35,684 nucleotides of DNA from an uncultured Ruminococcus sp. (GTDB lineage Bacteria; Bacillota; Clostridia; Oscillospirales; Acutalibacteraceae). Position numbers and translations under genes: made by a program. Positions 1-35,684 of this stretch are shown here, one piece after another. Each line of letters opens with the position of its first letter. Within the stretch, counting starts at the first letter, position 1. The stretch spans positions 1 through 35,684 of the forward strand of contig CACXFS010000020.1 of the NCBI GenBank assembly GCA_902766885.1. The letters are read 5' to 3'. The notes beneath the pieces are model-generated. The model worked only from the letters and a program-made list of their open reading frames with translations. It was not told the DNA's origin and made no database searches.

Positions 1-21
1 AAAATTAACTTAAAATAAGAA

Positions 22-53
22 GAATGCCCCGAACACGATTTGCGTGTCGAGGC
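22..53 (-). terminator. Rho-independent terminator of the host tRNA
   Basis: An imperfect hairpin (arms around 26-37 and 43-53) is followed on the minus strand by the T-rich stretch ATTCTTCTTATTTT. It lies just downstream of the tRNA 3' end at 61-87, so it is probably the native terminator of that tRNA gene. This marks positions 1-60 as host chromosome outside the prophage. Confidence 0.6.
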
Positions 54-60
54 ACTCGAC

Positions 61-87
61 TGGTGGAAGTGGGGGGAGTCGAACCCC
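61..87 (-). other. tRNA 3'-end fragment; prophage attachment core
   Basis: Read on the minus strand this is the 3' end of a tRNA: a TTCGACT T-loop, a CCCCC T-stem strand, an acceptor strand CACTTCC, discriminator A and CCA. The T-stem partner is broken after four G residues and the sequence then turns A/T-rich, with no D arm, anticodon arm or 5' acceptor strand. Phages that use tRNA genes as attB leave this partial copy at one junction and rebuild a whole tRNA at the other. I therefore read it as the attachment core, with the complete tRNA at the far prophage end outside the window. The missing 5' acceptor strand should be GGAAGTG. The isoacceptor cannot be named from this piece. Confidence 0.75.
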
Positions 88-107
88 TTTATGTAATATT
101 TTAATTC

Positions 108-161
108 AATCCGATAAATAAGCTAAAACATTAAAAAATGGCTTGTTTATCGGATTTTTTT
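108..161 (+). terminator. Strong Rho-independent terminator beside the attachment site
   Basis: A 16-nt arm (108-123) pairs with 141-156 apart from one G-T wobble, and the right arm runs into a T-tract to 161. No plus-strand gene precedes it in the prophage. In the excised circular phage it would sit just after attP and could terminate whatever reads in from the other end, such as an integrase gene. In the prophage it shields the phage end from host transcription. The hairpin is directly visible; the role is inferred. Confidence 0.8.
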
Positions 162-221
162 GCATTTTGATTATTATTTTATAATTCAATTTTTTACACT
201 TAAAATTAATATTTTTTAAAT

Positions 222-243
222 AAATGCAACACAAATGCAACAC
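222..243. repeat. Two tandem 11-bp repeats, possible integrase arm sites
   Basis: AAATGCAACAC occurs twice with no spacer (222-232 and 233-243), about 135 bp inside the attachment core. Short direct repeats at this distance are typical arm-type sites bound by the N-terminal domain of tyrosine integrases. No integrase is in the window to test the idea. Confidence 0.45.
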
Positions 244-257
244 GAAATTTTAAATTC

Positions 258-289
258 AAGCAGGTCATAATTGACCTGTTTATTTTTTT
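258..289 (+). terminator. Rho-independent terminator
   Basis: CAGGTCA (261-267), loop TAAT and TGACCTG (272-278) are followed by TTTATTTTTTT. This is a second plus-strand terminator between the attachment site and the accessory region, placed back to back with the minus-strand terminator at 291-324. Confidence 0.75.
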
Positions 290-290
290 G

Positions 291-324
291 CAAAAAAAGA
301 AAAAAAGCAAGGATAAACCTTGCT
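291..324 (-). terminator. Terminator of the repeat-like small RNA
   Basis: On the minus strand AGCAAGG, loop TTTAT and CCTTGCT (arms 318-324 and 306-312) are followed by six T, one C and seven more T (305-292). This is a strong intrinsic terminator about 80 nt downstream of the start predicted from the promoter at 410-438. With no ORF between, it defines a short RNA gene. Confidence 0.85.
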
Positions 325-403
325 CTCTTCCTATTTTACATTTTTGCAAATATAAAATTAATAGTATTTCAATCCACAGGTAAAGCGCAGTGCCTTACCT
401 GAC
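291..403 (-). ncRNA. Candidate RNA anti-CRISPR: solitary type I-C repeat-like small RNA
   Basis: A minus-strand RNA of about 110 nt is defined by the promoter at 410-438 and the terminator at 291-324, with no credible ORF. Its first 38 nt (403 down to 366) read GTC, then AGGTAAGGC, loop ACTGC, GCTTTACCT, then GTGGATTGAAAT. The arms pair over 9 bp with one G-U wobble; a further C-G pair extends this to 10. Type I-C CRISPR repeats share this plan: GTC, a palindromic stem, then GTGGATTGAAAT. Here the stem is 2-3 bp longer than usual. Seven bases after the -10 is the G of GTC, so the RNA should begin at the repeat. The next 41 nt are spacer-like and fold into an A/U-rich hairpin with a GCAA loop. 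There is one repeat and no cas gene. Phages are known to carry solitary repeat units that bind Cas proteins as decoys. Alternatives are another structured sRNA or a decayed mini-array. Confidence 0.65.
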
Positions 404-409
404 AAACTC

Positions 410-438
410 ATTATATATCAGTTGTAATAAAAAGTCAA
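410..438 (-). promoter_or_regulatory. Near-consensus promoter of the repeat-like small RNA
   Basis: On the minus strand, -35 TTGACT (438-433), exactly 17 nt, then -10 TATAAT (415-410). The predicted start is about 403, the first base of the repeat-like unit. It diverges from the plus-strand promoter at 478-506; the two -35 boxes are about 40 bp apart in A/T-rich DNA. Confidence 0.85.
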
Positions 439-477
439 TATTTTTTGAAAAAAATTAAAAAAATTTTAAAAAAGGTA

Positions 478-506
478 TTGACAATATATATCTAAAGGTG
501 TATAAT
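478..506 (+). promoter_or_regulatory. Consensus promoter of the small-ORF/HTH operon, with operator
   Basis: TTGACA (478-483), 17-nt spacer, TATAAT (501-506): a perfect housekeeping-sigma match. An 18-bp element at 487-504 covers the spacer and part of the -10. It matches 16 of 18 positions with the element at 1609-1626, and both have the same register to their -10 boxes. That points to one regulator for both, most simply the HTH protein at 1373-1576, with autorepression. Confidence 0.85.
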
Positions 507-553
507 ATAGACACAATAAAGAAAGGCGAAAGCCAAATGAAAGGTGATTAACA

Positions 554-706
554 ATGACGAAACTTGAAAAACTTGAAAAAATCTTAACTAAATACGGTAT
601 GAATTTTGATGATTTAAGCAACTTGAACGAATGGCAAATGAAAGCTATTGAAGCAGAATATCACGATATATACGGCGAAAATATAAGCATTAGTTTTTAT
701 TTTTAA
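554..706 (+). CDS. Small protein, 50 aa, first gene of the accessory operon
   Basis: The ORF runs from ATG 554 to TAA 704-706 and encodes 50 aa starting MTKLEKLEKILTKYG and ending in the aromatic run ISFYF. The ribosome binding site is AAAGGTG about 8 nt upstream. The composition is acidic and helical (LEKLEKIL heptads, DDLSNLNEW), with no signal peptide or membrane segment. It is the first ORF after the consensus promoter at 478-506, so it should be the best expressed gene of the set. I do not recognise a family. Small acidic orphan proteins upstream of an HTH regulator are typical of anti-CRISPR operons, which makes it a candidate acr gene, but nothing in the sequence itself proves that. 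Confidence 0.6.
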   Translation: MTKLEKLEKILTKYGMNFDDLSNLNEWQMKAIEAEYHDIYGENISISFYF

Positions 707-768
707 CGCAGAGTGACACGGCGCAAGCCGTGGTAATGCGGCGGCACGGTCACAAGCCCGTTGCGAGA
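707..768 (+). ncRNA. Structured leader or small RNA between two accessory genes
   Basis: The 100-nt gap between the 50-aa and 83-aa genes contains a compact G/C-rich fold in an A/T-rich surrounding. CACGGC (717-722), GCAA and GCCGTG (727-732) form a perfect 6-bp hairpin with a GNRA tetraloop. It is enclosed by GTGAC (713-717) with GTCAC (749-753), which can compete for one base, and CGCA (707-710) with TGCG (762-765). It ends in an A-run, not a T-tract, so it is not a terminator. It could be a 5' UTR element for the gene at 810, an mRNA processing site or a small RNA. No known class was recognised. Confidence 0.4.
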
Positions 769-809
769 TTAAAAAAAAGAAATTCTAAACAACAGAAAGG
801 AAAATCATT

Positions 810-1061
810 ATGAAAGACTATAAAATCAACGTATTAAACGAGATGATTAATTTATCAAAAGATTATCATGCAGTTAAAATTCAGACTGCCGCAAAGAATA
901 TCGGTATCAATCATCTTAAAACGCAGGAAGTCCACGAAATCCTCAACGCTTTTGTTAAAGCAAGACCTGATTTTAAAATCTATCAGCTTGCAGACAATCC
1001 TCTTGATTCTCTCTTTGTTTCAGCTTTTGTCAGCGATAATGAGAGCATTCCCGTAGTTTAA
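810..1061 (+). CDS. Small hypothetical protein, 83 aa
   Basis: ATG 810 follows an AAAGGA ribosome binding site with 8-9 nt spacing. The 83-aa product has an amphipathic helical first half (MKDYKINVLNEMINLSKDYH) and a mixed second half ending SIPVV. It lacks cysteines, signal peptide and membrane segment and looks cytosolic. It is the second gene of the operon from 478 and sits downstream of the structured RNA at 707-768. Family not recognised. By position it is a candidate anti-CRISPR or other anti-defence protein; a phage regulatory protein is equally possible. Confidence 0.7.
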   Translation: MKDYKINVLNEMINLSKDYHAVKIQTAAKNIGINHLKTQEVHEILNAFVKARPDFKIYQLADNPLDSLFVSAFVSDNESIPVV

Positions 1062-1075
1062 TAAGGAGGCTAATT

Positions 1076-1318
1076 ATGAAATTATCATACGAGTGTGACG
1101 AGCTTATCGAAGAAATTAAAAAAGATATAGCCGAGTTTGGAACTACAGACAAGGCTTATGCGATTTTTAAGGAAATTCGGGGAGCGACGTTTTTAGTGAA
1201 TTACTTGCTTGATGAAGAAACTGTTCCGACATCTGAAGAACTTAAAGGCGGCTATGCTCAACTTATGACACTTCAAGAAATTCTTGATTTTCTCGAGAAA
1301 CAAAATCAAATCATTTAA
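1076..1318 (+). CDS. Small acidic hypothetical protein, 80 aa
   Basis: ATG 1076 follows a perfect AAGGAGG 14 nt after the previous stop, so it is operonic with the gene at 810. The 80-aa product is strongly acidic (DELIEEIKKDIAEF, LLDEETVPTSEELKGG) and predicted all-helical, ending in a helix ILDFLEKQNQII. Acidic, small and without known domains, it fits the profile of a nucleic-acid-mimicking inhibitor, but so do many phage orphans. A CCCCGA/TCGGGG hairpin separates it from the HTH gene. Confidence 0.7.
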   Translation: MKLSYECDELIEEIKKDIAEFGTTDKAYAIFKEIRGATFLVNYLLDEETVPTSEELKGGYAQLMTLQEILDFLEKQNQII

Positions 1319-1323
1319 TTAAA

Positions 1324-1351
1324 CCTCCCCGAGAATAAAAAATCGGGGAAT
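1324..1351 (+). terminator. Hairpin between the small ORF and the HTH gene, possible weak attenuator
   Basis: CCCCGA (1327-1332) pairs with TCGGGG (1343-1348) around a 10-nt A-rich loop, followed by AATATTAAAATA and not a clean T-tract. It could lower read-through into the HTH gene so that less regulator than effector is made. Terminator strength looks low. Confidence 0.35.
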
Positions 1352-1372
1352 ATTAAAATAGGAGGCATATTG

Positions 1373-1576
1373 ATGAGCAATTTAAAGCAATACAGAGAGC
1401 AAGCTGGATTAAGTCAAAGTCAGCTTGCTCAGATATCGGGCGTTAATGTCCGAATGATACAGCACTATGAGCAGGGCTTTAAAGATATAAACAAAGCGAG
1501 CGCAATCACTGTTTATAAGCTTGCAAAAGCATTAAACATTGGAACCGAGGATTTAATTGAAATGGATAAAATATGA
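1373..1576 (+). CDS. Small Cro/C1-type HTH regulator, Aca-like by position
   Basis: A 67-aa protein that is one XRE-family (HTH_3) domain. Helix 2/turn/helix 3 is at about residues 14-33 (LSQSQLAQISGVNVRMIQHY), followed by the usual YEQG and a LAKALNIGTEDLI C-terminal helix. The start is ATG 1373 with GGAGG 7 nt upstream; a TTG 3 nt earlier is less likely. It is last in an operon of three small orphan ORFs. It should bind the operator-like dyads at 487-504 and 1606-1627 that overlap the -10 regions of both plus-strand promoters, repressing its own operon and the genes at 1671 and 2260. This is the organisation of anti-CRISPR-associated (Aca) regulators. A plain Cro-like phage regulator is the alternative. 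The DNA-binding role is secure; the Aca label is inference. Confidence 0.85.
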   Translation: MSNLKQYREQAGLSQSQLAQISGVNVRMIQHYEQGFKDINKASAITVYKLAKALNIGTEDLIEMDKI

Positions 1577-1599
1577 CTATAAAGAGGATAAAATATCCC

Positions 1600-1628
1600 T
1601 ATACTTTATATACCTATAGGTGTATAAT
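1600..1628 (+). promoter_or_regulatory. Second promoter with a 22-bp operator-like dyad
   Basis: TATAAT (1623-1628) overlaps a near-perfect inverted repeat at 1606-1627 (TTATATACC, TATA, GGTGTATAA; one mismatched pair). The -35 at 17-nt spacing is poor (TATACT, 1600-1605). The same 18-bp core occurs at 487-504 in the same register to its -10. It precedes the gene at 1671 by about 40 bp and lies just after the HTH gene. Confidence 0.7.
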
Positions 1629-1670
1629 ATAATCAAGATAAGAGATAAAAAAAGAAAGAGGTTATCGATT

Positions 1671-2204
1671 ATGGCTAAATATGACGTTAAATTTTCTTGC
1701 GGACACACCCACACAATAGAGCTTTACGGACCGACAGCAGACAGAGAACGCAAAATTAAATATCTCGAAGAATGTGGTATCTGCCCCGAGTGTAGAGAGG
1801 CTGAAAAAGCTGTTGATTGCGAAGAAGTTGAAATGCACTATAGTGAATATAAAAATAACTACAGTGACTGCAAAACAAAGGCTAACAGCTATAATAAAAA
1901 GACAAAGACAATAATTGTTTATGTGCCTAAAAAAGCTGAAGAAGAGATTGTTGAAGAAAATACAGAAAAATCTGAAATCAGCTTAGAGGACGTAGCAATT
2001 AAAGAAATGTGCAAGGTGGCTGGAAAAACAGCAAATGAAGATTTTGCAATTAAATGCAAAAGTCAGTTATCAAAGCCATTTAGCGAGAGTTTAAAAAACT
2101 TTGAAAAAAGCTCAAAAAATGCCGCACCTGACAAGATTAAAAAAGGCAAAGAAATCCTTGAAATAATTAAATCATATAAAAAGTCCATCGGAGAAGAAAT
2201 TTAA
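1671..2204 (+). CDS. Cys-rich probable zinc-binding protein, 177 aa
   Basis: The start is ATG 1671, 9 nt after AAAGAGG. A longer reading from GTG 1620 would begin inside the promoter -10 and is rejected. The N-terminal third carries CGHTH near residue 10 and CGICPEC near residues 39-45, a likely zinc ribbon. The middle is charged and linker-like, and the C-terminal half is Lys/Glu-rich and helical (LEDVAIKEMCKVAGKTANED). Proteins with this CGH...CPEC N-terminus recur in gut Firmicutes phages and plasmids without known function. It is controlled from 1600-1628 by the presumed HTH operator and is followed by the gene at 2260. Nucleic-acid binding is plausible but unproven. Confidence 0.75.
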   Translation: MAKYDVKFSCGHTHTIELYGPTADRERKIKYLEECGICPECREAEKAVDCEEVEMHYSEYKNNYSDCKTKANSYNKKTKTIIVYVPKKAEEEIVEENTEKSEISLEDVAIKEMCKVAGKTANEDFAIKCKSQLSKPFSESLKNFEKSSKNAAPDKIKKGKEILEIIKSYKKSIGEEI

Positions 2205-2259
2205 AATACGCCCTGGCCATCCGGGACGAAACATAAAAAAATATAAAGGAGTAATAAAA

Positions 2260-2568
2260 ATGAAATCAATTAAAATTAAAGTTTGCTATGACAGCAAAAG
2301 AAGTCCATCAGTTGTTATAAAACGTATGCCTAACGGATTATGTTATCAAGATGGCGTTGTCGAAATACCCGAAAAATTAGAAATTGCGGAGAGCATGACG
2401 GGCGAAATGCTCGTAGGCTACGAAGAAAATTATTATCCGCTTGAGGATTTACTATTTTTTAGCGATAAAACCGAGATGGTCTATCTGAGGACTCCTTGGG
2501 ACGATAATAACAGTTTGGGATATATACCGTTAAAGACAAAGCTTGATGATGGCACTTATTTTAGTTAA
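2260..2568 (+). CDS. Hypothetical protein, 102 aa, last gene of the plus-strand cluster
   Basis: ATG 2260 follows AAAGGAG with an A-rich 7-nt spacer. The product is predicted mostly beta-strand (KIKVCYDSKRSPSVVIK; LGYIPLKTKLDDGTYFS), with acidic patches and no targeting signal. It lies 55 nt after the Cys-rich gene and directly before the bidirectional terminator at 2570-2608, so it is the last gene of the cluster. Family not recognised. Small and acidic like its neighbours, it may be another phage-host interaction gene. Confidence 0.7.
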   Translation: MKSIKIKVCYDSKRSPSVVIKRMPNGLCYQDGVVEIPEKLEIAESMTGEMLVGYEENYYPLEDLLFFSDKTEMVYLRTPWDDNNSLGYIPLKTKLDDGTYFS

Positions 2569-2569
2569 T

Positions 2570-2608
2570 AAAAAACTCCCCGGGGATAACCTCGGGGAGA
2601 ATTTTTTT
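2570..2608. terminator. Bidirectional terminator between convergent gene blocks
   Basis: CTCCCCG (2576-2582) pairs with CGGGGAG (2593-2599). It is flanked by an A-run on the left and TTTTTTT on the right, so it works on both strands. It closes the plus-strand accessory operon and the long minus-strand late operon, whose last gene ends at 2663. Confidence 0.9.
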
Positions 2609-2662
2609 GAAATTATGTGTTTGAGTTGTTCGGAAATTCCGAACGGCTTTTTTATTTTAGTG

Positions 2663-3409
2663 TCAGCCTGCCTGTTCTTTATTTTTAACAGTATCATAAA
2701 TGCGATTTTGAGCTACCTCAAAATAATGCTCGTCAAGCTCCATACCGATAAAGTTACGGTTAGTGTTGACACAAGCAACGCCGGTTGAGCCTGAACCCAT
2801 ACAGTTGTCAAGGACGGTGTCGCCCTCAAGTGTGTAGGTTTTTATGAGATATTCAAGGAGTGGAACTGGTTTTTGTGAGGGGTGAAATCCTTTTTCAATT
2901 TTATATTTTACAATAGACCTCGGGAAATTTTCGCCTGTAGAATAATGTTCTTTTTCTATAGGGCTATGAAAGACTTCGTTATTTGTTTTTTTACGACTCT
3001 TTTTATTATGATAAACAACCCCTTGCGGATTATATTTCATAGGAATTTTCGAGCCGTTAGAACAACCACCTTTGGAAAATACAGAAATAATTTCAAAATT
3101 TTTCAACGGTCTGAATTTGCAATCTAAAAAGCCAAATGTACTTAATTTATCCCATATTAAGTCATACTTAAATATTTTTAAATTGCTATGGCGTAATTCG
3201 GTCGAAAACGGCTCTGTACCAAATAGACATATAGCACCGTTGTCTTTAATTATCCTATTATAATTTTCCCACAGAGATTTAAAAGGTATTATAGTATCCC
3301 ACCTGCAGGCAGTTTTACCATACGGCAAATCGCAAAGTATCATATCAACCGACTTATCGGGGATATTTTTCATCAGCTCCAGACAATCGCCTTGTTGTAA
3401 ATCTATCAT
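2663..3409 (-). CDS. Orphan DNA methyltransferase, beta class (N6-adenine or N4-cytosine)
   Basis: A 248-aa SAM-dependent DNA amino-methyltransferase. Catalytic motif IV is DLPY (residues 27-30, a DPPY variant). HPSQKP (176-181) precedes SAM-binding motif I, here DNCMGSGSTG (201-210). The IV-before-I order is that of the beta class, with the target-recognition region between (about 85-170). ATG 3409 has GGAAGTG upstream. No restriction endonuclease lies beside it, so it is an orphan enzyme, probably protecting phage DNA from host restriction or imitating host methylation. It is the last gene of the late minus-strand transcript, right after the CHAP lysin, facing the accessory cluster across the bidirectional terminator. 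The specificity cannot be read from sequence. Confidence 0.92.
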   Translation of the reverse strand: MIDLQQGDCLELMKNIPDKSVDMILCDLPYGKTACRWDTIIPFKSLWENYNRIIKDNGAICLFGTEPFSTELRHSNLKIFKYDLIWDKLSTFGFLDCKFRPLKNFEIISVFSKGGCSNGSKIPMKYNPQGVVYHNKKSRKKTNNEVFHSPIEKEHYSTGENFPRSIVKYKIEKGFHPSQKPVPLLEYLIKTYTLEGDTVLDNCMGSGSTGVACVNTNRNFIGMELDEHYFEVAQNRIYDTVKNKEQAG

Positions 3410-3448
3410 AATACACTTCCTTTTTTTAAAATTATGCAGGTTATTTTT

Positions 3449-4393
3449 TTAATCAAGTGTAATCTGCAATTTGTCTATTGACTTGCCGAACGCACCTGCG
3501 TAGCCGTCCATTGTCTTGCTGACGTTAGTGTCAAGCTGGTAATCGTAATATGAGGTTGAGCCGATAGGACTTGTCCTGTACTTTGCCTCGTATACTTTAC
3601 CTGCATTGCGCAAATCGCTCGGCGTAGTATAGTAAACTCTTACTGTGTCAATCTCGTTGCCGTTGCCTGCGTATTTGCTTGTGTCGGTTGTGCTGTAGCC
3701 TGTAATTTTACCGAGCCACTTGCCATTTTTTGTGTGAGCCTGATACCATACCGAGCCTTTTGTCGCTTTAACTGCAAAAGCAACAATCGGGTCGTTCTCA
3801 ATGCCTGCGTAGTCGTTAAGATTTTTGACCTCAGGGAGCCAACCTTTGTTTTTTGTCTTAACTCTGTAAATGATGTCAGGTTTTGTAACGCTTGCCGTAG
3901 AGCTTGATACAACATAATCGGGGCGAGCTACACCGGAGATTACACTTGCTGAGCGTGTCCTGCGCATTACCTCGCCGTTTGACGTTGAGCCTGTATTACC
4001 CTCAATTGTGGTATAAGTACCGTCAGCGTTGCATTTCTCGATGATGCCAACGTGGTCGAGAGTGTATGTAATCGGGACGGATTCGGAACGATTGTTGCTC
4101 CAATGAAAAAATACGACATCACCCGGCTTAAATCCGCTTGTTTTAAATCTGTTACGAGTGTAAAAAGCGTTGCCGAGTACTCCGCACCCTGCTGTTTTGA
4201 CATAGAGCATATCAGCCGCACCAGCCTGATTAAACAGCCACCATATAAAAGCGGCGCACCAGTCATAGCAAGAGCCTGATACATCTGTGCCGTAAAAAGC
4301 CTTATTGTACTTGCAACGCTTAATATCTGTAGCTTTCGTGCCGATTTCTTTCCTTGCGATTTCAAGGATTTTTTCTGCTGTGACTTTTGACAT
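3449..4393 (-). CDS. CHAP-domain endolysin, 314 aa
   Basis: A peptidoglycan hydrolase for host lysis. The N-terminal CHAP domain (about 1-180) has the catalytic cysteine in CYDWC (C46), the His in DHVGII (H114) and the polar third residue in EGNTG (about 131-135). CHAP enzymes cleave as amidases or endopeptidases. After a Ser/Thr linker, residues about 190-314 hold a wall-binding-like region with repeated Trp/Tyr motifs (GSVWYQAHTKNGKWLG). The start is ATG 4393 with GAGGT 8 nt upstream; an upstream extension inside the preceding gene has no ribosome binding site. It has no signal peptide, so export depends on the holin. A second, unrelated lysin (amidase) lies two genes upstream, so lysis uses two enzymes. 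Confidence 0.9.
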   Translation of the reverse strand: MSKVTAEKILEIARKEIGTKATDIKRCKYNKAFYGTDVSGSCYDWCAAFIWWLFNQAGAADMLYVKTAGCGVLGNAFYTRNRFKTSGFKPGDVVFFHWSNNRSESVPITYTLDHVGIIEKCNADGTYTTIEGNTGSTSNGEVMRRTRSASVISGVARPDYVVSSSTASVTKPDIIYRVKTKNKGWLPEVKNLNDYAGIENDPIVAFAVKATKGSVWYQAHTKNGKWLGKITGYSTTDTSKYAGNGNEIDTVRVYYTTPSDLRNAGKVYEAKYRTSPIGSTSYYDYQLDTNVSKTMDGYAGAFGKSIDKLQITLD

Positions 4394-4397
4394 AATT

Positions 4398-4661
4398 TTA
4401 AACCTCGCTTTCGCAAATAATTTTCTTGTTTTCAAACTTCTTGTATGCGTCAAGATACATTTCGTTTTTATCGCCGTTATAAGTACACTCGTAATACATA
4501 CCGTCGGGCAAGGTTGTACTTATAAGAGCTTTGTAGTTCTGCAAGGTTTTGCACGACCAAACGACAAAAACCTCAAAATCGGGAGTTGCTTCCGATTTAT
4601 CAAGGTGTTCACGTACATACTTGTCTATTTCAAGTCTTGCAAAATCTAAAAAGTTAGTCAT
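4398..4661 (-). CDS. DUF6275-type phage protein, 87 aa
   Basis: The sequence (HLDKSEATPDFEVFVVWSCK, then TTLPDGMYYECTYNGDKNEM and YLDAYKKFENK) matches my memory of the DUF6275 family, small cytosolic phage proteins of unknown function found in Clostridia prophages near lysis genes. ATG 4661 has AAAGGA upstream. It sits between the two lysins. Its last codons (ESEV and stop) contain the GAGGT ribosome binding site of the CHAP lysin, part of a repeated seam described at 5461-5475 and 5940-5954. Confidence 0.85.
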   Translation of the reverse strand: MTNFLDFARLEIDKYVREHLDKSEATPDFEVFVVWSCKTLQNYKALISTTLPDGMYYECTYNGDKNEMYLDAYKKFENKKIICESEV

Positions 4662-4678
4662 AATAAAAATCCTTTCTG

Positions 4679-5458
4679 TTAAATTTTCTTCTTGATTTCT
4701 GCGGTAAGCTTCTTAATGAAGTTGTCGCCTGCAATACCATTCTGGTCATAGTCCCACTTTTTGAGCAAGCCGTTGACTGCCTTTTCTGTGCCGTCGCCAA
4801 ATGCTCCGTTTTCATCAACGCCCTGATTGTGGATTTTTAATGTTTTAGCGAGCAGGAGTAACTCCTTGATTGCAAGCACTCCGTCCGAGGTCTGACCTTT
4901 CTTGTAACCCTGTGAATCAAGCACTTTTGCACCTGATTTATAGGTTACGCCGAAATAAGAGCAGAGTCCCTTACAGATAGCTTCGCCGATATTAGTGGTA
5001 TTATTGCAAATCCAATCCGAGCCTGTCTTTGTATCGTGGAATTCAACCTCAACGTAAATCGTCAGCGCATTAGGCACGTTGATTTCGTAAAGGTCTGTTT
5101 TATACGTCAAACTATCGGCTGTACCGGGCGAAATCGGACCGAGTGCATTGAGCACCGCCTGTCCTGCGTTTTTTCTTGCACTGTCGAGCACGAATATTCT
5201 TGTTCCGCCTGTAATCTTGCCGTTGCAGGCGTTTGTGTGAATAGGCATATGAATATCAGCCTTGAAGTTATCGGACTCATTGCAACGATTCTGCATACTG
5301 TCGCCCGACTTTCCGACCTTTACCTCAAATCCACAGCGTTTGAGTGCCGTTGCCGTTGCGCTTGCGATTTTATCGCACTGTGCCATTTCGTTTGTGTTGC
5401 CCGTTGCGTAAGTATTGCTGTACTGATTTGACGGACTTAAATAGATTTTCTTTGACAT
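4679..5458 (-). CDS. N-acetylmuramoyl-L-alanine amidase (Amidase_3-like) endolysin
   Basis: A 259-aa lysin. Residues 1-175 resemble the zinc amidase_3 fold: E24 in GNTNE, H74 in HTNACNG and the EFH triad (140-142). The first zinc ligand usually seen in an xPGHGG motif is replaced by SPSNQ at 8-12. This variant appears in other gut Firmicutes sequences, so it may be a divergent subfamily and not a dead enzyme. Residues about 180-259 resemble a peptidoglycan-binding domain (ENGAFGDGTEKAVNGLLKKW). Substrate: the amide bond between MurNAc and the stem peptide. ATG 5458 uses the GAGGT embedded in the end of the holin gene 3 nt upstream, so the two should be translationally coupled. Confidence 0.85.
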   Translation of the reverse strand: MSKKIYLSPSNQYSNTYATGNTNEMAQCDKIASATATALKRCGFEVKVGKSGDSMQNRCNESDNFKADIHMPIHTNACNGKITGGTRIFVLDSARKNAGQAVLNALGPISPGTADSLTYKTDLYEINVPNALTIYVEVEFHDTKTGSDWICNNTTNIGEAICKGLCSYFGVTYKSGAKVLDSQGYKKGQTSDGVLAIKELLLLAKTLKIHNQGVDENGAFGDGTEKAVNGLLKKWDYDQNGIAGDNFIKKLTAEIKKKI

Positions 5459-5460
5459 AA

Positions 5461-5673
5461 TTAAACCTCGCTTTCTGATACTTCGGGCAAGCCTGCAGCG
5501 CTTGTCAGTACTGACAAAATTCCTGCAAGCAGACTTGCAGAGCCTACTGCAATCCAGTTTACGTCTGACATTACGGCTGATACACCGATTGTCGCAATTG
5601 CCGTCTGTGCTACGGTCTTAATTGCTCTGACTGCTGTAGCTTTCGCCCACTGTTTTGTAAAAATCTTTTTCAT
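5461..5673 (-). CDS. Holin, r1t-like, 70 aa
   Basis: A small membrane protein with two hydrophobic segments: about residues 16-36 (IKTVAQTAIATIGVSAVMS) and 40-62 (WIAVGSASLLAGILSVLTSA). The basic N-terminus MKKIFTKQWAKATAVRAIKT and the NWIAVGSA...LSVLTSAAGLP stretch fit the r1t holin family. It makes membrane holes at lysis so the two signal-less lysins reach the wall. ATG 5673 has AAAGGACG upstream. It is immediately followed by the amidase gene. The tail ESEV is shared with two neighbouring, unrelated genes because those codons carry the next ribosome binding site. Confidence 0.9.
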   Translation of the reverse strand: MKKIFTKQWAKATAVRAIKTVAQTAIATIGVSAVMSDVNWIAVGSASLLAGILSVLTSAAGLPEVSESEV

Positions 5674-5691
5674 AGTAATTTCGTCCTTTCT

Positions 5692-5934
5692 TTATTTATG
5701 ATATTCTTCAAGGTCTTCAATTCTGTGATTAGCTACCTTGATTTCTTCGTCGATTACAGCGGTATGCTGTTCGAGCTTGTATGTACGCTCAATAAGATTA
5801 TTATGCTTGTCAACCTTTTTCTCGAGCTGTTCGATACGATAATTTGACAATTTAGTATTTATAAAAATACCTGCAAACGTACCGAGCGCAGAGCCTGCAA
5901 GCGTGATGAGCGATACTATAATTTCTGTTGCCAC
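5692..5934 (-). CDS. XhlA-like membrane-anchored coiled-coil protein, 80 aa
   Basis: One N-terminal membrane segment (about 4-26: EIIVSLITLAGSALGTFAGIF) followed by a long charged coiled coil (IEQLEKKVDKHNNLIERTY). This is the layout of XhlA/haemolysin-like and related small proteins found before holins in Firmicutes prophages. It probably assists lysis or links the membrane to cell-wall or tail parts. The start is GTG 5934, placed 9 nt after the GAGGT at the end of the previous gene; no ATG is nearby. The r1t-like gene downstream is the better holin candidate. Confidence 0.75.
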   Translation of the reverse strand: MATEIIVSLITLAGSALGTFAGIFINTKLSNYRIEQLEKKVDKHNNLIERTYKLEQHTAVIDEEIKVANHRIEDLEEYHK

Positions 5935-5939
5935 TTTTT

Positions 5940-6143
5940 TTACACCTCGCTTTCTATGGGTTCGGGGAGCGGAGTATTACGGTCGATAGCCTTGTAATTT
6001 TCGGGGTTGTCCTCTTTGCCTAAAAACATAAACTCTGCTCTGTCTGTCTCGGTTGCAACGTCTGTTATGACATTGTTTTCGGTGTCAAGCGGAGTTAAAA
6101 GCCTTACTCCGCTGATAAATGGTATTACCTGTAAGCCGTCCAT
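5940..6143 (-). CDS. Small hypothetical protein, 67 aa
   Basis: ATG 6143 follows AAGGAGG. The product is acidic and proline-containing (FISGVRLLTPLDTENNV; RNTPLPEPIESEV), with no membrane segment. It sits between the LRR adhesion protein and the lysis cassette, where XkdX-like or baseplate accessory proteins are often encoded, but I do not recognise the family. Its ESEV end carries the ribosome binding site of the next gene. Confidence 0.65.
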   Translation of the reverse strand: MDGLQVIPFISGVRLLTPLDTENNVITDVATETDRAEFMFLGKEDNPENYKAIDRNTPLPEPIESEV

Positions 6144-6155
6144 ATTTTAGCCTCC

Positions 6156-6983
6156 TTATGCTAATGTCCAATTCTTATTTGTTGCTATTGCAATTTGTTC
6201 ATCTGTTAGTTTCTCAACGTTTTTAGGTCCTATAGTCAACACTAATGCGGTCTGTCCTGTTCTATCGGCAAGTGCTTCAAATACTTTTACCCATTTTTCT
6301 GCGGTTTGAATAAATTTTGAAGCGTTAATTGCTACATCAAAGCCATTACCAACTTCTAACGTGCAAGTTTCATCATTGCTTCTAAGTCCTGACATGTTAT
6401 TGCTTACATTATAACAACCTGCACTTGTAATAGTTGAAGATAAGTAAATATAAGCATTTTCTTTAAATATACAGCCACCATAGTTAAAATAGTCGCTTGA
6501 TGGAAGAGCGGTAATACCTTCTTCAAAAATTAACTTTCCTCCTAGAAAACTATTAGGAAGGCTTTGTACAGTCATACTTGGTTTTACGACAAAATCACTT
6601 TCTATTTTATAAACACTATAAAAAGCAAGTGGTTTTATACTTGTTACACTGTCCGGTATTGTTATACTTGTTAAGCTTGAGCAATTCTGAAATGCTGCTT
6701 TACCTATACTTGTTACACTGTTTGGGATTATTACACTTGTTAATCTTGTGCAGTAACTAAATGCATAATCACCGATACTTGTAACACTGTTTGGAATAAC
6801 AAATTCAGTCATATCACGTTGAATTAAACTGATTAATGCGGTATCATCACCGCTTGTAATATCAGCTACTTTATTGATAAGAGAGGTTGTAGTTTCATCA
6901 GCCGTTGCCGTAACGCCTTTACTTGTCAGCATATCAGCAAGCTTTGCGTTAAGCTGTAAAAGCCTTTGTTTACTTTGCAACAA
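6156..6983 (-). CDS. BspA-like leucine-rich-repeat protein of the tail-tip region
   Basis: The N-terminus (LLQSKQRLLQLNAKLADMLTSKGV) is a phage-type attachment helix. About residues 55-125 hold LRR_5 (BspA-type) repeats: three copies of the pattern IP(N/D)SVTSI...AF..C..LTS, each about 23 residues. The remainder is beta-rich. BspA LRRs are surface adhesion modules of gut and oral bacteria, so a role in binding the cell surface or as a capped tail-fibre tip is likely. Start: GGAGG at 6993-6997 is 8 nt from TTG 6983; the GTG at 6992 abuts that site and is less likely. The start overlaps the end of the BppU gene by 14 nt, implying coupling. Confidence 0.8.
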   Translation of the reverse strand: MLQSKQRLLQLNAKLADMLTSKGVTATADETTTSLINKVADITSGDDTALISLIQRDMTEFVIPNSVTSIGDYAFSYCTRLTSVIIPNSVTSIGKAAFQNCSSLTSITIPDSVTSIKPLAFYSVYKIESDFVVKPSMTVQSLPNSFLGGKLIFEEGITALPSSDYFNYGGCIFKENAYIYLSSTITSAGCYNVSNNMSGLRSNDETCTLEVGNGFDVAINASKFIQTAEKWVKVFEALADRTGQTALVLTIGPKNVEKLTDEQIAIATNKNWTLA

Positions 6984-7842
6984 CGCTGTCACCTCCCAGA
7001 ATAGCCATTAATGAGCTGTCATACTCGTTAATAACGATGTTTGCAATCTCTGTTTTATCTGTGTCAGTTAAAACGTAGTCATTACCGTCTGAACCTGTCG
7101 CTCCTGTATCACCCTTGTCGCCTTTTTTGCCCTTTGCACCGACAACAGCACCCACATTAGCCGTTGAGCCGTCAGAGTATGTCAGTACAAGCTCGCCGTT
7201 TGCGTTTATTTCGGTGCTTGTAATTCCTCTGCCGTCTGCTCCGTCCTTACCGTCAATGCCATTCTCGCCGTCAATTCCGTCTTTTCCGTTGATACCGTCT
7301 TTACCATCTGCACCCTTTTCGCCTTTCAGACTTTCGAGCCATTCTTCAACCGTTCCCTCAAAACCGTTTTCAATGGCAATTTCATAGGCGGATTTGCCTT
7401 GTGATGTTTCGATACCCTCGGCAATGATTTTATTAACTTCTGCAATTTTGCTTTCAAGCAGAGTAAATTCGTCCTTGCTTTCGATTTCGGCAGTTTCGGG
7501 ACTTGGATAAACCTTAAAATCCACTCCAAAAAACTTTAACGTACCAGTTTCAAAATAAACCTCAATGTGTCCTTTTAAGTCGCCCCTTGCCGTAGTCATT
7601 TGCAGACTTAGCGGCAAGAGGATTTTATTGTCCTTGATTTCGCAGGCGTTGCCGATAATCTTTCCGTCCGATTTTGTGCCGACATAAGCGGCGCCTGTGC
7701 AGTCGGACAGGTCAATCGGGATGTTTCCGTTTAAAGGCTTAAACCTAAACACCTTAACTCCGTGCTCATAGCCTGTTACTTTTTCGCACTTGTAATTATC
7801 TTTAGTACAATCAATTGTTAAATCTCTGTAAACTACAGACAT
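6970..7842 (-). CDS. BppU-like baseplate/receptor-binding protein with collagen-like stalk
   Basis: A 290-aa protein. Residues 1-120 look like the BppU N-terminal domain that plugs into the baseplate (YRDLTIDCTKDNYKCEKVTG; FKPLNGNIPIDLSDCT). A linker with GKSAYEIAIENGFEGTVEEW, a motif found in many phage fibres, follows. Residues about 172-250 are Gly-X-Y collagen-like (GEKGADGKDGINGKDG and GKKGDKGDTGATG), forming a trimeric stalk interrupted by a small beta domain. ATG 7842 lies just downstream of the long tail fibre gene. It probably connects the baseplate to host-binding elements, together with the LRR protein that follows. Confidence 0.85.
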   Translation of the reverse strand: MSVVYRDLTIDCTKDNYKCEKVTGYEHGVKVFRFKPLNGNIPIDLSDCTGAAYVGTKSDGKIIGNACEIKDNKILLPLSLQMTTARGDLKGHIEVYFETGTLKFFGVDFKVYPSPETAEIESKDEFTLLESKIAEVNKIIAEGIETSQGKSAYEIAIENGFEGTVEEWLESLKGEKGADGKDGINGKDGIDGENGIDGKDGADGRGITSTEINANGELVLTYSDGSTANVGAVVGAKGKKGDKGDTGATGSDGNDYVLTDTDKTEIANIVINEYDSSLMAILGGDSVVAK

Positions 7843-7845
7843 ACT

Positions 7846-10128
7846 TTACACCCCCCTATACATCGTAAGGTTACCGCCCTGATACTCCGTGCCGATAAAG
7901 GTTCTACCGTCCTCGGTTGACAAAACACTGCATACTTTTGTCGCTCCTGTGTCAAGATTGCCTAAGAACTTAGGTTCGGCAGGGTTAGCCAAAGACCAAA
8001 CCGATATGCCTTTATCAAACATATCCATTACAAGATGATTTTTTGTTATTGCAACACTTTGCGGTGACGGCTCACCGCCAACATTAGCTGTCCTGCTCTC
8101 ATTAGGGATTTTATAAAAATTGACTTTAACTCGGTTTATATCTGATACATCTACGACGGCTACACCCTGCATTGTATTGTTAAAATCAGTCATACGCGCA
8201 GGGTGAGGAGCAACTGAACAATATATGTATGGATATTTACAAACAAGTCCCATTGCATGCAGATAGGCAGTATCACCGTGTTGCCATAACTCCCTTAAAT
8301 CACCGGAGTAAACACAAATAGGGTATGTCGGGTCGTTTAAATTATAAATTTTAAGCAAGTGACGGTCATAACCTGCTATCGCAAGATAAACCGTTGTACC
8401 ATCCGTGTAAAAAGCAGGCTGCTGAAACTCTGTATTATCTGTTGCAGACTGCGCTCTGTTATCGCATTTATATAATAACGTCGGATTCTCGGGAGTTGTT
8501 GATATGTCGTATAAAAGCCAACCGCCAAGCTGTTGAGTAACGCATAGATATTTATTGTTGTACGTTGCCGCATTATGTGATTTGCCGTAATATCTTGTGC
8601 CTCTTCCGTCACCGGGGTCGTAAGGCTCACGAGGATATACAATTGGTGAGTAATTCGATAGCGAAAAATCAGATAGATTGATTATGTCCAAATAACCACC
8701 TACATCTTCATCACTAAACGACGTTCCTGTTCCGCCTTTCGTGTCACGGTAAGGAACATATAAGTAGCCATTTCCTACCGCCATACCTCTCGGATATGTT
8801 TTAGCGTGTCCGCCGATTGTTTTAATATTTTCAGGAGCAGATTCAATTCCAATGTCGCACTTTGTTACTGCTCTATTAGTTGCGTGGCAATTATATAAAT
8901 ATCGTCCGTCAACATATAAAGCTCTTGTGTTATCGCCATCGGGGAGTAACATACATTGTGGTAATGTATTTACTGTTTCCTGTAATTTTGTTTTTACATC
9001 ATCTGCAAGTTTGTCAAATGTAACTGCTTTGTCTGCGATATTATCAGTTCCAACTGCTCCTGCGGTATTGTCCAATTTGTTATTTAAGGCAATTTTAACT
9101 GGTGTATCATAAACAATAGCTGACAACTTATATACAGATAGTGGAATAGCCGTACTACCTGTTATATAAGAGTTAATGCCTGCATATTTTGCTCCAACGG
9201 GTACGGTTATTTCCTCGTCAATATAATCAGTTGAAATAGCCCCATACCCATCTAAAAAGGTATAACTTTCGCCTTGCGCCGTTCCCTCAACGTAAGCATA
9301 GTCAGAGTAAAAAGTAACAAGATAAGGGGATGCAGAACTTGTTCGTGCGGAAACTTTAAGCTTGTCGCCACCCGTAACAGGAATTAATGCACCGCTGTAT
9401 TTATCTGAAATAATTTTTTTACCTGTACTATTAAAGAAAAACCCCCCTGTTTTCGCTGTGTCAACTAAAGCGTTTACCCAATTTTGAGTAGCTGTCATAT
9501 ATAACATATCTTTAACATCATTGTTGAGCTTTTCTTCTGTAACTGTTTCATTTTGCAGATGGTTTGTACTAATCTGATTTTGTGCAATGTTTGTGCTACG
9601 TACGGCGTCCGGCGCAAGCTTAAGCGCAGTAATTGCACCAGTAGCAATTTTATCAGATGTTACCGCCTTGTTTGCAATATTGTCGGTTGTTACAGCGCCC
9701 GACGCATTGTCAAGCTTGCCTGATAAAGCCTCGTCAACCTCGTTATAATCATAATAAAACTCATTAAGATAATTGATTGACGGATAATTAGCGTTCTCGT
9801 CTGTGATTTTGCTTCTATCCGCAACCTTATTACCGATATTTTCACCGTCGGTTATGCCGTAGCCTGCAAGGGTTGTTGCTTTATCAGGCTTTTTGTTAAG
9901 AGCCGTATCGACCTCTGTTTTTGTATAAACACTATCTTTTTCTGCTTTTTTCGCAAGTGCAGTGTCTGTTTCGGTTTTATTGTCCTTAACAGTTTTCTCT
10001 ACAGCTGTCACACCGTCGGTTGCCGCCGCTATGCCGTCCTCAATATGATTAAGCGTTGCGGCGTTCAGTGCAGGAGGACTGCCGTTTACAAAATTAAGTT
10101 TTTCATACTGTGTCACTTTCAATTTCAT
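7846..10128 (-). CDS. Tail fibre with C-terminal LVIVD-like beta-propeller, 760 aa
   Basis: The N-terminus (TQYEKLNFVNGSPPALNAAT, then LNHIEDGI) is a standard Firmicutes fibre attachment end. Residues about 40-230 are shaft repeats (TDNIANKAVTSDKI), then a carbohydrate-module-like beta domain (about 235-345). The last 370 residues hold repeated blades such as GYLDIINLSDFS, GWLLYDISTTPENP, GVAVVDVSDINR and GISVWSLANPAEP. These are LVIVD-type propeller repeats (Asp-Ile/Val-Ser...Pro). A propeller at a fibre tip suggests host recognition. ATG 10128 abuts its AAAGGA; TTG 10122 is better spaced and is the main alternative. The start overlaps the upstream gene by 26 nt. Confidence 0.85.
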   Translation of the reverse strand: MKLKVTQYEKLNFVNGSPPALNAATLNHIEDGIAAATDGVTAVEKTVKDNKTETDTALAKKAEKDSVYTKTEVDTALNKKPDKATTLAGYGITDGENIGNKVADRSKITDENANYPSINYLNEFYYDYNEVDEALSGKLDNASGAVTTDNIANKAVTSDKIATGAITALKLAPDAVRSTNIAQNQISTNHLQNETVTEEKLNNDVKDMLYMTATQNWVNALVDTAKTGGFFFNSTGKKIISDKYSGALIPVTGGDKLKVSARTSSASPYLVTFYSDYAYVEGTAQGESYTFLDGYGAISTDYIDEEITVPVGAKYAGINSYITGSTAIPLSVYKLSAIVYDTPVKIALNNKLDNTAGAVGTDNIADKAVTFDKLADDVKTKLQETVNTLPQCMLLPDGDNTRALYVDGRYLYNCHATNRAVTKCDIGIESAPENIKTIGGHAKTYPRGMAVGNGYLYVPYRDTKGGTGTSFSDEDVGGYLDIINLSDFSLSNYSPIVYPREPYDPGDGRGTRYYGKSHNAATYNNKYLCVTQQLGGWLLYDISTTPENPTLLYKCDNRAQSATDNTEFQQPAFYTDGTTVYLAIAGYDRHLLKIYNLNDPTYPICVYSGDLRELWQHGDTAYLHAMGLVCKYPYIYCSVAPHPARMTDFNNTMQGVAVVDVSDINRVKVNFYKIPNESRTANVGGEPSPQSVAITKNHLVMDMFDKGISVWSLANPAEPKFLGNLDTGATKVCSVLSTEDGRTFIGTEYQGGNLTMYRGV

Positions 10129-11365
10129 CCTTTCCGATAAATTCTGTTCCTTGCGCTTTCAGCGTAACACGCATACCGTTTATGCCTTTTATTGTCCGCT
10201 CAAAAACAAAGCTTTCGACTGTTTCCGTGTCATCATAGCCAGTTTTGATTTTTACCTTATCGCCAGGTTCAAGCCACCACCGAGCGAAAACGTCGGCGGA
10301 AAACGGACGGTAAGAGTACAAATCATAAAATATGTAGTTTTTTATTGTGCCGCTGTTATTCTGAAAAAAAGCACTAACAAACTCGCTTACATCACTGCAA
10401 CAGCTTGTAATGATGTTATCCGAAACATACCAGCTTTGTCGGTCAGTCGAAAAGCCATAATCGTAATTTTGGTCTTTATTATATTTAAACCTTATTCGGT
10501 TAATCGGACGTGTTGTGTATTCCTCAAAGCTCAAATCCGCATATGCGATAATTTCTTCGTCAACAGGCTTTTTCTCGGTTGATGAAGCCGTATTAGCTTG
10601 CTTGTATAATGTCGTCAGTTTCAATTTGCCTGTAGGTGACATTATAGCAAAGCAAGCGTTAAGCTCGCAGTAAGCTTTGAGCAAATCGGTTACAACCATA
10701 TTGTCCTTGACAACGCTTTTAACAGTGTCATAGTCCATTTTTAAAATTTTTAAGTCATTAAAGCCTAAAGGAATTTCATCGTAACTAATATCGCTGTTTG
10801 TGAGTGATTCAAAATGACTGAGCGTTGTAAAAGCAAGATTTCTTAATGTAGCGTCTTTTTTAGTGACAGTATATTGCACATATCCTAAAAACCAAGTAGC
10901 GCATTTAGTCTGCGACATCAGGTACATCTCGTCATAGGCAATTATTTCCTTAACCGACCTGTTTTTTTGACGAAGTGAGCTGTCAATCGTTCCGCTGAAT
11001 ATCTGCGTTTCTATTGTAGCTTTCTGCGGACCCGGGAATAAATCGTCTGACGGATAGAGCGTATCGGACGGAAACAGTTCGCCTGTAGAATAAGTCTGCC
11101 TGATAAAGACGTTAATCCTCTTGTTATTGAGTGCCTGCTCAATTCCGACAACCTGAATTGTAAGCTGTCCTGCGATGCAACCGCCGAGAACAAACTCCTT
11201 TTCATCGCAGATAGAGTGCTTCAATTCAAAACTTTCAGCAATAATATTACTGCTCCCTATTTCGCTTATTTCGCCCTCTACGGCGTTTGGAAAACGAATG
11301 ATAATTTCCCTGTGTATGCTGTTTTCGAGCAACAGGGGCTTTATTTCGTTAGGTATTGATAACAT
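10103..11365 (-). CDS. Tail-tip/baseplate protein, 420 aa
   Basis: The start is ATG 11365 with AGGGGGC upstream, 10 nt after the previous stop; an upstream extension to 11428 lies inside the preceding gene and has no ribosome binding site. The protein begins MLSIPNEIKPLLLENSIHRE, typical of Clostridia phage tail proteins that initiate the tail tip. The body is beta-rich (FELKHSICDEKEFVLGG; TTRPINRIRFKYNKDQ) and ends with WWLEPGDKVKIKTGYDDTE and RTIKGINGMRVTLKAQG, as in baseplate hub-type proteins. It lies between the Dit-like 135-aa gene and the fibre, the position of a hub or Tal component. No peptidase motif is evident. Confidence 0.75.
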   Translation of the reverse strand: MLSIPNEIKPLLLENSIHREIIIRFPNAVEGEISEIGSSNIIAESFELKHSICDEKEFVLGGCIAGQLTIQVVGIEQALNNKRINVFIRQTYSTGELFPSDTLYPSDDLFPGPQKATIETQIFSGTIDSSLRQKNRSVKEIIAYDEMYLMSQTKCATWFLGYVQYTVTKKDATLRNLAFTTLSHFESLTNSDISYDEIPLGFNDLKILKMDYDTVKSVVKDNMVVTDLLKAYCELNACFAIMSPTGKLKLTTLYKQANTASSTEKKPVDEEIIAYADLSFEEYTTRPINRIRFKYNKDQNYDYGFSTDRQSWYVSDNIITSCCSDVSEFVSAFFQNNSGTIKNYIFYDLYSYRPFSADVFARWWLEPGDKVKIKTGYDDTETVESFVFERTIKGINGMRVTLKAQGTEFIGKDEIESDTV

Positions 11366-11375
11366 ATAAAGCCCC

Positions 11376-11780
11376 CTAATACTCGATAAGCTCAACAGAT
11401 ATAGGATTGTATCTGATGTCCGTTTCATCAGCGTCTATGACCTGATATTCAATATCGGGGATATAGAAATAAGAGGTCTTATAGTTGTTGATTTCGTCGT
11501 CCCAGAACGTTACAAGGCACTTTCTCTGCACCTCGTTTTCAATGCTGAGATTGATAATATTCTGAAAAGCAATCTTTTCATTTAAATGCAGAATGTGAGT
11601 TGAAAACTTAATGCTTGTCTTGCCGTTCGGGAGCGTTGAACGCTGTAAATAGCCTGTGTTGTCACGTTCCGCACTGCTTTCAAGCCTTTGGTCGGGAGTT
11701 GAAGAATACTCGGTAAAATAGCCGTTCGGCATTATTTTGTTGCCGAATTTCAGCAGATAGCCTTTGTAGTTGTTCGCCAT
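11376..11780 (-). CDS. Tail protein, DUF6711-like, 134 aa
   Basis: The sequence (MANNYKGYLLKFGNKIMPNG; KCLVTFWDDEINNYKTSYFY; ending NPISVELIEY) fits a family I recall as DUF6711, small phage proteins encoded between the tape measure protein and the tail-tip protein. It is probably a distal-tail or tail-tip component. ATG 11780 is preferred over TTG 11783 because GAGGT lies 6-7 nt upstream. The 114-nt gap upstream of it holds two terminators of the cargo gene, so it must be transcribed by read-through or antitermination. Confidence 0.75.
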   Translation of the reverse strand: MANNYKGYLLKFGNKIMPNGYFTEYSSTPDQRLESSAERDNTGYLQRSTLPNGKTSIKFSTHILHLNEKIAFQNIINLSIENEVQRKCLVTFWDDEINNYKTSYFYIPDIEYQVIDADETDIRYNPISVELIEY

Positions 11781-11806
11781 CAATGCACCTCGTTTCTAAA
11801 AATGGG

Positions 11807-11840
11807 TATAAAAACAGCGCACACTCCGAAGAATGTACGC
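11807..11840 (-). terminator. Rho-independent terminator downstream of the cargo gene
   Basis: On the minus strand GCGTACA pairs with TGTGCGC (arms 11834-11840 and 11817-11823) and is followed by TGTTTTTATA. It is the second of two hairpins after the gene at 11895-12632. Confidence 0.7.
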
Positions 11841-11853
11841 TTTATAAAAATTT

Positions 11854-11890
11854 TTGCAAAACTACAGCCACCCCGTTTGGAGGTGGCTGT
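11854..11890 (-). terminator. Terminator hairpin immediately after the cargo gene
   Basis: ACAGCCACC and GGTGGCTGT (11864-11872 and 11882-11890) form a perfect 9-bp stem, followed on the minus strand by AGTTTTGCAAAAATTTTT. It starts 5 nt after the stop of the gene at 11895. With 11807-11840 it forms a double terminator. Confidence 0.7.
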
Positions 11891-11894
11891 AAAT

Positions 11895-12632
11895 TTAGTT
11901 ATTAAGCTCGTAGTATTTAATATCAATTTTTGGAAGTGAAACATTATTTCCTAAAACAGTTTCGTATGTATAATTTCCGTCACAAGTGCCCCAGAAAGTA
12001 ATAACATCATCTTCAAGGAGTTTGTCCTCACCATCGGGAATTTCCACTGTAGCAAAAATTGTGTCAGTCCACATTACATCATCAATGTATTCAAACTCTT
12101 CTTTTGTAATATTGATTCTTAAATCAACCGTATCACCCCAAGCAGATTCCTGCACCTGAATGATTTCACCCGTGAGCTTGTAATTATTGCCTTTGTATTT
12201 ATCGGGATTTCTTGATAAAGTCTTAAAGTCAATAGTATCGCAACTGTCTTTAAACTCTTTTTCAACTTTCTTCGGGTCCTCAGTAGGCTTTTCGGTGGTC
12301 GGCTCAACCGTAGTCGGTTCTTCCGTTGTAACTTCTTCTGCCGTAGTTTCAACAACTGTTGCGGCTGTCTGCGTTTTGCCTTTTTTATCGGTATTTTTTT
12401 CATTTGAAATACCTATGGCAAATACCACTACAAAAGCAACAACTATAATCACCCAGAACCACCATTGCTTGTAAATCTTCTTTTTAGGATGCTGTGGACT
12501 TCCAAAATTCGGTTGCATAGGCGCAGATTGAGGTGCAGAAACTGGCGTTTTCTGATGTTCAACTGGAGCGCCGCAACCGTCACAAAACTTTGCGCTCTCT
12601 TTTAATTCGTTTCCACAATGTTGACATTTCAT
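11895..12632 (-). CDS. Cargo (moron): zinc-ribbon membrane protein with extracellular domain, 245 aa
   Basis: Domains in order: a zinc ribbon with C3/C6 and C17/C20; a Pro/Gln-rich stretch; one membrane segment (about 57-75, WWFWVIIVVAFVVVFAIG); a Thr/Glu/Pro-rich spacer (TTEEPTTVEPTTEKPTEDP); and an acidic beta-rich C-terminal domain (about 125-245) with an OB-like pattern (YKGNNYKLTGEIIQVQESAW). It is a bacterial-type protein, not a tail part, anchored with its C-terminal domain probably outside. The start is ATG 12632 with AAAGGAGAG; the in-frame upstream extension runs through the promoter. It sits between the tape measure and distal-tail genes with its own promoter (12675-12703) and two terminators, so it can be expressed in the lysogen. 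Its function is unknown; surface modification, sensing or superinfection exclusion are guesses. Confidence 0.85.
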   Translation of the reverse strand: MKCQHCGNELKESAKFCDGCGAPVEHQKTPVSAPQSAPMQPNFGSPQHPKKKIYKQWWFWVIIVVAFVVVFAIGISNEKNTDKKGKTQTAATVVETTAEEVTTEEPTTVEPTTEKPTEDPKKVEKEFKDSCDTIDFKTLSRNPDKYKGNNYKLTGEIIQVQESAWGDTVDLRINITKEEFEYIDDVMWTDTIFATVEIPDGEDKLLEDDVITFWGTCDGNYTYETVLGNNVSLPKIDIKYYELNN

Positions 12633-12674
12633 AAAAATCTCTCCTTTATTGTTACATAAAATAACTTTACAAAC

Positions 12675-12703
12675 ATAATACAACATTATTTGTAAAAAGT
12701 CAA
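12675..12703 (-). promoter_or_regulatory. Promoter of the cargo gene
   Basis: On the minus strand TTGACT (12703-12698), 17-nt spacer, TATTAT (12680-12675), about 40 nt before ATG 12632. The 99-nt gap from the tape measure stop holds no ORF and is very A/T-rich. A housekeeping promoter inside a late operon is the mark of an independently expressed moron. Confidence 0.8.
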
Positions 12704-12731
12704 CAATATATAACAATTATAGATTAATTAT

Positions 12732-15431
12732 TTATGCAAAAGCCGATTTACCGTTGTGACGTTTCTTGTATAGCTCGTTTTGCTTTACAATTTCATCGAA
12801 GATTTCAGAGCCATTGATTTTAGCAACAAACTCATAATGATTACCGCCGTTATTGCGGAAGATTACGAACATCTCATAAATGCGTTTAAGGTAGTCAAGC
12901 ATTTGCTTTAAGATTACAACGTCCTCACCGCTTGAAGTTTTAATCATAGACTGCAATTTTGACAACGGAGAAATGACCTCGGGGTCGCCTGTGTTAGCTC
13001 CTGCGTTATCGCCTACAACCGCAAGTGTGGGAGCTTTAACGATTGCGCCTTTGGCAAACTTGGGAATAAGCGTAGGCTCAGCAGGCATACTAAAGTGCCA
13101 ATCCTGACCAAATATATCGCCGAGTGCTCCTGCTATTCCACCTATTCCGTTTACAATACCTGACACAACATTGTAAACTCCTGTCCAGATACAATTTAAG
13201 GCATCTATAATGAGATTTATAATGCCTTTTAAAATAGACCAAATACCTTCCCAGATACCTTTGAAAAAGTCCTTAATGCCATTCCAAGCCTTTTCCCAAT
13301 TACCCGAAAAGACGCCTGTTACAAAGTCAAGCAATCCTCCGAGCGCTTCAAGCAAGCCGCTTACAAATCCACCTATTGTTGTAAAAACGGTATCAAAAAC
13401 GCCTTTTACTGCGTTAAAGATATTTGTTATAATCGGACTCCAGAAATCAACTATGTAATTAACAAGAGGCGAAAGGAAATTGTTCCATACAGTAGATATA
13501 CAATCGCACCATTTGCCGAAGAAATTTACTATACCGTCAAAAACAGGACTTAACCAGTTATTCCACGCTGACTGAACAATACTTACGATAAAATCCCAAG
13601 CAGGCTTTATCCATTCATTATAGACATTCATAAATGTTGTTCCGATATTCGTAAACATATCGCAAATATTCTGGAAAATTCCAGCACCGTCGCCATTCCA
13701 CCAATTCGAAATAGTCGTTCCAATATCTGAAAAAATATCGCCGATTAGATTCATAACATCAGCAAATTGAAGCTGAATATTATCATAAAAAAGACCGATT
13801 TCCGCACTACTATTTTCAACCCAGTCAGTAAGTGACTGCGTTGCAATTTCAAAACCGTCCGAAATCACCGTTCCTACACCGATTCCAAAATCTGAAAATC
13901 CGCTTAGTAAATTTGAAATTGCTGTTTCCATTGTCGGTCGCATTCGGTCAACAGAATTTCCTATTATATCAAACCAACCGTCAAAAAACGTTGATAGATT
14001 ATCAAAGCCTTTCGAAATGCTGTTGTAATAATTTTCGATAAACTTATTGATTCTGTTTCCGTCTTTTTCAAGCCACTTTGAAATACCGCCTGTTAAAGTC
14101 TGAAAGGACTTTCCTGCAACCTTTACAACACCGCCTACATACGAGCCAACTGCACCGAGTGCTGATTTTCCTGCTTTTGCAACGCCCTGAACATATGTTT
14201 TTACAATAGGTACGGCTTTTTCAAAAATCTTCTTGCAGTTTTCGCTGATTGAACTCCAATCAACGGAATTAATGCCTTTCTGCACTTTTTCAATAAAGTC
14301 TTTAAATCCGCTTTTCTCATACATTTTGTTAAATGCATTCTCAAGAGAATTGATTAGTCCTTTTCCTGCATTTTGCGTTGAACTTGAAGAAGCTCCCTGC
14401 CCTATTCCGCTTGAAATAGAAGAACCCGTTGTGTTACTATCAGAATTTGAACTATTGCTATTGGATAGAACATTTAACTTATCGAATCCTGCGAGTGAAC
14501 CTTTTGCTTTTTCAGAACTATCTTCAACACTCTGAATTTCTTCACTTGCTTTCTCGGCATCGTCGGCAACTGTTGAAATTCCGCTTGTAACAGCTGAATT
14601 GCTTTCGCCAAAAATGCTTATTGTAAATTCCTCGAATTTCTTTGCCAAGACTGCAAGTTTCTGAACTGCCTTATCAATATAAGTCAATAGCGGAACAAAG
14701 ATATTATTCAAAGCTCTACCGAGTGTTTCTTTTATATCTCCGAAATTGTTTTTTATCTGTTGAAGTTTTCCGGCAGGTGTGCTTGCAATAGCCTTGTTCA
14801 TCTCGCCTACATTATCGGTGATTACCTGTGCGAGCATTGCGGCTCTTTCCTGCTCATTTCCGTATTTCAGGACTTTTTCCTGTGCTTCGTCAAACGTAAT
14901 GCCCACACGAGTTAAAGCCGAGGTCTGCCCCTGCATAACCTTGCCCATAAGGTTGCCGATATTGACCATAGAACCGCTTGAAACATTAACGCCGTTCTGC
15001 TGTACGGCAAGATTATTCATTGCAGGAATAAGCTCTTTTAAGGCTTCATCAGTCTTTAAAAACGTAGCCAACTGCTGTGCGCCTGCGAGCTGAACTTCGT
15101 CACCTACAACGCCGAGCTGTTGCTGTGCGCTTGCATAGTCCTTGATTTTCTGAATACTCTTGTCGGTAGCCTGCATACGCTGTTTCATTATAGTTGTCAG
15201 CTTCGTTTCGGCTTCAGTCTGGATATTTGCAAGATTAATGCATTCTTCGCCAAATCTTTTTACCATCGCAACGGAAAAAGCCGCCGCAACAGCCGCACCG
15301 ATTTTCTTAAACGAAGCCGCCATTTTCTGACTTGCCGAATTTGCCTGATTCTGCACGTTGCTCAACTGCTTGCGAAAATTAGTGCCGTTAAGCACCATAT
15401 CAAGGCTGATTTGTCCGACTGATGTACTCAT
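12732..15431 (-). CDS. Tail tape measure protein, 899 aa
   Basis: It sets tail length and travels through the tail tube during DNA injection. The N-terminal 240 residues are the conserved assembly domain (MSTSVGQISLDMVLNGTNFR; SGSMVNIGNLMGKVMQGQTS; AMLAQVITDNVGEMNKA), followed by a Ser/Asn-rich linker (about 325-355). A long amphipathic helical region follows with Trp-rich, repeat-like segments (WNNWLSPVFDGIVNFFGKW; WNGIKDFFKGIWEGIWSIL) and glycine-rich hydrophobic stretches typical of membrane-active parts. By the usual 0.15 nm per residue this predicts a tail of about 135 nm. ATG 15431 has GGAGG upstream. It directly follows the tail chaperones, the standard order. No peptidase domain was seen. 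Confidence 0.95.
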   Translation of the reverse strand: MSTSVGQISLDMVLNGTNFRKQLSNVQNQANSASQKMAASFKKIGAAVAAAFSVAMVKRFGEECINLANIQTEAETKLTTIMKQRMQATDKSIQKIKDYASAQQQLGVVGDEVQLAGAQQLATFLKTDEALKELIPAMNNLAVQQNGVNVSSGSMVNIGNLMGKVMQGQTSALTRVGITFDEAQEKVLKYGNEQERAAMLAQVITDNVGEMNKAIASTPAGKLQQIKNNFGDIKETLGRALNNIFVPLLTYIDKAVQKLAVLAKKFEEFTISIFGESNSAVTSGISTVADDAEKASEEIQSVEDSSEKAKGSLAGFDKLNVLSNSNSSNSDSNTTGSSISSGIGQGASSSSTQNAGKGLINSLENAFNKMYEKSGFKDFIEKVQKGINSVDWSSISENCKKIFEKAVPIVKTYVQGVAKAGKSALGAVGSYVGGVVKVAGKSFQTLTGGISKWLEKDGNRINKFIENYYNSISKGFDNLSTFFDGWFDIIGNSVDRMRPTMETAISNLLSGFSDFGIGVGTVISDGFEIATQSLTDWVENSSAEIGLFYDNIQLQFADVMNLIGDIFSDIGTTISNWWNGDGAGIFQNICDMFTNIGTTFMNVYNEWIKPAWDFIVSIVQSAWNNWLSPVFDGIVNFFGKWCDCISTVWNNFLSPLVNYIVDFWSPIITNIFNAVKGVFDTVFTTIGGFVSGLLEALGGLLDFVTGVFSGNWEKAWNGIKDFFKGIWEGIWSILKGIINLIIDALNCIWTGVYNVVSGIVNGIGGIAGALGDIFGQDWHFSMPAEPTLIPKFAKGAIVKAPTLAVVGDNAGANTGDPEVISPLSKLQSMIKTSSGEDVVILKQMLDYLKRIYEMFVIFRNNGGNHYEFVAKINGSEIFDEIVKQNELYKKRHNGKSAFA

Positions 15432-15458
15432 AAATATTCCTCCTTTCCCCTGAAATTT

Positions 15459-15793
15459 TTACATTGAAGCAAAGATATTCTGAAACTGTTTTATAATTTC
15501 GTCCATTTCAGCGGCGGTGTATTTCTTTACATTGCGTGACCGCCACTTGTTTCGTATTCGGTGCTGTGCTGACGTGAAGTGCTTTAAAACGTCCTCATCA
15601 TCTTCAAGGCGGATTTGTACCGTCCTTGCAAGCGGCGTGTCGGGTCCTAAGCCCGAAAGCAAAGAGCGGAACTCAGTCCACGTCATAGACTGAAAATCTG
15701 TAGAGTAAATGCTGACCCCATAGCTTGATTTAAAAGACGAAACGATTAAATCGAAATCGTCTATTAAGTCGTAGCCGGGGTCGTCGTTTCCCC
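15459..15793 (-). CDS. Gp15-family tail chaperone (T part), made by -1 frameshift
   Basis: From ATG 15686 this frame gives only 75 aa. Upstream of that ATG it stays open for 40 codons to a TAA at 15809-15807. It encodes credible Gp15-type sequence (YDLIDDFDLIVSSFKSSYGV, then SIYSTDFQS) before MTWTEFRSLLSGLGPDTPLA, with no usable start codon. The frame is -1 to the chaperone gene at 15764-16090 and overlaps its end. The full product is therefore most likely a G-T fusion of about 210 aa made by -1 ribosomal slippage, as in lambda gpG/gpGT and many siphoviruses. It keeps tape measure protein soluble and recruits tail tube subunits. The stop is TAA at 15461-15459. Confidence 0.8.
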
Positions 15794-16090
15794 CTCGGGT
15801 TCCTCGTTATCGTTGATAACAGCCTGTGCCGCATTAACAACGAGCGTTGAGAAGTCCTCAAAACTTAACTTCAAGCTGTCGATTTTCTGCTGATTTTCTT
15901 CGTCAAAGAGCAGATTATAAATGTCAAGAACATTTTTAACGCTCATACCTTTGCCGTCATTGTCAAAGAGTGCAATAACTTTCAGCATTGTTACTGCGTC
16001 ATTATTAGCCTTGATTTCAACGTCCTTGACCTTGATAATCGGCTTTTCTTCGAAGTTTAATTTATCTGTAATATCAATGATTTTTGACAT
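15764..16090 (-). CDS. Tail assembly chaperone (G part), 108 aa
   Basis: An acidic protein between the major tail protein and the T frame, the invariant position of the short tail assembly chaperone. ATG 16090 has GGAGG upstream. It reads SKIIDITDKLNFEEKPIIKV, then a helical NVLDIYNLLFDEENQQKIDS segment, and ends NEEPEGETTTPATT. That low-complexity end is where the ribosome can slip at GGGGGAAA (15794-15787). Terminated product and frameshift product should be made in a fixed ratio. A hairpin at 16110-16149 between this gene and the tail tube gene may lower its transcription. Confidence 0.8.
   Translation of the reverse strand: MSKIIDITDKLNFEEKPIIKVKDVEIKANNDAVTMLKVIALFDNDGKGMSVKNVLDIYNLLFDEENQQKIDSLKLSFEDFSTLVVNAAQAVINDNEEPEGETTTPATT
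15787..15794 (-). other. Probable frameshift slippery site GGGGGAAA
   Basis: The -1 frame is open only between TAA 15809-15807 and the G stop at 15766-15764, so the shift must occur in about 43 nt. The only homopolymer pair there is GGGGGAAA, read GAG GGG GAA ACG in frame 0. A peptidyl-tRNA on GGG can re-pair perfectly one base back. It is not a perfect X-XXY-YYZ heptamer, so slippage in the P site is the likelier mechanism. Confidence 0.55.
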
Positions 16091-16109
16091 ATTATGCCTC
16101 CATTAGAAT

Positions 16110-16149
16110 TATAAAATTTGCAGTCGGGCAGAATTTATAACCCGACTGC
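16110..16149 (-). terminator. Hairpin between major tail and chaperone genes, possible attenuator
   Basis: GCAGTCGGG and CCCGACTGC (16141-16149 and 16120-16128) form a perfect 9-bp stem with a 12-nt loop, then AAATTTTATAA on the minus strand. Its place after the highly expressed tail tube gene suggests partial termination to favour tail tube protein over chaperone. Confidence 0.65.
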
Positions 16150-16156
16150 TTGTGTT

Positions 16157-16600
16157 TTAAACCGCAGGTGTGTAAACAGGCTTGCCGTTTGACATAACCT
16201 CAAATTCAAGCGGAGCGGCATTCGTTGAAGCTCCCGAACCTACGTTTGTTACTGAAATAACAGCGTTTGAGAAAAGCACGGTTGAACCGTCAGGGAAAGT
16301 CCACTTAAAGTCTTTCTCAACATCTCTGCCGTTTTTAAATGCACATTCTGCAACGAGGTCGTTGCCTATATCACCGACTGTTCTCTTGCCTTTTACGCTG
16401 ATTGTGACTGACTTTGCTGTCATAAGGTGATTTTTCCAGCCTTTAGATTCAAACGGATTCCATTCTTCAACGCCGTTGTCAAAAGACACGCCGAATTCTT
16501 CGCAGTTTGCAATCTGTGTTGCAGGTGTTCCTGCGCCGGCTTCGCCGATTTGAAACTGATTTTCATAGCAGGGATATACTCCCGATTTTGTTGTTGCCAT
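16157..16600 (-). CDS. Major tail (tube) protein, 147 aa
   Basis: It has the size, position and beta-rich composition of siphovirus tail tube proteins: MATTKSGVYPCYENQFQIGE, then WNPFESKGWKNHLMTAKSVT and KGKRTVGDIGNDLVAECAFK, with a typical C-terminal FEVMSNGKPVYTPAV. It polymerises as stacked hexamers around the tape measure protein. ATG 16600 has AAAGGA upstream. It lies between the tail terminator and the chaperones as expected. Confidence 0.88.
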   Translation of the reverse strand: MATTKSGVYPCYENQFQIGEAGAGTPATQIANCEEFGVSFDNGVEEWNPFESKGWKNHLMTAKSVTISVKGKRTVGDIGNDLVAECAFKNGRDVEKDFKWTFPDGSTVLFSNAVISVTNVGSGASTNAAPLEFEVMSNGKPVYTPAV

Positions 16601-16603
16601 CGT

Positions 16604-16999
16604 TTAATTCTTCCTTTCGTAGTAAATTTTCATTTCTATTACACGCTCATAAACGCCTTTGTCATCTGTGCCGACGTCCACAGGCTCAGGCATTAAAAGC
16701 TGTATCATATAAATCTGAGTGTTGCCGATTGTGACGTCCTTGACCGTCCTCAGCTTTTCAAAAAGCCTTTGAGCGGCTGTTTCTGTTTCGTCGGCATTAT
16801 TGTTGTAATGGATTAAAAACGAAACGCCTTTGATGTCGTATGAGCTGTCACGGCCGATTGCAGTAACAGGCGGCTCACTGCGCTTGAGCGAGTAAATACC
16901 GAGTGACTTGTCCTGTTTGTTGTCAAGTTTGCCGATATAGTAATGCTCGAAAAGGTCGAAACGCTTTAAAAAATCCCTGATATTTGCAAGTGTAATCAT
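16604..16999 (-). CDS. Tail terminator/minor capsid-type protein, 131 aa
   Basis: The start is ATG 16999, sharing ATGA with the stop of the previous gene. It begins MITLANIRDFLKRFDLFEHY; later segments (ERVIEMKIYYERKN) and the position directly before the tail tube gene match the tail terminator family (minor capsid-like in Streptococcus/Clostridia phages). It caps the growing tail tube and joins it to the head. No membrane or catalytic motif. Confidence 0.78.
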   Translation of the reverse strand: MITLANIRDFLKRFDLFEHYYIGKLDNKQDKSLGIYSLKRSEPPVTAIGRDSSYDIKGVSFLIHYNNNADETETAAQRLFEKLRTVKDVTIGNTQIYMIQLLMPEPVDVGTDDKGVYERVIEMKIYYERKN

Positions 17000-17385
17000 A
17001 AGCCGCATAACTCCTTATATATTTTTGCAAAGGTATCAACGCAGAAGTTTTCACGAGTGCCGCCCTTTTGCCAAGGAATAAACCATTCAGCGCCTGCGGC
17101 AATATTTTCTTCTCGGCTGAAATTGAATTCGGGGTGAAAGTACAGTCGCCTTGCATACGGTGTTGTTGAAACAATGCTCGCAACGCCTTTGTCGGAATTT
17201 GAGTAATCTGCAAAGGTGCTTTCATTTTGTAGGTTTCCTGTATCAAACGGCATAACCTGAGCATTTTTAACCTCTGTTAATAAAGCGTCGGTTGTCATTT
17301 CAAGAGCTTTCTGCGTGTTATGGTCAAGCTCCCTTAATTTGCCGAAATTCAGGTTTATTTTTGAACTGACATTAAAAGCACCCAT
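16996..17385 (-). CDS. HK97 gp10-like/minor capsid protein, 129 aa
   Basis: Basic, with MPFDTGNLQNESTF near the centre (the MPxDTGxL motif common to gp10-like and Minor_capsid_2 proteins) and YARRLYFHPEFNFSREEN followed by WFIPW. It is a head-tail connection component acting with its neighbours. It overlaps by one base with the upstream gene (TAATG) and by four with the downstream gene (ATGA), showing strong translational coupling. Confidence 0.82.
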   Translation of the reverse strand: MGAFNVSSKINLNFGKLRELDHNTQKALEMTTDALLTEVKNAQVMPFDTGNLQNESTFADYSNSDKGVASIVSTTPYARRLYFHPEFNFSREENIAAGAEWFIPWQKGGTRENFCVDTFAKIYKELCGL

Positions 17386-17726
17386 TAAATCACGTCCAAT
17401 TCTGTAAAATTGACTGTTCCGTCAGGGTTGCGAGCCTTAACACCTCTTACGATTTCTCGCCGCACTCCGTTAATCTCGGCAAATCCGCCGCTTATCGTCG
17501 GACTGTCGGGAACAATATCACCCGGTATAAGTATTACGCCGCTGACCTCGACTTTTTTCTGCTGAGCCGTCAGGACTGTTTTTGCGCTGTCCTGATAATT
17601 ACAATCCACTTTTTCGCTTTCAAAAATGACTTCGGGCGCACCGTCCTCGGTTACGCCCTCGCCATATAGTGTTAAATAAATCGGAGTTTTGCAGAATTTC
17701 TGCCTTACAAGGCTGGGAAATTTCAT
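17385..17726 (-). CDS. Head closure/head-tail joining protein, 113 aa
   Basis: A small beta-rich protein beginning MKFPSLVRQKFCKTPIYLTL, with KVEVSGVILIPGDIVPD and VRREIVRGVKARNPDGTVNF. It occupies the head-closure (stopper) position between the connector adaptor and the gp10-like gene. It ends in TAATG, overlapping the next start. The family is assigned by position and fold character. Confidence 0.72.
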   Translation of the reverse strand: MKFPSLVRQKFCKTPIYLTLYGEGVTEDGAPEVIFESEKVDCNYQDSAKTVLTAQQKKVEVSGVILIPGDIVPDSPTISGGFAEINGVRREIVRGVKARNPDGTVNFTELDVI

Positions 17727-17736
17727 CTAATCACCC

Positions 17737-18069
17737 CTAAATTGCGGTATAGCAAAGTCCTGTTGAAACAAGCAAGGAATACAATTCAGACGGAATCGCA
17801 ATACCGCAGACATTCTTGACTTTCTGACCGTCAAACGACATTGAAACTCCATTGAGAGAATAGCTCTGTACCTGCGAATCTAAAATATCCTCGTTTTCAC
17901 GTTCATAGGCTGTCAGCCTGTTATGTACTCGCTTGATTATTCTCTGTTGGAATTCCGTTAAAGAATTAAAATCCTTTATGCGATTAAATGTCAGAATGTC
18001 GATATGCTCTGCGGCTTTAATTGCAAATTCGTCCGTTATGCCCTGATTTTCGATATATACGCTGTACAA
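17737..18069 (-). CDS. Head-tail connector adaptor protein, 110 aa
   Basis: A helical protein of gp6-like size (FNSLTEFQQRIIKRVHNRLT; IPSELYSLLVSTGLCYTAI) located just after the major capsid region, where the adaptor that extends the portal is encoded. The start is TTG 18069, preceded by AAGGAATGA at the end of the upstream gene. No ATG is available before the conserved part, so TTG is accepted. Confidence 0.72.
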   Translation of the reverse strand: MYSVYIENQGITDEFAIKAAEHIDILTFNRIKDFNSLTEFQQRIIKRVHNRLTAYERENEDILDSQVQSYSLNGVSMSFDGQKVKNVCGIAIPSELYSLLVSTGLCYTAI

Positions 18070-18074
18070 TCAAA

Positions 18075-18299
18075 TCATTCCTTGTCCTTGCCGTCTGCCT
18101 TAAGCTTCTTATTTTCGGCTTTCAGCTTTTCGTTTTCCTTTTCAAGAGCCTCATACTTTTCAAGGGATACGGTTTTGCCGAGAGCGTGCTCTTTGATTTT
18201 GCCGTTATCGTCGTAAATATCAAAGCCCTGTGCCTTAAAAGCCTTTGCTTCTTCGGCAGTGTTTACCGTATATGCCTTATTCCCTTTAATTGCTTTCAT
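18075..18299 (-). CDS. Small Lys/Glu-rich coiled-coil protein, 74 aa
   Basis: Residues 1-40 are a compact basic domain (MKAIKGNKAYTVNTAEEAKA). About 46-70 form a near-perfect heptad coiled coil (LEKYEALEKENEKLKAENKK). It is located between the major capsid and connector genes, where such small Rho-like or head-completion proteins are common in Clostridia phages. No specific function recognised. Confidence 0.7.
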   Translation of the reverse strand: MKAIKGNKAYTVNTAEEAKAFKAQGFDIYDDNGKIKEHALGKTVSLEKYEALEKENEKLKAENKKLKADGKDKE

Positions 18300-18313
18300 T
18301 ATCGTTCACCCCT

Positions 18314-19207
18314 TTACGCTTCTGCGTGGATAATAATGCCGTCTTTGAGAAGCTCGTCAATGCCGAATGTTCCGTTGTAACGTCTGTTCTGATAGATATA
18401 TTTATCAGCTGTTCGGCTGTCAGTGCCGGGAGTAAAAAGCTTCATATAAGAATACTTAACTCTTGATACCTGAGCTTCGGGGTCTACAAGAATGTAGTCA
18501 ATCTGCTTTGCTGTTTCATCGGCTAAACAGCCGTTAGTGAAGTTGAACAGCGTCTTGAGCCTTGCACTCGGTACTTCCTTGATTTTGCTGATGTCGTCAA
18601 TTGAGCGTACTCTGCGGTCAATGCTCTTTGATGAGCTGATTTCAAGCGTTCTCTGAATGCCGTCGGCGTTTTTGAGAATCTTTTTGTATTTTGGTGTGCA
18701 ATACAAAATAACTCTGTCGAGCGGTACGCCTGCTTCCGAAAATGCCTCAAGGTTATCGTCAAAGTCCGAAAGAACGTTTGCGGCTGTCAGAGCAGATGTC
18801 TTGATTGTTGCGCCTACTCTTACAGCTTCTGCATAAAGCTTGCTGTATGTGTAACAATCGAGCTCGGGAATAGCCTCTCTGTTTTCGAAACGTTTCTGAA
18901 TGTTTGCGATTGACACAACAAGATTTGTTTCGTCAACGTTCATAGGGTCAATAGCAAATTCAACATCTCTGTCGTGGTCAAGCGTTTTTGTTTCGTAGCC
19001 GTTTGAATAAGTACCTGCGTTGAAACCGCCTGCACTTCTGGAATGGTCCTTATAACCGCTTACAGAAAGCTTCGGGATTTTAATATCCTGTCCGTTTACA
19101 ATCTGAATGTCTGAATTTGACTGATACAGGTCGTTGCAAGTAAGCTCCTGACCGTACAGTTCTCTTAATACGTTGCTGAATATTGTTGCATATTCAATTA
19201 CTGCCAT
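18314..19207 (-). CDS. Major capsid protein, 297 aa
   Basis: Its position after scaffold and its length fit an HK97-fold capsid protein: EYATIFSNVLRELYGQELTC at the N-terminus, RSAGGFNAGTYSNGYETKTL and a PMNVDETNLVVSIANI segment (probable E-loop to spine region), and a C-terminal YIYQNRRYNGTFGIDEL. ATG 19207 has AAGAGGTAAATA upstream. It forms the icosahedral shell together with the scaffold encoded 19 bp upstream. No protease is encoded nearby, so maturation probably does not need one. Confidence 0.9.
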   Translation of the reverse strand: MAVIEYATIFSNVLRELYGQELTCNDLYQSNSDIQIVNGQDIKIPKLSVSGYKDHSRSAGGFNAGTYSNGYETKTLDHDRDVEFAIDPMNVDETNLVVSIANIQKRFENREAIPELDCYTYSKLYAEAVRVGATIKTSALTAANVLSDFDDNLEAFSEAGVPLDRVILYCTPKYKKILKNADGIQRTLEISSSKSIDRRVRSIDDISKIKEVPSARLKTLFNFTNGCLADETAKQIDYILVDPEAQVSRVKYSYMKLFTPGTDSRTADKYIYQNRRYNGTFGIDELLKDGIIIHAEA

Positions 19208-19225
19208 AATTATTTACCTCTTTTC

Positions 19226-19840
19226 TTAATTTTTGATTCCGAAGATACCTCTTAACATATCTTCAGTTGCTTTGTTTGAGCCGTCACCGTCACCGCCGAT
19301 TTTCTGAACGCCGCCTGTACTTTCCTGCTTTACTTTGAGTGCAGGAATATCATCGAGAACGGTCTTAATCGCATTTGTGAGGTTTTCGGCTTTGATACTG
19401 CCGCTTTCGTCTGTGCAGTCTTTAAAATCAGCCATTTTGAGCAGATACGGAATTGACTTAGTGTCAACGCCCTGCTTAATAGCTTCGAGTGTTGCCGCCT
19501 GATTTATTTCAGCCTGCAAGCGTGCACTTTTTGCGGCTGTTAAATCATTCTGCAATGCTGACACATCAGGAGTGTTCTTTTTCTTGTTTTCAAGATAGGT
19601 TGCCATAGCGTTGTTTGCCTCGTCCTCTGTCAAGCCTTTCTGCTTAAAAAAAGACGTTAATGCAGATTTTGTAGCTCTGCCTGTTCGTTCGTTTACAATC
19701 CTGTCAAGCTCTTCCTGTGTGTATGTTTTCGGCTCAGAACCGTTGCCGCCGTCCTGATTTGCGTTGTTTCCGCCGTTGTCAAGGTCGGCGTCACCCTCAG
19801 CAAAAAGCTGAATGTTTGGTTTAAGAAATGTATCTTTCAT
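19226..19840 (-). CDS. Scaffolding protein, 204 aa
   Basis: An acidic, helical, low-complexity protein starting MKDTFLKPNIQLFAEGDADL, with an Asn/Gly/Asp-rich linker, YTQEELDRIVNERTGRATKS, a long coiled-coil-like helix and a basic/Gly C-terminus (KATEDMLRGIFGIKN). This is the plan of DUF4355/GP20-type scaffolds, found directly upstream of the major capsid gene as here. It guides procapsid assembly and leaves before packaging. ATG 19840 has GGAGG. Confidence 0.9.
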   Translation of the reverse strand: MKDTFLKPNIQLFAEGDADLDNGGNNANQDGGNGSEPKTYTQEELDRIVNERTGRATKSALTSFFKQKGLTEDEANNAMATYLENKKKNTPDVSALQNDLTAAKSARLQAEINQAATLEAIKQGVDTKSIPYLLKMADFKDCTDESGSIKAENLTNAIKTVLDDIPALKVKQESTGGVQKIGGDGDGSNKATEDMLRGIFGIKN

Positions 19841-19905
19841 TTTTTTACCTCCGTTTAATGCCCGTCGGCTTATTCCTTAGCTTTTACCCTCGTTCAAAGT
19901 TCTGG

Positions 19906-19947
19906 AGCATAATAAAAGCACCCTTGCAGTTAAATGCAAAAGTGCTT
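19906..19947 (-). terminator. Hairpin upstream of the scaffold gene, probable attenuator
   Basis: On the minus strand AAGCACTTTTGCA (19947-19935) pairs, with two G-U wobbles, with TGCAAGGGTGCTT (19928-19916), followed by TTATTATG. The stem begins inside the stop codon of the 55-aa gene. It would reduce but not prevent transcription into scaffold and capsid. The remaining gap to the scaffold start holds no clear promoter. Confidence 0.6.
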
Positions 19948-20113
19948 ACTTTGTTTCTTCTGTTTTCCTTGGTTTCTTTTCTGCCTTTTCGACAAAGCCG
20001 AGCTGTTCAAGGTGTTCCGCTCTCGGCTCGTCTGCTTCAAAGGCTTCACCGATTTTACGATGCGTCATATCGTTTTCACGGTCGATAAACTCTTTAATTA
20101 CTTTGATTTTCAT
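19946..20113 (-). CDS. Small charged hypothetical protein, 55 aa
   Basis: The start is ATG 20113 with GGAGGTGA at ideal distance; the extension to 20146 overlaps the previous gene and lacks a ribosome binding site. MKIKVIKEFIDRENDMTHRK and FEADEPRAEHLEQLGFVEKA form a small mixed domain with a Lys/Glu tail. Similar short proteins occur between minor capsid and scaffold genes in Clostridia phages. Function unknown. Confidence 0.75.
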   Translation of the reverse strand: MKIKVIKEFIDRENDMTHRKIGEAFEADEPRAEHLEQLGFVEKAEKKPRKTEETK

Positions 20114-20130
20114 TGTGTCACCTCCTAATT

Positions 20131-21177
20131 TTATTTTTTTCGCCACGCTTTTGCACGGCTTAAATAAATTTGTTTATTTTCATTATCAAGGCTATATTTA
20201 GCAATTCTTTCGCATTTTTTAGCTTGATTTTCATAATATGACTTCTGCTGTTCAAGTGCTTCCTGACGTTTCATATCGTCTATTTCGTCAGCCGTTGCAG
20301 GCTTTAAGGTTGTTATGCCCTCATAATACGTACTTGTACTGTCCTTGCAACGAGGGTGAAACAATCCGCCCGATATTGCTTCGGAAAGCAAAGGATAATC
20401 GCCGTCCTTTGCAGAACCGCCCGAATAAACATCATCAATAAACACCCTGCCGATATACGGTGCACAGTCAGGACAACCGCCTTGACGAGAATTAACTACA
20501 ACCGTTGTTATGCCGAACTCCTGCCGCTTTTCGCCCTCACCTCGAAGATACGCCCTCTTATTTGCAGTACGGATTGCCATTTCTGCATAGTCCGACAGCG
20601 TATGCCTTGCGCCGTTTTTATACTCAACGCAGTTAAGTCCTGCTCGGAGCATATCCCTGCAAGCCATATCTACGGCTTTTTCGTACGTTCCTGCGCCTGA
20701 ATTTGCATAAACCTGCGCATTAAAAATCGCACTGCGGTATTTGTCATTGCTCATTCGCAAAACGGCTGTTTCTGCGCTCTTTAAATCGTCTGTGGTCGAT
20801 TTTATAAGTGCGTTGAGTTTACGGTCGTTGACCTTAAAAAACTCCGCTGTGGACGTTTCTGACGGCTTATCGGGCAACTTAAAACCGTCTTTAACAGCTT
20901 GAAGTATTTTTGCTTCCTGTTCTGCGTTTCCGTTTGCTCTTGCGGTTTTGAGCATTTCATCAACCTTGCCGTTAAGCTCCGAAAACTGCTTATTGAATTT
21001 TTTTGAATTGTTCTTGCGGTACTGTTCAAGGCTTTTGAGCTGTTCAGCCTGCCATTGGGACCAGTTGTAACCCTCTTTGAGTTCCTCGGCTCTGTGTCGG
21101 CTGAAATTCCTCATCATACTGTCAATGAGTTCATTTTCAATCTCTTCAAAAGCCTTTGAAATATCATATTCATTCAT
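20131..21177 (-). CDS. Minor capsid protein (SPP1 gp7/phage_min_cap2-like), 348 aa
   Basis: A helical N-terminal half rich in Lys/Glu/Gln is followed by the conserved gp7-like C-terminal block: RAGLNCVEYKNGARHTLSDY, AIRTANKRAYLRGEGEKRQE, then a putative metal-binding part with CPDC and FHPRCKDS. Proteins of this type bind the portal inside the head and are injected or aid DNA exit. ATG 21177 lies 2 nt after the portal stop, so translation is coupled. Confidence 0.88.
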   Translation of the reverse strand: MNEYDISKAFEEIENELIDSMMRNFSRHRAEELKEGYNWSQWQAEQLKSLEQYRKNNSKKFNKQFSELNGKVDEMLKTARANGNAEQEAKILQAVKDGFKLPDKPSETSTAEFFKVNDRKLNALIKSTTDDLKSAETAVLRMSNDKYRSAIFNAQVYANSGAGTYEKAVDMACRDMLRAGLNCVEYKNGARHTLSDYAEMAIRTANKRAYLRGEGEKRQEFGITTVVVNSRQGGCPDCAPYIGRVFIDDVYSGGSAKDGDYPLLSEAISGGLFHPRCKDSTSTYYEGITTLKPATADEIDDMKRQEALEQQKSYYENQAKKCERIAKYSLDNENKQIYLSRAKAWRKK

Positions 21178-21179
21178 TG

Positions 21180-22691
21180 TTAAAATCCGATAGACTGAAT
21201 ATCGTCAGCTTCCGAGGTTTCCTCGGCTACTGCAATTCCCATTTCTTCTTTGATTCGCTTTGCTTCCTCGGCTTTCCAGTCGTCGTCCTTACTGTCGCCG
21301 TAAAGCTCGTCAATGCCTGCTTCAATACTCATAATTCCGCTCTGTCTTGCTTTTCCGACAGTTTCAACCTGACTTTCAAAGCTCGGATTTGCGTATTCTC
21401 CGAATTTCAAAGTAACCTCTAAATCATCAGGGATAAGCGGTTGATTATTGATTATCGCATTGACATTCAGCGCAGTTTTTACAAGCTGAGGTATAACACT
21501 TTCGAGCAATTCAACGTAGCTTTGCCTTGTGTAGAGCGTTGTCTTTTCCTTTTCTCTCTGTGCTTCTGCGTTGTCGAGCTTTTTAACGTCAATTCCGAGT
21601 GTTGACGGACTAATCACCCCCTGCAAGCAAAGGTCAAGAGCTGTAATGTAGGAGCTTAAATAGCTTTCGTGCTGTATTGCAGGGCTTTCGGTATAAATGC
21701 GGTTGCCACCGCCGTTCTCGCTCATATCGTTGTCAACCATAATAAAGCGGTTATCGAACGCATTTGGCTTGACAGGCTCGCCTGTATCGGGATTTTTCGG
21801 AATCATACAATCGGGTATGTACTGCTTTGTTCTGCCTGCTCGGAGTGCGTCCATCCACTGTGACCACGCTTCGTCAAGGCTGTCAAAGGCTTCGTCTTTG
21901 TCCTCGATAAGGCTTTTTCCTCTGCCCTTGTACTGTGATGATTTGCCGAGAATTACGGGCACCGCCCACATTACAGACTTATCAAAGGTTACGCCCTTAC
22001 CGTCAATCCAGCTTGTTTCTTCAATGGAGTTGAGCGGTACTTCTCTGCCGTTATCATCTTCAAGTTCGTACTTGATATATCCGTAGCCGTAGCTTTCTTC
22101 AAAGCGGTATCGCTTACCGTTGTTTACATATTCGGTGTAAAAGTCAATCCCTATGATTCTGCCCCTGTTGCGCTTGAATTTAACACGTTCGGCAGGAAAC
22201 CACTCGATAATTGGAAACTTTGAAACGTCCTTATCAAAAGAAAATTTTAAAGCACCGTCACCGACAATGCCAAGGTCAGCAAGCATTGTTTTCAGAATTT
22301 CATCAAGCTTGCTGTCCTTTTCAATGTCAGCCCAGGTTTCGGAGTAGCTTTTACTGCTTTTGCATGTAATCTCAACTCCGTTGTAGTCGGACATCACTAT
22401 TTTTGCAATAATATCGACAATCAGCGAAGCAAGCGGAATGTGAATTTTACGAATTTCCATTCCTGCCGTCATTTTTGCTTTCCAGAACATTGTGTTCGGC
22501 ACGTCAAGCTGTCCGTAAAGCTGTGAGAGCTGTTTACTCTTGCCTGCATACCAAATTCTGTTTTTTGCGCAGGACGTCAAGTAGTCCATATTTTCATCAA
22601 TGATTAAAAGTGACTTACTCGCAGGATTGACCTGCAAGAAATGCCACATTCCTTTTCGTATTTTATCAGCCATAAAGTTTATCAGTCCCAT
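21180..22691 (-). CDS. Portal protein (SPP1 gp6-like), 503 aa
   Basis: A dodecameric ring at the packaging vertex. The length fits SPP1-type portals. Typical blocks are IRKIHIPLASLIVDIIAKIV in the N-terminal third, LADLGIVGDGALKFSFDK, QYKGRGKSLIEDKDEAFDSL, SPSTLGIDVKKLDNAEAQRE (conserved in this family) and an acidic C-terminus. ATG 22691 overlaps the terminase stop (TAATG), so the two are coupled. It lies between terminase and minor capsid as expected. Confidence 0.93.
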   Translation of the reverse strand: MGLINFMADKIRKGMWHFLQVNPASKSLLIIDENMDYLTSCAKNRIWYAGKSKQLSQLYGQLDVPNTMFWKAKMTAGMEIRKIHIPLASLIVDIIAKIVMSDYNGVEITCKSSKSYSETWADIEKDSKLDEILKTMLADLGIVGDGALKFSFDKDVSKFPIIEWFPAERVKFKRNRGRIIGIDFYTEYVNNGKRYRFEESYGYGYIKYELEDDNGREVPLNSIEETSWIDGKGVTFDKSVMWAVPVILGKSSQYKGRGKSLIEDKDEAFDSLDEAWSQWMDALRAGRTKQYIPDCMIPKNPDTGEPVKPNAFDNRFIMVDNDMSENGGGNRIYTESPAIQHESYLSSYITALDLCLQGVISPSTLGIDVKKLDNAEAQREKEKTTLYTRQSYVELLESVIPQLVKTALNVNAIINNQPLIPDDLEVTLKFGEYANPSFESQVETVGKARQSGIMSIEAGIDELYGDSKDDDWKAEEAKRIKEEMGIAVAEETSEADDIQSIGF

Positions 22692-24049
22692 TATTTTTCA
22701 TTTCCTATCTCGTTCTTATACGGAATCCAGCCGTACTGGTCGGCGTTAATTGTGTGGTCGTGTCCGTCCTCGGGTATATTGTCTTTTTCCTCAAGCCACG
22801 AATACAACTCCATTTCTGCAATCGAGTTTACACAATGGTCAAGTATGTAATAAAAGCCTTTCTGAATCCAACCGAGCATTAGCATAATTCGGTCGATAAT
22901 CGGCAGTTTTTTCCACGCATTTTCAAAGTTGTAAATACAGCCGTGAGTGCGCTTGTACTTTTTAAATTCGGTGATTGTCGCCTGGTCTGCGCTGTCGATA
23001 AAAGCCGTTCTCGCAAAACCCCATTCCTTTCGGTTGCGTTCAAGAAATTTAATGAACTTATCAACCGTATCTGACGGAGCTATCGGAATTTCAAGCTCTG
23101 CATTGTTATAAACCTCTTCATCAAGCCTTATATACCTTCCTCTGTTCGTAATTCCGCTGAAAATCATTGCGATTGTATCGGGAGATTTCTGCGAATATGC
23201 GGTGTCAAGTCCTGCGGTAAAGCGCACAAAATGCTCTTTTTTACGGTCTGAATTGAGAAACTGCTTTGCCCAAGCCTTTGACTTAACGTGCAATTTGCGG
23301 TCAAAATTCGGGAATACAAGTCCCGTAGAACGACCTCGCAAGCCTTGAATTTTATTCTTATAAATCTTCGTGCCTTTCGGCGTATTTGTCAGAACTCGGT
23401 CAAGCTCTTCTTTTTTTAGCCCTAAATTATGAGCAAAAGAAAAGAACCAATGCACCCAGCCGGGCTTTGGCTCTTCTCGTAATTCGTTTAATATTTCAAT
23501 CGGTGTTTCATCTTTCCACTCGGTGAGCGGTCGGGCACAGTTTATATACTCCTTGTAAACAGGCAAATTCGGGTCGTCAGGGTTGAGCGTTGCCATAAAA
23601 TAATCGGCACGCATTGAAGCCTCACGCACAAACTCAATATCTGCGGTGTTTATCTCATCAACATACAAACAGCCGTACTGACCGCCGAGAGCCTTTTTCC
23701 ATTTCTGCTTATCGCCGTAACCCATTACATAGATTACTTTATCGCCCTTTGACGTATGAAACAGAATATGCGGAATTTTATCGTCCTTCGTTCCGTTGCC
23801 GTTATATTCGGCAAGCTCGCCGAAGTCGTCTATAATTCCGAGGTCTTTGTTAATGATGTTCTTTTCAGCCGTTCCCGTATCCTTTGCGGCTATAATATGG
23901 AGTTTTTTAGGCGACTGCGCAACCTTAAGCATAAACTTAAAAAGTCCGACAGTCGTTTTGCCTGCCATTGTAGTTCCTTCGAGAAATTCAACGGGAGCGG
24001 TGCAACGCAAAAACGCTTTATATTTTTTTGATAAAAGCAAGTCAGGCAT
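22691..24049 (-). CDS. Terminase large subunit, 452 aa
   Basis: The packaging motor. The ATPase domain has Walker A GTTMAGKTT (about 27-35) and Walker B CLYVDEIN; the nuclease domain has GLDTAYSQKSPDTIAM, FIDSADQATITEF and a C-terminal DGHDHTINADQYGW with the third acidic site. The start is ATG 24049 (MPDLLLSKKYKAF). The in-frame extension to 24088 encodes an implausible hydrophobic stretch inside the upstream gene and is rejected. It overlaps the phospholipase-D-like gene by 8 nt, implying coupling even though that gene splits the usual TerS-TerL pair. Confidence 0.95.
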   Translation of the reverse strand: MPDLLLSKKYKAFLRCTAPVEFLEGTTMAGKTTVGLFKFMLKVAQSPKKLHIIAAKDTGTAEKNIINKDLGIIDDFGELAEYNGNGTKDDKIPHILFHTSKGDKVIYVMGYGDKQKWKKALGGQYGCLYVDEINTADIEFVREASMRADYFMATLNPDDPNLPVYKEYINCARPLTEWKDETPIEILNELREEPKPGWVHWFFSFAHNLGLKKEELDRVLTNTPKGTKIYKNKIQGLRGRSTGLVFPNFDRKLHVKSKAWAKQFLNSDRKKEHFVRFTAGLDTAYSQKSPDTIAMIFSGITNRGRYIRLDEEVYNNAELEIPIAPSDTVDKFIKFLERNRKEWGFARTAFIDSADQATITEFKKYKRTHGCIYNFENAWKKLPIIDRIMLMLGWIQKGFYYILDHCVNSIAEMELYSWLEEKDNIPEDGHDHTINADQYGWIPYKNEIGNEK

Positions 24050-24620
24050 TCCGCAACAACTCGAAAAGATTATTATTATAAAAGTCAAACAATTCTACAT
24101 CGTTAGACACCGAAAACTGTTCGATTTTAGGATTTTCGTTTAGATTTGATGAAGTTTCGACAATATAATGATTGCCTTTTAAAGTTTTCATCAAAATAAC
24201 TTTTGAATGATTTTTTACAGGCTTTACAATCCATTTTGTTTCTTTGCAAATATTCTTAATAAATCCGAGGTAATCATATTTATCCTTGTCGGTTTTCTTT
24301 TGCACATCAGACGTGTAAAATTCAGCAAGTTTGATATTTCCACTCAAGAATGAGCCGTAAAGCTTTCTAAAATGCTCCTTGCCAATGCGAAATGTTGAGC
24401 AATATATCTGTTCTATTTTTTCTTTTTGTGCAATACTTAAAATAATTGCAAGCGAAGAAAAACCGCCCGAAACGCTAATAAGCGTAAATATCTCGTCATT
24501 ATCCGGTAGCCTTCCGGCTGTCACGGATTCAAAATTATAAATCTCTTTTCCGACTTTAAATTTTGAGCGTTTTTTGCTTTTAAGCGTCAAAAGTGCGGAT
24601 TTGCAAAAATCATTCATCAT
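24042..24620 (-). CDS. Phospholipase-D-superfamily-like protein between TerS and TerL, 192 aa
   Basis: The C-terminal part has one PLD-type half site: H138-S-K followed 20 residues later by SSNLNENPKIEQF, resembling HxK(x)nGSxNLT. The Asp expected five residues after the Lys is not there (a Lys takes its place). The N-terminal SVSGGFSSLAIILSIAQKEK followed by IEQIYCSTFRI looks like the first strand-helix units of a PLD fold. Single-motif PLD proteins dimerise and include nucleases (Nuc-like). The start is ATG 24620 (or 24617), with TTTGGAG upstream; it overlaps TerS by 11 nt and TerL by 8 nt. It is richer in Lys, Asn and Ile than its neighbours and its DNA is more A/T-rich, suggesting a later insertion. 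A packaging nuclease, a defence factor or a degenerate enzyme are all possible. Confidence 0.7.
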   Translation of the reverse strand: MMNDFCKSALLTLKSKKRSKFKVGKEIYNFESVTAGRLPDNDEIFTLISVSGGFSSLAIILSIAQKEKIEQIYCSTFRIGKEHFRKLYGSFLSGNIKLAEFYTSDVQKKTDKDKYDYLGFIKNICKETKWIVKPVKNHSKVILMKTLKGNHYIVETSSNLNENPKIEQFSVSNDVELFDFYNNNLFELLRNA

Positions 24621-25008
24621 ATATTTGCTCCAAAATCTTATCAAGTTTATTTATTTGAGTGTTCAATGAGCCGTTGACTTCCACCTTGTTCAGATATTCG
24701 CCTGTCATTTTATTAAGCAGGTCAATAGCCTTGATAACATCGCTCGTGTCCTCAATGTGATTCTCATTTTTAGCTATCCCGGACAAAATAAGCTGTCTAT
24801 CTTTCGCTGATAATATTCGCTCGTCTTTAAGCTTATCGGATAGTTGTTTGATGTATTCCGAAACTCTAACATTTTCTAACAATTTACAAGCATTTGTATT
24901 TGCGTAATTTTCCGAATATCCTGCCTTAATTGCACTCTGAACGGTATTACCGCTCTGTGCATAATATTCAGCAAATTTCTTTTGTCTTGCGTTTAACTTA
25001 TCTTTCAC
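24610..25008 (-). CDS. Terminase small subunit, 132 aa
   Basis: The N-terminal LNARQKKFAEYYAQSGNTVQ then SAIKAGYSENYANTNACKLL is the HTH DNA-binding region of the terminase_2 family, followed by a central helical part and a C-terminal oligomerisation region (NKLDKILEQIYDE). It recognises the phage pac/cos site and activates the large subunit. The start is GTG 25008 with AAGAAAGGCGG upstream. It is the first gene of the late operon, about 100 nt after the promoter at 25117-25150. Confidence 0.92.
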   Translation of the reverse strand: MKDKLNARQKKFAEYYAQSGNTVQSAIKAGYSENYANTNACKLLENVRVSEYIKQLSDKLKDERILSAKDRQLILSGIAKNENHIEDTSDVIKAIDLLNKMTGEYLNKVEVNGSLNTQINKLDKILEQIYDE

Positions 25009-25027
25009 GGCAACACCGCCTTTCTTG

Positions 25028-25060
25028 CAAAGTAAAACCGCCCACGAAACGCAGGCGGCT
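25028..25060 (-). terminator. Terminator-like hairpin in the late-operon leader
   Basis: GCCGCC and GGGCGG arms (about 25053-25060 and 25037-25044, minus strand) around TGCGTTTCGT are followed by TTTTACTTT. It lies between the late promoter and the first late gene, so all late RNA must pass it. That fits an antitermination control, or a structured leader. Confidence 0.55.
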
Positions 25061-25116
25061 TATTAGAGGAGAGAATATAAAATGAACTTATCATCTTGTA
25101 ACTTTCTACAGTTTAC

Positions 25117-25150
25117 ATTATAACACCCTTAAAACGGACAAACGGACAAG
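25117..25150 (-). promoter_or_regulatory. Late promoter with tandem activator repeats
   Basis: An extended -10 TGTTATAAT (TATAAT at 25122-25117) has no good -35. In the -35 zone are two head-to-tail copies of AACGGACA (25133-25140 and 25141-25148). A strong -10, poor -35 and short direct repeats are what an activator-dependent late promoter looks like. The activator candidate is the gene immediately upstream (25162-25524). It reads into the terminase genes. Confidence 0.7.
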
Positions 25151-25161
25151 TTTTAGAAAAT

Positions 25162-25524
25162 TTACCACGAATATCGCTCACAAATCTTTCTGATTCCGTC
25201 TGCGGTATTGTTGCCACCCACTTGCATTGCAATCTTATTCCAACTGTAGTGTAAGCTCAGTCGCATAAACAGACAATTCTCCTCAAAAATATCACGTGAT
25301 AATCGGTTAAGTGCCGAATTGCGTAATATTTCAAGATTCTGTATTTCTCGCTGTATGTCCGTAATCTGCGTTACTGCGTTTCCGATTTTATCCGATACAC
25401 TTCCGGCACCGGGAGAATCGGACAGTTTCGGAGCAGTGTTTGTAGCTTCGCTTTCAAGTCTGATTACCTTTGCTTTCAGCCTTGAAATCTCCTTATTTAT
25501 GTGCTTGATTTCTTTCGCAGTCAA
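25162..25524 (-). CDS. Late transcription regulator, sigma-region-4/ArpU/DUF1492-like, 120 aa
   Basis: An N-terminal coiled coil (IKHINKEISRLKAKVIRLES) is followed by a Gly/Ser linker, a second helix (DIQREIQNLEILRNSALNRL) and a C-terminal HTH (LSLHYSWNKIAMQVGGNNTA), similar to region 4 of sigma factors. This is the layout of DUF1492/ArpU/RinA-type phage late activators, encoded just before the terminase genes. The start is TTG 25524, 7 nt after GGAGG; the GTG at 25530 is too close. It probably acts at the tandem AACGGACA repeats just downstream. Confidence 0.78.
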   Translation of the reverse strand: MTAKEIKHINKEISRLKAKVIRLESEATNTAPKLSDSPGAGSVSDKIGNAVTQITDIQREIQNLEILRNSALNRLSRDIFEENCLFMRLSLHYSWNKIAMQVGGNNTADGIRKICERYSW

Positions 25525-25744
25525 TATCACACCTCCTACCCTCGCCGCCCGAGGGCATTAATTTTGCAACCAAAATTGTGTATTTGATAACCGCCTCGCT
25601 TTCGAGATGATTTTTAATACAATTCTTGCAGCTGTTTTCATCATAGTAGCATTCGCAATTAGCGCAATCTAAACGATATTCGTTCATAATAAATTCCGCC
25701 GCTTCCTCTGTACTCATCTGCTTAATCTTTTCGAAGTTTGTCAT
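25493..25744 (-). CDS. Small Cys-rich phage protein, 83 aa
   Basis: ATG 25744 with AAGGAG upstream. Residues about 27-43 contain CANCECYYDENSCKNC, a likely zinc-binding cluster, after a helical MSTEEAAEFIMNE segment; the C-terminus is basic. This type (short helix, CxxC clusters, LESE) recurs in early regions of Clostridia phages with unknown function. Its end overlaps the regulator by 32 nt. Confidence 0.72.
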   Translation of the reverse strand: MTNFEKIKQMSTEEAAEFIMNEYRLDCANCECYYDENSCKNCIKNHLESEAVIKYTILVAKLMPSGGEGRRCDIDCERNQAHK

Positions 25745-25750
25745 TACTGC

Positions 25751-26155
25751 TCACTCCTTGTAATCAAAAGTAAACGGAATCCACATATTGGGATTGTAAT
25801 TGATTTCATAATGGTATTTATCTACTTCACTGCCTGAAATATCTTCAACCGTATAAGTAACATTATCGGACAAGCCTATGAAGTGCTTTTTATATTCGCC
25901 GTCAGCAACTTCAACTATTATTTCTAACTGATTATCAGCGTTGTCAGCTTCAATGTTCATTCGACCTTCTATTGAAAATAAGGTATCTCCCTTAATGCAA
26001 TTGATTACCGTTACTCTGCGATAAACATTGAAATTTTCCGCTTCTTCCGTAATGTTATAGTTTACTCTGTTTGCTTGCGTGTCACACCCTGTAAATGCAA
26101 CAGCTACAAGCAACAAAGCACATAACATTAATTTAAAAATTTTATTTTTCTTCAT
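25751..26155 (-). CDS. Phage-encoded beta-sandwich lipoprotein, 134 aa
   Basis: MKKNKIFKLMLCALLLVAVA is a lipoprotein signal peptide with lipobox AFTGC, so the mature protein is lipid-anchored on the outer face of the membrane. The mature part is beta-rich (YRRVTVINCIKGDTLFSIEG; HYEINYNPNMWIPFTFDYK) and belongs to a widespread phage lipoprotein family I recall as beta-sandwich lipoproteins. The start is ATG 26155, 8 nt after AAGGAG; GTG 26164 overlaps that site. Small lipoproteins of this kind can block superinfection by related phages, which is a reasonable but untested role. Confidence 0.82.
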   Translation of the reverse strand: MKKNKIFKLMLCALLLVAVAFTGCDTQANRVNYNITEEAENFNVYRRVTVINCIKGDTLFSIEGRMNIEADNADNQLEIIVEVADGEYKKHFIGLSDNVTYTVEDISGSEVDKYHYEINYNPNMWIPFTFDYKE

Positions 26156-26160
26156 TTTGC

Positions 26161-26421
26161 TCACTCCTTATCCATTTTTGCGCCGCAGTTGGGGCAGAAT
26201 TTATATTTACCGTGTGGCATACCGTAATTTTCGCCACACAAAGAGCAAAAATTACTTGTACCAAGTAAATAGGGCTTTTCTATCCACTTCCCGTGCCTGA
26301 CCTCCTGCACGTCTGCGGTGGGTGCGTTAATTACTGCACTTGCAAAGACTTTTTCCTCAGGATAAAATTCTCTTGCCCATTCAAGTAATCCGTCACGCTC
26401 TATGTATTCTTTTTCAGCCAT
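26161..26421 (-). CDS. Zinc-ribbon phage protein, 86 aa
   Basis: The start is ATG 26421, with GGAG inside the previous gene's terminal codons. An N-terminal YIERDGLLEWAREFYPEEK segment leads to APTADVQEVRHGKW, then FCSLCGENYG and FCPNCGAKMD, a treble-clef-like zinc ribbon common in gut phages. Probably nucleic-acid or protein binding. Its KE-stop end (AAGGAGTGA) supplies the lipoprotein ribosome binding site. Confidence 0.78.
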   Translation of the reverse strand: MAEKEYIERDGLLEWAREFYPEEKVFASAVINAPTADVQEVRHGKWIEKPYLLGTSNFCSLCGENYGMPHGKYKFCPNCGAKMDKE

Positions 26422-26560
26422 TGTTTTCACGCTCCTTAAATCCTTTTAACTCTATGAGCCACTTCAATAATTGGATATGTTCTTGCTTACATTCCTCGCA
26501 ACTAAAGTTATTTTTTTTGATTGAATGTTCTAAATGCTCTATCGCCTCGTCAAGTGTCAT
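26414..26560 (-). CDS. Small helical phage protein, 48 aa
   Basis: The start is ATG 26560 with AAGGAGCGTG upstream; the longer in-frame reading runs inside the PAPS-reductase gene and is rejected. MTLDEAIEHLEHSIKKNNFS, then CEECKQEHIQLLKWLIELK, is a small protein type seen repeatedly in early phage regions (CEECKxEH motif, Leu-rich C-terminal helix). Function unknown. It overlaps the zinc-ribbon gene by 8 nt. Confidence 0.7.
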   Translation of the reverse strand: MTLDEAIEHLEHSIKKNNFSCEECKQEHIQLLKWLIELKGFKERENNG

Positions 26561-26579
26561 TCTTTTCACGCTCCTTTTG

Positions 26580-27455
26580 TTACCAATCGTTTTCACCGTC
26601 AATTGACATTTGCCCCGGTAATACTCCGTCCTGCATCCACCAATGGTAAACGTCAATACCGCTGTGCCAACTGTAATTGCTTTTGCCCTCAGCTTTGCGG
26701 ACTTCAAGCATTTTATCAAAAGCTTCGATATACATATCTCTATATTTCGGGTATCGTGCAAACTCAAAAGCTCTTTTTTTATTTGCATTCGGACAGCCTA
26801 TGCAACCTACACGATTAAATCCGCATTGATATAATGGGTTTAAGTCTATATGATTACTGCTTATGTAATCTTTTACTGTATCATTATCCCAATCAGCAAT
26901 GATATTGTAAGCGATTTTTGACTGCATTTGACAGCTTTCAACAATCTGCCTCTTTTCGTCATTGTCGTTATTGATTATGATACGATTATTAATATTCCTA
27001 CTTCTTTCTTCGACGACACCAGCGCTTTTTCGTTTTACACTTTCAGCTCGCCGAACACCTGTTACGATACATCTGTTTTGCCCTGCTGTTTCTTTTAGCA
27101 CTGCGCAACAGTAACGCATTAATCTTGTAGGAGGCATTTTCTTTTGCTGTATCAGTTTCCACATACTTGTCCGCTGTCCTTTGTAATACGGATAATTTAT
27201 CACACATTTTATACCTTTTTCCTCAAGCTTCTTAAAGCGTTTACGGATATGATAAACCGTTTCGGGCGCATCTGCGGTCGTATGACTGTGTTGCACCTCA
27301 AAATTAAAATTAAACCCTGCTTTTAGCGCAAGGTCAAGTATAACCTCGCTGTCTTTCCCACCTGAGTAGCAGATTAAAAGAGGTTTCTGATAATACAGTT
27401 CACTCATTTGCGCTCCCTCACGCAATCGCTCAATACTGATTTTTTCTAAATCCAT
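26580..27455 (-). CDS. PAPS-reductase-family protein, 291 aa
   Basis: SGGKDS (31-36) is the PP-loop ATP-pyrophosphatase signature of the PAPS reductase/DndC/CysD superfamily. CC at 116-117 and cysteines at 211, 218 and 221 (VGCIGCP) can bind a 4Fe-4S cluster or zinc. QHSHTTADAPETVYHIRKRF is typical of the phage branch. The start is ATG 27455 with GAAAGGA; MKGLN upstream lacks spacing. Known relatives reduce activated sulfate or, in DndC, act in DNA phosphorothioation; the phage branch is unassigned. It lies among small early genes, not in a sulfur operon, so nucleotide or DNA modification is a fair hypothesis. Confidence 0.88.
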   Translation of the reverse strand: MDLEKISIERLREGAQMSELYYQKPLLICYSGGKDSEVILDLALKAGFNFNFEVQHSHTTADAPETVYHIRKRFKKLEEKGIKCVINYPYYKGQRTSMWKLIQQKKMPPTRLMRYCCAVLKETAGQNRCIVTGVRRAESVKRKSAGVVEERSRNINNRIIINNDNDEKRQIVESCQMQSKIAYNIIADWDNDTVKDYISSNHIDLNPLYQCGFNRVGCIGCPNANKKRAFEFARYPKYRDMYIEAFDKMLEVRKAEGKSNYSWHSGIDVYHWWMQDGVLPGQMSIDGENDW

Positions 27456-27466
27456 ATTTAATCCTT

Positions 27467-27940
27467 TCAACCGTTCGTCTTTTCCGAACTGTTTAACGCC
27501 CTCTCGGCTTCTTCTACTGACTTTATAATAGGTGTAACCGATATATTTACAGTATCTGCTTCTGTTATGCTTTCAGGTACTGTGCCAAAAATTTTTAAGA
27601 AGGTTCGGTCAAGGTATTCTTCTGGAATATCCCAAGCCATACCTTTCCATAACAAAGCGTGATGTCTGCCCTCTTTGTTCTTTCGTCTTTCCCAAATACC
27701 AACGATTTCGTTATGAGAAATAATAGTGTCTATTAAATCCTTAACCTTACACGGCAACTCAATAAATAAGGTGCGGTCTTTGAAATAATCACACTGAGCA
27801 ATTTGCATCTCATCTGTCTGATTGTGCTTATATGCTGTTTCAAATTCCTTTGCTATGCTACAAACATCAGCCTTAATGCAACTATCACAAATTGATTGCC
27901 TAATATTCTCGAGTGTTACTGTAGATTTACAATCTGCCAT
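27467..27940 (-). CDS. Early phage protein with Cys-rich N-terminus, 157 aa
   Basis: The start is ATG 27940 with GAAGGAGG; the reading from 28000 is an unsupported extension. The N-terminal half has CDSCIKADVCSIAKEF and later CDYF, a possible metal site; then a WERRKNKEGRHHALLWKGMA block and a hydrophilic tail. I know similar proteins from gut phages (ADVCSIA... and IPEEYLDRTFLKIFGTVPE) but no function is established. Confidence 0.75.
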   Translation of the reverse strand: MADCKSTVTLENIRQSICDSCIKADVCSIAKEFETAYKHNQTDEMQIAQCDYFKDRTLFIELPCKVKDLIDTIISHNEIVGIWERRKNKEGRHHALLWKGMAWDIPEEYLDRTFLKIFGTVPESITEADTVNISVTPIIKSVEEAERALNSSEKTNG

Positions 27941-27942
27941 TC

Positions 27943-28209
27943 TTAATCCTCCTTCGGTAATTTGGGTAACGGCATCCAGTGAGTGACAGTAAGCTCGCAC
28001 ATATCGTTTACTTCTTCGCTTATGTATTTATGTCCGAAACAATAAGTAGTCGCCCATTCTCCGTCGATATACCAACCAGTGTGAATCCAATGCCAAACTT
28101 TTCTCTTTTCCAAATGTCTGCCGTAAAACTCAATTTCTCTGATAAGTAACAACACGTCTTGTTCTTCATCAGGCATTCTGTCTTTAACGCTTATCCATTC
28201 ACTTGCCAT
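27943..28209 (-). CDS. DUF551-domain protein, 88 aa
   Basis: WISVKDRMPDEEQDVLLLI at the start and VTHWMPLPKLPKED at the end are the defining DUF551 features (WISV.DRLP...THWMPLP). These are small cytosolic phage and prophage proteins of unknown role. ATG 28209 overlaps the previous gene by 11 nt. Its terminal codons KED-stop carry the AGGAGG for the next gene. Confidence 0.9.
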   Translation of the reverse strand: MASEWISVKDRMPDEEQDVLLLIREIEFYGRHLEKRKVWHWIHTGWYIDGEWATTYCFGHKYISEEVNDMCELTVTHWMPLPKLPKED

Positions 28210-28387
28210 TGTCAGCCCTCCTGCGTAATTCAGCCTTAATCGCCTTGATTTTGGTTTTGTTGTGAAACTCGGGTAATTTCATCAACGCTGATTTTAATTC
28301 GCTCTCGCTTGCCGATTTTAAATGATTTTTGAAATTCATATCACCGCAAGGGCAGGATAAAAGCCATTTTATGTTATCTGTGTTCAT
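28199..28387 (-). CDS. Small basic hypothetical protein, 62 aa
   Basis: The start is ATG 28387 with GGAGG upstream and ATGA overlap with the YopX gene; the extension to 28447 is inside that gene. The N-terminus has CPCGD; the rest is a basic helical stretch (SASESELKSALMKLPEFHNK; IKAIKAELRRRAD). Possibly nucleic-acid binding. Family not recognised. Confidence 0.72.
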   Translation of the reverse strand: MNTDNIKWLLSCPCGDMNFKNHLKSASESELKSALMKLPEFHNKTKIKAIKAELRRRADNGK

Positions 28388-28857
28388 TCTGATACCTCCA
28401 TCAATTCGGGATTGTCGTGGATATTGCCGATGACTTCCATATGACAATATTCGTCGATATATGATTTCGTAAGAGGCATTGACAAGCAGAACGGTTCTAC
28501 TGCGCTTAATTCATCAGTCGGAATGACTTCATAATGCCACCCTATAACTGTATCAACCGGGCATTCTGTATCAGTATCAACTACGCCGAATTCGCCAAAA
28601 ACAACTTTCACAAGGTCTTTCGGGTTATCGTGACATTTGAGTATATCCCCCTCAAAAATCTTCTTGCCGTTCTTGTCAAGAAGTCCTGTGTACTGTCCGA
28701 CTGTTTCAGGGATAACAATGTATGTATAGCGTTCACAATCATAATATTTACAGTAACTGCTTATTTCATATTCACTATTTTGCGTTATATACAAATAACC
28801 CTTAATCCACTCACCATTATCAGCTCTCTTACCTCTAAACAATATTTCTCTATCCAT
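28384..28857 (-). CDS. YopX-family protein, 157 aa
   Basis: REILFRGKRADNGEWIKGYL at the N-terminus, VGQYTGLLDKNGKKIFEGDI in the middle and MEVIGNIHDNPEL at the end are diagnostic of YopX, named from a Bacillus phage SPbeta protein. It is an oligomeric cytosolic protein of unknown function, common in early phage regions. ATG 28857 is preceded by AAGGAGGACAAAA inside the end of the upstream gene. Confidence 0.95.
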   Translation of the reverse strand: MDREILFRGKRADNGEWIKGYLYITQNSEYEISSYCKYYDCERYTYIVIPETVGQYTGLLDKNGKKIFEGDILKCHDNPKDLVKVVFGEFGVVDTDTECPVDTVIGWHYEVIPTDELSAVEPFCLSMPLTKSYIDEYCHMEVIGNIHDNPELMEVSE

Positions 28858-29218
28858 TTTTGTCCTCCTTTAATTTTAATCTGCTCTCGCTGATAACCTG
28901 TCCGTTATTTGTGTAATCACGCTCAAACGGTAAGCCGAGCTTATCAACTACAACTCTGTCTATGTGTTCCCAGTAAACTTCATCTTTGCTTGATTCTTCA
29001 AGCATTTTCGTAAAGCTGTTAAACAGCCTTGAAATTCGCTTAATTCCGTAGCCGTATTCGGTGTTCAGGTTATAAATAATAGTCTTTAAAACTCTGCGTG
29101 TTATGTCGATTGTCTTTTCTTCCTCGACTTTTTCCCACGCTTTTTTGACCTCAATTTCAACCTCGGACAACATTCTTTTTCTGTCGTTACCCGATATTTT
29201 CGGTATTCTTGCTTTCAT
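28850..29218 (-). CDS. Helical early phage protein, 122 aa
   Basis: ATG 29218 with AAGGAGG. Helical and charged: RIPKISGNDRKRMLSEVEIE, then TRRVLKTIIYNLNTEYGYGI and KRISRLFNSFTKML. Proteins with this KRISRLFNxF motif are frequent in Firmicutes phages near replication genes; no function is known. No catalytic or metal motif was seen. Confidence 0.75.
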   Translation of the reverse strand: MKARIPKISGNDRKRMLSEVEIEVKKAWEKVEEEKTIDITRRVLKTIIYNLNTEYGYGIKRISRLFNSFTKMLEESSKDEVYWEHIDRVVVDKLGLPFERDYTNNGQVISESRLKLKEDKNG

Positions 29219-29228
29219 TCAATCCTCC

Positions 29229-29402
29229 TTAATCTTTATGATAAGTGCAAATACAACCGAGCTTGACCTGCTTTACATACGGACAGCTTTTACAGCAGTA
29301 CACACATACGTGCAAGCCTCTTTTGCTGTAAGGGCATTTGCGGATTTGCAGTCCGCTAAACACATAGCCGCATTTGGCACATTTTAATTTTATTTCTTTC
29401 AT
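29229..29402 (-). CDS. Small zinc-finger-like protein, 57 aa
   Basis: ATG 29402 (AAGGAATAATTCA upstream) to TAA 29231-29229 encodes 57 aa with ten cysteines: CAKCG near residue 8, C23, then CVYCCKSC (33-40) and GCICTYH near the end. It is a likely double zinc-binding module, basic overall. It lies between the origin-like region and the gene at 28850 with 10-nt spacing, in a tight operon. DNA or RNA binding is plausible; the family is not recognised. Confidence 0.75.
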   Translation of the reverse strand: MKEIKLKCAKCGYVFSGLQIRKCPYSKRGLHVCVYCCKSCPYVKQVKLGCICTYHKD

Positions 29403-29425
29403 TGAATTATTCCTTGTGTGAGCGT

Positions 29426-29716
29426 TGTGTGCATTTACTTTTTAAAATTGCACACTTTAAAAACGGCTTATCTATGCGGTTTTTAATAATTTGTGTGCAT
29501 TGTGTGCATTGTGTGCATTAAAAAAATCGCTATATGCAAAGAGTTTATTTTTATTGATTTTATTTTTACAATATAAACACTATATAAGAGTTTATTAAAA
29601 AAACTGCACACATCGCACACATTCCACACAGTCAATTCAAAAATGGCTTATCTATGCGGTTTTTAATATGTATGCAAATCAATAAAAAATCACACACAGA
29701 GTACACAACTGCACAC
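29426..29716. other. Probable phage replication origin: iterons around an A/T-rich core
   Basis: The 320-bp gap between the helicase stop and the zinc-finger gene has no ORF. It contains TGTGTGCAT at 29426-29434 and three perfect head-to-tail copies (29492-29500, 29501-29509, 29510-29518). Inverted copies lie on both sides: TGCACAC at 29449-29455, TGCACACA at 29605-29612, CGCACACA at 29614-29621, CCACACA at 29624-29630 and TGCACAC at 29710-29716. Between the sets lies an almost pure A/T stretch (about 29519-29600), a possible unwinding element. Position next to primase and helicase genes supports an origin. Initiator unknown. Confidence 0.7.
29465..29668. repeat. Pair of identical 24-bp direct repeats, 180 bp apart
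   Basis: An identical 24-bp block beginning GGCTTATCTATGCGG occurs at 29465-29488 and 29645-29668, one on each side of the A/T-rich core of the origin-like region. Each lies within a small imperfect hairpin (AAAAAC/GTTTTT at the first copy). They may bind an initiator or mark an old duplication. Confidence 0.75.
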
Positions 29717-29721
29717 TTTCT

Positions 29722-31611
29722 TTAATCAAAAGGTAAATCATCATTGCTGTTTATATCAATTTCGTTGTTTTCATCAGGACGAAGCAACGCAACGCAAGTG
29801 CAAGTTCCGCTTATATCTTTTATCCTGTGAGTAATAACATTTCTGCCTTTACTGCATTTCAGCAATCCATTTTTAGCCGCCCAACTCAAAAATGCTCTCG
29901 GGTTATAACCGTTGTCTGTCAAAATTTGGTCGAATTTGCTCTTGATGATATAAACATAGTCTGCCCTTACATCACCGTAAATTTCACCATTGTAATCGTT
30001 GTTTTGCGTATCAAAACGTATATAATTTGCAATTACAAAATCATTCAAAAACTCATAGCAACGCTTGTTCTGGTCTACGTCATTTTTCGTGACAAGGAAC
30101 GGCTTAATATCATCTACCGTCAATCTGATTCCATCGTTGAAGAATAGCTTTTCTATAAGCTCGTCAGCCGTAAGAATAAGGCTTGCAGACATTGCCTGCT
30201 TGTCCGTAACATCACTTTGATTACTTATCTCAAGGTTGTATTTCTTGCGAAGCTCAATGACTTTTTCAAGGTTGCCGTCGTCCTGTAGCCACTTGACAAA
30301 CACTGCACCTGCGCCGCCGTAGTTATTCTTGATTCTTGCAACTACGTCAACGGGGTTTTTAAAAATCTTCTGGTCTTTACAGTCAATTTCAATAATTCTG
30401 TTGACCGCACCCGCACCCGAAGCGGTGTTCGAGATAGGATATTCACCCGTTGTCAAAATAGCATTGCGCCAAGTCAAAATCTTTTGAACTCCGCCTGTTT
30501 TCTTTCCTCGGTCTTTTCCGATACCTTCGCAAAGCCTGTAAACAATATCATCAAAAGAGTTTTTCCCTTTTATGATTTGTAACTCGTCATAGACAAGTGG
30601 GAGCGAGTTTACAAAGCCTGCTGTCAGTTCCTGCGCTACAGCCGTTGAGTTAAAAGTCCTTATGTAGTCACCGAGTGACGGAGATGCCCACACCGATGTC
30701 GCAAACATCAAAGCAACAGTTTTTCCGCTCTCTGTGCCGCCCCATAAGTGGACAAAGAACGGCAGGCAATCACAAGGCTCAACAAGCACAGAAGCAAACG
30801 AAGCGGCAAGCATTATCCTTGCACAGACGTTTCTTTCGGCTCTGACCTCTTTGCAGAGCTCCTGCCATTTATAAAAATCACCTTCAGGACCTACACTGTT
30901 AAAAATCGTTCTGAAACTTTCGTCACCGTCAAAAACAAGGTCGTCAACGTATGGACTGAAGCCGTGACCGTTTATCCAACCGAGCCTGCCGACTGAGCTT
31001 TTTTCTTCGATTACATCAAAGTTGAGGTTTTCAATGTCAGTTAAATATCTGACAAGGTTCTTTGCGTTTTCGCTGTTGACTGCAATTCCGTATCTTGCCA
31101 AGCCGACAATTTTCGGTGAGCTTGCAAGCACTTCCTTATCAACGATAATCTCACGCCATACAAAGCCTTTACGGTATTTCAGCTTTAATTTTTCGGTGTT
31201 ATCGTCGATATTTACGAGCCTTTCAACAGGCATTATCGGGTGATTGCAGACTTCTTCAACGTCGTTTTTGCCCTCGAAACAAATGTCATCGTTGCAGACA
31301 TACTTTCCGCAGGCAAGCTGTAACGGTTGCCCCTCAAACTCCGTAAAATTAGCGTAGACAGCCTTAATTTCTTTATGGTATGTAGAGATATAATTTTTAT
31401 ATAACTCGTTAAATCGGGTTAATTTGACCTCTTTTGCGCGTATAGCCAAAAGCTGTCTGTACTGTTCAAACTTAAATTTGTCGTTGCGAAATTTATAAAG
31501 AAAATCAAACGGAAGCGTTGTTTCAAGAAAATCATTGCGATTAAATGAATTAATTATTTCAACAGGGTCGATAACTTCAACTTCTTCTGCTGTTTCAATT
31601 TCTTTATCCAT
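29722..31611 (-). CDS. Replicative helicase/primase-like ATPase (DUF927 type), 629 aa
   Basis: A phage replication helicase. The N-terminal 200 residues are variable; the DUF927-type core includes VGRLGWINGHGFSPYVDDLV, Walker A GGTESGKT (291-298) with LWGGTESGKTVALMFATS, a Walker B-like SLPLVYDELQ and a sensor region TWRNAILTTGEYPISNTASG. The C-terminus ends NSNDDLPFD, an acidic SSB-type tip unusual for a helicase. ATG 31611 with GGAGG; the in-frame TTG at 31617 overlaps that site. It overlaps the CHC2 protein by 8 nt; together they should give primase-helicase function. Confidence 0.9.
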   Translation of the reverse strand: MDKEIETAEEVEVIDPVEIINSFNRNDFLETTLPFDFLYKFRNDKFKFEQYRQLLAIRAKEVKLTRFNELYKNYISTYHKEIKAVYANFTEFEGQPLQLACGKYVCNDDICFEGKNDVEEVCNHPIMPVERLVNIDDNTEKLKLKYRKGFVWREIIVDKEVLASSPKIVGLARYGIAVNSENAKNLVRYLTDIENLNFDVIEEKSSVGRLGWINGHGFSPYVDDLVFDGDESFRTIFNSVGPEGDFYKWQELCKEVRAERNVCARIMLAASFASVLVEPCDCLPFFVHLWGGTESGKTVALMFATSVWASPSLGDYIRTFNSTAVAQELTAGFVNSLPLVYDELQIIKGKNSFDDIVYRLCEGIGKDRGKKTGGVQKILTWRNAILTTGEYPISNTASGAGAVNRIIEIDCKDQKIFKNPVDVVARIKNNYGGAGAVFVKWLQDDGNLEKVIELRKKYNLEISNQSDVTDKQAMSASLILTADELIEKLFFNDGIRLTVDDIKPFLVTKNDVDQNKRCYEFLNDFVIANYIRFDTQNNDYNGEIYGDVRADYVYIIKSKFDQILTDNGYNPRAFLSWAAKNGLLKCSKGRNVITHRIKDISGTCTCVALLRPDENNEIDINSNDDLPFD

Positions 31612-32212
31612 TTTCAACCTCCTCCCCGTTTGTGAATTTAGATTTTAACGCATATATCAGGACGTCTGCGTTAAAGTCCGCAGGAACGCCGTCAAACGGC
31701 TCATTTTCGTACGAAAGCCATTTATCAAGCAATCTTTCCATAAAAGCTAAATCGTGCGATACCGCTTGATTTTGGGGCATTTCCTGCAACTCTTTGAAAT
31801 AGTCAATAAGTTTAAAATAATTATTCTTGCGTTTGATTTGCAACTGCTGATTTTTGAGTTGTTTTCTTGCCGTTTCAATAGCTTCTTTTGACCGTCTTGT
31901 ATCAGTTTTAATCTGCTTTTCAAACAGTCCGAGCGAGTAGTCCTCGTCAAGCCGTTTCATTGCTTCAACGTAGCCGATATTCAGAGCTTTTGAAACAAGA
32001 TTTATAATATTCCCGCCTGCTCCGCAACCGAAGCAGTAAAAGGATTTATTATTGCGAAACAGCTTGAAAGAGGGCGTTTTTTCGTTGTGAAAAGGACATC
32101 TGCAAAAACCTTTGCGGTCAAATGTTCCGCCGATATATCGGTTAAAAACGTCAAGTATATCAAGTTCGGAACTCATTATTTTTTCTTTAATTTCCGAAAA
32201 GTAAACGTTCAT
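31604..32212 (-). CDS. CHC2 zinc-finger primase-like protein, 202 aa
   Basis: Residues 15-75 are a DnaG-type CHC2 zinc finger: C39, H42 (CRCPFHNEKTPSF), C60 and C63 (FYCFGCGAGGN). The rest is helical (RKQLKNQQLQIKRKNNYF), with no TOPRIM catalytic domain. Such stand-alone zinc-finger proteins recognise template for primer synthesis, with the partner activity supplied elsewhere. ATG 32212 shares TGATG with the preceding gene; ATG at residue 13 is the alternative. Confidence 0.88.
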   Translation of the reverse strand: MNVYFSEIKEKIMSSELDILDVFNRYIGGTFDRKGFCRCPFHNEKTPSFKLFRNNKSFYCFGCGAGGNIINLVSKALNIGYVEAMKRLDEDYSLGLFEKQIKTDTRRSKEAIETARKQLKNQQLQIKRKNNYFKLIDYFKELQEMPQNQAVSHDLAFMERLLDKWLSYENEPFDGVPADFNADVLIYALKSKFTNGEEVENG

Positions 32213-32343
32213 CAGATGTTATACTTATCGGCAAGCTCTTTGACTTTCTGCTCAAATTCTCTGCCGCTTAAATTTTGGTCATACAGCTTTTTCTTTTCAT
32301 TTTCAAAAGCCTGCAATCTGCTTTCATATGATTGTTTTTTCAT
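32212..32343 (-). CDS. Very small coiled-coil protein, 43 aa
   Basis: ATG 32343, with AAAGGAGCTACATA upstream, to TGA 32214-32212 encodes MKKQSYESRLQAFENEKKKL then YDQNLSGREFEQKVKELADK. It is strongly charged and helical. The stop overlaps the primase start (TGATG) and the ribosome binding site is excellent, so it is translated and coupled to the primase. Function unknown; possibly a replisome accessory peptide. Confidence 0.7.
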   Translation of the reverse strand: MKKQSYESRLQAFENEKKKLYDQNLSGREFEQKVKELADKYNI

Positions 32344-32358
32344 TATGTAGCTCCTTTA

Positions 32359-32922
32359 TTATCCTTTTCGATTTCTGCGACTTGCAGTAAGGATTTTAAA
32401 ATTTCGCCAGTACCAATAAAACGTTTCAAGGATTTTAATCGCTGTCTGACTGTTATCTTTGACATAAGTTTCGGAAAAATTATACTTATTTGACCGCTTC
32501 CAACTCTGAATAGTTGCATAGCAGTATTTTCCGATGTCTTTCACGGTACGATTAAAACGTTTCATTTCCCAGTCAGGCACTTCGTAAGCTTCAAGCTCCT
32601 GCTCACTTCCGCAATTCTCTATAATCAGAATAAACTCCTTTGAGAGTGCAGAAGCCGCTGAAAATTCTTTTTCGATTCTGTCACGGTCGCTCGTGATGTT
32701 GCTGTAAAACTCGTTGATGTTCGCCTTGCGTTCTATTACGCAGGACAAAGAAAAATCCCTGTCCTGCACAATAAAACTATAATCCCCAAAAGGTAAGCTT
32801 TTATCGGTAATGTACTTTACATTCATTCGGTCAAACTCTTTTAAGATATGTTCATTCTTCTGCTCTCGTGTATCGCAGATAACGGTAACAGATTTCAAAA
32901 AAGTTTTTTTATCATACGCCAT
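32359..32922 (-). CDS. ERCC4/XPF-type nuclease, 187 aa
   Basis: The catalytic layout is DTREQ (D17), GDYSF (D47) and IERKA (64-66), the GDx(n)ERKx3D-type centre of XPF/ERCC4 nucleases that cut branched or flapped DNA. The C-terminal basic part ends SRRNRKG. It is encoded directly after the SSB-like and Sak4-like genes, so a role in recombination intermediates during phage replication is likely. ATG 32922; no helicase domain, as is normal for phage versions. Confidence 0.88.
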   Translation of the reverse strand: MAYDKKTFLKSVTVICDTREQKNEHILKEFDRMNVKYITDKSLPFGDYSFIVQDRDFSLSCVIERKANINEFYSNITSDRDRIEKEFSAASALSKEFILIIENCGSEQELEAYEVPDWEMKRFNRTVKDIGKYCYATIQSWKRSNKYNFSETYVKDNSQTAIKILETFYWYWRNFKILTASRRNRKG

Positions 32923-32935
32923 ATGTCCGCCTCAA

Positions 32936-33511
32936 TTAGAATGGTAAATCATCATCGAGCGGCATATCTGCAAACTCATTCTTTGACGGAGCCTGCGAAT
33001 TAGGTGTGTCAAGATATTTGTCGGCAGGAATCGGAACACCTTTTCTTATTGTTTCAACGTCCCTGAACTGCACGCATTTTGTTGACCACCTCAAATCGCC
33101 TTTGCTGTTTTCGTACTGCTCTCTGCCAAAAACGCCGCCGATAAGCTTGTTTTTGAAATAATCGCAAAAATGCTCGTCCCAAATAGCGTCCTGGTCAAAT
33201 CCGCTGTTAGACTTTTCTACAGCATTAACAAAGGTTTTGAAGCCTCTGTTTGTGTTGCCATTGTTATCTTCAAGGAGCTGATAAACTATGCAACCCCACT
33301 TTTTATTAGGGCGATTATCGTTGCGGTACTGTTCTGCGTAATAATCTTTCTGTTCGCCCTCTGCGATGTCGAGAGAAATCATAATCATATCTTTTCCGTT
33401 ACGTGACTGCGTTTCTTCGACTTTCATAATCTTGCAGATATGTCCTCCGAGCTCAAGAGGTTCAAAATCTCCGTATGCCTGTGTATTTTCCCAATCTTTA
33501 GGTTTGTTCAT
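32936..33511 (-). CDS. SSB-like protein (DUF669-type) with DDDLPF tip, 191 aa
   Basis: The N-terminus MNKPKDWENTQAYGDFEPLE and GGHICKIMKVEETQSRNGKD lead an OB-like beta domain. Then come IVYQLLEDNNGNTNRGFKTF and a hydrophilic spacer ending MPLDDDLPF. The acidic-hydrophobic end is the partner-binding tip of single-strand binding proteins. Encoded after a Sak4-like ATPase, the usual pairing, it should coat single-stranded DNA and stimulate annealing. ATG 33511 with GAAAGGAA. Confidence 0.85.
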   Translation of the reverse strand: MNKPKDWENTQAYGDFEPLELGGHICKIMKVEETQSRNGKDMIMISLDIAEGEQKDYYAEQYRNDNRPNKKWGCIVYQLLEDNNGNTNRGFKTFVNAVEKSNSGFDQDAIWDEHFCDYFKNKLIGGVFGREQYENSKGDLRWSTKCVQFRDVETIRKGVPIPADKYLDTPNSQAPSKNEFADMPLDDDLPF

Positions 33512-33528
33512 ATTTTAAATTCCTTTCA

Positions 33529-34170
33529 TCAATATTCTTCAAGTGCTTTCAGTACAAGCATAATGTCATTTTCGATTGTGTCTGATTCAAAGGCTCCCAT
33601 CGGGGTTTTTGCTGTTGAGTTATTACTGTGCGTTTCAAGTACGTATTTACCGTCAACACATTTTGCAAGCAGTACCGATGTCAATTTGCTTTCAAGACAA
33701 ATTTTATCGAGTTTTTTGCCGTTAGTCTTGATACGTGTAAACATATAGCCGCTCTCGTCACGCTCTGTCTGCGAGTGGGCGAGAAATATAACCGTCAAAT
33801 CGTCTCTCATCTTGTTTGAATTATTAACGATGTCAAAAACCGAAGAAGCAAGGTCAACCCATTTGTCGTAACCTTTTTCCTTTGACCTGCGCATTTCATC
33901 GCCGACCATAATTCCGTTGAGAGTGTCAACTACTACATACTTAAACTGCGTTTGCTCTTTATCAATCTTTGCAAGAGCATTTGCGACTTTTTCGGGTCTG
34001 TCGGTGCAGTAATAGTTGCCGCTTTCTTTGCAATACTGCTTTCGCCAACCTCGCCACGACAAGCCTTTTCCGTCGCAGTCAATATAAAACGTTTTATCCG
34101 GGGGCAAATTTCTCATAGCGGTTGTTTTTCCGCTACCTGATTCGCCCATAATACAAACTACTTTTGACAT
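33529..34170 (-). CDS. Sak4-like RecA-core ATPase (AAA_24), 213 aa
   Basis: Walker A is GESGSGKTT (residues 9-17), Walker B VVVDTLNG and a further RecA-like strand VIFLAHSQTERDESG. It lacks the N- and C-terminal domains of full RecA. Phage proteins of this build (AAA_24/Sak4) are single-strand annealing recombinases that need SSB, and here the SSB-like gene is next downstream. ATG 34170 with GGGGGAC. The neighbouring ERCC4 nuclease completes a recombination module. Confidence 0.85.
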   Translation of the reverse strand: MSKVVCIMGESGSGKTTAMRNLPPDKTFYIDCDGKGLSWRGWRKQYCKESGNYYCTDRPEKVANALAKIDKEQTQFKYVVVDTLNGIMVGDEMRRSKEKGYDKWVDLASSVFDIVNNSNKMRDDLTVIFLAHSQTERDESGYMFTRIKTNGKKLDKICLESKLTSVLLAKCVDGKYVLETHSNNSTAKTPMGAFESDTIENDIMLVLKALEEY

Positions 34171-34180
34171 TTCGTCCCCC

Positions 34181-34405
34181 TTAATCTTCTAATGCGTCGA
34201 TTTTAAGCGGGCAGTAAGCTCCGACAAATCTTGACGGATACTGCACAGGCTGTTTGTTAAGCTGACACATTCGCTCGTTACTTGATAAGTAAGGGCATTG
34301 TCTGCAACTTATATCAGCCTTGTCCTTAAAATCGACAGGAAAATTCACTTCGATTTCTGTTTTGCCTTTGATAAAGGACTTTACACCGCTTTCAAAATCA
34401 GCCAT
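34181..34405 (-). CDS. Small Cys-containing early protein, 74 aa
   Basis: The start is ATG 34405 with GAGGTG; the reading from 34441 overlaps the previous gene without a ribosome binding site. MADFESGVKSFIKGKTEIEV leads to CRQCPYLSSNERMCQLNKQP and GAYCPLKIDALED, four cysteines likely binding zinc. This protein is regularly encoded just before Sak4-like ATPases in Clostridia phages, suggesting a recombination accessory. Function unproven. Confidence 0.78.
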   Translation of the reverse strand: MADFESGVKSFIKGKTEIEVNFPVDFKDKADISCRQCPYLSSNERMCQLNKQPVQYPSRFVGAYCPLKIDALED

Positions 34406-34865
34406 TTTTAAACACCTCGTTATCTTCGCACCAATCTGCAAAAGCCGTTAAGTCGCTGAAGCAGAATTCTTTTAAATTTTCGAACAAAGCAAAATCTCTA
34501 TAATTTGCACGATTATAATAATGATTTTTCAAATCGTTTGTTAAAGCTCTAAAGGTAATAATATTTATATATCCTTCAACGTCATAAATACTCTTAAGAG
34601 CGTCTTTTTGTTCGTCAGCAGGCAAATTCACAAAATATCTATAGCCGAGCGTGTCTGTGTATTTCTCAATAAAACACTCCCTGCACATTCCGCAATAAAG
34701 CGGCATATCCTCAACATATTCTGCCTTTCCGCATTCGGGGCATTCGACTATTTCGTAATAGTCAGATTTTCCGCAGTGCGGACAAACGTGGAAGTCGCCT
34801 GATTCGCTGTCCTTGATAAGCTTCGGCGTTTCAAAATCTGCGTTACAATCGTCGCAACGATACAT
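34398..34865 (-). CDS. Multi-zinc-ribbon protein, 155 aa
   Basis: It contains four CxxC-type pairs in the first 65 residues (CDDC, CPHCGK, CPECGK, CGMC with an added C at REC), i.e. two zinc ribbons, then a helical acidic part (YINIITFRALTNDLKNHYYN; FADWCEDNEVFKNG). ATG 34865 is preceded by GGGAGGAG and overlaps the stop of the 34-aa ORF (TAATG). Probably a DNA/RNA-binding or adaptor protein of the early region. Confidence 0.75.
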   Translation of the reverse strand: MYRCDDCNADFETPKLIKDSESGDFHVCPHCGKSDYYEIVECPECGKAEYVEDMPLYCGMCRECFIEKYTDTLGYRYFVNLPADEQKDALKSIYDVEGYINIITFRALTNDLKNHYYNRANYRDFALFENLKEFCFSDLTAFADWCEDNEVFKNG

Positions 34866-34969
34866 TAAAACTCCTCCCTTATCACTCTGTTAAAAAAGTA
34901 TGTAAAGATATTAAACGGCTTAAATCCGAGAGTTTTACATAATCTGCGATGATGTAAGTATCTTTTCAT
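34865..34969 (-). CDS. Very small basic protein, 34 aa
   Basis: ATG 34969, with GGAGGAG 6-7 nt upstream, to TAA 34867-34865 encodes MKRYLHHRRLCKTLGFKPFN then IFTYFFNRVIREEF. It shares ATGA with the stop of the upstream repeat protein and TAATG with the next start. Perfect coupling on both sides plus a strong ribosome binding site argue for real translation. It is basic at the N-terminus and aromatic in the middle, so it may bind nucleic acid or membranes. Confidence 0.65.
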   Translation of the reverse strand: MKRYLHHRRLCKTLGFKPFNIFTYFFNRVIREEF

Positions 34970-35684
34970 CGGTTACTCCTCCTGCGTTCTAAAATCTTTC
35001 CGTACAAACCGCACTCCGAAAGCGGTACCTCTCTTAAAACTTTCGCTTCGGGTACTCTGACTTTTCCGTCTGTGTTTATCGGCATAATAATATCTTTAAT
35101 CTTTACTTCTAATTCGAGAATTGCAAGATTTGACCAGCTTCTGCCGAAGTCAAGAGCCCAAGCCAAATGAGATATATGTATACCTCTTCCACAATTATCA
35201 GTTATATCTGTACTGCAATGGGGTTCTGCAACTTTAGAACCTATTGTATACTTGAAATTGCTGTTGTGATTTGATAAAAATTCATTATCGACCTTATGGA
35301 CAGCCTTATAAAAAATAGCTGTAGTTTTATCGTGCTTGATACCGTAAAAGTTCATAAACTCTTCAATATTCTTAGGCATATAAACCTTACGAGCGTTGCC
35401 GGATATCTGAATACGACCACCTGAAAGTTGCCTGTCAACGACCTGCGCATTTCCATACGCTTCAACGGAGCTGTTGCCACACGCTTCAACGGAGCTGTTG
35501 CCACACGCTACAACGGAGCTGTTTTCCCACGCTTCAACGGAGCTGTTTTCCCACGCTACAACGGAGCTGTTTTCCCACGCTACAACGGAGCTGTTGTCCC
35601 TCGCTACAACGGAGCTGTTGCCACACGCTACAACGGAGCTGTTTTCCCACGCTACAACGGAGCTGTTGCCACACGCTTCAACGC
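34966..35684 (-). CDS. Octapeptide-repeat protein, 5' end cut by the window edge
   Basis: The reading frame is open to the window edge (first whole codon at 35682). The ATG at 35379 is internal, because the frame upstream is coding. At least nine octapeptides of the form SSV(V/E)A(W/C/R/Y)(E/G/D)N are followed by a transition (VVDRQLSGGRIQISGNARKV). The final 137 residues are non-repetitive, with IFYKAVHKVDNEFLSNH, CGRGIHISHLAWALDFG and GKVRVPEAKVLREVPLSE. The regular beta-prone octads suggest a beta-solenoid; the C-terminal domain resembles phage proteins with a GIH/GLHxS motif and no known function. It lies at the start of the visible early operon, away from tail genes, so it is probably cytosolic. 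Confidence 0.75.
   Translation of the reverse strand, partial: VEACGNSSVVAWENSSVVACGNSSVVARDNSSVVAWENSSVVAWENSSVEAWENSSVVACGNSSVEACGNSSVEAYGNAQVVDRQLSGGRIQISGNARKVYMPKNIEEFMNFYGIKHDKTTAIFYKAVHKVDNEFLSNHNSNFKYTIGSKVAEPHCSTDITDNCGRGIHISHLAWALDFGRSWSNLAILELEVKIKDIIMPINTDGKVRVPEAKVLREVPLSECGLYGKILERRRSNR
35449..35664 (-). repeat. Nine tandem 24-bp coding repeats
   Basis: The period is exactly 24 bp. Each unit carries AGCTCCGTTG then TAGCG or AAGCG, and one of four cassettes: TGGGAAAAC, TGTGGCAAC, AGGGACAAC or TATGGAAAT. The cassettes alternate irregularly, as expected from unequal exchange. A partial tenth unit continues to the window edge, so the full length is unknown. Confidence 0.9.

Follow-up and report, generated by a model that had tools for sequence, protein, structure and literature searches.

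A phage-borne RNA gene with a single type I-C repeat-like hairpin is a probable CreR mimic directed at the cas5c promoter of its host

The DNA analysed here, called the window throughout, is a stretch of 35,684 nucleotides that equals the entire contig G000:C20 in the draft genome (2,022,695 bases, 83 contigs) of an uncultured Ruminococcus sp. Among the 20 proteins scanned, phage genes for the large terminase, portal, major head protein, tape measure, endolysins and Sak4 were found. The left end of this prophage contig carries an RNA gene on the minus strand (438-298), in which a promoter and a terminator enclose a single hairpin that resembles a type I-C repeat and has GTGGATTGAAAT at its end. 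As a sequence-only reading of the window had proposed, the promoter consists of the -35 box TTGACT (433..438) and the -10 box TATAAT (410..415), separated by 17 nt. Six bases lie between the -10 box and the repeat-like unit (403-366), so that the unit begins at the seventh base, again as proposed, and transcription is predicted from the promoter to start near 403, at the GTC. The hairpin (377..401, minus) has the 5-nt loop that had been described but a stem of 10 bp, one pair more than the reported 9-bp palindrome. It is followed by the 11-nt handle TGGATTGAAAT (366..376), the 18-nt guide ACTATTAATTTTATATTT (348..365) and the bases GCAAA (343..347), all on the minus strand. The strong intrinsic terminator is also present, but its 15-pair stem and T run were located at 332-298 (minus) instead of 324-291.

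The coincidence of these elements had been judged to exceed chance, and shuffling of the window bears this out. An exact TTGACT-N17-TATAAT occurs once in the window (438-410, minus) against a mean of 0.02 in shuffles, and GTGGATTGAAAT occurs once (377-366, minus) against a mean of 0.01. The unit at 403-366 folds into the 10-bp stem and 5-nt loop with an unpaired 11-nt tail, UGGAUUGAAAU, at -14.5 kcal/mol (z -3.3; 1 of 200 shuffles equally good). For the longer stretch 403-285 the folding z is -6.2, and none of 200 shuffles folded as well. The pattern TATAAT-N5-7-GTC-N8-30-GTGGATTGAAAT was found at 7 places in 5 genomes among 161 congeneric genomes, the window copy included.

Other features of the window were also recorded. 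A Twister-P5 self-cleaving ribozyme (Rfam, 65.2 bits) lies at 707-761 between two small early phage ORFs. On the minus strand, 61-95 resembles by eye the 3' end of a tmRNA or tRNA gene and could be an attachment site; ARAGORN reported no gene there. At the opposite end (35430-35684), CAACGGAGCTGTT-based repeats lie within an open frame that runs off the contig.

The host carries type I-C cas genes, in agreement with the original description of the element as a solitary phage unit that mimics a type I-C repeat and has its own promoter and terminator. Contig C11 encodes cas3, Cas5c (TIGR01876, E 8.5e-48) and Cas8c/Csd1 (TIGR01863, E 1.9e-126), which define the system as type I-C. In a congener (G118), the gene order is cas3-unit-cas5c-cas8c-cas7c-cas4-cas1-array. 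Cas7 (PF05107) was absent from the hits in the window's own draft assembly, and the host cas contig terminates in an IS110-type transposase gene right after cas8c; this strain may therefore have a broken effector, or one that fell between contigs. The handle is present in 27 copies in the assembly, of which 25 belong to an array on contig C13 (repeat GTCACCCTCCACTCGGAGGGTGTGGATTGAAAT; the contig terminates inside a repeat), one to the window and one to C11. The phage handle is intact, with the same letters as the handles of the host array and of the C11 unit. The comparison with host repeats that had been suggested earlier holds for the GTC and the handle, which are shared with the 25-repeat array, but not for the stem, whose letters differ.

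The C11 copy belongs to a second solitary unit, which occupies the cas3-cas5c interval in the opposite orientation. It has a TATAAT box, a repeat with a short stem, a guide, and a hairpin with a T run that resembles a terminator. This host unit appears to be the CreR (cas-regulating RNA) proper, and the host appears to use its guide against its own CRISPR genes. The stem of the phage unit differs from that of the host unit, and the phage hairpin is longer and its promoter nearer to consensus. Such units do not seem to be general in the genus: 11 cas5c loci were found in 100 congeneric genomes, and the handle was present in the examined flanks of 3 and absent from those of 8.

The 41 nt between the phage unit and its terminator had been taken as a plain non-ORF stretch. 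The guide was overlooked in this description, and it is also found in the host cas operon. The sequence past the phage handle matches that operon at 97% over 35 nt (E 3e-10), and the phage and host-unit guides are identical at 22 of the first 23 positions. The sole difference falls at position 12, which is a free position in the unit family. Upstream of cas5c lies TTC-ACTATTAATTTAATATTT, to which each guide fits at 17 of 18 positions with position 12 as the one mismatch; 9 bp separate the end of the PAM of this target from a 12/12 promoter that reads into cas5c. When the assembly (2.02 Mb) was scanned with positions 6 and 12 left free, a single mismatch-free TTC site was found, at the cas5c promoter, and the next site had 2 mismatches. 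The reversed guide, used as a control, gave 1 match with at most 2 mismatches in the assembly. Within the phage itself, the best TTC site reached 11/15.

Guide positions 19-23 (GCAAA in the phage) are common to the phage and host units, yet are unmatched in the target. Since the agreement of the guides extends to these non-target positions, it argues for capture from a host-type unit over new evolution on the target, and the unit of the cas3-cas5c interval is probably of the type from which the phage guide was taken. Only on its own host does the phage guide reach 15/15. Across sister species, guide and target fit at 15/15 within a species against 12/15 when crossed, so both change together. 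The link between prophage and host, which comes from a draft assembly, is supported by the uniqueness of this guide-target fit.

The guide-target relationship was also followed across units linked to cas genes. Units were gathered by promoter and handle, blind to the target, with the exception of L039, which was found via the handle in a cas5c locus. From 23 loci, 17 further loci and L039, a set of 22 cas-linked units (from other genomes and from this host) was retained after removal of duplicates (L067, same as L074; L073, same as L066; L071, same as L063), the window itself (L075), array-like loci (L059, L070, L076, L083, L085, L086) and loci without a cas match (L047, L049, L052, L058, L062, L064, L065, L077, L078). 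For each unit, up to 400 bp on the promoter side were searched (168 bp in L048), and the best 18-nt match was taken as the target. Across the 22 units, mismatches were absent from positions 1-5, 7 and 9-11, and were present at positions 6, 12 and 18 in 17, 17 and 18 units, respectively. Mismatches climb from about position 16 and are near chance past position 18. In type I guides, each sixth base is flipped out, which accounts for the free positions. The flanking PAM is TTC in 18/22 units and TTT in 4/22. A match of at least 15/18 was reached by 14 of the 22 units, with the other 8 at 13 or 14, and by 6 of 1100 shuffled guides. The target overlaps the best operon promoter or lies within 13 bp of it in 21 of 22 units. 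The small gap accounts for part of this nearness, since 22% of all region positions, and 44% of those in the nearest 180 bp, would pass as near by chance. A short match with free sixth positions fits Cascade binding without cleavage, and would correspond to cas autorepression of the CreR type.

Related units have been found in other viral sequences. The pattern TATAAT-N5-9-GTC-N8-30-GTGGATTGAAAT retrieved 8 viral stretches and its -35-anchored form another 8, of which 3 had already been found. Together, 13 viral contigs gave 10 distinct units of the same anatomy; a near-identical unit is carried by L028, L029 and L032, and an identical one by L131 and L132. No second phage-host pair emerged, as the viral guides tested had no TTC site of at least 14/15 in the loci examined. 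One unit is common to L047 (Velocimicrobium porci) and L133 (a viral contig), and its guide had no target in the Velocimicrobium porci cas region (best TTC site 11/15). Another candidate, L064, is a Ruminococcus contig with a unit adjoining an integrase gene. It was rejected, as its only site is TTT-flanked, lies in an aminotransferase-like gene in 2 of 6 genus genomes and amounts to chance. Neither the sister-species guides nor those of Butyricicoccus pullicaecorum turned up in viral_contigs, a search for relatives by the left-end DNA of the window returned low-complexity noise only, and ten viral loci located through neighbouring proteins contained no T[GA]GATTGAAA unit.

Some of these units share neighbouring genes. 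The window encodes a cysteine-rich 177-aa protein at 1671-2204, and homologues lie near the solitary unit in L030, L028, L029 and L032, representing 2 of the 10 distinct viral units. Four annotated-phage regions with a homologue were examined, and in one (L144:3387) a hairpin followed by TGGATTGAAAT lies 0.4 kb off. A homologue is also present in L099, which has no unit. A different protein family is common to L064 and L031.

Units away from cas genes were observed as well. In L049 (1951-2147) and L052 (1941-2145), each guide has a TTC-flanked target, matched at 15/15 non-sixth positions, directly upstream of a small hydrophobic ORF. The encoded peptides fall slightly below the cut-off of Pfam Hol_Tox (E 6.5e-4 and 1.4e-4), and both genomes also have a Cas5c match. 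This ORF looks like a Cascade-repressed toxin of the CreTA kind. In L062 (1327-2036), a unit has its 15/15 TTC target at 1458, upstream of a gene with a GIY-YIG domain, which may be a further cargo gene under Cascade control.

The spacers of the host array have also been compared with the window. Two of the 25 resemble window genes, and 0 of 1000 shuffled spacers reached 25/34. Spacer 12 matches 20533..20566 (plus) in the minor-head-protein gene at 26/34 beside TTC. Its eight mismatches all fall in one codon phase, as expected if the spacer derives from the version of this gene carried by a related phage. Spacer 13 matches 27488..27521 (plus) at 25/34 with a 19-base run, at a site without TTC. 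The host has probably met relatives of the window phage.

How would such an RNA act? The anatomy of the unit, the identity of the guides, the unique target with its PAM, the match rule that runs through the family and the phage-like host spacers favour a phage-borne mimic of CreR that makes host Cascade repress cas5c-cas8c, to which we assign a probability of roughly three in four. The unit would be transcribed from its own promoter, from about 403. Cas5c would cut the hairpin before UGGAUUGAAAU to leave a normal 11-nt handle; we take this to be the type I-C cut site, which places the expected 5' end of the RNA at 376. The processed RNA would load into host type I-C Cascade and take it to the cas5c promoter region, where the TTC PAM and about three matched 6-nt segments would hold Cascade without a full R-loop or cleavage. 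Bound Cascade would lower transcription of cas5c-cas8c and the downstream genes, presumably to the benefit of the phage. The support comes from one phage-host pair. The unit resembles CreR in being, judged by its sequence, a crRNA-like RNA with a functional repeat handle, and in its limited guide complementarity (17/18) to the cas5c promoter beside a TTC PAM. CreR is encoded in the host CRISPR-cas locus and the phage unit sits on a phage contig, so that it is described here as a mimic of CreR and not as CreR proper.

The sequence-only reading had proposed a decoy aimed at a host type I-C system. The type I-C host is borne out, but the emphasis on the repeat is probably wrong, given that the unit has a full 5' handle and a guide. 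As an RNA anti-CRISPR (Racr), the RNA would tie up Cas5c and Cas7 in unproductive complexes, with the guide incidental. The unit is indeed a solitary repeat unit on a mobile element that resembles the host repeats, with a strong promoter and a long stem, and RacrIC1 is reported to inhibit a type I-C system and a non-targeting crRNA to lower type I-F interference (PMC10651486). However, a decoy needs no guide, yet this one equals the host's at 22/23 positions and has one perfect target at a cas promoter. RacrIF1 is described as being without a 5' handle (PMC10651486), whereas the phage unit has one. We consider this explanation unlikely, although titration of Cas proteins may add to guided repression; it leaves the guide unexplained.

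Capture of the guide would also be compatible with a non-functional passenger, a host CreR copy brought in by recombination. This is quite improbable, as promoter, hairpin, handle and terminator are all intact, the stem is unlike that of the host unit and the single guide difference falls at a free position. Least probable is a viral mini-CRISPR against rival phages. Such arrays have been described (PMC11656645; PMC6858448). A mini-array of this kind has at least two repeats around a spacer that matches other viruses. The window has a single handle and one repeat only, the 26-nt guide had 0 matches in viral_contigs by exact matching, and a perfect cas-promoter target exists.

Reportedly, phage mini-arrays that inhibit effector expression were predicted by Shmakov et al. 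in 2023; these share with the CreR-like phage unit a regulatory guide against cas expression, and the phage unit differs in its single repeat. CreR is known for types I-B, I-E and V-A (PMC13131331; PMC12737573). It is likewise a crRNA-like RNA, which through a partial match brings the effector to the cas promoter and so represses the cas genes; the phage unit differs in being phage-carried, type I-C and built on a single repeat. Racrs are also solitary phage repeat units acting against the cognate system, with a type I-C case tested in one report (PMC10651486), which adds that some solitary units may act via Cas-dependent transcriptional repression. Unlike them, the phage unit retains its handle and has a guide matching a cas promoter. 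The crRNA-like CreA antitoxin RNA of CreTA (PMC12737573) also guides Cascade to a promoter by partial match; the target of the phage unit is cas5c, not a toxin gene. CreR is thus already known and phage regulatory mini-arrays have reportedly been predicted; what would be new is a phage CreR mimic for type I-C, of which no report was found in the literature searched.

A more specific and tentative proposal, which we hold at somewhat less than even odds, is that the unit represents a guide-type RNA anti-CRISPR: a cas-silencing guide captured from the host and set after a hairpin that is different and longer and a promoter closer to consensus, with which an intact Cascade would shut its own operon. 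An anti-CRISPR protein that blocks the effector relieves CreR repression and raises the Cas supply (PMC12737573). A phage-made CreR would act oppositely: the effector would still function as a repressor, and cas expression would fall. If true, a guide-type anti-CRISPR would leave the effector unblocked, and may thereby escape both the rise in cas expression caused by blocking proteins and the freeing of toxins that Cascade might keep repressed in related hosts. As guide, target, PAM, handle and host copy are known to the base, the idea is directly testable. With the match rule (about 16-18 nt beside TTC or TTT, with positions 6, 12 and 18 free), one could also look for hidden cas regulators in Clostridia with type I-C systems, and for phage mimics of these regulators.
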